Shown here in pieces: positions 1 to 51,431 of a stretch of DNA of 51,431 nucleotides. Numbering within the stretch: the stretch's first letter is position 1; every line of letters begins with the position of its first letter. The stretch spans positions 1 to 51,431 of the forward strand of contig JACPXC010000052.1 of assembly GCA_016196755.1 (NCBI GenBank), written 5' to 3'. This DNA comes from Elusimicrobiota bacterium. GTDB taxonomy: Bacteria; Elusimicrobiota; Elusimicrobia; UBA1565. The notes beneath the pieces were generated by a model. The model ran no database searches. It saw only the letters and a list, made by a program, of their open reading frames with translations, and was not told the DNA's origin. Made by a program: the position numbers and the translations under genes.

Positions 1-1
1 G

Positions 2-136
2 CGAAGCAACATAGCTGTCAGGCATCTATGCGAGGCCCTCAACGAGACTAAAATCAGCTATCCCGGAACACGGCTGCGCCTACGCTACGAGGCCTCGAAT
101 GTTGCACCGATTTCTGCAACGGGTCAGGAGTCCTGA
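2..136 (+). CDS. C-terminal fragment of a possible transposase (runs off window start)
   Basis: An open frame of 44 codons enters from outside the window and stops with TGA at 134-136. It reads R-S-N-I-A-V-R-H-L-C-E-A-L-N-E-T followed by Y-P-G-T-x-L-R-L-R-Y. That pattern (charged helix, LNET, YPGT, L-R-Y) reminds me of the C-terminal tails of some bacterial DDE transposases, but this is recollection of a motif and not a family assignment. Base composition is visibly less GC-rich than the neighbouring genes, which fits mobile DNA. It converges on the ferritin-like gene, with 11 bases between the two stop codons. Confidence 0.3.
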   Translation, partial: RSNIAVRHLCEALNETKISYPGTRLRLRYEASNVAPISATGQES

Positions 137-147
137 ACTTAGGTTAC

Positions 148-999
148 TTAAGCCGTGGGCGCGGGGTGGGGCTTCTGCTTCGAGAGGAACTTCAGGACGA
201 AGCGCGCGGTGTTGGGGACCAGGCGCGGGCGCAGGAGCCGGGGGTCGTAGCGCGACATGCGGCGGTCGCTCTCGCTAAGGCATTTCTCGATGAACTCGCG
301 CGGCGAGATGTCGCCGAAGGACTCGTGGGCGTTCATCATGAAGTTCTCGTCGACCTCGCCGCCGCCGACGTCGAGGGCCATCTTGAGGCGGTTGACGGCC
401 TGGACCGAGGCCGCCAGGCCGTTCTCGAAGACGTGGGCGGGGCGCAGCCAGCGCGGCTTGCGGACGTGGTTGTAGGCCGTCCAGTTGGCGAAAAAGAGGA
501 TGTGGCGCGCCTCTTCCTGCATGACCGGCTCGAAGAGGTCGACTAAGGCGTTCGGGAAGAAGCCCGACTTGGCGGCGAAGTGGAACAGGCCGAAGGCGAA
601 GAAGGAGTCGAAGCATTCGGCGTAGCCGACGCGCATGAAGGCCCAGAGCGGCTTCTTCTCGACGGGCGGGACCGGGCGCAGCTCGATGGGGATCTGGTAA
701 CGCTTCGTCAGGGCCAGCAGCAGCTCGTAGTGGCGCTGCTCCTCGTAGCCATTGAGCCGGACCGCCTCGGCCATGACCGGGTCCTTTTCCGATTCGCCCA
801 ACGACTTCACCTTGATGCCGGTCTCTAGCTCGGTGTTGACCGCCTCTGTCCAGATCGGCATGGCCTTGAGGCGGGCCGTGGCCTCGGGGTCGAGCTCGGG
901 CCAGCTGATGTCCGAGGTCTTGAAGGGGATGTGGGTGTCGACGAACATCTTGCAGAAGAGGCGCTTGTGCTCCGTGCTGCCGATGAAGCGCTCAGCCAT
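148..999 (-). CDS. ferritin-like di-iron protein
   Basis: A 283-residue soluble protein, probably of the ferritin-like four-helix superfamily. Two E-E-x-R-H motifs are visible (EEQRHYE near residue 85 and EEARHILFF near residue 150), the spacing expected for the ExxH half-sites that bind a di-iron centre. The function could be a di-iron oxygenase/hydroxylase or a metal store; the sequence does not decide. The start chosen is ATG at 997-999 (MAERFIG); longer frames upstream only read through the carboxypeptidase gene. It overlaps the end of the M32 gene by 8 bases and is the last gene of the cyclophilin-M32-ferritin-like unit. The C-terminal tail is basic and proline-rich. Confidence 0.7.
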   Translation of the reverse strand: MAERFIGSTEHKRLFCKMFVDTHIPFKTSDISWPELDPEATARLKAMPIWTEAVNTELETGIKVKSLGESEKDPVMAEAVRLNGYEEQRHYELLLALTKRYQIPIELRPVPPVEKKPLWAFMRVGYAECFDSFFAFGLFHFAAKSGFFPNALVDLFEPVMQEEARHILFFANWTAYNHVRKPRWLRPAHVFENGLAASVQAVNRLKMALDVGGGEVDENFMMNAHESFGDISPREFIEKCLSESDRRMSRYDPRLLRPRLVPNTARFVLKFLSKQKPHPAPTA

Positions 1000-2503
1000 G
1001 GGCGTACCTTGCGTCGAGATGGGCGAGGAAGGCCTCGGTCGACGGCGCGCGGCCGGTGGCGCGCCGCACCAGTTCGGCGGCCGGCCAGCGCCGGCCGTGG
1101 CGGTAGACCTTCTCCTTGAGCCAGGCCGTGAGGGGGGCGAGCTCGCCGCGCGTAAGGCGGGCGTCCCAGCCCGGGTGGTCGGCGCAGAAACGCGCATAGA
1201 GCTGGGCCCCGTAGAGGTTGCCGAGCGCGTAGGTCGGGAAATAGCCGATGAGTCCCCCGGCCCAATGGATGTCCTGCAGGCAGCCGCGGCGGTCGTCGAC
1301 CGGGGCCAGTCCGAGGAGCTCGCGCGAGAGCTCGTTCCAGGCCTCTTGGATGTCGCGCACCGCCAGCGAGCCGTCGGCCAGGGACTTTTCCAGCTCGTAG
1401 CGCAGGATGATGTGCAGTGAGTAGGTGACCTCGTCGGACTCCAGCCGCACGGTCCCCGGGGCCACGCGCCGCATGTGCGAGAGCGCCGCATCGACCGACA
1501 CGCCGTCCAAGGCTTCTGGGAAGGCCCGGCGCAGGGACGGCCAGCGGCCCAGCCAGAACTCCCGGCTCTTGCCGACCAGGTTCTCCCAGAGCCGCGACAT
1601 CGCCTCGTGCATCCCGAGCGAGGCGTATTCGCCGAGCGGCGTCCCCCACCAGCGCGGGTCGAGGCTCTGCTCGTAGAGGGCGTGGCCGCACTCGTGGAGG
1701 GCGGAAAGCGCCTGGTTCATGACGCCGTCGCCGGTCGTCCGGATCGTGAAGCGCACGTCGGTCGGGTGGAGGCCGGTCGAGAACGGGTGGGCGGAGCGGG
1801 CGATGACGCCGCGCGAAAGGTCGAAGCCCATGTCGGAGGCCAAGGAGCGGCAGAAGATGTCGAGCGACGGACCGTCGTGGCGGGAGTCGGCCAGCGCGGC
1901 CAGCCGGCGGCCCCGCCCCCGCGCCTTGCCGGCCAGGGCGACGAGCGGGCCCTTGAGGCTCCCGAACAGCCCGTCGAGCTCGGCGACGGTCATGCCGGGC
2001 TCGTACTCGTCGAGCAGCGGATCGTAGGGATGCGCGCCGCCGAGGCAGGCGGCGGCCTCGCGCTTGAGGCGCACGATGCGCTCGAGATGGGGGCGAAGGA
2101 GCTTGAAGTCGGAGCGGCGCCGGGCCTCGGCCCAAGCGTGCTGGGAGGCGCTGGCGGCCTCGGCCGTCTCCGAGACCAGGCGCGCCGGCAGGCTGCGTGC
2201 GCGCCGGAAGCGCCGCCAGACAGGCCGCAGAAGGTCGCCCTCGCGGGGCGAGAGCGCGGCGTCAGGGGCTCCCGTCCGCAGATCGCAGAGCGTTCCCAAG
2301 GCCCCGCCGAACTCCTTCGACGTAAGGCGCGCGTGCACGGCGCCCTGCAGGGCGCCTACCACCCCGGCCCGTGCGGCGACGCCGCCGGCGGGCATGAGGG
2401 TGTCCTGGTCCCACTCGGCCAGATGGGCGGCGCTCTCGAAGCGCTTCGCCTCGCCCAGGAGCCGGACGAGCTCGGCGAAGGCCCGGCGTCGCGCCGCGCT
2501 CAG
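992..2503 (-). CDS. M32 family metallocarboxypeptidase (Taq type)
   Basis: A zinc carboxypeptidase removing C-terminal residues from peptides in the cytoplasm. The M32 signatures are clear: the zinc-binding HECGHALYEQ motif, followed by SLGMHEAMSRLWEN with the third ligand glutamate, and the family's GGxAPYD-like HPYDPLLDEYEPG segment. The first ATG (2395) would cut off the conserved N-terminal segment AEWDQDTLMPAGG, which is open in the same frame upstream. No ATG, GTG or TTG precedes that segment, so I place the start at a CTG (2501-2503), 2 bases after the cyclophilin stop codon. GAGAAG lies 5 bases upstream. This gives 503 residues, the usual family length of about 500. An ATG start at 2395 (467 residues) is the conservative alternative. 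Confidence 0.88.
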   Translation of the reverse strand: MSAARRRAFAELVRLLGEAKRFESAAHLAEWDQDTLMPAGGVAARAGVVGALQGAVHARLTSKEFGGALGTLCDLRTGAPDAALSPREGDLLRPVWRRFRRARSLPARLVSETAEAASASQHAWAEARRRSDFKLLRPHLERIVRLKREAAACLGGAHPYDPLLDEYEPGMTVAELDGLFGSLKGPLVALAGKARGRGRRLAALADSRHDGPSLDIFCRSLASDMGFDLSRGVIARSAHPFSTGLHPTDVRFTIRTTGDGVMNQALSALHECGHALYEQSLDPRWWGTPLGEYASLGMHEAMSRLWENLVGKSREFWLGRWPSLRRAFPEALDGVSVDAALSHMRRVAPGTVRLESDEVTYSLHIILRYELEKSLADGSLAVRDIQEAWNELSRELLGLAPVDDRRGCLQDIHWAGGLIGYFPTYALGNLYGAQLYARFCADHPGWDARLTRGELAPLTAWLKEKVYRHGRRWPAAELVRRATGRAPSTEAFLAHLDARYAHG

Positions 2504-2505
2504 GG

Positions 2506-3207
2506 CTACTTCTCGAGCGCGGCGGACTTGATGTAGTCGAGTTTCGGGAAGTCCTTTTTCAGGTAGGCGTTCCCTTCCATCTGGATCCGGCCCTGGTCGG
2601 GCCCGGCGCCGCGCGGCGCGCCCTCTCCGTATCCTTTATAGAGGCTGTCGACGACCTCCATGCCGGAGACGATCTTGCCGAAGGGCGGGAAGCCCATAGA
2701 GTCGAGGTTGCCGTTGTTGCCGTAGTTGATGAAGATCTGCGAGGTCCGGGTGTCGGGTCCCGCCATCGCGAAGGTCATCGACCCGCGGGCGTTGGTCTGG
2801 CCCGCCGCGGGGTCGTCGGGGATGCGCGCGCCGCGCCACTTCGCGCCGATCGCCGGGTCGCCGTAGATGCCGAACTGGACCATGAACCCGTCGATCGCGC
2901 GGAAGAAGGCGATCTCGTTGAAGAAGCCGAGCTTCACCAGGTTGTAGAACCGGTCGGCGCCATTGGGCGCCCAGGCGCGCGTCACCTCGACGACGAAGTC
3001 GCCCTTGGTGGTCTTGAACTTGGCCTTGAACGTGGCGGGGGCCTTCTCGGATGCGTTCTCGGGGACGGGCATGGGCTTCTTCTCCTGTTTGGCGGGCTTG
3101 GCTTCCGGCTTGGCGGCGGGGGCGGCTTTGGCCGGGGTCTTCTCGGCGGCGGCCAGAGCGGACACGGGCAGAACGGCGGATAAGACGAGGGGGAGGAGCT
3201 TCTTCAT
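2506..3207 (-). CDS. secreted cyclophilin-type peptidyl-prolyl cis-trans isomerase
   Basis: A 233-residue exported PPIase that catalyses proline isomerisation during folding outside the cytoplasm. It opens with a signal peptide (MKKLLPLVLSAVLPVSALAAA), followed by a Lys/Pro/Ala-rich linker to about residue 55. The cyclophilin domain shows FFRAIDGFMVQFG (family FHRVIPGFMIQGG), GSMTFAMAG, and TRTSQIFINYG where canonical enzymes have SAGSQFFI. The FGKIVSGMEVVD block is typical. It is the first gene of a unit with the M32 peptidase and ferritin-like gene. Transcription probably starts at or next to the ATG from a TAGGAT box 6 bases upstream, with a perfect palindrome behind it. Confidence 0.9.
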   Translation of the reverse strand: MKKLLPLVLSAVLPVSALAAAEKTPAKAAPAAKPEAKPAKQEKKPMPVPENASEKAPATFKAKFKTTKGDFVVEVTRAWAPNGADRFYNLVKLGFFNEIAFFRAIDGFMVQFGIYGDPAIGAKWRGARIPDDPAAGQTNARGSMTFAMAGPDTRTSQIFINYGNNGNLDSMGFPPFGKIVSGMEVVDSLYKGYGEGAPRGAGPDQGRIQMEGNAYLKKDFPKLDYIKSAALEK

Positions 3208-3213
3208 AGGGGC

Positions 3214-3219
3214 ATCCTA
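3214..3219 (-). promoter_or_regulatory. -10 box TAGGAT of the cyclophilin gene
   Basis: TAGGAT on the minus strand ends 6 bases before the ATG at 3205-3207. A transcript starting 6-7 bases downstream of it would begin at the start codon. No Shine-Dalgarno sequence fits in between. Confidence 0.55.
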
Positions 3220-3220
3220 C

Positions 3221-3240
3221 AACTGTCCGCGCGGACAGTT
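3221..3240. promoter_or_regulatory. perfect 20-base palindrome, candidate operator
   Basis: AACTGTCCGCGCGGACAGTT is a perfect inverted repeat with no spacer. It lies directly upstream of the cyclophilin -10 box, between it and the nrdB stop codon. It has no T-tract on the minus strand, so an operator for a dimeric regulator fits better than a terminator. The regulator is unknown. Confidence 0.5.
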
Positions 3241-3250
3241 CCAGCGGTCG

Positions 3251-4249
3251 CTAGAAGTCTTGGTCGAACGCGACTCGTCCCGCTACGGCGACCTGATAGG
3301 ACGACACCCTTCTCTCGAAGAAATTCGCCAGCTCCTGCACATCCTGCAGCTGCATGAAGTCGAACGGGTTCTTCGCCCCGAAGATCGGGCGCATCCCCAG
3401 CGTCTCCAGGCGGTTGTCGGCCACGTGCTCGAGGTACTGGCGCATCCCCGCGGCGCTGAGCCCGGCGACGCCCTGCCCCAGCAGGTCGTCGGCAAATCCC
3501 ATCTCGCAGTCGATGGCCTCGCGGAGCATCTGTCCGACCCGTGCCTCGAGCTGGGGCGTGAACAGGGTCGGGTCCTCGGCTCGCGCGGTCTTGATGACTT
3601 CGAAGGCGAAGGCGATGTGCATGCTCTCGTCGCGGAAGACCCAATTCGTTCCGCCGGCCAGGCCGTTGAGCAGGCCCTTCGAGCGCAGGAAGTAGACGTA
3701 GGCGAAGGCCGCGAAGAAGAACAGGCCCTCGACGCAGGCCGCGAAGCAGATGAGGTTGAGCAGGAACTCGCGGCGCTGCTCCGGGGTCTCGAGGCGGTCG
3801 AGCTTGGCCGCAGTCCCCATCCACTTGAACATGAACTCGCCCTTGCGCCGGATCGACGGGATGTTCTCGATGGCCGCGAAGGCGCACTCACGCTCCGCGG
3901 GGTCGGGCATGTAGGTGTCTAGCAGGGTGAGGTAGAACTCGACATGGACGGCTTCCTCGTAGAGCTGGCGCGAGAGGTAGAGCCGCGCCTCCGGCGAGTT
4001 GATGTGCTTGTAGAGGTTGAGGACCAGGTTGTTGCCGACGATGGAGTCGCCGGTGGCGAAGAAAGCCACGAGGCGCCGCACCAGATGAGCCTCCGCCGGC
4101 GAGAGTCTGTTCGCGAGGTCGCCGATGTCGTGGGCGAAGTCGACCTCCTCGACGGTCCAGGTGTTCTTGATGGCGGCCTTATACATCTCGAAGAAGACCG
4201 GGTACTTCATCGGACGCAGGGTGAGCTCGAAGCCGGGGTCGAGGATCAC
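3251..4249 (-). CDS. nrdB: ribonucleoside-diphosphate reductase small subunit (class I, tyrosyl radical type)
   Basis: The 332-residue radical-bearing subunit of aerobic ribonucleotide reductase, which supplies dNTPs together with the adjacent NrdA. The di-iron ligands are visible: E99 and H102 in EEAVHVEFY, E in CVEGLFFF, and E and H in RDESMHIAF. Y106, four residues after H102, is in the place of the E. coli radical tyrosine Y122, so this looks like the tyrosyl-radical form and not a Phe-substituted Mn/Fe form. The C-terminus ends in DFDQDF-like acidic residues, as expected for docking to NrdA. Translation starts at GTG, sharing bases with the TGA of nrdA (GTGA overlap), so the two are translationally coupled. 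Confidence 0.95.
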   Translation of the reverse strand: MILDPGFELTLRPMKYPVFFEMYKAAIKNTWTVEEVDFAHDIGDLANRLSPAEAHLVRRLVAFFATGDSIVGNNLVLNLYKHINSPEARLYLSRQLYEEAVHVEFYLTLLDTYMPDPAERECAFAAIENIPSIRRKGEFMFKWMGTAAKLDRLETPEQRREFLLNLICFAACVEGLFFFAAFAYVYFLRSKGLLNGLAGGTNWVFRDESMHIAFAFEVIKTARAEDPTLFTPQLEARVGQMLREAIDCEMGFADDLLGQGVAGLSAAGMRQYLEHVADNRLETLGMRPIFGAKNPFDFMQLQDVQELANFFERRVSSYQVAVAGRVAFDQDF

Positions 4250-6648
4250 TGGCAGGACTCGCAGGACTCGGGATTTTCGAGCGAGCAGGCCACGGCTTCA
4301 GCCGCCGGCACGGGCTGTGCCGCCGCCTGCGCGGTCACGGTCGCCTTCGCGATCCGCGTCGCGGGCCGCGAGCGCAGGTAGTAGGTGGTCTTGAGCCCGC
4401 GCTTCCAGGCGTACATGTACATCGACGAGAGGCGCCCGATGTTGGGGCTCTCGGCGAAGAGGTTGAGCGACTGGCTCTGGTCGATGAAGGCGCCGCGCTC
4501 GGCGGCCATGTCGATGAGGGAGCGCATCGGCACCTCCCAGGCGGTGCGGAACACCGCGCGGGTCTCGGCCGGCATCTCGGCGATGTCCTGCACGGAACCT
4601 TCGGCCATCTTGAGACGGTCCCGCATCTGGGCGTCCCACAGGCCCAGCCGCTTGAACTCGGAGACCAGGTGCCGGTTCACCTGCAGGAACTCGCCCGAGA
4701 GGGTCTCGCGTTTGAACAGGTTCGAGACCTGCGGCTCGATCGATTCCGTCGTGCCGACGATCGACGCGATCGTGGCCGTCGGCGCCACCGCGATGAGCAG
4801 CGAGTTCCGCAGGCCGTGCTTCTTGACGCCCTCGCGCAGAGACTCCCAGCGCGCGGGGTCGCTCGGCTTCTCGCCCCAGAGCTCGAACTGGAATACGCCG
4901 CGCGCGGCGCGGGTCTCCGGGAACGCCGTGTGCGCGCCGCGCTGCTCGGCCAGCTCGCAGGAGGCCGAGAGCGCGTGGTAGTAGATCTCCTCGGAGACTC
5001 GCCGCGAAAGGGCGCGCGCCTCGGGCGAGTCGAAGGGCATGCCGAGGATCTGGAAGGCTTCCTGCAGCCCCATGACTCCGAGGCCCACCGGCCGCCAGCG
5101 CCGGTTCGACGCCTCGGCGGCGGGGGTGGGGTAGAAGTTGCGGTCGATGACGCGGTCGAGGTAGCGCACGGCCGCGCGGACGTTGGCGGCGAGCTTCGCG
5201 AAGTCGAAGCGGCCTTCCTCCACGTGCCGGGACAGGTTGAGCGAGCCCAGGTTGCAGACCGCGGTCTCCTCGGCGGAGGTCACCTCGACGATCTCGGTGC
5301 AGAGGTTCGAGGAGTGCACCGCCCGCCCCGCCTCGGCGGTCTGGTTGCAGCGCGTGTTGCAGGGGTCCTTGAAGTTCATCCAGCCGTTGCCGGTCTCGGC
5401 CAGGGTCCGGAGCATCCGGGCGTAGAGGTCGCGCGCCTTGACCTGGCGGGCGAACAGGCGCTTCTCCTCGGCCGCCTCGTAGGCGGCGTCGAAGGCCGGA
5501 CCGTAGAGGTCGGGGAACTCGCCGACGAGCTTGGGATCGAAGAGCGACCACATCGCGTCGGCCTCGACGCGGCGCATGAAAAGGTCGGGGATCCAGTGCG
5601 CCAGGTGCAGGTTGTGGGCGCGGCGCGCGGCGTCGCCGGTGTTGTCGCGCAGCTCGAGGAACTCCTCGATGTCGGCGTGCCAGGTGTCGAGGTAGACGGC
5701 GCAGGCGCCCTTGCGGCGGCCGCCTTGGTTGACCGCCGACACCGAGCTGTCGAGGGTCTTGAGCCAGGGCACGATGCCGTTGGACTTGCCGTTGGTGCCG
5801 CGGATGAGCGAGCCGCGGCTGCGCACGCGGGAGTAGGACAGGCCGATTCCGCCCGAGAACTTGGAGAGCTTGGCCACGTCGGTGTAGCGGTCGTAGATCG
5901 ACTCGAGGTCGTCGGCGGGCGAGTCGAGCAGGTAGCAGGAGGACATCTGCTGGTGGCGCGTGCCGGAGTTGAACAGGGTCGGCGAGCTCGGCATGTACTC
6001 GAAGCGGGACATCAGGCCATAGAGCTCGATTGCCTCGCCCACCGACTCGGCCAGGCCGCAGGCCACGCGCAGGAACATGTACTGCGGGGTCTCGATGCAG
6101 TCGCGGGTCTCGGGGTGGCGCAGGAGGTAGCGGTCGCAGACCGTGCGCAGGCCGAAGTACTCGAAGTTGTCGTCGCGGCGCTCGTCGACGGCGTCGTTGA
6201 GCTTGCGGGCGTTGTCGGCGACGAAGCGGGCCACGGTCTCGTTGATGAGGCCCTGGCGCGCCCCGGCGGCCACGGACTGGGAGAAGGAATGGATGTCCTG
6301 GTTCTCGACCTCCTTGTGGGCGTAGGTGCCGAGCAGTCGGGCGGCCAGCCGGGAGTACTCGGGCTCCTCGGTGATGAGCGTGGCGGCCGTGGCGATCGAG
6401 AGGCTGTCGAGCTCGCGCGTCGTCGCGCCGTCGTAGAGGCCGCCGATCGTCTTGGTGGCGACCTTGAGGACGTCGACGCCCTCGAGGCCGGCGCCGCAGC
6501 GGGCCACCGCGCGCACGATCTTGTTGACGTCTACGGGCTCGAGCGAACCGTTGCGCTTGCGGACCTGCATGGCGGAGGAAACGGGGTGGTCGGTCGGGGT
6601 CGCGGCGGGGGGGACAATCTGCGTGTCGACGGCGTCGGCGTTCATCAT
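4246..6648 (-). CDS. nrdA: ribonucleoside-diphosphate reductase large subunit
   Basis: The catalytic subunit reducing NDPs to dNDPs. Starting at ATG 6646-6648 it has 800 residues. An N-terminal ATP-cone (MQVRKRNGSLEPVDVNKI) indicates allosteric activity control. Catalytic residues are present: N448, C450 and E452 in SNLCTEIVE, the redox cysteines in SSCYLLDS and AVCNLGSLN, and the radical-transfer pair Y756-Y757 in TTYYLRSR. The C-terminus carries the swinging dithiol ESCESC. A longer frame to 6699 exists, but the promoter sequence lies inside that extension, so I prefer the ATG-ATG start. It is coupled to nrdB by a GTGA overlap. Confidence 0.95.
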   Translation of the reverse strand: MMNADAVDTQIVPPAATPTDHPVSSAMQVRKRNGSLEPVDVNKIVRAVARCGAGLEGVDVLKVATKTIGGLYDGATTRELDSLSIATAATLITEEPEYSRLAARLLGTYAHKEVENQDIHSFSQSVAAGARQGLINETVARFVADNARKLNDAVDERRDDNFEYFGLRTVCDRYLLRHPETRDCIETPQYMFLRVACGLAESVGEAIELYGLMSRFEYMPSSPTLFNSGTRHQQMSSCYLLDSPADDLESIYDRYTDVAKLSKFSGGIGLSYSRVRSRGSLIRGTNGKSNGIVPWLKTLDSSVSAVNQGGRRKGACAVYLDTWHADIEEFLELRDNTGDAARRAHNLHLAHWIPDLFMRRVEADAMWSLFDPKLVGEFPDLYGPAFDAAYEAAEEKRLFARQVKARDLYARMLRTLAETGNGWMNFKDPCNTRCNQTAEAGRAVHSSNLCTEIVEVTSAEETAVCNLGSLNLSRHVEEGRFDFAKLAANVRAAVRYLDRVIDRNFYPTPAAEASNRRWRPVGLGVMGLQEAFQILGMPFDSPEARALSRRVSEEIYYHALSASCELAEQRGAHTAFPETRAARGVFQFELWGEKPSDPARWESLREGVKKHGLRNSLLIAVAPTATIASIVGTTESIEPQVSNLFKRETLSGEFLQVNRHLVSEFKRLGLWDAQMRDRLKMAEGSVQDIAEMPAETRAVFRTAWEVPMRSLIDMAAERGAFIDQSQSLNLFAESPNIGRLSSMYMYAWKRGLKTTYYLRSRPATRIAKATVTAQAAAQPVPAAEAVACSLENPESCESCQ

Positions 6649-6655
6649 GGGAGTT

Positions 6656-6684
6656 AAATTACACCAACGCGGGTCGAGAGTCAA
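6656..6684 (-). promoter_or_regulatory. nrdAB promoter, TTGACT-17-TAATTT
   Basis: On the minus strand TTGACT (6679-6684) and TAATTT (6656-6661) are separated by 17 bases, the best sigma-70-like match in the window. The -10 box ends 7 bases before the nrdA ATG, so the mRNA should start at or within a base or two of the start codon. Confidence 0.6.
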
Positions 6685-6705
6685 TACCAGCTTAGGCACT
6701 AGATG

Positions 6706-6723
6706 ACACTGAAAAACACTGAA
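6706..6723. repeat. tandem direct repeat ACACTGAA upstream of nrdA
   Basis: ACACTGAA occurs twice at 6706-6713 and 6716-6723, exactly 10 bases (one helical turn) apart, 22 bases upstream of the nrdA -35 box. NrdR boxes also begin with ACAC but are palindromic AT-rich 16-mers. This does not match that consensus, so the binding factor is unknown. Confidence 0.35.
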
Positions 6724-6769
6724 TGGATTCTAGGTCCTTTATCAGGGGGCGCGCATGGGTCGAAAGGGG

Positions 6770-6797
6770 AAAAAAAGGACCGCCCTTTGGGCGGTCC
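6770..6797 (-). terminator. intrinsic terminator of the coiled-coil protein gene
   Basis: Read on the minus strand this is a 9-bp GC stem (GGACCGCCC / GGGCGGTCC) with a 3-base loop, followed by seven T. It lies 19 bases after the stop codon of the gene at 6817-7395. This is the clearest rho-independent terminator in the window. Confidence 0.9.
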
Positions 6798-6816
6798 TTT
6801 GATGGGCGGACGCAGG

Positions 6817-7395
6817 TTACTGCCCTTTCTTTTGAGCTTGCATCAGCTTGGCGTTCAGGTCCGATCCGAGGTCCTTGACCTTCTGGGCTGCCGACCTTGA
6901 GAAGCCCTTGCAGACCACGGCCTGGGCCGCGCGCGCGGTCCGGAGGTCCTTCCAGAGCGACTTGTTGGTCTTGTCGAGCTCGCGCAGCTTGTTCTTGGCG
7001 TCCTTAGAACGGTCGAGCTTGAGGGCGGTCATCGTCGACTCGTTGTCGCGCACGGCCTGCTCGAGCTTGTTGACGCGCTCGGCCGCGCCGGAGACCTCGA
7101 AGGAGGCGGCACTGAGCCAGGCGTCCATGGCCTTGTAGGCCGCGAGGTAGGCGTCGGCCACGACGCGGTAGGCGCCGGCGCAGCCCTGGCCGGCGGTGCC
7201 GGGACCCGGGACGAGGCAGGAGGCCTCCGCGTTAGCGGGAGCGTCGGCTTTTGCGGGAGCGTCGGACTTGGCGGGGGCTTCGACCGCGGGCTTTTCGGCG
7301 GCGGGCTCGGGGGCTTCGTTGGCGGAGTCGGACTGCGCCCGAGCGGAGGCGGCGAGGACGGCGACGGCGGCGGTCAAGAGGAGTTTCTTGGTCAT
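6817..7395 (-). CDS. secreted alanine-rich coiled-coil protein of unknown function
   Basis: A 192-residue exported protein. Starting at MTKKLLL it has a signal peptide ending near ASARAQ, then a low-complexity Ala/Pro/Lys/Asp linker to about residue 65 with repeated APAK-DAPAK units. The C-terminal part is a charged, mostly helical region with heptad-like spacing (VNKLEQAVRDNESTM, KNKLRELDKTNKSLW). Three cysteines in the mature part could form disulfides. I recognise no family. The start at 7393-7395 is preferred because a perfect TATAAT ends 6 bases upstream; the in-frame ATG at 7417-7419 would lie inside the neighbouring gene. It has its own promoter and terminator, so it is monocistronic. 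Confidence 0.75.
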   Translation of the reverse strand: MTKKLLLTAAVAVLAASARAQSDSANEAPEPAAEKPAVEAPAKSDAPAKADAPANAEASCLVPGPGTAGQGCAGAYRVVADAYLAAYKAMDAWLSAASFEVSGAAERVNKLEQAVRDNESTMTALKLDRSKDAKNKLRELDKTNKSLWKDLRTARAAQAVVCKGFSRSAAQKVKDLGSDLNAKLMQAQKKGQ

Positions 7396-7401
7396 GGGTT
7401 G

Positions 7402-7407
7402 ATTATA
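7402..7407 (-). promoter_or_regulatory. -10 box TATAAT of the coiled-coil protein gene
   Basis: A perfect TATAAT on the minus strand ends 6 bases before the ATG. Its TAA is also the stop codon of the upstream nitrilase-like gene. It predicts a leaderless mRNA. Confidence 0.7.
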
Positions 7408-8257
7408 CATAAGGAACATCGTCGCGCCTCAGGTCCCAGCCCGACGGGTCCGGCCGCCGGAGGGCCTCCACGTCGAGGTCGCTGACGACGAGCTCCGGGT
7501 GCTGAGAGAGGTTGGCGAGCTTGAGGCCGTCGGGGCCGGCGAAGTGGCTCAGGCCGAAGTACTCCGCGGCAAAGGGCTTCTCCGCGCCGCGCCGGTTGGC
7601 GGCCCCGATGAAGACGCGGTGGCGTGCGGCGTCGGCCAGCGACTCGGGCTCCCACAGGCGGCGGGCCTTGCCCCCGGATTCGGCGGCCGGCGCGAAGATG
7701 ACGTCGGCGCCGGCGCGGGCCAGGGCGCGCGTCGCGGCGTCATAGTGCCGGTCGTAGCCCAGGACCACGCCGATGCGGCCCGCCGACGTCTCGAAGACCC
7801 GGGGTTCCGGCGCGCCCGACGAGAAGAGGGTCTTCTCCTCGGCGCGGACCCTGGCCCGGCGGACCCGGCCCAGGACGACGCCGCGCTCGTCGACGACGAC
7901 GGCGGCGTCGTAGCGGGACCCGGCGTCGAGCTCGTAGAGCGGGGCGACGACGATCAGCGCGTTCTCGTAGGCCGCCCGGCAGACCTCCTTGACGGTCGGG
8001 CCCTTGAGGGCGTCCTCGGCCAGGGCGAGCCACAGCGGGTCGGGGCTGGAGGCGAAATAGGGCGCGGCGAAGAGCTGGCCCAGGCAGACGACGCGCGCGC
8101 CCATGCCCTTGGCCTCGGCCGCCAGCCCGAGGTTGTGGGCCGCGTTGCAGCGCCGCAGCTCTTCGAGCTTCGGCTTGAGCTGGGCGAGGTCCTCGAGCCG
8201 GGCCGGCATGGCCGGGTAGGCGTTGGCGGTCTGGATCAGCGCGCAGCGGAGCATCAT
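7403..8257 (-). CDS. nitrilase-superfamily protein lacking the Glu-Lys-Cys triad (likely pseudoenzyme)
   Basis: A 284-residue carbon-nitrogen hydrolase-fold protein, closest in look to N-carbamoylputrescine amidase (LGQLFAAPYF, GPTVKEVC, FETSAGRIGVVLGYDRH). Active members use Glu, Lys and Cys. Here the Glu position is Q61 (LGQLF for L-x-E-L-F), the Lys position is R134 (LGRVRRAR for LGRYRKxH) and the Cys position is G167 (VVLGYD for xICYD). All three catalytic residues are therefore changed while the fold motifs around them are kept and the frame is intact. That argues for a maintained non-catalytic role, for example as a partner of the ammonia-lyase. Its ATG overlaps the TGA of that gene (ATGA). 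The second in-frame ATG directly follows. Confidence 0.85.
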   Translation of the reverse strand: MMLRCALIQTANAYPAMPARLEDLAQLKPKLEELRRCNAAHNLGLAAEAKGMGARVVCLGQLFAAPYFASSPDPLWLALAEDALKGPTVKEVCRAAYENALIVVAPLYELDAGSRYDAAVVVDERGVVLGRVRRARVRAEEKTLFSSGAPEPRVFETSAGRIGVVLGYDRHYDAATRALARAGADVIFAPAAESGGKARRLWEPESLADAARHRVFIGAANRRGAEKPFAAEYFGLSHFAGPDGLKLANLSQHPELVVSDLDVEALRRPDPSGWDLRRDDVPYV

Positions 8258-9393
8258 CCGGCGAGGACCTTCCGGTAGTTGGTCGGGTCGGTGGCGCCCT
8301 CGGTGTTGATCACGAGGACCGTGGCGGCCTCGTCGAGGCAGAGCTCCTCGCGGTCGATCTCGAGCTCGGGCTTGCGGCACAGGGCCAGGAGGCCCGCGAG
8401 TCCGGCGGCGCCGGACTCGCCGGCCTCGATGGCCGGGTCGCCGGACTCGGGGGCGGCCAGGGCGCGCATGGCCTCCTCGGCGAAGATGTCGTCGATGGCG
8501 AGGAAATAGTCCACGTGGTCCTTGAGCATGGGCCAGGACAAGAGCGACGGCGTCCCGCAGTTGAGGCCGGCCATGATGGAGTCCTGGGTCCCGTGGTCGG
8601 ACACCGGCTGGCCGCCGTCGCCCGCGATCGAGGCCAGCAGGCAGTCGGCCGAGACCGGCTCGACGACGGCCAAGGAAGGCCGGCGCCGGCCGGGGGTCCG
8701 GTAATGCATCACGCCCGCCCCGGCCAGGCCGCCGACGCCGGCTTGGAGGAATACCAGGTCGGGGGCGGGCAGCTTCTGCTCCTTGATCTGGCGGTCCGCC
8801 TCGATAAAGAGCGTGGCGTAGCCGGCCATGATCCAGCCCGGGACCTCTGCGCCCCTCGGGGCCGCGTGGTCCGAGATGAGCTGCCAGCCGCGCTTCCCGG
8901 ACTCCTCGGCGGCGCGGCGCGAGGCCGCGTCGTAGGTCCCGTCGACGAGCTTCACGTCGACGCCTTCGGCGAGGATCGCCGCCACGCGGGCCTTGGCCGT
9001 CCGCTTGGGCACGAAGATGACGGCGTTCTGCTCGAGGGTCCGCGCGGTCCAGGCTACGGCCCTGCCGTGGTTGCCGTCGGTGGCGGCGCAGAAGGTCACC
9101 GAGCCCGGCGCCGCCGCGCCGCCCCGGGCCTCGAGCCAGCGGTGCATCGCGTAGGAGGCCCCGAGGGCCTTGAAGGAGCCCAGCCCGAAGCGCGAGGACT
9201 CGTCCTTGACCAGGATCCCGCCGAGGCCGAACTCCTCGGAGAGGCCGGGCAGGGAGTAGAGCGGGGTGGGGCTGTAGCCCGGCAGGCCCTCGTGGAAGCG
9301 CAGAGCGTCGACGGGGACGGCGGGGACGGCGCCGCTCTCGTCTATGTGCCGGTTGAACTCGGAGCGGACCACGGGCGCGGCGCGCGGAGGCAT
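8254..9393 (-). CDS. dpaL: diaminopropionate ammonia-lyase
   Basis: A 379-residue PLP enzyme that converts 2,3-diaminopropionate to pyruvate and two ammonia. The family blocks are all there: GYSPTPLYSLPGL, VKDESSRFGLGSFKALG with the PLP lysine K75, CAATDGNHGRAVAW with D106, and LISDHAAPRGAEVPGWIMAGY with D175. D106 and D175 correspond to the two catalytic aspartates of the E. coli enzyme. The C-terminal INTEGATDPTNYRKVL block is also typical. It is about 20 residues shorter than the E. coli protein (398). It heads a two-gene unit with the nitrilase-like protein. Other PLP lyases such as threonine synthase are less likely because of the NHGR and GYSPTPL motifs. Confidence 0.88.
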   Translation of the reverse strand: MPPRAAPVVRSEFNRHIDESGAVPAVPVDALRFHEGLPGYSPTPLYSLPGLSEEFGLGGILVKDESSRFGLGSFKALGASYAMHRWLEARGGAAAPGSVTFCAATDGNHGRAVAWTARTLEQNAVIFVPKRTAKARVAAILAEGVDVKLVDGTYDAASRRAAEESGKRGWQLISDHAAPRGAEVPGWIMAGYATLFIEADRQIKEQKLPAPDLVFLQAGVGGLAGAGVMHYRTPGRRRPSLAVVEPVSADCLLASIAGDGGQPVSDHGTQDSIMAGLNCGTPSLLSWPMLKDHVDYFLAIDDIFAEEAMRALAAPESGDPAIEAGESGAAGLAGLLALCRKPELEIDREELCLDEAATVLVINTEGATDPTNYRKVLAG

Positions 9394-9399
9394 GGCCCC

Positions 9400-9405
9400 A
9401 TTATA
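9400..9405 (-). promoter_or_regulatory. -10 box TATAAT of the dpaL unit
   Basis: A perfect TATAAT on the minus strand ends 6 bases before the dpaL ATG (9391-9393), with no room for a Shine-Dalgarno sequence. TCGACG lies 17 bases further upstream and could serve as a weak -35. Confidence 0.7.
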
Positions 9406-9408
9406 AGT

Positions 9409-11361
9409 TCAGACCGCGGCGCCGTCGAGCGCCGCGGAGAGCTCGAGCGGCGAGCCGAGGCGGCGCGCGGGGTCCGGCTGCAGGGCGCGGGCCAGGATGT
9501 CGTCGATCTCGCGCGGCGCCGAGGCGCCGAGGTGCGGGAGCAGCGGCGCGAAGCGGCCCTCGCGCTTGGCCTGATAGAGCGCCATCCCCGAGCCCGAGAA
9601 CGGCAGGCGTCCGCTCAGCATCTCGTAGAGGCAGACGGCCAGGGCGTAGACGTCGGAGGCCGGCGCGGCGCGCCCCTCCTCCTGCTCGGGGGACATGTAG
9701 GGAGGAGTCCCCGCCACCGTGGACGGCGCCTGCGCGGTGAGCCGCGTCAGCGCGTCCTTGGAGGCCCGCGCGATCCCGAAGTCCATGACCCGCACCCGGC
9801 CGGAGCCGTCGAGCATGACGTTGGAGGGCTTGAGGTCGCGGTGGATCACGCCCTTCGAGTGCGCGTAGGCCACCGCGGCGCAGGCCTGGCCCAGGATCGC
9901 GCGCGCTTCCGCGAACGGCAGGAGCCCGCGCGCGCCGAGCAGGTCAGACAGCGTCCGGCCCTCGACGTGCTCGAAGACCAGGAAGGTCCCCTGCGGCGCC
10001 TCGAAGACGGTGTGGATGCGCACGATGCCGGGATGGTCCAGGGCCGAGACGATGCGCGCTTCCTTTATAAAGCGTTCGCGCTCGCGGGGGTCGGCGGCGA
10101 TCTCGTCGCGCATCTTCTTGAGCGCCACGATGCGGTCGAGCGCGGTGTCATGGGCCTTGTATACCACGCCCATCCCGCCGGCGCCCAGCGTCCCGACCAG
10201 CCGGTAGGGGCCGATGACGGATTCGTCGAGCAAGACCGGCTCGGCCTCCTCCTCCCGGCCGCGCCGGCCGTAGAGCAGGACGACGACGCCTATGCCCGCC
10301 GCTAACAGCGCGCCCCCGAAGAACATCGGCAGCGAGCGGCGGCGGGGCTCCGCGCGCCGCTCCGGCTGCGCGCCCGTCAGCAGGAAGGCGTCGGTGAAGA
10401 GCAGGTTCAGGTCCTGGTCGTCGGGCGGCGGACGCAGGCCCGCGCGCCGGAAGGTGTCTAGGACGCCGGCGCGCTCGCCGAGGCCGGCTTGGGCGAAGGC
10501 CAAGAGGCGCAGGGCGGCGGGGTGGTCCGGGCGCGCGCGCAGGACGGCGCTCGCGTCCTGCTTGGCGGCGGCGAAGTCCCGGTCCCGGCCGGCCGCCATC
10601 GCGCGCACCAGCAGTAGCGTGGAGTTGCCGTGGGCCAAGTCCAGCGCGCGGCCGGCGTCGGCGCGGGCCTGGGAGAAGCGTCCGAGGCGGAGCAGGGCCG
10701 TGGCGCGCAGGTTGAGGGCGCGGGCGTCGTCGGGGTCCGCCGAGACGGCCAGGGAAGCCTGTTTGACGGCGCCCTCGAAGTCGCCGACGATCAAGGCGGT
10801 GCGCGCCTCCTGCGAATGCTGCTCGGCCAGCCTCACCTCGGAGGGCGGCAGGCCCGCCGCGGGGTCCTCGAGGCGCGGTTCGGCCTCGGCGGGAGGGCCG
10901 GAATCCGGGCGCCGGTCCTCCCTGGCCGTCTCCTCGGGCGGCGGCCGGGCGGGCTGCGGCCCGCTCATGAAGGACCCCATCTTCTTGGCCGAAAGCTTGC
11001 TGATGGTCCTGGCCATCTGCGCGTATATTCCGTCCGGGTCGGCGGTCAGGGAGCGGGACGCCCAGTCGTTGGCCGTCTCCATGTCGCCGCTGTTGTAGGC
11101 CGAGAAGGCCCCCAGGGCCAGGGTCTTGGGGTCGGCGCGGCCGCCGCCGATGAGGGAGCCGTATAGCCCGGCGGCCTGGGCGTGGTCGCCGCTCTCGGCG
11201 AACTTCGCGGCCTCCGTGGCGCCTTGCTCCGGCGCGGGGCGGCGGTCGCCGTTCTCGTCGATGTTGAAGCCCCTGTCGAGGTCGGCGCCGGCATCGGCGT
11301 TGGGAAGCCCGAGGGCCGGGGCGGCCGCCGCCAGAGCCATGGCCGCGACGAGGAGCCGCAT
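9409..11361 (-). CDS. transmembrane Ser/Thr protein kinase with N-terminal extracytoplasmic TPRs
   Basis: A 650-residue protein with, in order, a signal peptide (MRLLVAAMALAAAAPALG), TPR-like helical repeats to about residue 330, one transmembrane helix at about 346-366 (MFFGGALLAAGIGVVVLLYG), and a C-terminal Hanks-type kinase domain from about 383 to 645. Kinase motifs are complete: GAGGMGVVYKA, K415, HRDLKPSN with D509, MDFGIA, MSPEQ. With an N-terminal signal peptide the TPR part should face the periplasm and the kinase the cytoplasm. That is the reverse of PknB/PrkC, whose kinase is N-terminal. It lies 2 bases downstream of a close paralogue, so the two are probably cotranscribed. Substrates and ligand are unknown. 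Confidence 0.9.
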   Translation of the reverse strand: MRLLVAAMALAAAAPALGLPNADAGADLDRGFNIDENGDRRPAPEQGATEAAKFAESGDHAQAAGLYGSLIGGGRADPKTLALGAFSAYNSGDMETANDWASRSLTADPDGIYAQMARTISKLSAKKMGSFMSGPQPARPPPEETAREDRRPDSGPPAEAEPRLEDPAAGLPPSEVRLAEQHSQEARTALIVGDFEGAVKQASLAVSADPDDARALNLRATALLRLGRFSQARADAGRALDLAHGNSTLLLVRAMAAGRDRDFAAAKQDASAVLRARPDHPAALRLLAFAQAGLGERAGVLDTFRRAGLRPPPDDQDLNLLFTDAFLLTGAQPERRAEPRRRSLPMFFGGALLAAGIGVVVLLYGRRGREEEAEPVLLDESVIGPYRLVGTLGAGGMGVVYKAHDTALDRIVALKKMRDEIAADPRERERFIKEARIVSALDHPGIVRIHTVFEAPQGTFLVFEHVEGRTLSDLLGARGLLPFAEARAILGQACAAVAYAHSKGVIHRDLKPSNVMLDGSGRVRVMDFGIARASKDALTRLTAQAPSTVAGTPPYMSPEQEEGRAAPASDVYALAVCLYEMLSGRLPFSGSGMALYQAKREGRFAPLLPHLGASAPREIDDILARALQPDPARRLGSPLELSAALDGAAV

Positions 11362-11363
11362 GC

Positions 11364-13466
11364 CTATGCCGGGACGGCGCCGAGGGCGGACGCCAGCTCG
11401 CGCGGCGAGCCGAGCCGGCGGGCGGGGTCGGGCTGGAGGGCGCGCGCGAGGAGCTCGTCGAGGCCCGCCGGCGTCGCGGGACCCAGGCGTGGGCCCAGCG
11501 GCGGGAAGCGGCCCTCGCGCTTCGCTTGATAGAGCGCCATGCCGGCGCCCGCGAACGGAGGCTCGCCGCTGAGCATCTCGTAGAGACAGACCGCCAGAGC
11601 GTAGACGTCGGAGGCCGGCGCGGCGCGGCCCTCCTCCTGCTCGGGGGCCATGTAGGGCGGGGTCCCCGAGGCGGTGGCCTGGGTCAGGCGGTCGAGGGCG
11701 TCCTTCATCGCGCGGGCGATCCCGAAGTCCATGACGCGGACGCGGCCAGCGGCGTCGACCATGATGTTGGAGGGCTTGAGGTCGCGGTGGATCACGCCCT
11801 TCGAGTGCGCGTAGGCCACCGCGTCGCAGGCCTGGCTGATGAGGCCGCGCGCCTCGGCGAACGGCAGCGCGCCGCGTTCGCCGAGGATGTCCGAGAGCGT
11901 CCGGCCCTCGACGTGCTCGAAGACCAGGAAGGTCCCCTGCGGGGCCTCGTGGATGGTGTGGATGCGGACGATGCCGGGATGGTCCAAGGCCGAGACGATG
12001 CGCGCTTCCTTTATAAAGCGTTCGCGCTCGCGGGGGTCGGCGGCGATCTCGTCGCGCATGCGCTTGAGGGCGACCAAGCGCTCGAGCTGGCCGTCCTGGG
12101 CTTTGTAGACGATGCCCATCCCGCCGGTTCCGAGAGTCCCGATCAGGCGGTAGGGCCCGATGACGGCCGGGTCTTCGGCGTAGGCGGGCCGCGGCGTGGG
12201 GGTGCGCCAGGCCGGCGCTCGCTCCTCCTCCTTGCCGCGGCGGCCGAAGGCCATGATGAGGCCGCCCACGAGGGCCGCCGCGCCGAGCGAGGCCGCGCCG
12301 ATGACGAGGCCCTTGGGCCGGCGGCCGCGGTTAAGGCTCCGCTCTTCGGCCGCGCGGCCGGTGAGCAGGAAGGCGTCGCTAAAAAGGAGGCTGGCGTCCT
12401 GATCGTCGGGAGGGGGGCGCAGGCCCGCGCGCTTGAAGGTGTCCAGCATCCCGGCGCGGTCCTTGAGGCCGGCTTGGGCGAAGGCCAGGAGGCGCAGGGC
12501 GGCGGGATGCTGGGGCTTCTGGCTCAGGGCCTGCTCCGCGTCGCGCTTGGCCGCCTCGTAGTCGCCGATGCGCCCGGCCGCCAAGCCGTGGACGAGCAGG
12601 AGCGGGGGATTGCCGTGGGCCAGGTCGAGGGCGCGCTCGGCTTCTTCCTTGGCCTCGGCGTAGCGTCTGAGCCGGACCAGGCTCACCGAGCGCAGGTGCC
12701 GGGCGCGCGAGTCCTCGGGGTCGGCCTTGATGGCCAGGTCGGCTTTCTGGACCGCGCGCACGAAGTCGCCGACCTTCAAGGCCGTGCGGGATTCCTCGGC
12801 GAAGCTTCCGGCCAGCGTCACCGCGGAGGGGACGACGCTCTCACCGGGCTGGCGGCGTTCGGAGGCTGGGGGACGCGCGTGCTCGGCCGGCAGGAAGGAC
12901 TCGGCCTCGCGGGCTTCCTCGGGCGGGGGGAGGTCCGCGCCCTTGCCGGGTTTGAAGTCGTCCATCTTGTTGGCCGTGAGCTTGTTGATGCTTCTGGCCA
13001 TCGAGGCGAAAGGTCCGGTGGGGTCCTCTTCCAGGACCCGCCCCGACCATGCGTGAGCTTTCTCGATGTCTCCGCTGTTGAAGGCGGAGAAGGCGCCCAT
13101 GGCGAAGGTCCGCGGGTCTTTGCGGCCCTTATAGATTTCTTCGTCGTAGTACTTGGTCGCTTCTTCGTACTTCTCCTCTTTGATATTCTTTTTGGCCACG
13201 GACAGCGGGTGGTTCTGCGGCAGGGGTGGAAGCGCGTGTTGGACCAAGGAAAACCCGGTGACCCCGCCCGCTCCGCCGTCGCTGGGGGCTACGCCGCCGA
13301 TTGAGGTGCCGCCGCCGTTGGTCGGATTCAGAATTCTCGCACCTATGCCCCCGCCCGGCTCGGAAGCCGGGCAAGGGATGGGTGCTCCGTTGGAATCCGT
13401 GCCACAATCGGCGTAGGCCTCGGACCATGCTAGGGCCGTGACGACGAGGGCCAGAATCAGCCGCAT
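11364..13466 (-). CDS. transmembrane Ser/Thr protein kinase with N-terminal extracytoplasmic TPRs (paralogue)
   Basis: A 700-residue paralogue of the next gene downstream, with the same order: signal peptide (MRLILALVVTALAWSEAYA), a mature N-terminus with an insertion rich in Gly/Pro, TPR-like repeats, a transmembrane helix (GAASLGAAALVGGLIMAF), then the kinase domain. Kinase motifs: GTGGMGIVYKA, VALKRM, HRDLKPSN with D562, MDFGIA, MAPEQ. Both are RD-type, so activation-loop phosphorylation is likely. The frame extends upstream to 14432 across corA, but the signal peptide and a TATATC box 8 bases before ATG 13464-13466 fix the start. Divergent from corA. Confidence 0.9.
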   Translation of the reverse strand: MRLILALVVTALAWSEAYADCGTDSNGAPIPCPASEPGGGIGARILNPTNGGGTSIGGVAPSDGGAGGVTGFSLVQHALPPLPQNHPLSVAKKNIKEEKYEEATKYYDEEIYKGRKDPRTFAMGAFSAFNSGDIEKAHAWSGRVLEEDPTGPFASMARSINKLTANKMDDFKPGKGADLPPPEEAREAESFLPAEHARPPASERRQPGESVVPSAVTLAGSFAEESRTALKVGDFVRAVQKADLAIKADPEDSRARHLRSVSLVRLRRYAEAKEEAERALDLAHGNPPLLLVHGLAAGRIGDYEAAKRDAEQALSQKPQHPAALRLLAFAQAGLKDRAGMLDTFKRAGLRPPPDDQDASLLFSDAFLLTGRAAEERSLNRGRRPKGLVIGAASLGAAALVGGLIMAFGRRGKEEERAPAWRTPTPRPAYAEDPAVIGPYRLIGTLGTGGMGIVYKAQDGQLERLVALKRMRDEIAADPRERERFIKEARIVSALDHPGIVRIHTIHEAPQGTFLVFEHVEGRTLSDILGERGALPFAEARGLISQACDAVAYAHSKGVIHRDLKPSNIMVDAAGRVRVMDFGIARAMKDALDRLTQATASGTPPYMAPEQEEGRAAPASDVYALAVCLYEMLSGEPPFAGAGMALYQAKREGRFPPLGPRLGPATPAGLDELLARALQPDPARRLGSPRELASALGAVPA

Positions 13467-13532
13467 CTCACCAGGATATACCGCCTCCCTCCACCGCGCC
13501 AGGGGGCCTTCCTCGACTACGCGTCCTAATGC

Positions 13533-13538
13533 GATAAT
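13533..13538 (+). promoter_or_regulatory. -10 box GATAAT of the corA operon
   Basis: GATAAT ends 6 bases before the GTG start of corA at 13545. It sits in the 78-base divergent gap between the kinase gene and corA. It predicts a leaderless five-gene mRNA. Confidence 0.6.
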
Positions 13539-13544
13539 CGCGCC

Positions 13545-14714
13545 GTGAGCAACGGGGAAGTCCCGGCCGCCGCCCCCGCGGCGCCCGCCGACCCGAAGGA
13601 GAAGAAGCGCCAGCGCCGCCGCCTGGGCCTGGAGCGCCGCTTCGCCAAGAAGGTAGCCGCCTCGCCCGGCATCACGGTCGAGGAGCTTTCCCAGCTCCCG
13701 TCGACCACCGACGTCGTCCGCATCACCTGCATCGACTACTCCCCGGACTCGGTCCAGGCGCGAGAGGTCCTCGACCTGCCGGCCTTCCTCGCCGAGCACC
13801 GGCCGCCCGGCACCACGGTGCGCTGGATCAACATCGACGGGCTCACCGACATGAAGGTCATCGAGGCCCTGGCGACGAAGTACCAGCTCCACCCGCTGGC
13901 CATCGAGGACCTCCTGCACCGCCCCCAGCGCCCCAAGGCCGACACCTACGGCGGGGGCCAGGGCGAACTGCAGGCTCGCATCTTCATCGTCGCGCGGATG
14001 CTGCGCCGCCTCGAGTCCGGCCTGCACGACGAGCAGGTCTCGATCTTCCTCGGCCACTCCACGGTCCTGACCTTCCAGGAGACCGCCGACGGCGACGTCT
14101 GGGACCCGATCCGGCTGCGCCTGAAATCGCCGGGCTCGCGCGTGCGCCAGAACGACGCCTCCTTCCTCGTCTATTCCCTGCTCGACGCCATCGTCGACCA
14201 CGTCTTCCCCATTCTCGAGCAGTACGGCGACCGCCTCGAGGACCTCGAGCTCAAGATCCTGGAGGACCCCGACCCGAGGGACTTCGCCAACATCCACAAG
14301 CTCAAGCGCGAGATGCTGCTGGTGCGCCGCGCCGTCTGGCCGATGCGCGAGCTCGTCAACAGCCTGCAGCGCGAGTCGCACGAGTGCCTCTCGGAGTCGA
14401 CCCGGCTCTACCTGCGCGACGTCTACGACCACGCGGTGCAGACCATCGACATCCTGGAGACCTACCGTGAAGTCGTGATCGGTCTGAGCGAGACGTATAT
14501 GACGGTGCTCTCCAATAAGTTGAACGAGATCATGAAAGTCCTGACGATGATCTCCGTCATCTTCATCCCGGTGACCTTCCTGTCGTCGGTGTTCGGCATG
14601 AACTTCACGAAGTTCCCCTGGGATTGGGCCTACTCCTTCGAGCTCTTCGCCCTGGGCTGCCTGGGCGTCACGCTCGGGATGTTCGTCTGGTTCAAGCGCC
14701 GCGGTTGGTTGTGA
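13545..14714 (+). CDS. corA: CorA-family magnesium/cobalt transporter
   Basis: A 389-residue divalent cation channel of the inner membrane. The long cytoplasmic N-terminal part carries a Lys/Arg-rich extension (residues 1-45, many R/K), then the CorA funnel domain (HPLAIEDLLHRPQRPK is the typical conserved block). Two C-terminal transmembrane helices follow, with the signature GMN in SSVFGMNFTKFP ending the first. A short basic tail (FKRRGWL) ends the protein, as in CorA. The start is GTG (VSNGEVP), supported by the -10 box. It is the first gene of a five-gene chain joined by GTGA overlaps. Confidence 0.93.
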   Translation: MSNGEVPAAAPAAPADPKEKKRQRRRLGLERRFAKKVAASPGITVEELSQLPSTTDVVRITCIDYSPDSVQAREVLDLPAFLAEHRPPGTTVRWINIDGLTDMKVIEALATKYQLHPLAIEDLLHRPQRPKADTYGGGQGELQARIFIVARMLRRLESGLHDEQVSIFLGHSTVLTFQETADGDVWDPIRLRLKSPGSRVRQNDASFLVYSLLDAIVDHVFPILEQYGDRLEDLELKILEDPDPRDFANIHKLKREMLLVRRAVWPMRELVNSLQRESHECLSESTRLYLRDVYDHAVQTIDILETYREVVIGLSETYMTVLSNKLNEIMKVLTMISVIFIPVTFLSSVFGMNFTKFPWDWAYSFELFALGCLGVTLGMFVWFKRRGWL

Positions 14715-15370
14715 AGGGACCGCGCGCCGTCATCCTCGACATGGACGGCGTCATGGTCGACAGCGAGCGCCACTGGCGCTTGAGCGAGGACGAGCACATC
14801 CGCCGCCTTCTGCCGGCTTGGTGCGAGGCCGACACCCAGGCCATCGTGGGCCTCGGCGTCGTGGACCTGTACCGCTGGCTGGTCAAGAACCGCGGCCTGA
14901 AGACCCCGGAGGCCGATTTCCTTTCGATGTGCGACCGCATGGCCGCCGACATCTACGGCAGCCGGGTCGCCGTGGCGCCGGACCTGGGCGCCCTGCTGGG
15001 CGAGCTCAAGCGGCGCGGGCTCAAGCTCGGCCTGGCCTCCTCCTCTCCCGCGGTCTGGGTGGGGCTCGTGCTCGACCGCTTCGGTCTGCGCGCGGACTTC
15101 TCGGCCGTGGCCACCGGCGACGAGACCCCCGGCCGCACCAAACCCGATCCCGACCTCTACTTGCTGGCCGCCGCGCGCCTCGGCGTGGCGCCCGCGGCCT
15201 GCGCGGCCGTCGAGGATTCGCGCTACGGCGTGCAGGCCGCCAAGAGCGCCGGGATGCGCTGCGTGGCCTACCGCGGGGCCGAGAACTCCGCCCAGGACCT
15301 CTCGGCCGCCGACGCCGAGGTCGGGGCGCTCCGCGACGTTCCCGCCGCCTTGGAGCGTCTCGCGTGGTGA
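14711..15370 (+). CDS. HAD-superfamily hydrolase (beta-phosphoglucomutase/phosphatase-like)
   Basis: A 219-residue soluble phosphatase or phosphomutase-like protein. HAD motifs in order: ILDMDGVMVDSE (nucleophile Asp and acid/base Asp), LASSSPA (motif II), GRTKPDPDLYLLAA (motif III lysine), AVEDSRYGVQAAKSAGM (motif IV). A helical cap lies between motifs I and II, as in subfamily IA members such as sugar-phosphate phosphatases. The substrate cannot be read from sequence. The GTG start shares bases with the corA stop (GTGA). Confidence 0.88.
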   Translation: MKGPRAVILDMDGVMVDSERHWRLSEDEHIRRLLPAWCEADTQAIVGLGVVDLYRWLVKNRGLKTPEADFLSMCDRMAADIYGSRVAVAPDLGALLGELKRRGLKLGLASSSPAVWVGLVLDRFGLRADFSAVATGDETPGRTKPDPDLYLLAAARLGVAPAACAAVEDSRYGVQAAKSAGMRCVAYRGAENSAQDLSAADAEVGALRDVPAALERLAW

Positions 15371-17034
15371 ACGGGTTCCTGTTGGCCGCTGCGCTGGCTG
15401 CGCCGACACTGGGCCAGGAGAGCGACAGCCTGGTGCGCTTCGTCAGCGGACGCCGTCCCTGGACGACCATGGAGGCGAACTCCGAGCAGCGCCAGCCGCT
15501 CTATCTCGGCAAGACGCCGCTCGAGCTGGCCCTCGGCCTGCCCGACGGGCCGGTCCTCCTTCCCGCGGCCGTGAGGGCCGAGGGCGAGGCCGGCCTCAAG
15601 CGCCTGCTCAAGAAGCTCAAGCGCAAGCGCGCCGAGTTCGAGCTCTGGCCGGCCGTCGACGAGGAAGGCCAGCTGACCTGGGCCGTCTCGCGCTGGCGCG
15701 CCCCCGGCGGGCCCTGGAGTTGGCTGGCGGGGCCCGATAAGCCGCCCATGGGCCGCCGCGCCCTGCTCCTGCCGCGCACGCTCCGGGCCCGGGTCAAGGC
15801 GGAGTACGACGAGATCTTCCTCGACATCCTCAAGCGCTCCGACCTTTACGGGAAGCCCGCCTTGGGGGACTGCGTCTGGACCGAGCCCGGCGGCCTGCCG
15901 CTCGACGGCTGGAAGGCTCCCGACGCCAACGAGGACGTCCGGATGCGCTTCAGATCGAAGGTCTGCCGCGCCCTGCCCCAACCCTGCGTGGTCAACGGCC
16001 AGGCCCGCGTCTACACGGTGGCGGCTGGGACGGAGCCCGTGCGCTGGCCCGAGGAGCTGGGCTGGGCGGGACCGATGCCGGAGGCTCAGGCGCCGGCCGA
16101 CGCGGCGCCGCGCCTGGCCTGGCCGCCCGGCTTCGCCGAAGCGTTCATGGCCGACGCGCGAGCGCTCTCCGGCGAGGAGGACCTCGTCTTCGCCGACGGG
16201 CGCCGCCTGCGCCTGACGCGCAAGAACAGCGCGCAGGCCGACCACCAGCTCTCGGAGCTCCTCGATTGGCTGGAGGCGCGCTACAAGGCCATGGGACTGG
16301 CCACCTGGCGCGACCGGTTCTGGTGGCGCGGCGTGGCCCAATCGAACCTGTTCGCGTCGATCCCGGGCAGCCTTGACCCGGAGGAGAACCGCCCGGTCCT
16401 GCTGGCCGACCACGTCGACACCGCCTTCGCCGAGGACATCTTCAAGTCCACGCGGGCGCGGGTCTCGGTGCCCGGTGCCGACGACGACGTCTCCGGCACG
16501 GCCGCGCTCCTGCGCGCCGCCGAGGCGCTCAAGGGCCTTAAGCCCAAGCACGACATCTGGCTCACCCACCTTACCGGCGAAGAGTTCCCGGGCGACGACC
16601 TGGGCGCCCGGCGGCTCATCCGCGGCCTCCTGGCCGAAAAGCGCCGCCTGAGCGGGGTCCTGATCCTCGACATGATCGCCTACCGCGAGAAGAAGGACCC
16701 GGTCTTCCAGCTCAGCGTCGGCGAGGGCGCGGCGGCGGCGCGTCTGGGGGCCGCGGCCTTCGCTTTGTCGACCCGCACCGCGGCGGGGTTCTCTCCCGTC
16801 CTGCGCGGGCGCTGGGACCCGGAGAGCTACCTTTATAATACCGACGCCCTGATCTTCTCCGAGGCTGGTTTCCCGGCCCTGCTGTTTAACGAGCACCTCA
16901 ACCTCATGCACAACATCGAGCGGCGCCACTATCACGAGTCGACCGATTCGACGCGCCTGCTCGACGCCGCCCTGGCCGAGGCCGTGGCGCGCGCGGCCGC
17001 CGAGACCGCGGCCTGGCTGGCGGAACAGCCGTGA
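15367..17034 (+). CDS. secreted M28-family zinc aminopeptidase-like protein
   Basis: A 555-residue protein. A short hydrophobic N-terminus (FLLAAALAAPTLGQ) looks like a signal peptide. Residues of about 20-260 have no recognised domain. The C-terminal half carries the M28 metal-binding pattern: LADHVDTA (His), GADDDVSGTAALL (bridging Asp), LTGEEFPGDD (Glu-Glu), LILDMIAYR (Asp), and HYHESTDS (His). This supports a two-zinc exopeptidase acting on peptides outside the cytoplasm. The GTG start overlaps the HAD stop codon (GTGA), and the next gene encodes a C39-like peptidase, so the operon seems to handle peptides or peptidoglycan-derived material. Confidence 0.85.
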   Translation: MNGFLLAAALAAPTLGQESDSLVRFVSGRRPWTTMEANSEQRQPLYLGKTPLELALGLPDGPVLLPAAVRAEGEAGLKRLLKKLKRKRAEFELWPAVDEEGQLTWAVSRWRAPGGPWSWLAGPDKPPMGRRALLLPRTLRARVKAEYDEIFLDILKRSDLYGKPALGDCVWTEPGGLPLDGWKAPDANEDVRMRFRSKVCRALPQPCVVNGQARVYTVAAGTEPVRWPEELGWAGPMPEAQAPADAAPRLAWPPGFAEAFMADARALSGEEDLVFADGRRLRLTRKNSAQADHQLSELLDWLEARYKAMGLATWRDRFWWRGVAQSNLFASIPGSLDPEENRPVLLADHVDTAFAEDIFKSTRARVSVPGADDDVSGTAALLRAAEALKGLKPKHDIWLTHLTGEEFPGDDLGARRLIRGLLAEKRRLSGVLILDMIAYREKKDPVFQLSVGEGAAAARLGAAAFALSTRTAAGFSPVLRGRWDPESYLYNTDALIFSEAGFPALLFNEHLNLMHNIERRHYHESTDSTRLLDAALAEAVARAAAETAAWLAEQP

Positions 17035-17666
17035 GGGCGGGGCTGGCCTTGGCGGCCGCCTGCGCGCTGAGCGCTTGCGCGGGACACCGCGTCGGCGCCG
17101 GGCTGCCGGCGGGGAGCCTGCCCGTGCCGCTGGTCCGCCAAGCCACGCCGTATAGCTGCGGGGCGGCGGCCATGTCGTCGGTGCTGCGCTATTGGAAGGT
17201 CTTCGACGGCGGGGAGCGCTCGCTCTATGAGCGGCTCCAGACCACCGAGGAGGACGGCACCGATCCGCGCTCGATGGTCAAGGTCGCGCGCGAGCTGGGG
17301 CTCAAGGCCGAGCTGGCCGAGAACCTGACGGTCGACGACCTGCGCCGTCATTTGGCCGAGGGGCAGACCGTGATCCTCGACGTCCAGGCCTGGGCCGACG
17401 ACGATCCCACGCCGGGCGACTACTCCGACAACTGGGAGGACGGCCACTACGTCGTCCTGGTCGGCCTCGACGAAACGAAAGCCTACGTCATGGATCCCTC
17501 GATCCACGGCGGCTACGGCTGGATCCCGCTGGACGAGCTGCCTGGGCGCTGGCACGACTACGAGGACCGCGACGGCACGCTCTGGCGCTACCACGGGCTG
17601 GGCGTGGCGGTGTCCGGCGCGGACCGCCTGCGCTCGGCGCCTGCCCCGCTCGAGCGCGTGCGGTGA
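17031..17666 (+). CDS. C39-like cysteine peptidase, predicted lipoprotein
   Basis: A 211-residue protein with a lipobox (ALSAC16) after a short hydrophobic stretch, so probably anchored to a membrane outside the cytoplasm. The C39 peptidase pattern is clear: Q-x-x-x-Y-S-C43-G-A-A-A-M, H139 in GHYVVLVG, and D155 in VMDPS, with the oxyanion Gln before the Cys (VRQATPYSCG). C39 domains usually trim double-glycine leaders within ABC exporters; here the domain stands alone. The GTG start overlaps the M28 stop codon (GTGA). Confidence 0.85.
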   Translation: MRAGLALAAACALSACAGHRVGAGLPAGSLPVPLVRQATPYSCGAAAMSSVLRYWKVFDGGERSLYERLQTTEEDGTDPRSMVKVARELGLKAELAENLTVDDLRRHLAEGQTVILDVQAWADDDPTPGDYSDNWEDGHYVVLVGLDETKAYVMDPSIHGGYGWIPLDELPGRWHDYEDRDGTLWRYHGLGVAVSGADRLRSAPAPLERVR

Positions 17667-18508
17667 TCCCGCCGGGCCTGGGCCATGCCCTGGCCGCCAT
17701 CCTGGTCTGGAGCGCGCTGGCGGTCATGACGGTCAAGCTGAGCCGGGTGCCCCCCCTGCTGCTGGCCGGGCTGGCGCTGAGCATCGGCGGGCTCTGCGGC
17801 TTGGGGTATTGGCGCGACTGGAAGGCTTCGCCCAAGCTGCTGGCCTTGGGCGTCTATGGGATCTTCGGCTACCATCTGGCCTATTTCTTTTCCCTGCGCC
17901 TGGCCCCGCCGGTCTCGGCGAACCTCGTCAACGACCTTTGGCCGCTGCTGATCATCCTGCTCTCGCCGGTGTTCCGGCCCGACATGCGGCTCACGGCGCG
18001 CCACGGCGCGGCGGGGCTCATGGGCTTTGCCGGGGCGGTCCTGCTCGTCGCCGGAGGGGGCGCGGCGTTCAAGACGGCGCATCTGCCCGGCTACGCCTGC
18101 GCCTTCGCCGCGGCGTTGATCTGGGCCACCTATTCGCTGGCCACCAGCCGCCTGCGCGGCGTCCCCACCGGGGTCATGGGCCTGTTCTGCCTGGTCTCGG
18201 GCCTCCTGGCGCTGTCGTGCCATTTCCTCTTCGAGCCCGCCTATAGCTGGCGGGCCGGGGACTTCCCGCTCATCGCCGCCATGGGCCTAGGGCCGCTGGG
18301 CTTCGGCTTCTACGCCTGGGACGCCGGGATGAAGCGCGGCGACCCGCGGATGATCGGGATCCTGTCCTACCTCATCCCTCTGCTCTCGACTCTGCTGCTC
18401 GTGGCCTTCACCGGCGGGACGCTCACGGCCAACGTCTGGCTGGCCATGGGCCTCATCGTCGGCGGGGCCGTGCTGGGCGGTAGCGCTTCAGACCCCAAGC
18501 CCGCCTAG
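17663..18508 (+). CDS. EamA/DMT-family transporter
   Basis: A 281-residue polytopic membrane protein with about ten predicted helices in two repeats, as in drug/metabolite transporters. Family-like features are AYFFSLRLAPPVSANLVNDLWPLLIILLSP (written here as one helix-loop-helix description) in the first half and GFGFYAWDAGMKRGDPRMIGILSYLIPL in the second, which correspond to the conserved repeat halves. Substrates of this family range from amino acids to nucleosides and are not predictable here. The GTG start overlaps the C39 gene stop (GTGA). The last four bases overlap the convergent gene on the minus strand. Confidence 0.85.
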   Translation: MIPPGLGHALAAILVWSALAVMTVKLSRVPPLLLAGLALSIGGLCGLGYWRDWKASPKLLALGVYGIFGYHLAYFFSLRLAPPVSANLVNDLWPLLIILLSPVFRPDMRLTARHGAAGLMGFAGAVLLVAGGGAAFKTAHLPGYACAFAAALIWATYSLATSRLRGVPTGVMGLFCLVSGLLALSCHFLFEPAYSWRAGDFPLIAAMGLGPLGFGFYAWDAGMKRGDPRMIGILSYLIPLLSTLLLVAFTGGTLTANVWLAMGLIVGGAVLGGSASDPKPA

Positions 18509-18876
18509 ACCAGCCCCATCATGCGGCAGACCGGGCAGTCCGGGTGGGTGTCGTCGCCCGAGACGAACGCGACCAGGCCCGGGCCGGACGAACGTTCCGG
18601 CAGCTTCAGCGCGGGCGTGGGGATGCCGCCCTTGAAGAAGGTGGTCAGGGACTCGGCCGCCTGACGCTCATCGACGCGCGTCCCGTAGCGCAGCCGCATC
18701 CCGTCGGCCACCTCGAGGAACAGCGGGCCGCGGTCGCACCGGAGGCTGAGCGAGCGCTCTCCGTCGCGCAGCTCGAGGACTCCGGTCGCCGCGCGTTTGA
18801 GGCGCGCCAGTTCCGCGCGCGCGTCGCCTTTCGTCGCTTCCGTCGTCCGCAGGACTTCGTTCACGTAGAGTCTCAT
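18505..18876 (-). CDS. small unknown protein with C-terminal CPVC motif
   Basis: A 123-residue soluble protein without a recognised domain. It starts at ATG 18874-18876, preceded by a good Shine-Dalgarno sequence (GGGAGGA, 4 bases away). Longer frames upstream have no support. The C-terminus ends in H-P-D-C-P-V-C-R-M-M, a CxxC that could bind metal or be redox active. A GC hairpin (18889-18906) precedes the ribosome site. It is one of the few leadered genes in the window. Confidence 0.65.
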   Translation of the reverse strand: MRLYVNEVLRTTEATKGDARAELARLKRAATGVLELRDGERSLSLRCDRGPLFLEVADGMRLRYGTRVDERQAAESLTTFFKGGIPTPALKLPERSSGPGLVAFVSGDDTHPDCPVCRMMGLV

Positions 18877-18973
18877 GGCTCCTCCCGGGGGCCGCGTCCG
18901 CGGCCCATGAGGGTATATACGCCGGACCCCCCGAAAAGGTTCCCTGTTCATGAGAAGTTCACATGCCGGGGTA

Positions 18974-19002
18974 TTGCATTTCCGTCATACTCCTGCTAAA
19001 TA
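18974..19002 (+). promoter_or_regulatory. promoter TTGCAT-17-TAAATA of the serine hydrolase gene
   Basis: TTGCAT (18974-18979) and TAAATA (18997-19002) are 17 bases apart, leaving a leader of roughly 40 bases before the TTG start at 19051. This unit has a normal leader with a Shine-Dalgarno sequence, unlike most others here. Confidence 0.55.
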
Positions 19003-19050
19003 TTTGCAGTGGGTCGCCGTCGACCCCGCCCTCGCCGAGAAGGAGACCCC

Positions 19051-20220
19051 TTGCGCATCGTCCGTCTGCTGGTCGTCGCCGCGCTGCTGGCCCCGTCCGT
19101 GCCCGCCCACGCCCAGGACGAGGCGCGCTTCGACATCTCCTATTACTGGGACCTGGACGCGGCGCGCGCCCGCGCCCAGCGCGACGCGGTGGCCTCGGCC
19201 CTGGGGCCGAACGTGGACGCCAAGCTCAAGGTCGTGCGCTCGGAGACCGGCTGGGCCGTGGTCTACCGCCGCGACGGCGACGCCGACGGCGCGCGTCTGG
19301 CGGCCCAGACCCATACCCGCATCCTGCAGGCCCGCGGCCTGGGCGCCGCGGCGCCGGTGCGCGCGCGCGCCTGGTCCGAGGCGGCGGCCGACGGCGAGCC
19401 GGCCGGCATAGTCCAGCGGCGCGCCCTCGAGGCCCTAGTCGAGATGCGGGTCAAGGAGCTGCGCCGGCGCGGACGCATCGCCGCCGACGAGCGCACGGCC
19501 TGGACCGTCTACGACTTCACGACCGGCGAGCAGCTGGTCTCGATCAACGAGGACCTCAAGCTCCAGGCCGCCAGCCTCATCAAGCCCTTCGTCGTCCTGG
19601 CCTATTTCGAGGAAGTCCGCGCCGGGCGCCGGGTCTACGACGCCGCCATGGCGCGCCGCATGGAGCGCATGATCCAGCGCTCCGACAACCCGGCGACCAA
19701 CGCCGTGATGAGGAACCTCGGCGGCCCCCCGGCGGTGGCGCGCATCCTGCGCCGGAACTACGGCCAGCTCTTCGGCGACCTCGAGCTCGTCGAGTACATC
19801 CCGGCCGGCGGGCGCACCTACAAGAACCGGGCCTCGGCCCGCGACTATTCGCGCTACCTGCTCTCGTTGTGGAAGGGCACGCTCCCCTACTCCAAGGAGA
19901 TCAAGCGCCTGATGGCCCTGCCCAAGCGCGACCGCCTGCACACCGGGGCGCGCGACGTGCCCGACGACGTGGGCATCCACTCGAAGACCGGCTCGACCCG
20001 CCACCTCTGCGGCGACATGGGCGTGCTGCGCGCCAAGGCGGCCGATGGACGCGAGTATCCCTACGCCCTGGTCGGCATCATCGAGAAGCGCGCCCCGGCG
20101 CGCAACTACATGCGCTGGCTGCACGCCCGCGGGGACGTCATCCGCGAGATCTCCAGCATGGTCTACCGGCGCATCGGCGAGCGTCATGGCTTTCTCCCCA
20201 GCGGCATCGCCGCTCGCTGA
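19051..20220 (+). CDS. secreted serine hydrolase of the penicillin-binding/class A beta-lactamase fold
   Basis: A 389-residue exported protein. The TTG start is set by AAGGAG 5 bases upstream and a signal peptide (LRIVRLLVVAALLAPSVPAHA). Residues of about 25-100 form a separate small domain of SPOR-like appearance. The hydrolase domain shows the SxxK motif (ASLIKPF), SDN (RSDNPATN) and KTG (HSKTGST). I do not see the ExxLN omega-loop glutamate motif of true class A beta-lactamases, so a D,D-peptidase-like or other peptidoglycan role is at least as likely. It is the first of three closely spaced genes. Confidence 0.82.
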   Translation: MRIVRLLVVAALLAPSVPAHAQDEARFDISYYWDLDAARARAQRDAVASALGPNVDAKLKVVRSETGWAVVYRRDGDADGARLAAQTHTRILQARGLGAAAPVRARAWSEAAADGEPAGIVQRRALEALVEMRVKELRRRGRIAADERTAWTVYDFTTGEQLVSINEDLKLQAASLIKPFVVLAYFEEVRAGRRVYDAAMARRMERMIQRSDNPATNAVMRNLGGPPAVARILRRNYGQLFGDLELVEYIPAGGRTYKNRASARDYSRYLLSLWKGTLPYSKEIKRLMALPKRDRLHTGARDVPDDVGIHSKTGSTRHLCGDMGVLRAKAADGREYPYALVGIIEKRAPARNYMRWLHARGDVIREISSMVYRRIGERHGFLPSGIAAR

Positions 20221-20222
20221 GG

Positions 20223-20825
20223 ATGGCCCGCCGCGGCTGGACCCTCAAGGTCCCCGAGGCGCTGTTCTGGGTCCTCTCCATCCCCGTCGCCTTCGTCGCC
20301 ATCGGCGTGGTGCTCTATGTCGGCATCTGTCTTTCTTACGGCTACGAGCTCGAGGCCGGGTTTCCCGGGGCGTGGTTCTGGCTGACCTTCTCCCCCGGCA
20401 TTCTGCTCTCGGCGCTCTACGCGGGCGGCCGCCTGCAGCTCGTCTCGTCTATGCCTAGCCTGTCCGCGACGGAGCCCCCGCCGCCGGCCACGCTGGCCCT
20501 GCCGGGGGCCGCTGAGCCCGCCGTCCCGGTACGCTCGCAATCCGCGCCTCTGGCCGAGCCCCGCAAGCGCCGGGCTCCCGAGGGGATCCTGTTCTGGACC
20601 GGAGTCGCCTGGTTGGGCCTCGCCTGGGCCCTGGCGGTGCTGCAGACGGAGAGCTTCGACGCCGTGCTCGGGATCAAGCTGGGCGGGATCCGTTTCCAAG
20701 GAACCTATTGGAACCGCTGGTGGTTCGTCTTCTACGGCTTCACCGCCGCCGGGGTCGCCCAGGTCGTCGTCGCCATGCTGCTCTTCGTCCGCCGGCTCAA
20801 CAGACGCGATGACGATCGGGGATAA
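20223..20825 (+). CDS. membrane protein of unknown function
   Basis: A 200-residue protein with four predicted transmembrane helices arranged as two pairs (about 12-35 and 48-65; about 118-138 and 170-192), separated by an Ala/Pro-rich linker. The ATG lies 2 bases after the serine hydrolase stop codon, so it is in the same transcript. The end of the gene overlaps the next gene by 17 bases. No family recognised. Confidence 0.65.
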   Translation: MARRGWTLKVPEALFWVLSIPVAFVAIGVVLYVGICLSYGYELEAGFPGAWFWLTFSPGILLSALYAGGRLQLVSSMPSLSATEPPPPATLALPGAAEPAVPVRSQSAPLAEPRKRRAPEGILFWTGVAWLGLAWALAVLQTESFDAVLGIKLGGIRFQGTYWNRWWFVFYGFTAAGVAQVVVAMLLFVRRLNRRDDDRG

Positions 20826-22146
20826 GGAGGGCGGCGAGCTCGTCGGCAGCGGCTCCTTCCGCGTCGACCGCCAGAAGGCGCTCGAGAAGCTCCGCGAGTT
20901 CCGGCGCCGCGACGTGGGGGCGGTCATGCTCTTCGCACGCTGCGCGGCGGCGGCCGGCGCGCGCCGGCTGTCTATCGAGCAGGGGCCCAAGTCTATCGAG
21001 CTGCGCTTCGACGGGGCGCCGTTCTCCCGCGAGGAGATGGTCGACCCGTACGCCGCCCTGTTCGGGACGGAAGGCGCCGCCGAGGAGCGCACTCGCTGGC
21101 TGGCCCTGGCCCTGGTCCATGCCTGGCGGCCGAGCCTCTCGGGTCTCTCCCTGGCTTCCGGCCCGGCCGGCGCGCGCTCCCGTCTGGAGGCCTCGGAGTT
21201 CGGCGGCGAGCGGGTCGACCGCGACGACTCCGTGGAGTCGGAGACCGTCGTGCGGCTCGAGCTGGCCCGCGAGGACGACGCGCATTGGCGCCACCCTATC
21301 CCGCCCGAGATGATCCACTGCCGGCCGCGGAGCCACCTCTGGGGGCGGATGGCGGTGGAGGTGCGCCGCGGCGGGGCGGCGGTCTCGCGGGTCGCGGCGG
21401 GGCCCCAGGCCCCGGGCGAGCTCATCTTCGAGGAAGACGGCGTCTTCGGACACATCTCGATCCCGCCCGACGGCTCGGATTTCACGACCATGGACGCCTA
21501 CCTGCACGGCGTCTACGCCGGCCGGCTGGGCTGGGGCGACGCCCGCGCCGCCGTGGTCGGGAAGATCGAGGACCCCGGACTCTCTCTCGACGCCTCGCTG
21601 GCCGCGATAGTCCGCAACGAGCGCCTCGAGCGCATCGAGGCCCTGGTTCGCCGCCAGACCGACGCGCTCATCTACAAGGTCGCCGCCGAGCAAGGCGAGC
21701 GGATGGGGGAGACCGCCAAGCTCCTGGGCGCCGACGCGGTTCTGCGCCGCTTGTGGTCGCGCCGCCTGGCCGGCCCGGAGGTCGAGGCCGAGCGCGGCGC
21801 CGGGGCGCTGGCCCGCCTGCGGACGCTCCTGGGTCTCGACGACCCCGCCCGCGCGGCCCGCGTCCTCCATGACGCCTGCGCCACGGCTTGGCTGCGCGAG
21901 ATCGCCGCCGAATTCACCTTGCGCAAGCCGGCGGCCTCGGACCGGGCCCTGGCAGCGGTCGTCGACGCGGCGCCGGTGGCCTTCGACGCCGGCTGGCGGC
22001 CGGTGGGCTGCGCGGAGCTGCGCGCGGCTTTCGCGGCGAAGCGCCTCGCGGTGGCCGACGAGCCGGCGCGGCGGGCGGAGCCGGGGCGGATAGCGGTCTG
22101 GTATGACGGGGCGTCCGGCAGGTTCTGGGAGCTGTTCGGGCGGTAG
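20809..22146 (+). CDS. uncharacterised protein with GHKL (Hsp90-like) ATPase-like N-terminus
   Basis: A 445-residue soluble protein. The N-terminus reads FRVDRQKALEKLREF, then a helix ending LFARCAAAAGARRLSIEQ, then SIELRFDGAPFSREEM. This resembles uncharacterised proteins with the Hsp90/GHKL layout (helix, strand, D-G-x-x-F for D-N-G-x-G-M). The ATP-lid glycines are not evident, so ATP binding is unproven. The middle part (FTTMDAYLHGVYAG, then GLSLDASLAAIVRNERLERIEALVRR) has no family that I can name. It starts inside the end of the membrane protein gene, which suggests coupled expression and possibly a shared complex. Confidence 0.6.
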   Translation: MTIGDKEGGELVGSGSFRVDRQKALEKLREFRRRDVGAVMLFARCAAAAGARRLSIEQGPKSIELRFDGAPFSREEMVDPYAALFGTEGAAEERTRWLALALVHAWRPSLSGLSLASGPAGARSRLEASEFGGERVDRDDSVESETVVRLELAREDDAHWRHPIPPEMIHCRPRSHLWGRMAVEVRRGGAAVSRVAAGPQAPGELIFEEDGVFGHISIPPDGSDFTTMDAYLHGVYAGRLGWGDARAAVVGKIEDPGLSLDASLAAIVRNERLERIEALVRRQTDALIYKVAAEQGERMGETAKLLGADAVLRRLWSRRLAGPEVEAERGAGALARLRTLLGLDDPARAARVLHDACATAWLREIAAEFTLRKPAASDRALAAVVDAAPVAFDAGWRPVGCAELRAAFAAKRLAVADEPARRAEPGRIAVWYDGASGRFWELFGR

Positions 22147-22875
22147 CTACTTCGCCATCCCGTCGGTAGGCTTGGGCAGAGGCGAGGACTCGGGCGGAGG
22201 CTGAGGCGCGACGGGAGCGACCGGCGCCGGCGACGGCGCCATCGAAGCCGACGGGACCTCCGACGACCCCAGGGGTGCGAGCCGGTCGCGCACGGTTAGG
22301 ACGTCCCGCCTCACGCGCTCGGCCTGCATCAGGAAGAACTGGGCGTCGGTCTCCGGCTGGGCCGCGGTCTCCTCGGCCAGGCGCGCGGCCGACAAAGCGC
22401 TCTCCCAGGCCCGGCTCGACTCGGGGTCCTCGGCCAGGGCGGGGCTGAACTCCTCTTCTTCAAGGACCTGACGGGCCTCGCGGACGCTGGCGCCGCGCCT
22501 GTCGGGGGGCAGCAGCGAGGCTTCCTTGAGAGCGGCCGGACGCAGGAGCGTCTGCACGCGCCACAGCGCCGCGCGCAGCCTGGCCCGGGCCACCATCCGT
22601 CCGGTGTCGCGCTCGGCGGCCGCGGCCTCCTGGGCCGCCGCCAGGAGGTCGGTCTGGCGCTCCAGCAGCCGAGTCTGGCGCGTGAGCAGGCGCGAGAACT
22701 GCAGGACGAACAGGAAGGCCATGGCGGCCACGGCCAGGCCGGCCCAGTCGCGCGGCGGCAGCTCGCGCGCCGTCCTCTGGGCGCGCTCCAGGTGCGGGCG
22801 GACCTCCTCGAGCCGGGCGCGCAGGCGCGCCGCGCGCTCGGGGCCGAGCACCGCCTCCAGCCTCTGCGTCAGCAC
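22147..22875 (-). CDS. single-pass membrane protein with coiled-coil region, unknown function
   Basis: A protein of 242 residues from the GTG at 22873-22875 (VLTQRLEAV). A GTG at 22956 would add 27 Arg/Pro-rich residues that look non-coding. One transmembrane helix (GLAVAAMAFLFVLQFSRLL) is followed by a long charged helical region rich in Gln/Ala/Glu and a Pro/Ser-rich tail. It ends one base after the convergent GHKL-like gene. No family recognised. Confidence 0.6.
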   Translation of the reverse strand: MLTQRLEAVLGPERAARLRARLEEVRPHLERAQRTARELPPRDWAGLAVAAMAFLFVLQFSRLLTRQTRLLERQTDLLAAAQEAAAAERDTGRMVARARLRAALWRVQTLLRPAALKEASLLPPDRRGASVREARQVLEEEEFSPALAEDPESSRAWESALSAARLAEETAAQPETDAQFFLMQAERVRRDVLTVRDRLAPLGSSEVPSASMAPSPAPVAPVAPQPPPESSPLPKPTDGMAK

Positions 22876-23009
22876 CCCCGGAGTGTGCCCGGAACGGCGC
22901 GGACGCGCAAGGGCGGCGGTGTTGCGCGCGGCGGGGCCCACTCCGGCTAGGACCACCGTCCGGTGCCGCCTGCCCCTTAGGCCTCAGGATACCGTCTCGC
23001 CGGGAGCGC

Positions 23010-23015
23010 TATAGT
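23010..23015 (+). promoter_or_regulatory. -10 box TATAGT of the ABC exporter gene
   Basis: TATAGT ends 7 bases before the ATG at 23023, with no Shine-Dalgarno sequence in the gap. It predicts a leaderless mRNA. Confidence 0.6.
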
Positions 23016-23022
23016 CCTGCCC

Positions 23023-25707
23023 ATGCCCAGCCTTTCGTCCCGGGCGCTGCGGCGCGGCCTGCCGCTGGCCGTCCTGCTGGCCTCGCTCCAGCCCGCCGCA
23101 CCCGCCGCCGCCCAGGTCGTCTCGGCCGCGGTCTCGGGGGGCGCCACCCGGGGGATGCCGTTGGGTGCTGTCGGAGGGCGCTCCGCCGTGGGCGCGCCGC
23201 TGTCGGCGCCCGTCTTGGCGCCGTCGCTCATTTCCTCCCTGAGCGCCCCATCCGTCCTAGCGCCGATGCCGGCGCCCTCGCCCCGCGCGTCGGCTGCGGC
23301 GAGCCTGACGGCGGTTTCCGCCGCTGTCGCCGCTCCCATAGTCATCGCCCGGTCCGCGGTCCAAGCCGTCCAGCTCGCCGCGCCGCCGGCCTTGGCTTTC
23401 GAGCTTCCCGCGCCCCTGGCAGGGGGGACCCGACCCTCGCGCGTGTCCAAGCCGGCCGCCGCCGCGGCCAAGCGCCTGGCCGGCTTCACGGCCGCGGTAT
23501 CCATAGAAGGCCGGCGCTTCGACGGCGGCCGCGCCGCGCTCAACGCCGTCGCCGACCCTTCCGGCGGCGCGGCGGCCGCGGCGGGGAGCGAGGCCGCGCC
23601 GAGCAGGAGCCTGCTTTCGCGGTTCGTCGCCGCTCCCTTGAGCGCCGCGGTTTCCCCGGCGGTGGCGGCATGGTCCTACGCCCGGGAAGGCGCGGCCGCG
23701 GTCTCCGAGAACGCCGCCTGGGTCCGCGGCTTCTGGCGCGACCTGAGCGCCGACGGCGTCGACGTCGGCGCGGAGCTCAAGACCGCCTCGGCGATGGCCT
23801 TGGTCATGGCGGCCGTCGCCCTCGCGCCGTCGTGGCTTTACGGCCAGATGGCCCAGCACTTAAAGGACCTCCAGACGCTGGAGACGGCGTCGGGCCTTCC
23901 CTGGTATCAAGTCCCGGTCCTGCAGACCTTCGCCGCCCTGAGCCTGTCGCTGGTCGCGGTGCACGCGCTGAGCGCCTTCCTCACCCGCTATCAGAGCCGG
24001 ACCATGTACACGCTGGGCAACAAGCTCATGAAGGGCGTCAGCGACCTCTACGTGGCCAAGGTCCTGAGCCTCGACATGCGCTGGCAGAACTCGCGCAGCG
24101 TGGGCGACGTGGTCTCCACGGCCACCGACGCGATCTACACGCTCCAGAGCACGGCGTCGGCCATGGTCGTGGACCTGGTGCGCCACGGCGCGGTGGCGCT
24201 GATCTCGGGCGCGGTGATGCTGGCGGTGAGCTGGCAGCTCTCGCTGTTTACGATCCCGTTTCTCATCTTCGTGCTGTCGATCCCGTCGGCCATCTACAGC
24301 AAACGGGTCCAGGACGCCTACCGCTCGTTCTTCGCGATGAAGAAGCCGCGTTTTGCCGGCGCTCTGCAGGAGATCGTGGTCAACATCCTCAAGGTCAAGG
24401 CCGCGGGCCGGGAGGCCGCCGAGCTCGAGAAGATGCGCGGGCTCAGCCACCAGACCTACATGGTCGGCGGCGGCGAGATCGCCGACGTGGCCGCGCCCCG
24501 GCGCGCGCTGGCCGGCGGCCTGACCGACGTGGCCAAGGTGCTCGTCATCGCGGCCGCGGTCTGGGCGGTCTATCTGGGGACCCTGCCGGTGGCGGCGGCG
24601 GTCATGTACATCTTCCTCGCCAATTTCTTCCGCGAGGCGATGCAGGCCCTGTCCGGGCTGTGGGTGTCGCTTAAGTCGATGCGCGGCGCCGCGGCGCGCT
24701 ACGACAAGACGATGCGCCAGGTCTCCGAGGACATGCGCTCGGGCGGGACGGTCCTGGCGCCGGCCGCCGGCGGACGCCGCGTCGAGATGCGCGGCGTCAA
24801 GTTCCGCTACACGGCCGACGGGGCCCAGGTCCTCAAGGGACTCGACCTCGACATCAAGGCGGGCGAGATGGTGGGCTTGGTCGGCATGAGCGGCGGGGGG
24901 AAGACCACCGCCGCGCTGGCCCTGCTCGGGCTCTACCCGCTCGAGGCCGGCGAGATAGTCGTCGACGGCGTGCCGCTCGGCGCGCTCGACCTGCGCGCCT
25001 ACCGCGGTTCGGTCGGCGTCAGCCTGCAGGACTCCATCCCGTTTGCGGCCACGCTCTCCGAGAACATCGCCTATCTTCGCCCCGGCGCCCAGGAGGCCGA
25101 CATCTGGGACGCGGCGCGGGCCGCGGGCCTCCACGAGCAGATCGTCCGCTTCGGCGCGGACCGGGCGGTCTCCGCCGAGGCGGCCGGCGACCCGGAGACG
25201 GCCGCCCTGCTCAAGGCCATCGAGGCCCGCCTGCCGGCCCTGCGCGCGGCGCTGGACGCCGGCATCCCCGCGGGCGAAGCCGCGGCGCGGGCGGGGGCTT
25301 TGGATGAAGTCACGCGGCTGGGCTATCGGATGCGCGTGGGCGAGCGCGGGATCAACATCTCGGGCGGCCAGAAGCAGCGCCTGATGCTGGCCCAGCTCTT
25401 CATCCGGAGCGAGCGTCCCTTCGGCCTGATGATCTACGACGAGCCGACCGCGGCGCTCGACGGGCGCTCCCAGCAGCTCATCGAGGACCAGATCGCCCTG
25501 CGGCGCGGGAAGTCCACCCAGATCGTCATCGCGCACCGCTTGAGCAACGTCCAGCGCGCCGACCGCATCGTGGTGTTCTCGGAAGGCGCCGTCGTCGAGC
25601 AGGGCACGCATGACGAGCTGATGGCCGCCGGCGGGGTCTACGCCAAGATGTGGGACGCCCAGCGTCTGCTCGACGCGGCCGCCCAGCAGACAGCCCGCGT
25701 CCAGTAG
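23023..25707 (+). CDS. ABC exporter (fused membrane and ATPase domains) with long Ala/Pro/Ser presequence
   Basis: An 894-residue half-transporter. Residues 1-34 look like a signal peptide ending P-A-A-A-Q, and residues of about 35-245 are Ala/Pro/Ser/Val-rich low complexity, which ordinary type I exporters lack. The membrane domain (about 245-570, six helices) is followed by the ATPase: Walker A GMSGGGKTT, Q-loop SLQDSIPF, signature NISGGQKQR, Walker B LMIYDEPTAALD, switch IAHRLS. An insertion of roughly 50 residues with Ala-rich helices lies between the Q-loop region and the signature. It would act as a homodimer or with a partner. Two MFS proteins further on carry the same kind of presequence. 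Confidence 0.9.
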   Translation: MPSLSSRALRRGLPLAVLLASLQPAAPAAAQVVSAAVSGGATRGMPLGAVGGRSAVGAPLSAPVLAPSLISSLSAPSVLAPMPAPSPRASAAASLTAVSAAVAAPIVIARSAVQAVQLAAPPALAFELPAPLAGGTRPSRVSKPAAAAAKRLAGFTAAVSIEGRRFDGGRAALNAVADPSGGAAAAAGSEAAPSRSLLSRFVAAPLSAAVSPAVAAWSYAREGAAAVSENAAWVRGFWRDLSADGVDVGAELKTASAMALVMAAVALAPSWLYGQMAQHLKDLQTLETASGLPWYQVPVLQTFAALSLSLVAVHALSAFLTRYQSRTMYTLGNKLMKGVSDLYVAKVLSLDMRWQNSRSVGDVVSTATDAIYTLQSTASAMVVDLVRHGAVALISGAVMLAVSWQLSLFTIPFLIFVLSIPSAIYSKRVQDAYRSFFAMKKPRFAGALQEIVVNILKVKAAGREAAELEKMRGLSHQTYMVGGGEIADVAAPRRALAGGLTDVAKVLVIAAAVWAVYLGTLPVAAAVMYIFLANFFREAMQALSGLWVSLKSMRGAAARYDKTMRQVSEDMRSGGTVLAPAAGGRRVEMRGVKFRYTADGAQVLKGLDLDIKAGEMVGLVGMSGGGKTTAALALLGLYPLEAGEIVVDGVPLGALDLRAYRGSVGVSLQDSIPFAATLSENIAYLRPGAQEADIWDAARAAGLHEQIVRFGADRAVSAEAAGDPETAALLKAIEARLPALRAALDAGIPAGEAAARAGALDEVTRLGYRMRVGERGINISGGQKQRLMLAQLFIRSERPFGLMIYDEPTAALDGRSQQLIEDQIALRRGKSTQIVIAHRLSNVQRADRIVVFSEGAVVEQGTHDELMAAGGVYAKMWDAQRLLDAAAQQTARVQ

Positions 25708-25710
25708 CGC

Positions 25711-25716
25711 TATAAT
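25711..25716 (+). promoter_or_regulatory. -10 box TATAAT of the zinc-ribbon/YaeQ unit
   Basis: A perfect TATAAT starting 4 bases after the ABC exporter stop codon ends exactly 6 bases before ATG 25723. It predicts a leaderless two-gene mRNA. Confidence 0.7.
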
Positions 25717-25722
25717 CCCGGC

Positions 25723-26058
25723 ATGGCCGACTGTCCGAAGTGCCCCTACGTCGGGCTCAACCTAGTCCGCACGCCGCAAGGCGTCCAGGTCGACGAGTGC
25801 CCCGAGTGCGGAGGGCGCTGGTTCGACGCCGGCGAGCTCCAGGCCGCCTCGGCCGACCCGGCCAAGCTGGCCGCCGCGCTCGAGGACGGGTCCGACTCGA
25901 AACCCTCGACCCGGGCCTGCGCGCGCTGCGGGGGGGAGCTCCGGAACCGGCCGCTCATCAGCCGCTTCCTGCGCGTCGACTACTGCCCGCGCTGCCGCGG
26001 CTTCTGGGTCGACAAGAACGAGCTGCACTTAGTCGACAAACTCTTAAAAGGCGAGTAG
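25723..26058 (+). CDS. double zinc-ribbon protein (TFIIB-type zinc finger family)
   Basis: A 111-residue protein built of two similar zinc ribbons. The first has CPKC ... CPECGGRWFDAGEL, the second CARCGGEL ... YCPRCRGFWVDKNEL. The C-x-x-C pairs and the trailing W-F/V-D-x-x-E-L are the signature of the bacterial zf-TFIIB family, whose role is unknown (nucleic acid or protein binding is presumed). It is followed without a gap by a YaeQ-like gene whose GTG uses the last base of its stop codon. Confidence 0.88.
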   Translation: MADCPKCPYVGLNLVRTPQGVQVDECPECGGRWFDAGELQAASADPAKLAAALEDGSDSKPSTRACARCGGELRNRPLISRFLRVDYCPRCRGFWVDKNELHLVDKLLKGE

Positions 26059-26591
26059 TGGACCTCTACCGCCTGCGCGCCGAGATGGGCGTCAACGGCG
26101 GCGAACGCAAGTTCATCCTCAACTGCATCGACAACGAGACCCCCGAGCACCTGGCCATGAAGCTGGCCGCCTACCTGTGCTTTTGGGACGAGGACCTGCT
26201 CTTGGACGCCAGCGCGAAGACCCCGGCGCTCTCCGGCCAGGAGTTCCGCCCCGACCTCCTTGGGCTGGACGCCGGCGGCGAGGTCGCGCTCTGGGTCGAA
26301 TGCGGCAACACGGCGATGCACAAGATGAGCAAGGTGGTGCGCAAGTGGCCCGACGCGCGGGTGGCGATGTTCAAGGATACCGAAGCCAAGGGGCGGTTCC
26401 TGCGCGAGGAGCTGACCCGCAACCTGCCCGGCCCCGACCGCGTGGAGATATACTGCTGGCCCGCGCGCGGGTTCCGGGAGTGGAAGGAACTGCTCTCCGA
26501 GAAGACCGAGGTCTTCGGCGAGGCCAAGGCCGGGGCGTTCAACCTGGTCGTCAACGAGAAGATCTACGCCACCGACCTGCTCCGCGTCTGA
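26058..26591 (+). CDS. yaeQ: YaeQ family protein (PD-(D/E)xK nuclease-like fold)
   Basis: A 177-residue protein, close to the family length of about 180. The pattern E-T-P-E-H-L-A-M-K-L-A-A-Y, then FRPDLLGLDAGGEVALWVECGN, matches YaeQ (DLW...GxIxLWIEVG). YaeQ has a restriction-endonuclease-like fold, with an Asp and a Glu in this block; its biological role is unsettled. The GTG start at 26058 overlaps the last base of the zinc-ribbon gene's TAG, so the two are coupled. Confidence 0.8.
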   Translation: MDLYRLRAEMGVNGGERKFILNCIDNETPEHLAMKLAAYLCFWDEDLLLDASAKTPALSGQEFRPDLLGLDAGGEVALWVECGNTAMHKMSKVVRKWPDARVAMFKDTEAKGRFLREELTRNLPGPDRVEIYCWPARGFREWKELLSEKTEVFGEAKAGAFNLVVNEKIYATDLLRV

Positions 26592-26649
26592 TCCAGGAGC
26601 GCGCGCGCCTGAGCGAGCGCGGCCCCTTGCGGGGGAGGGGTCCGCGTCC

Positions 26650-26655
26650 TACCCT
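26650..26655 (+). promoter_or_regulatory. -10 box TACCCT of the TPR protein gene
   Basis: TACCCT ends 6 bases before the GTG start at 26662. It fits the TANNNT pattern of the other units but is otherwise a weak -10. Confidence 0.4.
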
Positions 26656-26661
26656 TAGAGG

Positions 26662-27918
26662 GTGAGAGCCTTCCTGCTCGCGGGAGCCCTGGCCCTTCCC
26701 GCCTCCGGCGCGATCTCCCCCGGCGTCGTCCGCGAGGCCACCGACCCCTTATACGAATATAACGCCGCCAAAGCCCGGCGCGACGCGGCCAACGCCGAGC
26801 TATACCGGCAGAACCTCCGCCTCGACGCCGCGGCCAATGACGTCAACGCCCGGCTGGCCGCCGCGCGGGAAGTGGAGAAGGCCCAGCTCGCCAAGCAGGC
26901 GGCCGACGCCGACTTCGACAAGGTTGTGCGGAAGATGAAGCCCGGCGACGCCATCTGGGTCCAGGAGACCGCCGTGGGCACTACCGAGGACCGCTACTCC
27001 AACCGCATCCCAGAGGTCGGCGACGGGGCCGAGGTGCTCTATGCCCTCGACGCCCAAGGCTCGCCCATCTCGGGCCGGCCGGTGGCGCCGCTGCGCGCGC
27101 CCGACGCGCCCGGGACGGGCTTCGTCCGCCCGGTTGTCCCGGATCCCGGCCTCGTAGCCTACGGCCGCCCGGCGGGCTTCGCCAACTCCAACGAGGAGCC
27201 GCGCGGGAGGCCCGTGCCCGCGGCGTCGGAGCCGCCGCGGCGCGAGGCGCCCCCGACCCCGTCTGGGACGGCGCCCTCCTCCGCCGACGAGGGCACGCCG
27301 GTCCTGGCCCCGCTGCCGGAACCGGTCATCAATCTGACCTTCATGCGCTTCTCCGACCCCACGCGCTTTCCGACGCTCAATGCCCCGCGCGGCGCTCCCG
27401 GCGACGGGGCGTCCACGCTGCTCGCCGGGGTAGGGCGGGAGGTCCGGCGCGGCGACCTGGCCGGGGCTTGGAAGGGCGTGCGGGTCCTCCTCGATAAGCA
27501 TCCCGACGACCCCGGCGTCCGGCGCCTGGCCGCGGCGCTGCTGCTGCGGTTAGGACGCCCCATCGAGGCCGAGCGCCATGCGCGCGAGTCGCTCCGGCTC
27601 GACCCCACCGACGCAGACGCCTGGACCGTCCTCTCCTGGGCGCTCCTGCGCCAGGGCCGGCTCCGAGAGGCCGCCCAGGCGGCCCGTGCGGCTTTGGACC
27701 TCGACCCCAACGCCTCAGGCGCCGCCGCGGCTCTGACGGCCTCCGGTCGATCCGCCGCGCCTCGCCGGACGACGGCTCCTCAGCCCGCTCCTTTCCCTCT
27801 CCCGTCCGTCCCATGGGCCCCGCCGGGGGACTCGCTGCGCGCCTTGGCCGCCGGCGCCCTCGCCGCCTTCATCCTTGCCGCCTTCCTCCTGCCGCGCGTG
27901 TTCCGGCGCAAGGTATAA
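26662..27918 (+). CDS. TPR protein with signal peptide and C-terminal membrane anchor
   Basis: A 418-residue protein. It has a signal peptide (VRAFLLAGALALPASGA) and a helical charged segment (residues 25-90, many Ala/Asp/Arg). A Pro/Gly-rich linker follows, then TPR-like repeats of about residues 240-355 (AAALLLRLGRPIEAERHARESL, described as one 34-residue unit; then DAWTVLSWALLRQGRLREAAQ). A C-terminal transmembrane helix with the basic stop RRKV ends it. The TPRs should face the periplasm. The look is similar to the sensor half of the two kinases at 9409-13466, but without a kinase. The TAA stop lies inside the next gene's TATAAT. Confidence 0.75.
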   Translation: MRAFLLAGALALPASGAISPGVVREATDPLYEYNAAKARRDAANAELYRQNLRLDAAANDVNARLAAAREVEKAQLAKQAADADFDKVVRKMKPGDAIWVQETAVGTTEDRYSNRIPEVGDGAEVLYALDAQGSPISGRPVAPLRAPDAPGTGFVRPVVPDPGLVAYGRPAGFANSNEEPRGRPVPAASEPPRREAPPTPSGTAPSSADEGTPVLAPLPEPVINLTFMRFSDPTRFPTLNAPRGAPGDGASTLLAGVGREVRRGDLAGAWKGVRVLLDKHPDDPGVRRLAAALLLRLGRPIEAERHARESLRLDPTDADAWTVLSWALLRQGRLREAAQAARAALDLDPNASGAAAALTASGRSAAPRRTTAPQPAPFPLPSVPWAPPGDSLRALAAGALAAFILAAFLLPRVFRRKV

Positions 27919-27919
27919 T
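27914..27919 (+). promoter_or_regulatory. -10 box TATAAT of the patatin/CYTH unit
   Basis: A perfect TATAAT ends 6 bases before the GTG at 27926. The TAA within it is the stop codon of the upstream TPR gene. Confidence 0.7.
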
Positions 27920-27925
27920 CCAGGA

Positions 27926-28822
27926 GTGGCAGAAACCCCGTCCCTCGCCGAGGCGCCGCTGGGCAGCCGGCCCACGGCGCTGGTCCTCTCGGGCGGGGCC
28001 GCGCTCGGGGCTTGGCAGGGCGGCGTGCTCTGGGCCCTCGAGAAGAACCACGGGCTGTCGTTTCCCCAGGTCCTCGGCACCAGCGCCGGCAGCGTCAACG
28101 GGGCGGCCTACTTCCAGGGCACGACCGACCTGCTGCGCGAGCTCTGGCGCGACGTCCCCCGCGAGGCCTTCCTGCGCTTCGAACCGCGCCTCTCCCCGCC
28201 CAGCCTGTTCTCGCTGGACTCCATCGCCGGCTATCTGGGGAGCGTCATCTCAGAGGAGCGCTGCCGGGCCGCCAAGCGCTGCTGGTTCTACGCCGTGGCA
28301 GTCGACATGGGCGGGGCCGGCACCGTGCAGGCCCAATACTCGCCGGAGCCCGGCGGCCCCTGGGACGGCCCCCTGCTCGAGCACGTGCTGGGGTCGATCG
28401 CCGTCCCCTTCGTATTCCCGCCGAGGCGCCTTGCCGCCAACGGCTCGCCGGCCCGCCTGTTCGTGGACGGCCACCTGTCGAGCTTCGTCGACCTGGGGCC
28501 TCTGCTCGACCGCGGGGCCTTGGACCTCCTGTTCGTGAGCGTGATCGGCCCGGGGCGCGGGACCAAGCCGCGGCTCTCCCCGCGCGGCTACGTCTCGGCC
28601 ATCATCAACCAGCTCATGCGCTCGCAGGTCGACAACACCCTCTTCGCGGCCTCCGACCGCATCCGGCGGGGCGGCGTCCGGGTCTTCGAGTTCGGGCCCT
28701 CCCGGCCGCTCGACATCTCGGTGTTCGGCTTCAAGAAGGACGAGTGCCGCCGGGTCTTCGACCAGGGCGTCGGCGACGCCGCCGTCCTGGCCAAGGACGC
28801 GTCGCCGTGGAGGGTGTTGTGA
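27926..28822 (+). CDS. patatin-like phospholipase
   Basis: A 298-residue cytoplasmic or membrane-associated lipid acyl hydrolase. The oxyanion motif is LVLSGGAALGAWQGG, the nucleophile elbow GTSAGS (G-x-S-x-G), and the catalytic Asp lies in FVDGHLSS (usual D-G-G/A, here D-G-H). The GTG start (VAETPS) is chosen from the TATAAT 6 bases upstream. A longer ATG frame from 27875 would run back through the TPR gene. It is coupled by a GTGA overlap to the CYTH protein. Confidence 0.88.
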   Translation: MAETPSLAEAPLGSRPTALVLSGGAALGAWQGGVLWALEKNHGLSFPQVLGTSAGSVNGAAYFQGTTDLLRELWRDVPREAFLRFEPRLSPPSLFSLDSIAGYLGSVISEERCRAAKRCWFYAVAVDMGGAGTVQAQYSPEPGGPWDGPLLEHVLGSIAVPFVFPPRRLAANGSPARLFVDGHLSSFVDLGPLLDRGALDLLFVSVIGPGRGTKPRLSPRGYVSAIINQLMRSQVDNTLFAASDRIRRGGVRVFEFGPSRPLDISVFGFKKDECRRVFDQGVGDAAVLAKDASPWRVL

Positions 28823-29619
28823 CTGCAGCGGCCGCCCAGCGTCGGATCATCGACCGCCTGCGCATCCAAGACTTCCGCTTCGTCGAGATCGAGTCCAAGC
28901 GCCGCGTCGTCCCCGAGGAGATGGCGGACCTGCGCGCCTTCATCCTCTCGCGCAAGCGCGTCAAGCACGCCAAGGCGGGCTTCTTTTTCGACCAGTTCCT
29001 CGACACGCCCGACAACAGCCTGTTCCGCAAGGGCGCCAGCTTGCGCCTGCGCTACAAGCGAGACGGGACGGCGGTCTATCTCCAGTACAAGGGGCCGGGC
29101 TTCCACCGCGGCGGGGTGCTCTACCGTTCGGAGTTCCGCTCCGAGCGGCTGACCAGCCTCCTTCAGGAAGAGAGCCATCACGACATCATCCGCTTCAACC
29201 AGACCTCGGTGGCGGGCATTCTCGCCCAGCACCGCGGGACGCCGATAGAACAGGCCATGCGCAGCCATCTCGGCGAGGCCACGCTCCGGCGCATCACGGT
29301 CGGCCCCATCATCTCGATGTATCAGAAGGACAAGTTCGTCGTCGACCTGGGGCACGTCTTCCTCGAGCCGTCGCTCGACCGCGTCTACGCCTTCCGTATA
29401 GGGCGGGGCGGCGTCCATCCGCTGTCGACCTTCTGCGAGTATGAGAACGAGGTCAAGGCCAAGCGCGGGTTCGAGGACGAGAAGCTCGACTATATCGAAG
29501 ACCTCCTCGAGTTCGACTCCCGCCTGGCCAGGTCTTTCGATATGCCACACGAGCCGCTCGATAAATACCACCGCTGCGCGTCGTTCTTTCTGCGCAAGTC
29601 GGAAGGAAGGCGACCATGA
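28819..29619 (+). CDS. CYTH-like (triphosphate tunnel) domain protein
   Basis: A 266-residue protein. The CYTH signature E-x-E-x-K is present as E23-I-E25-S-K27. It is followed by the family-like FDQFLDTPDNSLFRKGASLRLR (described here as the YFDTPD-x-x-L-x-x-x-x-LRxR block), a YKGP segment, and an acidic CEYENEVK near residue 215 that could complete the metal/triphosphate tunnel. Family members hydrolyse inorganic triphosphate or thiamine triphosphate, or make polyphosphate (VTC branch); which applies is not clear. The GTG start overlaps the patatin stop (GTGA). Confidence 0.78.
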   Translation: MTAAAAQRRIIDRLRIQDFRFVEIESKRRVVPEEMADLRAFILSRKRVKHAKAGFFFDQFLDTPDNSLFRKGASLRLRYKRDGTAVYLQYKGPGFHRGGVLYRSEFRSERLTSLLQEESHHDIIRFNQTSVAGILAQHRGTPIEQAMRSHLGEATLRRITVGPIISMYQKDKFVVDLGHVFLEPSLDRVYAFRIGRGGVHPLSTFCEYENEVKAKRGFEDEKLDYIEDLLEFDSRLARSFDMPHEPLDKYHRCASFFLRKSEGRRP

Positions 29620-29668
29620 CCGAGCATAGCGCAGGAAATGGTCGACCTTGTGTTCGCAGGAGACGACC

Positions 29669-31639
29669 ATGACGTCCCGCAAGTCCCACGCCAAGAACGT
29701 CGGCCCGCTCAAGCAGGCCGAGACCATCATCGAGATCGCCAGCCGGTTCGGGCCGCTCATCGAGGCCTTGCCCGACGTGGTCTACGTCAAGGACCTGTCC
29801 CTGCGCAACCTGGCGGTCAACGCGCGCTACGAGAGGCTGGTCAAACGGAGCCGCGACGCCATCCTCGGCCACACCGACGAGGACCTCCTGCCGCCGACCC
29901 TGGCCGCCTCCTGCCGCGCCGCGGACCTGTCCGTCCTGAAGTCCGGCCTCGCGCAGCGCTACGAGCAGGTGGGTGACGACGGCACGGTCTTCGACACGGT
30001 CAAGGCGCCGCTCTTGGGGGAGGACGGCACGGCGATCGGGCTCATCGGCGTCTCGCGCGACGTCACCGACTACAAGCGCGTCGAATCGGCCCTGCGCAGG
30101 GCCGAGGAGCGCCTCGGCCGGGTCGTCTCCGAGGCGCCCGTCGTCTTGTTCCAGATCGACCGCCGCGGCGTCATCACCCTGTCCGAAGGCCGAGGCTTGG
30201 CGGCTCTGGGCCTCAAGCCCGGCCAGGCCGTGGGGGCCTCGGTGTTCGAGATGTACGCCCACAACCCGGCCATCCTCGAGAGCGTGCGCCGCGCCCTGGC
30301 CGGCGAGGCCTTCTCGGTCGTCACCAAGGAAGCCGGCCTGTGGTTCGAGATCCACTATCAGCCCCAGCGCGGCGCGGGCGGAAAGGTCGAGAGCCTGCTC
30401 GGGGTGGCGACCGACGTTACCGCCCGGGTCGAGTCCGAGGTCGAGGTCCAGCGCCTGCTCGCCGTCGAGAAAGACCTGCGCGACGAGGCCGAGAAGGCCA
30501 GCCGCGCCAAGGACGACTTCTTGGCCCTCCTCTCGCATGAGCTGCGCACTCCCATGACGGCGATGATGGGCTGGACCTATCTCCTGCGCCAGAAGGAGGT
30601 GGGGAGCCCCGAGTTCAACCAGGCGCTCGAGATCATCGAGCGCAACATGCACCTGCAGGCCCAGATCATCGAGGACCTGCTCGACGTCTCGAAGATCTTC
30701 ACGGGGCGCATGCGCGTCGAACAGCGCTCGCTGGACCTCTCCGCCATCGTGCGCGCGGCCATCGACGTGGTGCGGCCGGTCGCCCAGGCCCACGGCGTAT
30801 CGCTCGACCTGGGGCCGCTGTCCTCGATCATGGTCGTCGGCGACCCGGAGCGGCTCCAGCAGGTGGCCTGGAACCTGCTCTCAAACGCCCTCAAGTTCAC
30901 GCCCGACGCCGGAAAGGTGCTCGTCCGCCTGAAGCGCTCCCGCGACACCGTCGAGCTGACCATCACCGACTCCGGGATCGGCATATTGGCCGAGTACCTG
31001 CCCCACGTGTTCGATCCGTTCAGCCAGGCCGAGCGCGCGCTGACCCGCGAGCACCGCGGCCTCGGCTTGGGGCTGGCGATCGTGCGCCACATCGTCGAGC
31101 TCCATGGCGGCTCGGTCAAGGCCGAGAGCGCCGGGACCGGCTGCGGGTCGACCTTCAGCGTCCGTCTTCCCATCATGGCCGAGGCCCGGGCCCAGGCGCC
31201 GGCGCCCGGCGCGCTCCCTCCCGGCGGGCTCGAGATCCTCTATGCTTCGCTGCCGCGGCTCGATGGGGTCCGGGTCCTCCTGGTCGAGGACGAGCCGCAC
31301 CTTCGTAAGATGCTCGAAGCCTCGCTCAAAGGCCTCGGCGCCGACGTGGAGGCCGCGGCGTCGGCGGCCGCCGCCCTGGCCGCGATGGACAAGCGGGTGC
31401 CCGACGTCCTGATCAGCGACCTGGGGATGCCCGGCACCGACGGCTACGCGCTCATCCGCAAGGTGCGCGCCCGCCCGGCCGACCAGGGCGGCGAGGTCCC
31501 CGCCGCCGCGCTGACCACCCAGACCCGCGTCGAGGACCGCACCCAGGTCCTGATGGCGGGCTTCCAGATGTACCTCCCCAAGCCCGTGGAGCCGGCCGAA
31601 CTGGCCGCCGCGGTGCGCTCCCTGGCCCGCCGGAAGTAA
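29669..31639 (+). CDS. soluble hybrid histidine kinase (PAS-PAS-HisKA-HATPase-REC)
   Basis: A 656-residue sensor kinase without transmembrane helices. Domains in order: PAS about 20-130 (ALPDVVYVKDLSLRNLAVN), PAS about 140-255, HisKA with phospho-acceptor H290 in LLSHELRTP, HATPase about 395-510 (WNLLSNALKFTP, DSGIGI, GLGLGLAIV), and a C-terminal receiver with D584 in ISDLGMPGTDGY. It senses a cytoplasmic signal, possibly redox or a small ligand. ATG 29669 is chosen over 29648 because GGAG precedes it by a good distance. It has no receiver partner next to it; the stop codon is followed directly by the insertion element. Confidence 0.92.
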   Translation: MTSRKSHAKNVGPLKQAETIIEIASRFGPLIEALPDVVYVKDLSLRNLAVNARYERLVKRSRDAILGHTDEDLLPPTLAASCRAADLSVLKSGLAQRYEQVGDDGTVFDTVKAPLLGEDGTAIGLIGVSRDVTDYKRVESALRRAEERLGRVVSEAPVVLFQIDRRGVITLSEGRGLAALGLKPGQAVGASVFEMYAHNPAILESVRRALAGEAFSVVTKEAGLWFEIHYQPQRGAGGKVESLLGVATDVTARVESEVEVQRLLAVEKDLRDEAEKASRAKDDFLALLSHELRTPMTAMMGWTYLLRQKEVGSPEFNQALEIIERNMHLQAQIIEDLLDVSKIFTGRMRVEQRSLDLSAIVRAAIDVVRPVAQAHGVSLDLGPLSSIMVVGDPERLQQVAWNLLSNALKFTPDAGKVLVRLKRSRDTVELTITDSGIGILAEYLPHVFDPFSQAERALTREHRGLGLGLAIVRHIVELHGGSVKAESAGTGCGSTFSVRLPIMAEARAQAPAPGALPPGGLEILYASLPRLDGVRVLLVEDEPHLRKMLEASLKGLGADVEAAASAAAALAAMDKRVPDVLISDLGMPGTDGYALIRKVRARPADQGGEVPAAALTTQTRVEDRTQVLMAGFQMYLPKPVEPAELAAAVRSLARRK

Positions 31640-31640
31640 G

Positions 31641-31755
31641 AGTTCTGATTAGGGACAGTCCCTGAAATTCACATTCGTGTTAGTGATGGGGATTTTTACG
31701 CGCTTCGGGCGCGTGGATTCGCGGATTGCGAACGACCGCAATCCGCGAATCTCGG
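31641..31755 (+). repeat. left end repeat with three hairpins
   Basis: Hairpins at 31651-31663 (AGGGACAGTCCCT), 31698-31714 (ACGCGC loop TTCGG GCGCGT) and 31716-31751 (15-bp perfect stem GATTCGCGGATTGCG, 6-base loop). The outermost bases are AGTTCTGATT. Confidence 0.85.
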
Positions 31756-31862
31756 GGAATTAACGGCGGGAAGGGTCGGCGAACGGCGTGCACGCTTCGC
31801 GCACGGTCCAGGTTTCAAATTCGGAGAATGACCCTAATCACGAGGGCGCTATCGGACTCTTG

Positions 31863-32297
31863 CTAGTCGTTCTGATTGAGGAACGCGGGCATTAATTTCT
31901 TGAGCGTGGTGAGAGAAATCGGGTGCTGTCCATTCTTCGGAATCGGCTTGCTCTTAACGACAGTCCATGCCCGATCGCCGTTGCCATTGAATATCTCAGT
32001 GAATTTTCCCTCGCGGCCTATTTTGAGGACTAAGAGGTGTTGGGGGGCGCATCGAAGGCCGATCCGAGTACCTTGAGTCGCTTTCACCTCTACAGCCCTC
32101 TCCCCGCAGGTAGCATCCCGCCCCGGAGTGGAGGCTGTCAGGAGTTCTAGGCCGTAGTAGTAGGCAGCGAGCGCCTCGCCGAGACTGCCCACCATGTGCC
32201 CGTCCGGAGTGAAGTGCCGCCCCGGGAACATCCCCTCCAGTTCATCGACTACTTCGTAGAGACGCCGGATTATCTCTGGAAATCGTACCTCGTCCAT
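31863..32297 (-). CDS. DUF6998-like protein with PD-(D/E)xK-type motif
   Basis: A 144-residue protein carried inside the insertion. It reads like members of the DUF6998 family as I remember them (SLGEALAAYYYGLELL, ASTPGRDAT, KATQGTRIGL, KNGQHPISLTTLKKLMP). D61 in PGRDAT followed by E70-V-K72 gives D-x8-ExK, with E41 upstream. That is the order expected for a restriction-endonuclease-like active site, so a nuclease is plausible but unproven. The codon use and composition are less GC-biased than the neighbours. Upstream are TAGTAT/TATTAT boxes and a GGAG only 2 bases from the ATG. Confidence 0.7.
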   Translation of the reverse strand: MDEVRFPEIIRRLYEVVDELEGMFPGRHFTPDGHMVGSLGEALAAYYYGLELLTASTPGRDATCGERAVEVKATQGTRIGLRCAPQHLLVLKIGREGKFTEIFNGNGDRAWTVVKSKPIPKNGQHPISLTTLKKLMPAFLNQND

Positions 32298-32352
32298 TGC
32301 TCCGCAATAATACTAAACACGATCACTGACACCGTTGGGCGCCTTTCCAGCC

Positions 32353-32467
32353 TCGAGCTTCACGGATTGCGGCCGTTGCAATCCGTGAAGCCACGCGCCC
32401 GAGGCGCGTAAATAGCCTCATGACTGAAGCCAAATGTGAAGTTCAGGGACTGTCCCTAATCAGAAGT
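32353..32467 (-). repeat. right end repeat with three hairpins (inverted copy of left end)
   Basis: Hairpins at 32357-32391 (14-bp stem GCTTCACGGATTGC, 7-base loop), 32393-32409 (ACGCGC loop CCGAG GCGCGT) and 32445-32457 (AGGGACTGTCCCT). The outermost bases read ACTTCTGATT from the end inward. Substitutions relative to the left end in the long stem are matched on both arms. Confidence 0.85.
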
Positions 32468-32468
32468 C

Positions 32469-33473
32469 TTAACGGAGGCTGGGGTCGGCCTGGAGGCAGG
32501 TCACGGCTCCCAGGTTGACGATATCGTCGACGCTGGCGCCGCGCGAGAGGTCGTTGACGGGCTTCGCGAAGCCCTGAAGGATGGGGCCGACCGCCTCCGC
32601 CCCGGCCAGGCGCTGGACGAGCTTGTAGCCGATGTTGGCGGACTGCAGGTCGGGGAACACCAGGACGTTGGCCCTGCCGGCCACCTTGCTGCCGGGGGCC
32701 TTGCGGGCGCCGATCTCGGGGACCAGGGCCGCGTCGGCCTGCATCTCCCCGTCGACTAGCAGGTCCGGCGCCCTCTCCTGGGCGATGCGGACGGCCTCCC
32801 GGACGTGATTGACGAGCTCGTGCTCGGCCGAGCCCTTAGTCGAGAAGGAGAGGAAGGCGACCCGCGGCTCGAGGCCGCAGAGGGCCTTGGCCATGCGCGC
32901 CGTCGAGATGGCGATGAGCGCCAGCTTGCGCGGGGCGGGGTCGATGTTGATCGCGCAATCGGCCATGAGGAGGAGCCCGCCGTCGCCGACCTTCTTGTCC
33001 GGGAAGACCATGATAAAGAAGCTCGAGATCGCCGCCACGCCGGGGGCGGGCTTGATGATCTGAAGCGCGGGCCGGATGGTGTCGGCCGTGGCGTGCGCGG
33101 CGCCGGAGAGGAAGCCGTCCACCTGATCGGTGTGGAGCATCATGGTCCCGAAGAACAGCGGGTCGCCCATGAGGCGGTCGGCCTCGGCGGCGTCGACGCC
33201 CTTGTGCTTGCGCAGTTGGTGGTAGGCGGCGGCGAACTGGGCGCGCCGGTGGTCGCGGACCGGGTCGACGATCTCGACGTCCTGGAGGTCGGCGCCGCCC
33301 TGCGCGGCCAGGCCGCGGATCGTCGCGGGGTCGCCGAGCAGGACCGGCCGGGCGATCCGCTCCTGGGCCATGACGGCGGCGGCTTTGACGGTCCGGGCGT
33401 CCGTGCCCTCGGGCAGGACCAGTCGGCGGGACGAGGCGCGGGCGGCCTCGCGCAGGCGTTGGACGATTTCCAT
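32469..33473 (-). CDS. pta: phosphate acetyltransferase
   Basis: A 334-residue enzyme converting acetyl-CoA and phosphate to acetyl phosphate and CoA, for acetate overflow or ATP formation with acetate kinase (not in this window). It is the short, catalytic-domain-only type. Typical blocks: RRLVLPEGTDARTVKAA, DPLFFGTMMLHTDQVDGFLSGAAHATADTIRPALQ (the family M-x-x-x-G-x-x-x-x-x-x-G-x-x-x-T-x-x-x-x-R pattern), LLMADCAIN, and GRANVLVFPDLQSANIGYKLVQRLA. Ends next to the right repeat of the insertion, which touches its stop codon without damaging it. Confidence 0.95.
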   Translation of the reverse strand: MEIVQRLREAARASSRRLVLPEGTDARTVKAAAVMAQERIARPVLLGDPATIRGLAAQGGADLQDVEIVDPVRDHRRAQFAAAYHQLRKHKGVDAAEADRLMGDPLFFGTMMLHTDQVDGFLSGAAHATADTIRPALQIIKPAPGVAAISSFFIMVFPDKKVGDGGLLLMADCAINIDPAPRKLALIAISTARMAKALCGLEPRVAFLSFSTKGSAEHELVNHVREAVRIAQERAPDLLVDGEMQADAALVPEIGARKAPGSKVAGRANVLVFPDLQSANIGYKLVQRLAGAEAVGPILQGFAKPVNDLSRGASVDDIVNLGAVTCLQADPSLR

Positions 33474-33480
33474 GGCGGGT

Positions 33481-33486
33481 ATTCTA
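33481..33486 (-). promoter_or_regulatory. -10 box TAGAAT of pta
   Basis: TAGAAT on the minus strand ends 7 bases before the pta ATG, with no Shine-Dalgarno sequence between. It predicts a leaderless mRNA. Confidence 0.6.
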
Positions 33487-33503
33487 CCCGATACCGGCCG
33501 GGC

Positions 33504-34340
33504 TCAGCGTGAGGACGAGACGGGGGTAAGCTCGCTGCGCGCCTCGATGCGGAACGGTCCGCCACGGGCGGGGACGCTGACGGTCCCCGAGATGTCGCGC
33601 AGGGTCTCGGGGCGCACGGCGCTGTAGACGATGACGGTGCGCGGCTCGCTGTGGTGCGCCCGGACACCGCTGATTTCCAGGCCCTTGGCCGCGCCGAGGC
33701 AGTCCGCGTAGACCGCGACGAAGTCCGCGGCGTCGGTGGGGAGCATCTTGGGACCGGCGCAGCGGTCGAGGACGGGCTGGAGGACGCTGGTGCCGCGCGG
33801 GGCGAAAGCCGCGAGGTCCGCCTTGAGTTCGACCGGTTGGCCGTAAAGCTTGGCTTCGCGGGACTCGAGGCTCTTGGCCAGATCGCGGTGCAGCGGGCCG
33901 CCGGCGGCGGTGACGGGGATGCGGATCAGCAGGGACTGGCCCTGGACGTAGACCAGCGCCGCGGCGCCGTAGCGCTTGGAGACGGCCTCGAGGCAGGGGG
34001 CCAGAGCCTTGGCGGCCTCGGCCAGGGTGGGCTGGCGGATGTAGACCGCGTCGGCGGCGGCGCAGGCCTCGAGTCCCGAGAGAGCGTCGACCGTCTCCTC
34101 GGGGCGGCCCGAGAACGGGGCCGAGGCGCGGAGCTCAGGCACCGGGGCCCAGCGTGAGGCGTCGACCGGAGCGCCCAGGCGGCCGATGGCGCGGGAGGGC
34201 GGGCGGACGCGCGGCATGGCCGCGCCGCGGCCGTTGTCGAAGGAGTCCATGATGCGGCGCATGTCGGCCGCCATGGGGTCCATGGCCAAGGAATTCGAGG
34301 AGACGACGGTCAGCAGGCAGAGGGTGGTGAAAATCTTCAT
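33504..34340 (-). CDS. secreted protein of unknown function
   Basis: A 278-residue protein with a signal peptide (MKIFTTLCLLTVVSSNSLA), an Arg/Pro-rich linker to about residue 85, and a folded part with four cysteines spaced as two possible disulfides (ACAAADAV, APCLEAV, DRCAGP, ADCLGA). No domain recognised. It ends 30 bases before the pta start and has its own -10 box. Confidence 0.7.
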   Translation of the reverse strand: MKIFTTLCLLTVVSSNSLAMDPMAADMRRIMDSFDNGRGAAMPRVRPPSRAIGRLGAPVDASRWAPVPELRASAPFSGRPEETVDALSGLEACAAADAVYIRQPTLAEAAKALAPCLEAVSKRYGAAALVYVQGQSLLIRIPVTAAGGPLHRDLAKSLESREAKLYGQPVELKADLAAFAPRGTSVLQPVLDRCAGPKMLPTDAADFVAVYADCLGAAKGLEISGVRAHHSEPRTVIVYSAVRPETLRDISGTVSVPARGGPFRIEARSELTPVSSSR

Positions 34341-34346
34341 GGGGAG

Positions 34347-34352
34347 AGTCTA
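34347..34352 (-). promoter_or_regulatory. -10 box TAGACT of the secreted unknown gene
   Basis: TAGACT on the minus strand ends 6 bases before the ATG at 34338-34340. Confidence 0.5.
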
Positions 34353-34420
34353 GCCTTGGGGGGGCTCCCGCCCTATGACCTACGTTAAAGCCGGGACTTG
34401 ACCGGGATCAACGGCCGGGG

Positions 34421-35383
34421 TCAAGGGTAGAGGCGGGTGTAGTACTTGGGGGTGGTGTCGGGCCAGACCGAGCCGCCCTTGGTCGTGACGCGGGCGCGCA
34501 CGTAGGGGTTCATGGCCTCCACGAAATTGTGGGCGAAGTGGTTCGGGCCGGGGTCGAAGTGGGTCTTCGCCACCCAGCCGTCCTCCATCGCCTTGAGCTG
34601 GTGCTGCGGGACCGTGGCCAGCTGGAAGAGCCCGGCGCCCGAGAAATTGAACGGCTCCGCGAGTTCGCCGACGTAGTTCTTCCCGTTGATCGTGACGATG
34701 ACCGGGCAGTGCTTGAAACCTTGCAGGTAGCTCATGCGGATGTCGATGTTGCCGAACGCCTTGGTGGCCTCGCCGCCGCAGTCCGCCGCGGTCTCGCCGC
34801 AGGGGGCGCCGCCGCCGGAGGTGCGCAGGTTCATCCAGAGCCCCTTGCGCAGGAGGTCGTGGTTCTTCAGAGTGGTCTTCTCGAACACGATCTTCTGGGC
34901 CGTGGCCACGTCGCCCAGCCAGTTGTAGACCGAGAAGTAGTCGAAGGCGGCCTTCTCGGCGGCCTCGATGGCCACGCCGCCCTCGCCGGGCAGGTGCATG
35001 TGCAGGATGCCGAAGTTGGCGGGAGGGTCGGGGTTGGTGCCGCCCACGCCGCCGCTGATGGGCCAGACCGGGTCCTCGACTCGGAAGGGGCGCTGGGCCG
35101 TCGGGTAGAGGCCGGAGGGGTTGCCGGCGGCGCCGGGGCCGCCGCGGAAGATGCGGTGGGGGAAGACCCCGTTGATGTAGGCCAGGCGATTGAGGAGGTC
35201 GGTGTAGGACTCCATCTCGAGGGTGGCCGCCGCGTCGATGGCGAACTGCTGGCGGATCTTCTCGCGCGAGATCTGGCCGATCTCGACGAGGAAGATCGTG
35301 ATCAGGATGAACGACGGCAGGATCAGGAGGAAAGGGACCGCCAACTGGCCCCGGCGCTCGGAAAGAAAGGCCGGGGCGCTCAA
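34421..35383 (-). CDS. TadE/TadG-like pseudopilin-type membrane protein
   Basis: A 320-residue protein from the TTG at 35381-35383, which overlaps the upstream TGA (TTGA) and has GGAG just ahead. The N-terminus reads SERRGQLAVPFLLILPSFILITIFLVEIGQ, a basic stretch then one hydrophobic helix ending in Glu, as in TadE/TadG-type proteins of the Flp pilus and related systems. The remaining extracytoplasmic part has four cysteines and no known domain. No other tad genes are in the window. The ATG 66 bases further upstream would add Arg-rich residues that look non-coding. Confidence 0.65.
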   Translation of the reverse strand: MSAPAFLSERRGQLAVPFLLILPSFILITIFLVEIGQISREKIRQQFAIDAAATLEMESYTDLLNRLAYINGVFPHRIFRGGPGAAGNPSGLYPTAQRPFRVEDPVWPISGGVGGTNPDPPANFGILHMHLPGEGGVAIEAAEKAAFDYFSVYNWLGDVATAQKIVFEKTTLKNHDLLRKGLWMNLRTSGGGAPCGETAADCGGEATKAFGNIDIRMSYLQGFKHCPVIVTINGKNYVGELAEPFNFSGAGLFQLATVPQHQLKAMEDGWVAKTHFDPGPNHFAHNFVEAMNPYVRARVTTKGGSVWPDTTPKYYTRLYP

Positions 35384-36558
35384 TGCTCCTCCCCGTAAAA
35401 CGGCGCGCGCGTGTTGTGGATGCGGCGCTCGGTGTTGCAACTGCCGCACTTGAGCCCGACGTCGGTGGCGCGCTTGGTCTGCAGGAGCTGGATGACGGCG
35501 TCGTTGCCGGTCAGGGTCATCCCGGCCAGCTCGTGGCGCGCCGTGGCCTCGCCGGCCTCCAGCTTGCGCAGCTTCCAGCGGCCGCCCTTGGCGTACTCCT
35601 TCATGTCCTTCTTGAAATCGTCGCCGATCATGGCCATGACCATGTCGTCGCCCTGCAGGCCGGGCGGGACCTCCTGGAGCGCCGCGTAGTTCGGGCCTCC
35701 ATAGTCCTCCGCGGGCTTGGAGGGGTTATCGAGCGCGCCGAAGTTCTCGAGCGCCTCGCCGGCCTCGCCGAAGAACGCGCCGGTCGGGATCGCCGTCGGA
35801 GCGCCCGCGGCCGGGGCGTAGGGACGGAAGTCGTCGGCGGCGGTCTTGACGAAGGAGCCGCTCATGCCCGAGTCGCCCTGCAGGGCGCCGAGGCCGGTGA
35901 CAAAAGAGGCGCGCATGCCGTCGGCGAGCTCGGCCGGGGTGATGATTCCGGCCAGGCCGCCCGAGAGGGCGGGAGGCTTCTGCGGCTTGGGGAGCTTGTC
36001 TTTGCCGTCCACCGCCGAGGCCTGGTTCGGTTCGACCACCTCCTTCTTGGCGTCGCCGCCGCCGAAATAGGCCAGCCCGCTGCCCTTGCGCTCCCAGACC
36101 TCGAAGCGCCGCGAGTCGTCCTTGCCGTCATCGTAGTTCACCATCAGCCACTCGGTGACGCCGAGGCGGCGCGCGATCATGATCGCGTCGACGACGAGGA
36201 TGCTGACCGCCAAGAGAAGGACCACGGTGGCCAGCACGGGCCGCTCGCGGGCGTAGTCCATGAGGCGGCCCATCTGGACGCCGGGGTCGCGCTCGACCTT
36301 GGCCTGTTCCTCGGTGAACTTGAAGCCGTCGGCCTTCCATGTCGGCAGGGCCCCGCCCTTGCGCTCTTCCTCCGTGTCCTGGGGGGCGGCGGACATCGCC
36401 TCCGCCAGGGACTTGCGCATGGCGAGGACCTCCGCGGTAGGCGGCGGTCGGGTGATGGGCTCGGGAGGCGGCTGGGCCTCGGTGCCGTGGGGTTTGCGCT
36501 TGAGATGGCGCGTGAGGGTATCCCACGGCTTTTTGCCGGGGGGCTTCTCCTGGCTCAT
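35380..36558 (-). CDS. single-pass membrane protein of unknown function
   Basis: A 392-residue protein. A basic Pro/Lys-rich cytoplasmic N-terminus (1-100) is followed by one transmembrane helix (ATVVLLLAVSILVVDAIMIA) and an external part with Gly/Pro-rich and acidic stretches. The C-terminus carries KCGSCNTERRIH, a CxxC that could bind a metal or haem (no CxxCH). The ATG at 36556-36558 is preferred; TATCGT ends 6 bases upstream. It is cotranscribed with the TadG-like protein and is divergent from the gene at 36666. Confidence 0.65.
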   Translation of the reverse strand: MSQEKPPGKKPWDTLTRHLKRKPHGTEAQPPPEPITRPPPTAEVLAMRKSLAEAMSAAPQDTEEERKGGALPTWKADGFKFTEEQAKVERDPGVQMGRLMDYARERPVLATVVLLLAVSILVVDAIMIARRLGVTEWLMVNYDDGKDDSRRFEVWERKGSGLAYFGGGDAKKEVVEPNQASAVDGKDKLPKPQKPPALSGGLAGIITPAELADGMRASFVTGLGALQGDSGMSGSFVKTAADDFRPYAPAAGAPTAIPTGAFFGEAGEALENFGALDNPSKPAEDYGGPNYAALQEVPPGLQGDDMVMAMIGDDFKKDMKEYAKGGRWKLRKLEAGEATARHELAGMTLTGNDAVIQLLQTKRATDVGLKCGSCNTERRIHNTRAPFYGEEH

Positions 36559-36564
36559 ACCTGA

Positions 36565-36570
36565 ACGATA
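36565..36570 (-). promoter_or_regulatory. -10 box TATCGT of the TadG-like unit
   Basis: TATCGT on the minus strand ends 6 bases before the ATG. Confidence 0.5.
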
Positions 36571-36665
36571 GGCCGGGAGGCGGGTTAATTCAATACCCAA
36601 AAAGTAAGAATTTAACGGCAGGACTTGACGGATAGGCCCTCGACGGCTAGCTTATATGGGAGATA

Positions 36666-37268
36666 ATGGAAGAGAAACGCGGCTTCGGCATGGCCGCTTC
36701 CGAGCCCGATGAGCAGCCCCGGCGGACGCCGGCCTGGGCCAATCCACTGCTCTGGGCCGGCGTCGGCGGGCTTCTCGGCGCGGGGATGTTCATGTGGTCG
36801 ATGCGCGCAGGGGTGACGCGCGCCGCCCGCGCCCGGCTGCCCCAGGCCCAGGCCGCCGCCGGGCAGTTGGCCGCAGCCGCCAAGCAGGCCGCCGCCTCGG
36901 CCCAGGAGCTGGCCAAGGACTACGTGCCTCAGGAACCGGTCGAGGAGGCGCCCTCGGGTCCCTCGGCCGACACGCTCGCGGCCCCGGTCGACCCCTCGCA
37001 GCGGCGGCGCCGGTCCGATGCCGGGACCGCCGGCCGCTCGCTGGCGGTGCGGACCTCGAAGCGCGACAAGGGTTTCGGCTCGGCCTCCGAGGTCCAGGAC
37101 ATCCGCCAGCGCTGGGACGCCCCGGACGTCAGCTACGAGGCGCCGGTGCCGTGGGGCGAGACCGACATGGGCCGCGGCGTCAAGCAGACCGGCGGCCTGG
37201 CGATCTTCTTCTGGCTGTTCGGCTGGGCGCTGTTCCGCTTCACGAGCAACCGGGAAAAGACGTTCTAG
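36666..37268 (+). CDS. two-helix membrane protein of unknown function
   Basis: A 200-residue protein with a transmembrane helix near residues 27-45 (LLWAGVGGLLGAGMFMWSM), an Ala/Gln-rich amphipathic segment, a polar linker with Arg-rich parts, and a C-terminal helix (GLAIFFWLFGWALFRF). Upstream are TTGACG (36625-36630), TAGCTT at 17-base spacing, and TATATG 7 bases before the ATG. The MFS gene follows with a one-base overlap, so the two may work together. No family recognised. Confidence 0.6.
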   Translation: MEEKRGFGMAASEPDEQPRRTPAWANPLLWAGVGGLLGAGMFMWSMRAGVTRAARARLPQAQAAAGQLAAAAKQAAASAQELAKDYVPQEPVEEAPSGPSADTLAAPVDPSQRRRRSDAGTAGRSLAVRTSKRDKGFGSASEVQDIRQRWDAPDVSYEAPVPWGETDMGRGVKQTGGLAIFFWLFGWALFRFTSNREKTF

Positions 37269-38479
37269 TGGGCCTGTTCCGCTCCCTGCGCCACCAGGCG
37301 TACCGGCGGCTGTTCATCGGCCAAGGGGTCTCCTTCTGCGGCTCGTGGATGCAGCATACCGCCCAGGGCTGGCTTGTCTACCGGCTGACCGGGGATCCTT
37401 TCCAACTGGGCCTCGTGGCCTTTCTCGGGCAGGCGCCGGTGCTGTTCCTGGGGAACTGGGCCGGGACGCTGGCTGACCGGCTGCCGCGCCGGCGGATCGT
37501 GGCCGTCACCCAGACCCTGATGATGCTGCAGGCCGCCGTCCTGGCAGGGTTGACCCTGTCGGGACGGGTCACGGCCGGCCTCGTCCTGGTCATGTCCGCG
37601 CTCCTGGGCTGTCTGGTGGCCTTCGACTTTCCCGCCCGCCAGCTGTTGGTCGGCGGTTCGGTGCCGGCGGCCGACCGCCACAACGCGCTGGCGCTCCAGT
37701 CGGGAAGCGTCAACGCGATGCGTGTCATCGGCCCCTCGCTGGCGGGCTTCGTGATCCACGCATGGGGCGAGGGGCCCTGCTTCCTGCTCAACGCGGTGAG
37801 CTACATCCTCCTGCTCGGAGTCTTGGTGGGGATGCCCGACGGCGAGCCGACCTCGGCCGGCGGGCCGGAGACGGGCGGCCTAGCCGGCCTGCGCGCCGTC
37901 CTCAAGCCCGAGGCCCTGCGCCAGATCTTCATCGCACTGGGCGTGTTCGGCCTGCTCGGCCTGCCCTACACGATGCTGATGCCGCTGTTTGCCGAGGACG
38001 TCCTGCACTCCGGGCCGCGCGGGCTCGGCATCCTGCTGGCCTCGGCCGGGACCGGGGCCACGGCGGCGGCCCTCTACCTGGCCTGGCGGCCGTCTGCCGA
38101 AGGGCTCGAGCGCCTGCTCGCCGACTCGACCTTGGTCTTCGGGCTCGGGCTCATGGTCTTCTCGCGCATGCGAAGCCTACCGCTGGCCTGCGCGGTCCTG
38201 ATCGTGTTGGGCGGGGCGATGGTCATCTTGCTCGCGGGCGCGAACACCCTGATCCAGGAGCTCGCCCCGCCGCGGCTGGCCGGACGGGCCATCGCGGTCT
38301 TCGCGATGTTCGTCATGGGGTTGGGGCCCTTCGGCAGCCTGGCCCTCGGGGCGCTGGCGGCCCGCGCCGGGGCGCCGGCCGCCGCGGCGGCGGCCGGCCT
38401 GGGCCTGGTCTGCGTCGGAATGGCGTCGCTCCGGCGGCTTCCGGCCTCCGTACGACTGGCCCGCGCGGGTAAGCTATAA
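37268..38479 (+). CDS. MFS transporter (EntS/DHA3-like exporter)
   Basis: A 403-residue permease with about twelve helices. The N-terminus LRHQAYRRLFIGQGVSFCGSWMQ and the loop GTLADRLPRRRIV (between helices 2 and 3) are typical of the DHA3/EntS branch that exports siderophores or drugs. The GTG start shares a base with the TAG of the upstream gene. The stop codon TAA lies inside the TATAAT of the response regulator gene. Substrate unknown. Confidence 0.87.
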   Translation: MGLFRSLRHQAYRRLFIGQGVSFCGSWMQHTAQGWLVYRLTGDPFQLGLVAFLGQAPVLFLGNWAGTLADRLPRRRIVAVTQTLMMLQAAVLAGLTLSGRVTAGLVLVMSALLGCLVAFDFPARQLLVGGSVPAADRHNALALQSGSVNAMRVIGPSLAGFVIHAWGEGPCFLLNAVSYILLLGVLVGMPDGEPTSAGGPETGGLAGLRAVLKPEALRQIFIALGVFGLLGLPYTMLMPLFAEDVLHSGPRGLGILLASAGTGATAAALYLAWRPSAEGLERLLADSTLVFGLGLMVFSRMRSLPLACAVLIVLGGAMVILLAGANTLIQELAPPRLAGRAIAVFAMFVMGLGPFGSLALGALAARAGAPAAAAAAGLGLVCVGMASLRRLPASVRLARAGKL

Positions 38480-38480
38480 T
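38475..38480 (+). promoter_or_regulatory. -10 box TATAAT of the response regulator unit
   Basis: A perfect TATAAT containing the MFS stop codon TAA ends 8 bases before the GTG start at 38489. Confidence 0.65.
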
Positions 38481-38488
38481 TTGACCGC

Positions 38489-38854
38489 GTGCCCAAGAGA
38501 ATCTGCCTCATCGACGACGAGGAGGACTTCACCGATATCACGGGGACCCTCCTCCAGTTCCAGGGCTACGAGGTCAAGACCTTCAACGACCCGCGCGACG
38601 GCCTCAACGCCGTCAACGCCGGGGGCTTCGACGCCGTCGTCGTCGACATCATGATGCCGCACATGGACGGTCTCTCGCTCATGCGCACCCTGCGCGCGGG
38701 GACCTACGGGAAGAACCCGATGTTCGCGCTCTCGGCCAAGCGGCTCTCCGACGAGGACCGCAAGTTCCTGCTGACCCACGACATCCACTTCGTCCCCAAG
38801 CCCTTCGAGCCGCGGCGCCTCGTCGAGCTCATCGGCAAGGCCCTCAGCACTTGA
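38489..38854 (+). CDS. single-domain response regulator
   Basis: A 121-residue stand-alone receiver. It has the acidic pocket D9-D10, phospho-acceptor D53 in VVVDIMMPHMDG, switch Ser in ALSAK, and lysine in VPKPFEP. No output domain, so it acts by protein contact or phosphorelay. No kinase is adjacent; the hybrid kinase at 29669 is a possible but unproven partner. Its stop overlaps the TTG start of the NUDIX gene (TTGA). Confidence 0.92.
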   Translation: MPKRICLIDDEEDFTDITGTLLQFQGYEVKTFNDPRDGLNAVNAGGFDAVVVDIMMPHMDGLSLMRTLRAGTYGKNPMFALSAKRLSDEDRKFLLTHDIHFVPKPFEPRRLVELIGKALST

Positions 38855-39360
38855 GCCGCGCCGCGCGGGACACCTGCCTGTGCTTCACGCTGGACGCGGC
38901 CGGCGGCCGCGTCCTCCTCATAAAAAAGAAGCGCGGGATGGGCGCCGGCAAATGGAACGGCCCCGGCGGCAAGCTCGAGCCCGGCGAGAGCGCGGCGGCC
39001 GCGGCGGGGCGGGAGACCCGCGAGGAGACCGGCGTGACGCCGGTGGCCCCGCGCTACGCGGGCCTGCTCGAGTTCCGCTTCGCGGAAGGCTCGGCCTGCT
39101 GGGACAACCTGTGCCGGGTCTACCGGGCCGACGCCCATGAGGGGAGCCTGGGGCCGGAGAACGACGAGTGCGCGCCGGGCTGGGTCAGTGTGGCTGAGAT
39201 CCCATATGACGCGATGTGGGAGGATGATCGGTCGTGGCTGCCGCTGCTGCTTGACGGAAGGCCATTTCACCGGGTCTATCGGTTCGGCGCCGGTGATGCG
39301 CTGCTCGGAGAGCTGATCCGAGACCCGGTGACGCACGATGGATTGCCGGCGGCGGACTAA
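38851..39360 (+). CDS. NUDIX hydrolase (8-oxo-dGTP diphosphatase-like)
   Basis: A 169-residue pyrophosphohydrolase. The Nudix box is complete: GGKLEPGES followed by RETREETG, matching G-x5-E-x7-R-E-U-x-E-E-x-G-U. The segment LIKKKRGMGAGKWNGPGGKLEPGE, with KWNGPGGK before the box, is like MTH1-type purine enzymes that cleanse oxidised dGTP. The TTG start overlaps the response regulator stop (TTGA). Composition drops in GC in the last 150 bases. Confidence 0.88.
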   Translation: MSRAARDTCLCFTLDAAGGRVLLIKKKRGMGAGKWNGPGGKLEPGESAAAAAGRETREETGVTPVAPRYAGLLEFRFAEGSACWDNLCRVYRADAHEGSLGPENDECAPGWVSVAEIPYDAMWEDDRSWLPLLLDGRPFHRVYRFGAGDALLGELIRDPVTHDGLPAAD

Positions 39361-39365
39361 CCCGT

Positions 39366-39746
39366 TTACTCGACGTCGACGACGATCGGAGGCTTCGGTT
39401 TGGGCTTGCGTTCCGCCGTCTTGACCAGGTCCGATGAGATGAACCCGTCCCACCCGCTATAGAGCAGGTAGATGACCGCCGTCAGCGCGCAGAACAACCG
39501 CAGCAGGAACTTCTTCGAGAAGACGGCGTAGAGGAACAGCGCCGCCGAGACGGCGTAGGTCTCCGGCGGCATCTGCTTCTGGGTCGAGGCGGAGACCGGC
39601 GCGGCCACCGACGTCTCGCCGGCCGCCGGCTCCGTGCCCCCGATGGCCAGCATGTGGCGCAGGCGGTCCTTGGGGACCTGGCTTATCGAGTCGACGCGGT
39701 GGACGCCGCCCTGGGCGTCGGTGTACTCATAGACGGTGTCGGCCAC
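39366..39746 (-). CDS. small membrane protein with DUF4124-like N-terminus
   Basis: A 126-residue protein starting at GTG 39744-39746. The first 25 residues, VYEYTDAQGGVHRVDSISQVP, follow the DUF4124 pattern (YxYxDxxGxxHxVD). Two hydrophobic segments (about 65-80 and 86-100) may be one or two membrane helices. The tail is Lys/Pro-rich. It is preceded by its own TAAACT box, which starts with the stop codon of the MFS gene upstream. Confidence 0.6.
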   Translation of the reverse strand: MADTVYEYTDAQGGVHRVDSISQVPKDRLRHMLAIGGTEPAAGETSVAAPVSASTQKQMPPETYAVSAALFLYAVFSKKFLLRLFCALTAVIYLLYSGWDGFISSDLVKTAERKPKPKPPIVVDVE

Positions 39747-39748
39747 GT

Positions 39749-39764
39749 CCCGAGTTTACTCGGG
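39749..39764. promoter_or_regulatory. palindrome CCCGAGT-TT-ACTCGGG over a promoter
   Basis: A perfect 7-bp inverted repeat with a 2-base centre spans the -10 box TAAACT (39753-39758, minus) and the stop codon of the upstream MFS gene. The -10 ends 6 bases before the GTG at 39746. It could be an operator or a weak hairpin; there is no T-tract. Confidence 0.45.
39753..39758 (-). promoter_or_regulatory. -10 box TAAACT of the DUF4124-like gene
   Basis: TAAACT on the minus strand ends 6 bases before the GTG and begins with the TAA stop of the upstream gene. Confidence 0.5.
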
Positions 39765-41651
39765 ATTTTGCCGTTGCGCCAGGCGGCGCGTCACCCAGAG
39801 GCAGAGCGCCGCGAAGGGGATCATCGCGGCGGCGAGGACGACGAAGGGCGCCCAGCCGGTCAGCGTCGAGAACGCCAGCTTGGCGCCGTAGAGGGCGGCC
39901 ATTCCCACCAGCATCGACGCTCCCTCCATGAAGGCCGTGGCGTCGTCGACGGCGTCGGCCGGGGCCTGGGACTGGAAGTAGGACTCGGCCTTGAGCTTGG
40001 CCATGACCTGGGCCAGGCCGAACGGCAGGAGGGCCAGCGCCGCCAGAGTCATGGGCCCCCAGGCGGGCAAGGGCAGGGCCATCGCGGCGATGGCGATGAG
40101 CGATACGGAGCCCCAGGTCATCCAGCGCGTCAGCGAGGCCCCGAGGGCGCGGTGCTTTGCGGCCGCGTCGAGGCCTTCGAGGCCTCTGTGCTCGCGCATG
40201 ATGAGCAGGCTGGCACCCAGGCCTCCGAGGCTGAAGAAGCCGAACATGACGCCGGCGATCAGGGTGGCGGCCTCCTCGGCGCCCGGGCCGGCCACCAGCA
40301 GGGCGTAGGCCGGGCCGACGATCCAATAGAGCAGCGGGGTCATGATGTAGAAAAACGAGTAGGCCCAGAACGCGTCGCGGAGGTCGGGGCGCGTCCAGGT
40401 GATCACGGCGCCGCGGGTCAGGGAGCGCCAGAACCCCGCCAGGCCGCCCGCCGGGGTGTGGACGTCGGAGGCCAGCACGGCGGCGGCCTTGGCCGGGATC
40501 TTCAGGGTCAGGGCCACGATGAGCATCGCGGCGCCGGCGGCGACCGGAAAGGCGGCGAGGGCGGGCAAAAATCCCCAGGAGGCCACGGCCAGGCCGGTGA
40601 GGATCGGCACCGCGGTGGCGACGACCTCGATGACGAACTGGCGGGCGGCCTTGAAGCGCTCGAGGCTGGCCCGGTCCTGCTCGAGGATGATCGCCGGGAT
40701 GGCCTTCTCCACCGTGTAATTCATGCCGTAGAAGAAGGCGCCCACGACGGTAGCCGCCATCAGCGAGGGAACGGTCATGTGCCCGACGGCCAGGAAACCC
40801 GCCACCAGCGCGCCCGAGAGCAGGCGCGCCGCGGCGCTGCCGAGGAAGGCGCCCTTGAGGCCGAGCAGCCTGATCGCGAAGGGGGCCATGATGGCTCCCG
40901 CGAAATCGGCCAGCGAGGACCAGATGCCCATCTCGGCCGAGATCGACACGTCGCCGAAGACCTTCGCGATGAGCGGCGGCAGCCCCGCGCTCTGCGTCTC
41001 GTTGCCGATCTGCTCGACGGCCATCGCGGCCAGAAAGAAGGTTAGGACGGAGCCGAAGCCCAGCCAGCCGCGCGGGATCGGCGCGGGGGCCGGGACGGCT
41101 CCTTCCGGCTCGGCGAGGGCGGCGGCGGGGCGCGAGAGCTTCGGGGAGTCGAAGCCGCGGGCTTCGAGCACCGGCACGGCGTCCGGGCCGGGAGAGCGGA
41201 GGCCGAAGGCGGCGCGCAGCTCGGCGAAGCGCGTCTTTACGGCGGCGCGCGCGGCGGCCGGCACGGCGGCGGCGGGCCGTTCCGCGGCGACGTCTGCGAA
41301 AGACGGCAGGGACTTGGCTCGAGGCGGAGCGAGGGAGGGCGTCGGCAGGGCCGCGGCGACGGGGACGGCGTAGGCGCCGGCGGCCGGCAGGGCGGCGGAC
41401 GCCAGAGGGGCGACGACGCGCGGCGCAACCGCCGAGGGAGTCGGGAGGCTGGGGCTCAGGGACGGCGCGCCCGGCAGCGACAGCGTCCCGCCGCTGAGCC
41501 CGACGGGCCGGAGCGCCGCGGGGACGGCGCGGACCGGCGCCGAAATCGGGGCCGCGGCGGCCGCGCGCGCCGCGGCCAGCTGCGCCCAAGCGCCGGAGGG
41601 GAACGCCGCGGCGAGGAGCAGCCCGCTCAGCAGAGCGGACAGCGCTCGCAT
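39756..41651 (-). CDS. MFS transporter with long Ala/Pro/Ser presequence
   Basis: A 631-residue protein. Residues 1-24 are a signal peptide (ALLSGLLLAAAFPSGAWAQ) and residues of about 25-185 are Ala/Pro/Ser/Leu-rich low complexity ending in a short charged segment. A twelve-helix MFS domain follows (about 190-625; FLGSAAARLLSGALVAGF, TVEKAIPAIILEQDRASLERFKAARQ are described segments typical of the fold). A classical MFS has no cleavable signal peptide, so the N-terminus is unusual. It begins 1 base after the stop of the amidohydrolase gene and is last of a three-gene unit. Substrate unknown. Confidence 0.82.
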   Translation of the reverse strand: MRALSALLSGLLLAAAFPSGAWAQLAAARAAAAAPISAPVRAVPAALRPVGLSGGTLSLPGAPSLSPSLPTPSAVAPRVVAPLASAALPAAGAYAVPVAAALPTPSLAPPRAKSLPSFADVAAERPAAAVPAAARAAVKTRFAELRAAFGLRSPGPDAVPVLEARGFDSPKLSRPAAALAEPEGAVPAPAPIPRGWLGFGSVLTFFLAAMAVEQIGNETQSAGLPPLIAKVFGDVSISAEMGIWSSLADFAGAIMAPFAIRLLGLKGAFLGSAAARLLSGALVAGFLAVGHMTVPSLMAATVVGAFFYGMNYTVEKAIPAIILEQDRASLERFKAARQFVIEVVATAVPILTGLAVASWGFLPALAAFPVAAGAAMLIVALTLKIPAKAAAVLASDVHTPAGGLAGFWRSLTRGAVITWTRPDLRDAFWAYSFFYIMTPLLYWIVGPAYALLVAGPGAEEAATLIAGVMFGFFSLGGLGASLLIMREHRGLEGLDAAAKHRALGASLTRWMTWGSVSLIAIAAMALPLPAWGPMTLAALALLPFGLAQVMAKLKAESYFQSQAPADAVDDATAFMEGASMLVGMAALYGAKLAFSTLTGWAPFVVLAAAMIPFAALCLWVTRRLAQRQNPE

Positions 41652-41652
41652 C

Positions 41653-43332
41653 TTAAGGTTCGAGCGCTCGTTCGTAGACGGCCTTGCCGTCGAAGACGGT
41701 CATGTCGACCTTGACGGACATCAGGTCCTTGCCCGACACCGCGAACAGGTCTTTCTCGAAGACCACGAGGTCGGCGCGCTTGCCGGGCTCGATCGAGCCC
41801 AGGTCCTTGGCCCAGCCGGCGGCGCGCGCCGGGGAGAGCGTGTAGTTGACGATGGTTTCCTCTAGGCCGAGCCTCTCCTCGGGGACCCAGCCGCCCGCGG
41901 GCTTGCCGTCGAGGTGCAGGCGCGTCGTGGCGGCGAAGAGGCCCCAGCGCGGGTCGAGCGGCATGACCGGCCAGTCGGTACCGAAGACGACCAGGGCGCC
42001 GGAGGCGCCGAGGCTGCGCCACGGGAAGCCCCAGCGGATGCGCGTGCCGACGCGGTCGAAGTTGTAGTTCTGGGACTCCAGGTCGTAGGTGATGTGGCTG
42101 GGCTGGAGCGAGGCCACGACGCCGCCGGCGGCGAATGCCGGGATGTCGGCCTCGCGCGTCACCTCGATGTGGTCGACGCGGCAAGCCGCCGCGCCGTCAG
42201 GGTAGCCCGCCTTGGGGCCGGCGCAGACGTCGAGCGCCTGGCGCACGGCGCGGTCGCCGATGGCGTGCAAGACGAGCTGGAAGCCCATAGCGCGCCCGCG
42301 CTCGACTAAGGCCTTGAGCTTCGCGTCGGTGTAGAGCAGGTCGCCCTTGGTCTTGGGGTCGTCGGTGTAGGGCGCAAAGAGCGCCGCGGTGCGCGCGCTG
42401 ATGACGCCGTCGAGGAAGCCCTTGAGGGCGAGGAACTGGAAGCGGTCGGCCGGAAGGTCGGCGAACTTCGCCTTGAGCGCCGCGAAGGGCTCGGGTTCCT
42501 CGAGCGGGCCCCACACCGCGTAGCGCGCCGTCATCTCGCCGGCCTTGGCCAGCTCGCGCCAGGCCTCGAGCTGGGCCTCGGGCTGGACGTCGAGCAGGCC
42601 CTGGAACGAGGTCACGCCGTGCTCACGGGCCAGCGCCAGGGCGCGGCGCAGGGCCGCCTTGAGCTCGTCTTTGGCCGGCTCCGGGAACGGCACGACCTTG
42701 CGCTGGGCCTCCATCGACGAGTCGTGCAGCTCGATTATGCCGTCGGCCTCGCCGGCTGCGTCGCGATGGATCTGGCCGTGGGCGGGGTCGGGGGTGCCGC
42801 CGCCGATGCCGGCCAGCGCCAGCGCCTTGCTGTTGACCCAGAACAGGTGCTCGTCGACGTGCATCAGGATGACGGGGCGGTCCGGGAAGACGGCGTCCAA
42901 GTCCTTGTTGGTCGGATAGCGCCGCCCCGGGAAGGCGGTGTGGTCCCAGCCGCGGCCCATCACCCAGTCCTTGCCGGGGTGCTCCTTGAGGTAGGCGCGC
43001 AGGCGCTCCTGGACGTCCTCCACCGAGCGCACTCCGTCGAGGTTGGCCTGACCCATCGACAGGGCGCCCTTCATGAAATGGACATGGGAGTCGTGGAAGC
43101 CGGGCACGACGGCCCGGCCGGCCAACTCGACGACCCGCGCGGCCGAAGCGTCCCAGCCGGCGGCGTCCTTGAGGCTTCCGACCTTGAGGATGCGGCCGCC
43201 GCCCACCGACACCGCCTCGGCGTAGCGTCCCGGTCCCAGGAAGACCTTGCCGCCGCGGAGGATCATCTCGGGGCGCGTTTCGGCGGCTTGCGCGGCCGAG
43301 GCCAAAGCCAGTACCAGCGCCGCGAGCCTCAC
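41653..43332 (-). CDS. secreted YtcJ-like metal-dependent amidohydrolase
   Basis: A 559-residue amidohydrolase-superfamily protein with a signal peptide (VRLAALVLALASAAQA). The metal-site motif is GFHDSHVHF (usual H-x-H; here H-D-S-H-V-H), with further conserved blocks GRGWDHTAFPGRRYPTNKDLD, VILMHVDEHLFWVNSKAL, LHAIGDRAV, RVDHIE and FGTDWPVMPLDP. These are the hallmarks of the YtcJ branch, whose substrates are mostly unknown N-acyl or amide compounds. The GTG start overlaps the TGA of the MFS-GNAT gene (GTGA). The frame is open far upstream to 44385, but that part is a shadow of the MFS-GNAT gene. Confidence 0.88.
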   Translation of the reverse strand: MRLAALVLALASAAQAAETRPEMILRGGKVFLGPGRYAEAVSVGGGRILKVGSLKDAAGWDASAARVVELAGRAVVPGFHDSHVHFMKGALSMGQANLDGVRSVEDVQERLRAYLKEHPGKDWVMGRGWDHTAFPGRRYPTNKDLDAVFPDRPVILMHVDEHLFWVNSKALALAGIGGGTPDPAHGQIHRDAAGEADGIIELHDSSMEAQRKVVPFPEPAKDELKAALRRALALAREHGVTSFQGLLDVQPEAQLEAWRELAKAGEMTARYAVWGPLEEPEPFAALKAKFADLPADRFQFLALKGFLDGVISARTAALFAPYTDDPKTKGDLLYTDAKLKALVERGRAMGFQLVLHAIGDRAVRQALDVCAGPKAGYPDGAAACRVDHIEVTREADIPAFAAGGVVASLQPSHITYDLESQNYNFDRVGTRIRWGFPWRSLGASGALVVFGTDWPVMPLDPRWGLFAATTRLHLDGKPAGGWVPEERLGLEETIVNYTLSPARAAGWAKDLGSIEPGKRADLVVFEKDLFAVSGKDLMSVKVDMTVFDGKAVYERALEP

Positions 43333-45857
43333 TTGAGCCCCCGGACATCGAACTCGATGCGGATCCAGCGCTCGCCGGCCACGTAGGCGGTGTCCATGAC
43401 CTGGGATTTGATCGGGATGTACTTGGCCATGGCTTCGTAGAACGGAAGGGCCGAGGGATGTCCCGGGAGGTCGTCGGCGATGACGTGCAGGGTGAGGGCG
43501 TCGGCGACCTGGGCCGCGCGGCGTGCCGCCTCGAACAGGAGTTCCTTGCCGAGGCCCTTCACCGCCACGTCCTTGCGCGAGGCCATGTAGCCGATGTAGG
43601 TGTAGCCCGGGAGGTTCACGGTCTCGCCGAAGTCGGTGGTGTAGTCGTGGTCGAGCATCAGGAAGGCGATCACGTTGCCGTTCACGTCGGTCTTGAGCAG
43701 GATGTTCTCGCCGGTCATCGCCAGGTAGGCGTCGAGGACGTCCATCCAGCGGCCGAACCCGCTGGCGATGCCGATCAGGCGGATCTGGGCGTTGAGCTCT
43801 TCCCGCGGACGGGACTTGGCCGCTACGGCCAAGGTCGTCAGGCCGGGGACGACCTCGCCGGCCTTGGGCAGGGCGTCGGGGGCGATGACACCGGGCGCCG
43901 GCGGCGGCAGGGAGAGCCGGCCGGCCAGGCGCATGACCAGGTAGGCCCCCGCGCTGGCCGCGGCCGCGACCGCCGCCAGGGCCGGCCAGGTCGGCACGAG
44001 TCCGGCCTGCGAGGTCTGGGAGAAATACTGGAACGCCGCCGCCAGCGGCAGGAAGGCCGCGGCGATCGCGAACATGGTCAGCGAGCGGACCAGGCCCAGG
44101 ACGGTGCCGCGGATGGCTTCGGGGGCCTCGTCGCGCACCAAGGTCTCCGACTGCACCATCGCGCCTGTGGCGCTCAGCCCCAGAGCGAACATCGCGGCCA
44201 GGGCCGGGATCAGACCAAGGCCGGGGAAGGCGGCGACCAAGGCCCAGGTCCCGAGCAGGGCGGCCGCGGAACCATAGAGCCAGTGGCGGGTCGAGAGGAA
44301 GAACAGTCGGCGCGCGGCGGCTGTGAGCTGGGTGGGCGGGACGGCGCCGAGGGCGTTGAGGCGCTCCGTGGCGCGGTTGGTCCAATACGAAGAGAGAACG
44401 CTGCCGGTGAAGCCGCCGGCGGAGTAGAGGCCCACGAGCCAGGCCATGACCGTGGTGGCCGCCGCCGGGGTTCCGCCCACGTAGAGCCCGACCGCGTAGC
44501 CGACGACCAGGTACAGGAAGAAGACCAGGGCCAGCGGGAAGCCCGCGCCCCAGGCCGCGCGCTGGAGGATCGGGTTCTCGCGCAGGGCCTTGGCCGCGCG
44601 GCCGAGCAGGGTGATGTCGAAGTCGGACTTCTGCTCGGGGACGCGGACCGCCAGGAAGGCCAGGACGGTGCCGAGCGCCAGGACGGCGGCGAAGGCCAGG
44701 AGCGCGGGACCGAAGCCCAGGCCGGCGATGAGTCCGGTCACGGCCACGGGGCCGAGGATGCCGATCGAGGACAGCACCCGCATCTGCCAGCTGCCGAAGC
44801 GGTTGAGCTTGTTGAGCTCGCCCCCGAAGAGCGCGCCGGGCAGCGCCGATTCGGCGACGCGGCTGACGCCGATGAAGAAGTACTCGAGGGCGAAGAGCCC
44901 GGCCAGCGCGGGCAGGCCCATCGACCCGGAGATGAACATGACCCCCAGCGCACCCGCGGCCGCCGTGCGCGCGGCCATCATCCCGACGTAGACGCTGCGC
45001 ACGCCGAACCTGTCGACCGCCAGGCCGCCGACGAGGTTCCCCACGCCGAGCGCGGCGGCCGAGGCCGCCGCTACGATCCCCATCGACATGAAGCCGTCGG
45101 ACAGCGCTTTGGTGAGGAGGGGGATCGCGAAGGCGGTGGCCTCGACCCAGAGCTCGCCGGCGAAGAAGCTCAGCAGGTAGCCGGTGACGGCGGGCGAGAA
45201 GAAGGGTTGGGGCGCCTGCGGCGCTGCGGGCTCGAGAGCTGCCTGGGGCGCGGACCGCGCGGCGGGTTCGAGCGTGGAGCGGTCGGCGGAGTCCGAGCCG
45301 GGGGCGGCCTGGACCGCGTTGTCGGCTCCGCGCGCGCGCGCGCCCGTAAAGAGACTCTCTAGGAGGGCGGGACGCGCGCCGACGGAAGCGCGGCCTAGCG
45401 ACTGGGCTCCCACCGAGAGGGCACCGAGCGAGGCGGAAGCCTTGGCGGCGACCAAGGCCTCGGAGGCGGCACTTCCTCGCGATAGCGCTCGTTCGGCGGC
45501 GCGCACGGGCGAAGCCGCGGCGGCGAGAGCCTGGGCAGCAGCAGCGGCGGGAGCTTCAGCGGGTACGGCGATCGAGGCGGCGGCGGCCGCCTGGGCAGGC
45601 GCGGCGCTTCGCGGCGGGACGGGGTTCGGGAGGGCGAGGGAGACTTGTACGGAAGGGGAGACGAGGGAGGCCGAGGGGCCCGACAACGCGGGGGCGGCGA
45701 GAGTTGAGGAGGGGGCGGCCACGGGCGCCACGCGGATTCCGGCGGCTCCAGTCGGGGCGGCGACCCGGCTGAACTGCGCCCAGGCTGGCCAGGCCGTGAA
45801 GAACAGGGATAACGACAATAACGAGGCGAACGCGGACCTGGTTCGATGCTCTGTCAT
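43329..45857 (-). CDS. MFS transporter fused to a C-terminal GNAT acetyltransferase domain, with long presequence
   Basis: An 842-residue protein of four parts: a signal peptide (SLLSLSLFFTAWPAWAQ), an Ala/Pro/Ser-rich region to about residue 225, a twelve-helix MFS domain (about 225-630), and a soluble domain of about 200 residues. The last has the GNAT pattern: YIGYMASRKDVAVKGLGKELLFEAARRA, with acetyl-CoA loop V-K-G-L-G-K near residue 767, then TLHVIADDLPG and SALPFYEAM. The GNAT part would sit in the cytoplasm if the MFS has an even number of helices. It heads a unit with the secreted amidohydrolase and a second MFS. Confidence 0.85.
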   Translation of the reverse strand: MTEHRTRSAFASLLSLSLFFTAWPAWAQFSRVAAPTGAAGIRVAPVAAPSSTLAAPALSGPSASLVSPSVQVSLALPNPVPPRSAAPAQAAAAASIAVPAEAPAAAAAQALAAAASPVRAAERALSRGSAASEALVAAKASASLGALSVGAQSLGRASVGARPALLESLFTGARARGADNAVQAAPGSDSADRSTLEPAARSAPQAALEPAAPQAPQPFFSPAVTGYLLSFFAGELWVEATAFAIPLLTKALSDGFMSMGIVAAASAAALGVGNLVGGLAVDRFGVRSVYVGMMAARTAAAGALGVMFISGSMGLPALAGLFALEYFFIGVSRVAESALPGALFGGELNKLNRFGSWQMRVLSSIGILGPVAVTGLIAGLGFGPALLAFAAVLALGTVLAFLAVRVPEQKSDFDITLLGRAAKALRENPILQRAAWGAGFPLALVFFLYLVVGYAVGLYVGGTPAAATTVMAWLVGLYSAGGFTGSVLSSYWTNRATERLNALGAVPPTQLTAAARRLFFLSTRHWLYGSAAALLGTWALVAAFPGLGLIPALAAMFALGLSATGAMVQSETLVRDEAPEAIRGTVLGLVRSLTMFAIAAAFLPLAAAFQYFSQTSQAGLVPTWPALAAVAAAASAGAYLVMRLAGRLSLPPPAPGVIAPDALPKAGEVVPGLTTLAVAAKSRPREELNAQIRLIGIASGFGRWMDVLDAYLAMTGENILLKTDVNGNVIAFLMLDHDYTTDFGETVNLPGYTYIGYMASRKDVAVKGLGKELLFEAARRAAQVADALTLHVIADDLPGHPSALPFYEAMAKYIPIKSQVMDTAYVAGERWIRIEFDVRGLK

Positions 45858-45865
45858 CGGGTCCC

Positions 45866-45871
45866 ATTATA
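45866..45871 (-). promoter_or_regulatory. -10 box TATAAT of the MFS-GNAT/amidohydrolase/MFS unit
   Basis: A perfect TATAAT on the minus strand ends 8 bases before the ATG at 45855-45857. Confidence 0.65.
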
Positions 45872-46126
45872 GGGAGGGGCACCGTAGGGCTCCATGGGTC
45901 CAACGTGCCGCCGCGCGGACGCAATGGGACTACGCCATGTTGGGCCTATGGACTACTCATGAACGCGGGTGCGGCGCGATACTCTGGCGCGAAGGCCGCT
46001 CGGCGGGTTCCATTCTTTGGGCCCTCGGCCCCATTCGAAACGGTGCCGTTTGGGGGTGACTGAATCCCGCGTCGGGGGACATCCTAGTTCCTGGAGGGGG
46101 TGTCGTAAGCCCCTGGAGGTAGGAAC
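45872..46126. other. intergenic region upstream of the secreted unknown gene
   Basis: A gap between divergent genes. It holds a perfect 14-base palindrome AAACGGTGCCGTTT (46038-46051) and two CTGGAGG repeats (46091-46097, 46113-46119). The second, GGAGGT, is the Shine-Dalgarno sequence 6 bases before the ATG at 46127. I see no clear -10/-35 pair on the plus strand and no riboswitch that I can name. Confidence 0.45.
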
Positions 46127-47149
46127 ATGAAGATGGCGATCATAATGGCTTCGGCCGTCGTGGCGCTCGCGGCCGGAGCCGCGCGCGCCGCGCAGCCGGA
46201 GGATGAAGCGGTGCTGCACGTCTACTCGACGGACGATGAGCTGTGGAGCATCGAGCTGGTGGAGGGGATCAACCCCACGCCGGGGTCCGAGCGCGTGCGG
46301 GCGACGGGAGCGGGCGAGCTGGCGGCGGTCCTGAGGCAGTACGCGCGAGCCGGCGTTCCGGTGCGCCGGCTGATCATCTCGGGCGACGGGGGCGGGTCGG
46401 GTCCGCTCATCACGCCGGAGTCGCTTCCGCGGCTGGCGGGGGCGGCGGGAGCGTTCGCTCCCGGGGCGGAGATCGTGTTTCACGCCAGCGGCGCGGCTCA
46501 AGGGGAGGAGGGCGTGGCCTTCCTGCGCCGCGCCGCCAAGACGCTGCTGCCCCGGGGCGGACGGATCGTAGCTCCGGCCGGCGACTACGTCCGGCCGTCG
46601 GTCCCGCAGCGTGCAGGCGCCGTCATCGCCGCGCCCGCGGCGGGGCTGCCGGGCATGGCGGCGGGCGCCGCGGCGCTCACCCAGGAGGGCGTCTCGCCGC
46701 TGGGCTATCTGCAGATCGAGGCCGACGGCCAGGGCGCGGTCTCGACGCGCTACCTGTTCCCGGGAGTGGGAGAGGCGCGCGAGCAGATCGTGCGCCAGCT
46801 CGAGCAGATCGGCGTCCCCCACGAGAAGACCCGGGCCGCGGCGCGCCTCATCGCCGATGTCGTCGGTCCGTGCGGCGTGAATGCGCCGGTGCTGGCGGCG
46901 GCGGACCTCGCTACCCTGCAAAAGGACATCGACGGCTGCCTGCGCATGGCCGCGCGGGCCGCGCAACGCGCGGCGCCCGCGGCTCAGGCCGTCCTGCCGT
47001 TTGTCGCTCCGGTACCGTACCTCGTGGGGCGGGCGGCCGGCGAAGGGTATTCGGGACAGGAGCCTTCGGCGGCCTCATGGATAGCACCCGGGCCGTACCT
47101 GGCCGGGCGGGCGGCGCGCACGGTCGCCGGCTGGTTCGGCGCCGAGTAG
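46127..47149 (+). CDS. secreted protein of unknown function, possible caspase/DUF4347-like fold
   Basis: A 340-residue protein with a signal peptide (MKMAIIMASAVVALAAGAARAA). Residues of about 80-160 read RRLIISGDGGGSGPLITPESL, then GAEIVFHASGAAQGEEGVAFL, then GGRIVAPAGDYV. The order is reminiscent of DUF4347/caspase-like domains (L-x-I-x-S-H-G, then a strand ending G-C), but the His and Cys of such enzymes are replaced (ISGDG, FHASG), so peptidase activity is unlikely. A C-terminal helical part has two cysteines and GPYLAGRAAR-type repeats (PVPYLVGRAAGE, PGPYLAGRAART). It has a strong Shine-Dalgarno sequence. Confidence 0.6.
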   Translation: MKMAIIMASAVVALAAGAARAAQPEDEAVLHVYSTDDELWSIELVEGINPTPGSERVRATGAGELAAVLRQYARAGVPVRRLIISGDGGGSGPLITPESLPRLAGAAGAFAPGAEIVFHASGAAQGEEGVAFLRRAAKTLLPRGGRIVAPAGDYVRPSVPQRAGAVIAAPAAGLPGMAAGAAALTQEGVSPLGYLQIEADGQGAVSTRYLFPGVGEAREQIVRQLEQIGVPHEKTRAAARLIADVVGPCGVNAPVLAAADLATLQKDIDGCLRMAARAAQRAAPAAQAVLPFVAPVPYLVGRAAGEGYSGQEPSAASWIAPGPYLAGRAARTVAGWFGAE

Positions 47150-47160
47150 ACCGGGAGACG

Positions 47161-47192
47161 GCCGGGACCGGGCCTGCGGGCCCGGTCCCGGC
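47161..47192. terminator. strong GC hairpin between convergent genes
   Basis: A perfect 13-bp stem (CCGGGACCGGGCC / GGCCCGGTCCCGG, extendable by one pair) with a 4-base loop lies between the stop codons of two convergent genes. There is no T-tract on either strand, so it may be a bidirectional pause or mRNA-end hairpin, not a classical intrinsic terminator. Confidence 0.6.
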
Positions 47193-47196
47193 AGGT

Positions 47197-47604
47197 CTAC
47201 GCGCTTCGCATCGCGTCGACGCCGTCGGCGACCACCTCGGTCGAGAACAGCGTGCCGGCGTTGAAGATCATCCCGACGCCGGGCGGCGTCACCGAGAGGA
47301 CCCATTCGAACTCGGTCTCCAGCGCGATCGGGTACTCCGCGGCATTCTTGGCGATAGCCAGCGAGCGCTCCTTGTGCGTGAAGACGCACAGGCCGGGCGC
47401 GCCGCCGGCGCCGTTGATGACGAGCGGGCGGATCCCGGCGCCCGTGCCTGGGGCTTCCTTCAGGAGGATGACGACCTTGGAGCGGCGCAGCTCGGCCTCG
47501 AACTGCTCGGGCGTCGACCCCCCCTTTACGAACGCCATGAGGGCGATCTCGAGCTTGTTGAGCGGCTTGGTGCCCATCAGGAGGAGCGATTGGAATATGC
47601 CCAT
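47197..47604 (-). CDS. SseB-family protein
   Basis: A 135-residue soluble protein. The segments LNKLEIALMAFVKGGSTPEQFEAEL, KVVILLKEAPG, GLCVFTHKERSLAIA and the C-terminal GVGMIFNAGT match the SseB N-terminal domain layout (F..L..s.v.v.l....g...l.vFTs.ea). The domain is widespread, often near secretion or immunity systems, with no fixed enzyme activity. I use the ATG at 47602-47604; TATAGT ends 8 bases upstream. A TTG three codons earlier is possible. Confidence 0.72.
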   Translation of the reverse strand: MGIFQSLLLMGTKPLNKLEIALMAFVKGGSTPEQFEAELRRSKVVILLKEAPGTGAGIRPLVINGAGGAPGLCVFTHKERSLAIAKNAAEYPIALETEFEWVLSVTPPGVGMIFNAGTLFSTEVVADGVDAMRSA

Positions 47605-47612
47605 ACGGGCCA

Positions 47613-47618
47613 ACTATA
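47613..47618 (-). promoter_or_regulatory. -10 box TATAGT of the SseB-like gene
   Basis: TATAGT on the minus strand ends 8 bases before the ATG at 47602-47604. Confidence 0.55.
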
Positions 47619-47670
47619 GGCGGAACCCTGCGGCGGTTCAAGAGGTGGTTGAAGGCGGGGTTAAAGCGGT

Positions 47671-47718
47671 TTTCTGCGTATAAAAATATCTATAAATAAT
47701 ATAGAAAAACTACTTAAG
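47671..47718. promoter_or_regulatory. AT-rich island between divergent genes
   Basis: About 45 bases almost free of G and C in a GC-rich sequence, with runs TATAAAAATATC and CTATA-AATAA-TATAG (imperfect palindrome, 47690-47704). It lies between the promoters of the SseB-like gene and the secreted Cys-His-Asp protein. It could be an UP element, a silencer-protein site or a curved DNA segment. Confidence 0.5.
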
Positions 47719-47728
47719 CCAGACCTCA

Positions 47729-47758
47729 TTGGCTGCTCTGAAGGGGACCGGCTATCCT
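47729..47758 (+). promoter_or_regulatory. promoter TTGGCT-18-TATCCT of the secreted Cys-His-Asp protein gene
   Basis: TTGGCT (47729-47734) and TATCCT (47753-47758) are 18 bases apart. The -10 ends 6 bases before the ATG at 47765, so the mRNA should be leaderless. Confidence 0.5.
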
Positions 47759-47764
47759 GAAGAC

Positions 47765-48352
47765 ATGAAGAACCTTGCGATGAGCCTCCTGATGCTCCTC
47801 CTCGCGGGAACCGCGGGCGCCCAGGTCCCCGCCATCGGCCCCGGCCAAGCCCAGGACGCCGAGCTGGCCGCGATGCAGCGCTTGGCCTCCGGCGCGCGCG
47901 GGGCCTTCCGCTCGCCGAACCGGGACGGGGTCTCCGTCACCGGGATACCGGGCGACCTGGCGTTCGCCGCGCGGCGCTCGCTCGGCTCGCTGACCGCCAA
48001 CATGAGCGACGCTCAATCGCTCTATAACCTGGGCTGGAACGCGGCCTCCTCGCCGATCGGCCAGCCGCGAGCCAACTGCGGCGAGCTGGCGGCCTTCGTC
48101 CACGCCTTCATCATCTGGGACCGCACCCAGAACCGCGGCCAGGCCTTGGGCGGGCAGGTGGCGCGCTGGCGCGTCGTCATGCGCGGCGACATGGACCACG
48201 CCCAGAACATCGTCGAGACGGCCTCGGGCCGGCGCTTCGTGATCGACGCTTGGCGCGGCACCGCCGAGCCCATCGAGACGGACGCCAGCCTCCAGCCGGC
48301 GGCTTCCATCCTCAACATCCGCGGCGGCAGCCCGGTCTTCCACTTCCGGTGA
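47765..48352 (+). CDS. secreted protein with papain-like Cys-His-Asp pattern
   Basis: A 195-residue protein with a signal peptide (MKNLAMSLLMLLLAGTAGAQ). The folded part holds C105 in RANCGELAAF, H145 in DMDHAQNIVE and D161 in FVIDAWRG. This order and the local contexts (N-C-G-E at a helix start, H-x-x-N-x-V, V-I-D-x-W) are those of papain/transglutaminase-fold enzymes, so a cysteine peptidase, transglutaminase-like or deamidase activity is plausible. It is shorter than most papain-like proteases. The upstream in-frame start at 47729 would precede the -10 box, so it is rejected. Confidence 0.65.
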   Translation: MKNLAMSLLMLLLAGTAGAQVPAIGPGQAQDAELAAMQRLASGARGAFRSPNRDGVSVTGIPGDLAFAARRSLGSLTANMSDAQSLYNLGWNAASSPIGQPRANCGELAAFVHAFIIWDRTQNRGQALGGQVARWRVVMRGDMDHAQNIVETASGRRFVIDAWRGTAEPIETDASLQPAASILNIRGGSPVFHFR

Positions 48353-48385
48353 GAAGGGCCCTTGCCTAGCCCCCCCGCGAAGCGG

Positions 48386-48391
48386 GATAAT
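48386..48391 (+). promoter_or_regulatory. -10 box GATAAT of dut
   Basis: GATAAT ends 8 bases before the GTG start at 48400. Confidence 0.5.
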
Positions 48392-48399
48392 CCCGACCC

Positions 48400-48834
48400 G
48401 TGAAAACCCACCCCGAGACGATCGAGATCATGAAGCTCTCCGCCGACGCCGTCCTGCCGACGCGCGCCCACGCCGACGACGCCGGCCTCGACCTGTATGC
48501 CCTCAGCGAGGTCACCCTCGAGCCCGGCAAATGCTTCGTGGTGCCCACCGGCATCGCCCTGGCCATCCCGCCTGGCTACGTGGGCCTCGTGGCCGACCGC
48601 TCCTCGCTGGCCCGCAAAGGGATCAAGACCGCGGGCGGCGTCATCGACGCCGGCTACCGCGGCGAGGTCGGCGCGGTGCTCTGGAACATCTCGCGCGAGT
48701 CCGTGACGCTGGTGCGCGGGGACCGCGTGGCCCAGCTGCTGATCGTCCCGGTCGCCGTGCCGGCCGTCAAGGAAGTCCCCTCCCTCACCGAGTCCAAGCG
48801 CGGCAAGAAGGGCTTCGGCTCGACCGGGCGCTAG
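48400..48834 (+). CDS. dut: dUTP diphosphatase
   Basis: A 144-residue homotrimeric dUTPase that makes dUMP and keeps uracil out of DNA. All five family motifs are visible in order: DDAGLDLYA, DRSSLARKG, GVIDAGYRGEV, RGDRVAQL, and the C-terminal KKGFGSTGR loop. Length is as usual for bacterial trimeric dUTPases. GTG start (VKTHPE) is set by the -10 box; an internal ATG (MKLSAD) is ten codons in. Confidence 0.95.
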   Translation: MKTHPETIEIMKLSADAVLPTRAHADDAGLDLYALSEVTLEPGKCFVVPTGIALAIPPGYVGLVADRSSLARKGIKTAGGVIDAGYRGEVGAVLWNISRESVTLVRGDRVAQLLIVPVAVPAVKEVPSLTESKRGKKGFGSTGR

Positions 48835-48841
48835 CGCCCGG
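48824..48841. terminator. perfect palindrome over the dut stop codon
   Basis: CCGGGCG-CTAG-CGCCCGG, 18 bases with the dut TAG in its loop, lies between convergent genes whose stops are 8 bases apart. It is hairpin-capable but has no T-tract. Confidence 0.4.
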
Positions 48842-48842
48842 C

Positions 48843-49358
48843 CTAGGACAGCGCCAGGGCCAGGACGTGGGCGACGGCCAGAGCGGCCGCAAATCCCCAG
48901 GCTCTCTTCTTCTTGAGGCCGTGGACGCCTTGTCCCGCGTAGGCCAGCAGTGCGTAGCGCCAGAAATGCGGCGCCAGCGCGAGCAGGCCGAAGGGCCCGA
49001 GGAGGATGTCGGCGGGCATCGTGAAGGCCAAGCCCGAGGCGGCCCTCCAACTGGCTTTGAGCGGCGCCTTCCCGCCCAGCGCGCGCCAGACGGCGTGCAG
49101 GAAGAGGGTTGAGGCGAAGACCAGCGCCAGGGTCAAGAGCGGGAACACCGCCAGCGTCAGGAGGTCGACGAGGAAGTCCCCCGGCGAGCGCTGCTTGGCC
49201 GCGAAGGAAAGCGCCACCTCGACGGCGCCGGCGAGCATCGCCCAGAACGCCATCCGCCCGGCCGGCTTGGACCACGACTCCTCGGCCGGGGCCGCGGCGA
49301 AGTAGTCCTCAGGGGCGATGGCGGCTTGACGGGCCTCGCGCAGGAGAGGTCCCAGCAT
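48843..49358 (-). CDS. Yip1-like membrane protein
   Basis: A 171-residue protein with four to five hydrophobic helices and an N-terminal cytoplasmic stretch containing APEDYFAAAPAEESW, in the style of bacterial YIP1-family proteins (P-x-x-F/Y-F then W-x-x-P). Function is unknown in bacteria. The ATG at 49356-49358 is one base after the gpmA stop, so it is in the permease-gpmA transcript. Confidence 0.65.
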   Translation of the reverse strand: MLGPLLREARQAAIAPEDYFAAAPAEESWSKPAGRMAFWAMLAGAVEVALSFAAKQRSPGDFLVDLLTLAVFPLLTLALVFASTLFLHAVWRALGGKAPLKASWRAASGLAFTMPADILLGPFGLLALAPHFWRYALLAYAGQGVHGLKKKRAWGFAAALAVAHVLALALS

Positions 49359-49359
49359 C

Positions 49360-49971
49360 CTAGGCCGCGGTCTTGCTCAGGACGCGTCCCGCGGCGTCGA
49401 TCTCGTAGCTGATCGGGGCGGCCGTGGCGATGTTGAGCTCCATGACCTGCTCCTTGGTGAGGCCGTCGAGCTTCATCACGATGGCGCGCAGGCTGTTGCC
49501 GTGGGCGGAGACCAGTACGTTCTTGCCGGCCATCACCTCGGGCATGATGCGCGACTCGAAGTAGGGCAGGGTGCGCTCCGCGGTGTCCTTGAGGCTCTCG
49601 CCGTCCTTGCCCGGGGGCTTCACGTCGTAGGAGCGCCGCCAGATGTGGACCTGGGCGTCGCCGTACTTCTTGGCGGTCTCGGCCTTGTTTAGGCCTTGGA
49701 GATCGCCATAATGGCGCTCGTTGAGGGCCTTGTCGGCGATGACGGGGATGCCCTTGAGGGCGGTCTCCTCCAGAAGGATGTCGAGGGTCTGCTTGGCACG
49801 CTGGAGCTCGGAGACGAAGGCTACGTCGAAGCGCTGGCCCTTGAGCTGGAGGCCGGCCCGGCGCGCCTCCTCGGCGCCCTTGGCGGTGACGGGAACGTCG
49901 ACCCAGCCGGTGAAGCGGTTGTCGAGGTTCCACTGCGACTGGCCGTGACGGACGAGGACGAGGGTTGCCAT
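49360..49971 (-). CDS. gpmA: 2,3-bisphosphoglycerate-dependent phosphoglycerate mutase
   Basis: A 203-residue glycolytic/gluconeogenic mutase interconverting 3- and 2-phosphoglycerate. It has the phospho-histidine motif [10 protein letters not shown] with H9, the [10 protein letters not shown] segment, [23 protein letters not shown] with the catalytic Glu, and SAHGNSLRA with the second His. It is the short form, lacking about 30-45 residues compared with the 230-250-residue enzymes. A GGAGG Shine-Dalgarno sequence lies 4 bases before its ATG, as expected for a gene inside an operon; the upstream permease ends 11 bases earlier. Confidence 0.93.
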
Positions 49972-49982
49972 GCTGCCTCCGA

Positions 49983-51272
49983 TCAGGCGGTTTTGTACAT
50001 CTTATAGACCGGCACGCCGAGCAGTACGATGGCCAGGCCGGCCAGCGACTCCATCGGCTTCTCGCGGAAGGAGTTGGCCACGAAGGCCGCGCAGAACACC
50101 ACGTAGGCCAACGGCAGGATCGGGTAGAGGGGGACCTTGTAAGGACGCTCGGCGTCGGGCCGCGTGCGGCGCAGGACCAGCACGCCCGCCCCGGTCAGGC
50201 CGTAGAAGATGAAGGCGGCGCTCACCACGTAGGTGAAGAGCTGGTCGTATCTCCCGGACCAGACCAGCAGGATGGACCAGACCATCTGGGCCAGCAGGGC
50301 GTTGGTCGGGACGCGGAAGCGCGGGTGGACGAAGGCCAGCCAGGCCGGCAGACGCTTGTCCTCGGCCATCGCGTAGGTGACGCGCGGCCCGGCTAGGACC
50401 ATCCCGTTGACGCAGCCGAAGGTCGAGACCAGCACCAAGGCGCTCATCGCGCGCGCCCAGAACGACCCGCCCATGGCCTGGGCGGCGTCGGCGGCCACGA
50501 ACGGGGAGGCGCCGATGGCCTCCACGCTGAGCATCCGGAAGTAGGCGGTGTTGGCGCCCAGGTAGAGCAACGTGACGCCGGCCAGGCCGATGGCCAGGGC
50601 CAGCGGGACGTTGCGCTGGGGCTCCTTGATCTCGCCGGCCACGAAGGTGACGTTGTTCCAGCCGTCATAGGCCCAGAACGCCGCGATGAGGGCCACGCCG
50701 TAGGCCGGCGCGGAGACGGTCCAGGAGCCCGCCAGCGAGGACTGGGCCGGAAGGAGGAAGCCCGCCGCGGCGATGGCGACCAGGGCCAGGGCTTTGAAGC
50801 CGGTGACGGCGTCGAGGAGGTGCGCTCCTTTTTCGACGCCGCGCATGTTCAGGACGGTGAGCAGGGCGATGACGGCGGAGCCCACCAGCTTGACGCCCGT
50901 CGGGCCCATCGGGACGAAGGCGGAGAAATATTGCGCGAAGGCGATGGCCACGGCCGCCACCGAGCCGGCCTGGATGACCCAGAACAGCGTCCAGCCGTAC
51001 AGGAAACTCGGCAGGGGGCCGAAGGCCTCGCGCAGGTAGACGTACTGGCCGCCCGCGCCGGGGTACATCGCACCCATCTCGGCGAAGGTGAGCCCGCCGA
51101 GCAGGCTCAAGAGGCCTGCGACCAGCCAGACGCTCAAGGCGGCCATCGGCGAGGGAACGGCGCGCGTGATGTCGGAGGCGACCAGGAATACGCCCGAGCC
51201 GATGACCGAGCCCGCGGTGACGGAGATCGCCGACACCAGCCCCAGCCGCCGGTCCAGCGAAGTCTTTTCCAT
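49983..51272 (-). CDS. APC-family amino acid permease
   Basis: A 429-residue polytopic transporter with about twelve helices. The N-terminus LGLVSAISVTAGSVIGSGVFL contains the GSxIGSGVF loop of helix 1 that binds the amino acid backbone. FWAYDGWNNVTFVAGEIKEPQRNVP is the conserved helix-6/loop block (described), typical of the LAT/SteT-like branch. Substrate is unknown. The ATG at 51270-51272 (MEKTSLDRR) is preferred: TAGAAT ends 7 bases upstream. A longer frame from 51335 would run through the repeat at 51290. Confidence 0.9.
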   Translation of the reverse strand: MEKTSLDRRLGLVSAISVTAGSVIGSGVFLVASDITRAVPSPMAALSVWLVAGLLSLLGGLTFAEMGAMYPGAGGQYVYLREAFGPLPSFLYGWTLFWVIQAGSVAAVAIAFAQYFSAFVPMGPTGVKLVGSAVIALLTVLNMRGVEKGAHLLDAVTGFKALALVAIAAAGFLLPAQSSLAGSWTVSAPAYGVALIAAFWAYDGWNNVTFVAGEIKEPQRNVPLALAIGLAGVTLLYLGANTAYFRMLSVEAIGASPFVAADAAQAMGGSFWARAMSALVLVSTFGCVNGMVLAGPRVTYAMAEDKRLPAWLAFVHPRFRVPTNALLAQMVWSILLVWSGRYDQLFTYVVSAAFIFYGLTGAGVLVLRRTRPDAERPYKVPLYPILPLAYVVFCAAFVANSFREKPMESLAGLAIVLLGVPVYKMYKTA

Positions 51273-51279
51273 GAAAGCG

Positions 51280-51285
51280 ATTCTA
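51280..51285 (-). promoter_or_regulatory. -10 box TAGAAT of the permease-gpmA-Yip1 unit
   Basis: TAGAAT on the minus strand ends 7 bases before the ATG. It abuts the repeat that begins about 51290, so the promoter may be partly supplied by the repeat. Confidence 0.5.
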
Positions 51286-51289
51286 ACCA

Positions 51290-51431
51290 ATTCTGATTGG
51301 GGACACTCATTAGAAGTTCTGCCGTCAAGAGGCAAAGCGTCCCCATCCCACGGTCGTGGTAGCTCGTCGCGTCCGGCACGATCTTTAAGGCGCTACGCAC
51401 CCTGGTTCTCTCACGTTTGGTGTCGGCACGA
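51290..51431 (+). repeat. repeat related to the ends of the 31641 insertion (runs to window end)
   Basis: From 51290 the sequence reads ATTCTGATTGGGGACAC, close to the insertion's GTTCTGATTAGGGACAG. GGGGAC recurs as GTCCCC about 40 bases on, which could form a large imperfect hairpin. The rest of the segment is less GC-rich, without a recognisable gene; it may be the edge of another element of the same kind. Confidence 0.4.

Follow-up and report, generated by a model that had tools for sequence, protein, structure and literature searches.

An 827-base mobile cassette (positions 31641-32467) lies between the genes for a hybrid histidine kinase and a phosphate acetyltransferase (pta) in an uncultured Elusimicrobiota bacterium, and is probably a non-autonomous, cargo-carrying TIRYT element mobilised in trans (probability about 0.62). 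The window, that is the whole stretch of 51,431 nucleotides that was analysed, represents contig C16 in the 4.59-Mb genome G000. The kinase gene (29648-31639, + strand, stop codon TAA at 31637..31639) and pta (32469-33473, − strand, stop codon TAA at 32469..32471; best named matches in Elusimicrobia MAGs) flank the element, with each stop 1 base beyond it, a spacing that had been claimed in an earlier note on this DNA and agrees with the stop coordinates. The GC content of the element is 56%, compared with 70% for the window.

Inverted arms are present at 31637-31675/32433-32471 (95% complementary) and 31682-31729/32378-32425 (85% complementary). Each 115-nt end folds as single-stranded DNA into the three hairpins described in the earlier note, namely a GGGAC palindrome, a short hairpin and a long hairpin, with stability z-scores of −6.3 and −6.7 (0 of 200 shuffles were equally stable). 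The end comprises two modules, a 37-nt outer arm and an inner double-hairpin module, referred to here as the core. The left outer arm, a class A terminal inverted repeat (TIR) with the sequence AGTTCTGATT-AGGGACAGTCCCT-GAAATTCACATTCG (31641..31677, + strand), contains the palindrome AGGGACAGTCCCT (31651..31663), which is hairpin 1 of the left fold. Hairpin 2 is the short hairpin ACGCGC-TTCGG-GCGCGT (31698..31714, + strand), the sequence-conserved anchor of the core, and hairpin 3 is the long hairpin GATTCGCGGATTGCG-AACGAC-CGCAATCCGCGAATC (31716..31751, + strand), which has a covarying stem and an ACGGC-type loop. The left core half is closed by a further hairpin-forming repeat, GTGCACGCTTCGCGCAC (31788..31804, + strand), common to most copies, and is followed by a degenerate internal copy of the outer arm (31817..31840, − strand; inverted with respect to the left arm, 79%). 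At the right end are the outer arm, also a class A TIR (32431..32467, − strand, palindrome AGGGACTGTCCCT at 32445-32457), the short hairpin ACGCGC-CCGAG-GCGCGT (32393..32409, − strand) and the long hairpin GCTTCACGGATTGC..GCAATCCGTGAAGC (32357..32391, − strand), which covaries with its left counterpart. The sole open reading frame in the element, which the earlier note leaves unmentioned, encodes a 144-residue DUF6998 protein (31863..32297, − strand) and, as had been noted before, there is no transposase inside.

In four relatives (G001, G002, G003 and G004) the convergent kinase-pta pair is found without the element, with 0-35 bp between the genes, which indicates that it was most likely inserted in the G000 lineage; loss in the relatives is less likely. 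The empty site is predicted to be GTAAG^CTTAAC, with nearly abutting stop codons. The earlier note had suggested looking for such empty sites, and their presence makes its mobile element very likely; its alternative, a domesticated cassette, has nothing in its favour, the element being absent from all relatives examined. No target duplication of 4-9 bp was found at the window element, unlike the exact 8-bp duplications of the class C elements described below. The 3-mer AGT is present on both flanks, as it is for the copy on C14, and could be a short target duplication.

The class A arm matches the ends of two Y1_Tnp genes on other contigs of G000, namely C34 (E = 1.5e-12 left and 6e-11 right) and C31 (E = 5e-12 and 3e-8). 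Both proteins score above the Y1_Tnp cut-off, share 64% identity and possess the HuH residues NHFH and Y(I/V)HxNP (YIHNNP / YVHRNP). The C-terminus of the C31 transposase has a weak match to HTH_29, under the cut-off (E = 4e-4), and none was found in C34. Both reading frames terminate within their own terminal repeat (..ANVNFRECP*; L008 and L015), such that the repeat encodes the C-terminus of the protein. TIRYTs are Y1/HuH transposase genes located between terminal inverted repeats (PMC3733652) and belong to Y1 subclass 2.1 (PMC6006769); the repeat consensus given in the TIRYT passages of both papers is GGGGWSAS. Some arms contain GGGGACAC/G, which could fit this consensus, those on C25, C14 and C26 have GGGGACAG/C and the window copy has AGGGACAG. 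Another class-A-like end, AATTCTGATTGGGGACACTCATTAGAAGTTCTG, is present near the contig end (window positions 51289-51315) and is possibly a solo or truncated TIRYT repeat.

In G000 the class A arms enclose four different contents: nothing (the bare doublet on C25), a TIRYT gene (C31 and C34), the core only (C67 and C11, each with one end broken by an insertion) and the core together with a gene (the window element). The junctions between arm and core vary among these copies, which leaves room for piecemeal assembly of the cassette instead of its movement as a whole. The assembly is broken at several related copies, and some left or right ends are unreadable. Five insertions of the sequence MKLYAAIDLHSNNN, which is presumably IS110-like, are found at the identical point of the class A palindrome (GGGACTG^ATAATC), where they cause contig breaks (L001 1-135, L004 1550-1679, L005 2355-2488, L006 1907-2037 and L015 1-135). 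Known IS110/IS1111 elements likewise target REPs.

Arms occur without hairpins (the bare doublet and the two TIRYT genes) and hairpins occur without arms, also within DDE-type ends. As the two are separable, the covarying hairpins are not supported as the ends recognised by the transposase, and the inner hairpins probably do not have this role in the cassette. None of the 12 Y1 genes of G000 or the 28 of the relatives is flanked by the core, the list of cores in G001 being incomplete, and core number does not track Y1 number (85+ cores and five Y1 genes in G001; no cores and five Y1 genes in G004). The earlier note had proposed mobilisation in trans and a search for a RAYT-type (Y1_Tnp) gene bearing the element's ends. 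Genes of this type with the outer arms at their ends are present on C31 and C34, which makes the proposed mobilisation plausible; recognition through the covarying hairpins, which the note had also proposed, is the part that found no support.

In this reading, a TIRYT expressed from C31 or C34 would recognise the 37-nt arms as single strands, presumably at the replication fork, and would excise everything between them by cleavage in trans. Re-insertion would then have taken place, with no long target duplication, in the gap of a few bases that separates the ends of the convergent kinase gene and pta. The passengers between the arms would be the DUF6998 gene and the two inverted double-hairpin copies. 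The long stem is perfect in each half independently, which suggests that the core most likely works as a DNA hairpin or cruciform formed locally.

IS200/IS605 elements (IS608) are similar to the cassette in their subterminal hairpins, the lack of a long target duplication and the Y1 chemistry that we infer for it. Unlike them, the cassette has true inverted-repeat ends and neither tnpB nor a tnpA (Y1, Y---Q) of its own, and the transposases with matching arms are of class 2 (Y---NP), not IS200-like. REP/RAYT systems are usually portrayed as tiny repeats with domesticated, immobile transposases. We know of no structure-conserved hairpins in TIMEs. In these mosaic non-autonomous transposons, as described in the relevant passages of PMC4133298, the ends also move heterogeneous DNA; unlike those of the cassette, they are derived from Tn3 and are not HuH-associated. 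REPINs, which are RAYT-mobilised inverted REP doublets (PMC3116915), are likewise non-autonomous hairpin doublets with a cognate Y1 gene in the genome, and compensatory changes have already been noted in them (PMC3116915). In contrast to REPINs, the window arm has no GTAG tag (GT[AG]G is absent from the foot of the palindrome, where REPINs and RAYT systems have it), the spacer is 750 bp and contains a gene, and the long-stem covariation is in a separate inner module. The closest system is the TIRtron/TIRYT (PMC3733652, 2013), which in the TIRYT passages has Y1/HuH genes within TIRs, GGGGWSAS-like cores and genomic dimers; the two class A transposases of G000 fit this description, whereas the window copy has no transposase and has a cargo gene and a nested hairpin module. 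The passages on TIRYTs in PMC3733652 and PMC6006769 contain no cargo-bearing form. In G000 these ends enclose nothing in one place, a transposase gene in others and, at a position unoccupied in relatives, a foreign nuclease-like gene, which makes gene carriage by TIRYT ends directly testable.

The core is an independent repeat family with its own history and is a passenger in the cassette. A search of G000 with the left-end sequence gave 64 matches. The family is characterised by a TTTACGCGC-YTCGG-type short hairpin, a long hairpin and GTGCACGCTTCGCGCAC, and usually occurs as an inverted pair of 200-550 bp. A covariance model built on 39 sequence-selected halves, a search that the earlier note had suggested, detects about 60 halves in G000. 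When the search was widened to relatives up to the level of order and class, 20 of 57 genomes had matches, with at least 85 in G001, 28 in G003 and fewer in the others. Five of 150 genomes in a phylum-wide draw match the model, four of which are from the same order. The core is essentially confined to one order.

The long stems are perfect within each end of the window element (15/15 and 14/14 pairs), and the two positions at which the left and right stems differ are both compensated. In an alignment built from sequence-only matches in G000 (36 distinct halves, 14 arm alleles), nine of the 14 long-stem pairs are altered on both sides, and there are 65 two-sided and no one-sided standard-pair changes. 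The covariation score was matched by none of 500 shuffles, and slid controls are only 25-46% paired. Among the 503 stem cells, 497 are Watson-Crick, three are G-T and three are mismatched. The earlier note had deduced from the two window ends that differences in one arm are compensated in the other and that pairing is conserved rather than sequence; both deductions hold across the copies in G000. The two halves of one element often differ, yet each pairs perfectly within itself, which indicates that the structure being kept is the local hairpin rather than the extended inverted repeat. In other genera the long stem is wholly different and still paired, beside a conserved short hairpin. The relatives' set used for this de novo stem check was picked by the structure-aware model and is biased, so it serves as supporting evidence and the main case for covariation is built on the sequence-selected G000 set. 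G-T wobbles are almost absent, which speaks more for maintenance at the level of DNA than of RNA.

The covariation might instead be a mutational by-product, in which template switching between the hairpin arms repairs mismatches and there is no selection for pairing. The near absence of one-sided intermediates and the few G-T pairs are as strong correction would yield, but between genera the long stem changes completely and the loop and short hairpin stay alike, which suggests a constraint on the whole shape. We regard this explanation as possible and the less probable one; it concerns the cause of the pairing and can hold alongside a TIRYT cassette as the explanation of movement. The stem may be kept up by selection on a DNA hairpin or by template-switch correction. 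The module, which is shared by elements of differing transposase chemistry and has near-perfect compensation and almost no wobble pairs, is an unusually clean case for asking whether a protein, replication or template-switch repair maintains the pairing of DNA hairpins over evolutionary time.

A tentative alternative for the movement itself is that the core and not the arms is the transposable unit, i.e. a MITE with a terminus of approximately ACGGAGCAATTTACGCGC that entered a class A doublet and later captured a gene. Solo cores without arms are present in G000 (C37, C59, C27, C50 and C38), where other cores also have no recognisable arm, and most copies examined in G001 and G003 are armless, often beginning with ACGG beside a stop codon. 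The site in G001 orthologous to that on C27 is coreless, and the variable arm-core junctions within class A would also be expected. Against this, a core-specific target duplication was not found among the copies, and in two other arm classes the boundary is the outer arm. Three copies with the class C arm GGCTCATGGC (C13, C39 and C60) have exact 8-bp duplications flush with the outer arm and not with the core, and in class D (arm CTCCAAGTTCCCGGGG) the similarity between copies at unrelated sites sets in at the outer arm. Many solo cores and class A elements lie directly at stop codons (TAA-ACGG, TAG-ACGG and CCGT-TCA; L260-L284, and L243-L259 in G001/G003), and the gaps at sites orthologous to stop-abutting copies are sometimes only a few bases.

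The arms around the core are of several kinds. The class B arm is 100% identical over 30 nt to sequence at a Y1 gene on C26. The three class C copies combine a GGCTC-type TIR, which we take to be ISL3-like, with the 8-bp duplication, a combination not found at the window element. Class D comprises two sets, each of five nearly identical ends that lie in differing sequence contexts, and has one 7-bp duplication. The idea that all outer arms are RAYT ends was rejected for classes C and D because of the class C duplications and the lack of a significant Y1 match for either class. The class D ends (L285-L293) are located at contig ends, on C8, C28, C35, C40 and C49 and on C5, C9, C26, C36 and C60, consistent with an element that has been amplified recently and of which the assembly lacks the interior. 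One class C armed core (L266, G000:C56:13900-14550) is nested in another inverted repeat, GGTGCCATACATTGAGAAG, possibly a third Y1-type repeat.

The core also occurs in G010:C45, at the left end of a complete IS1380-type element with 21-nt inverted ends, a CCTGAA-type TIR and a CTAG duplication. The arms of the window element are unrelated to this TIR and the hairpins follow the terminus in the opposite order; neither a CCTGAA-type TIR nor a 4-bp duplication, as in IS1380 MITEs, was found at the window element, the ends of which are AGTTCTGATT. For the IS1380 gene beside a hairpin half in G006 (C155), a clear TIR pair was not found. In G014 there are short IS1380-type relatives with similar ends, one of which has both the CCTGAA-type TIR and a 4-bp duplication. 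These short elements (L309, L312 and L241; approximately 390-460 bp) have several extra hairpins between their ends, e.g. GGCGCCGAC..GTCGGCGCC, and resemble structured non-autonomous elements.

The double hairpin could conceivably be a structure-defined hitchhiker, though we would not favour this: one homologous module, anchored by the short hairpin and loop and free in stem sequence provided that it pairs, would be lodged in the ends of transposons of unrelated classes (HuH TIRYT, ISL3-like and IS1380 DDE) across one order. It could then be a micro-element that is itself mobile, or a DNA-structure signal common to these transposons that helps any carrier, perhaps through fork stalling, insulation or host-protein binding.

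A structured RNA or a transcription terminator serving both convergent genes is a highly unlikely role for the core halves. The hairpins are strong, many copies are next to stop codons and REPs often act in RNA, according to passages of PMC3733652, but no Rfam family reached its gathering score anywhere in the window and an RNA stem would tolerate more G-U than the three G-T cells seen. The terminator was rejected because T-runs are absent after the hairpins on both strands and the neighbouring genes are not always convergent, several copies being between divergent or co-directional genes (rough codon-usage gene call). Least probable of all is that an ordinary DDE insertion sequence lost its transposase and left its long inverted repeat as the ends seen here. 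The class C relatives and the intact G010 element are precedents, but the arms of the window element belong to class A, have matches at Y1 genes and lack a 4-9-bp duplication.

The assignment of the cargo protein to DUF6998 is strong (E = 1e-43). DUF6998 was detected in two of 56 genomes of the order. In G000 a single element copy has it, so the mobility of the gene-bearing form rests on its absence in relatives; DUF6998 as a recurrent cargo was rejected on both counts. The match to a type II restriction model is weak (E = 0.011). Residues E41, D61 and K72 (VEVK at 69-72) are invariant across plasmid homologues and are in the order of a PD-(D/E)XK nuclease. A homologue on a Shewanella plasmid has a methyltransferase and an S subunit nearby, and a role for the cargo in defence is only a guess.
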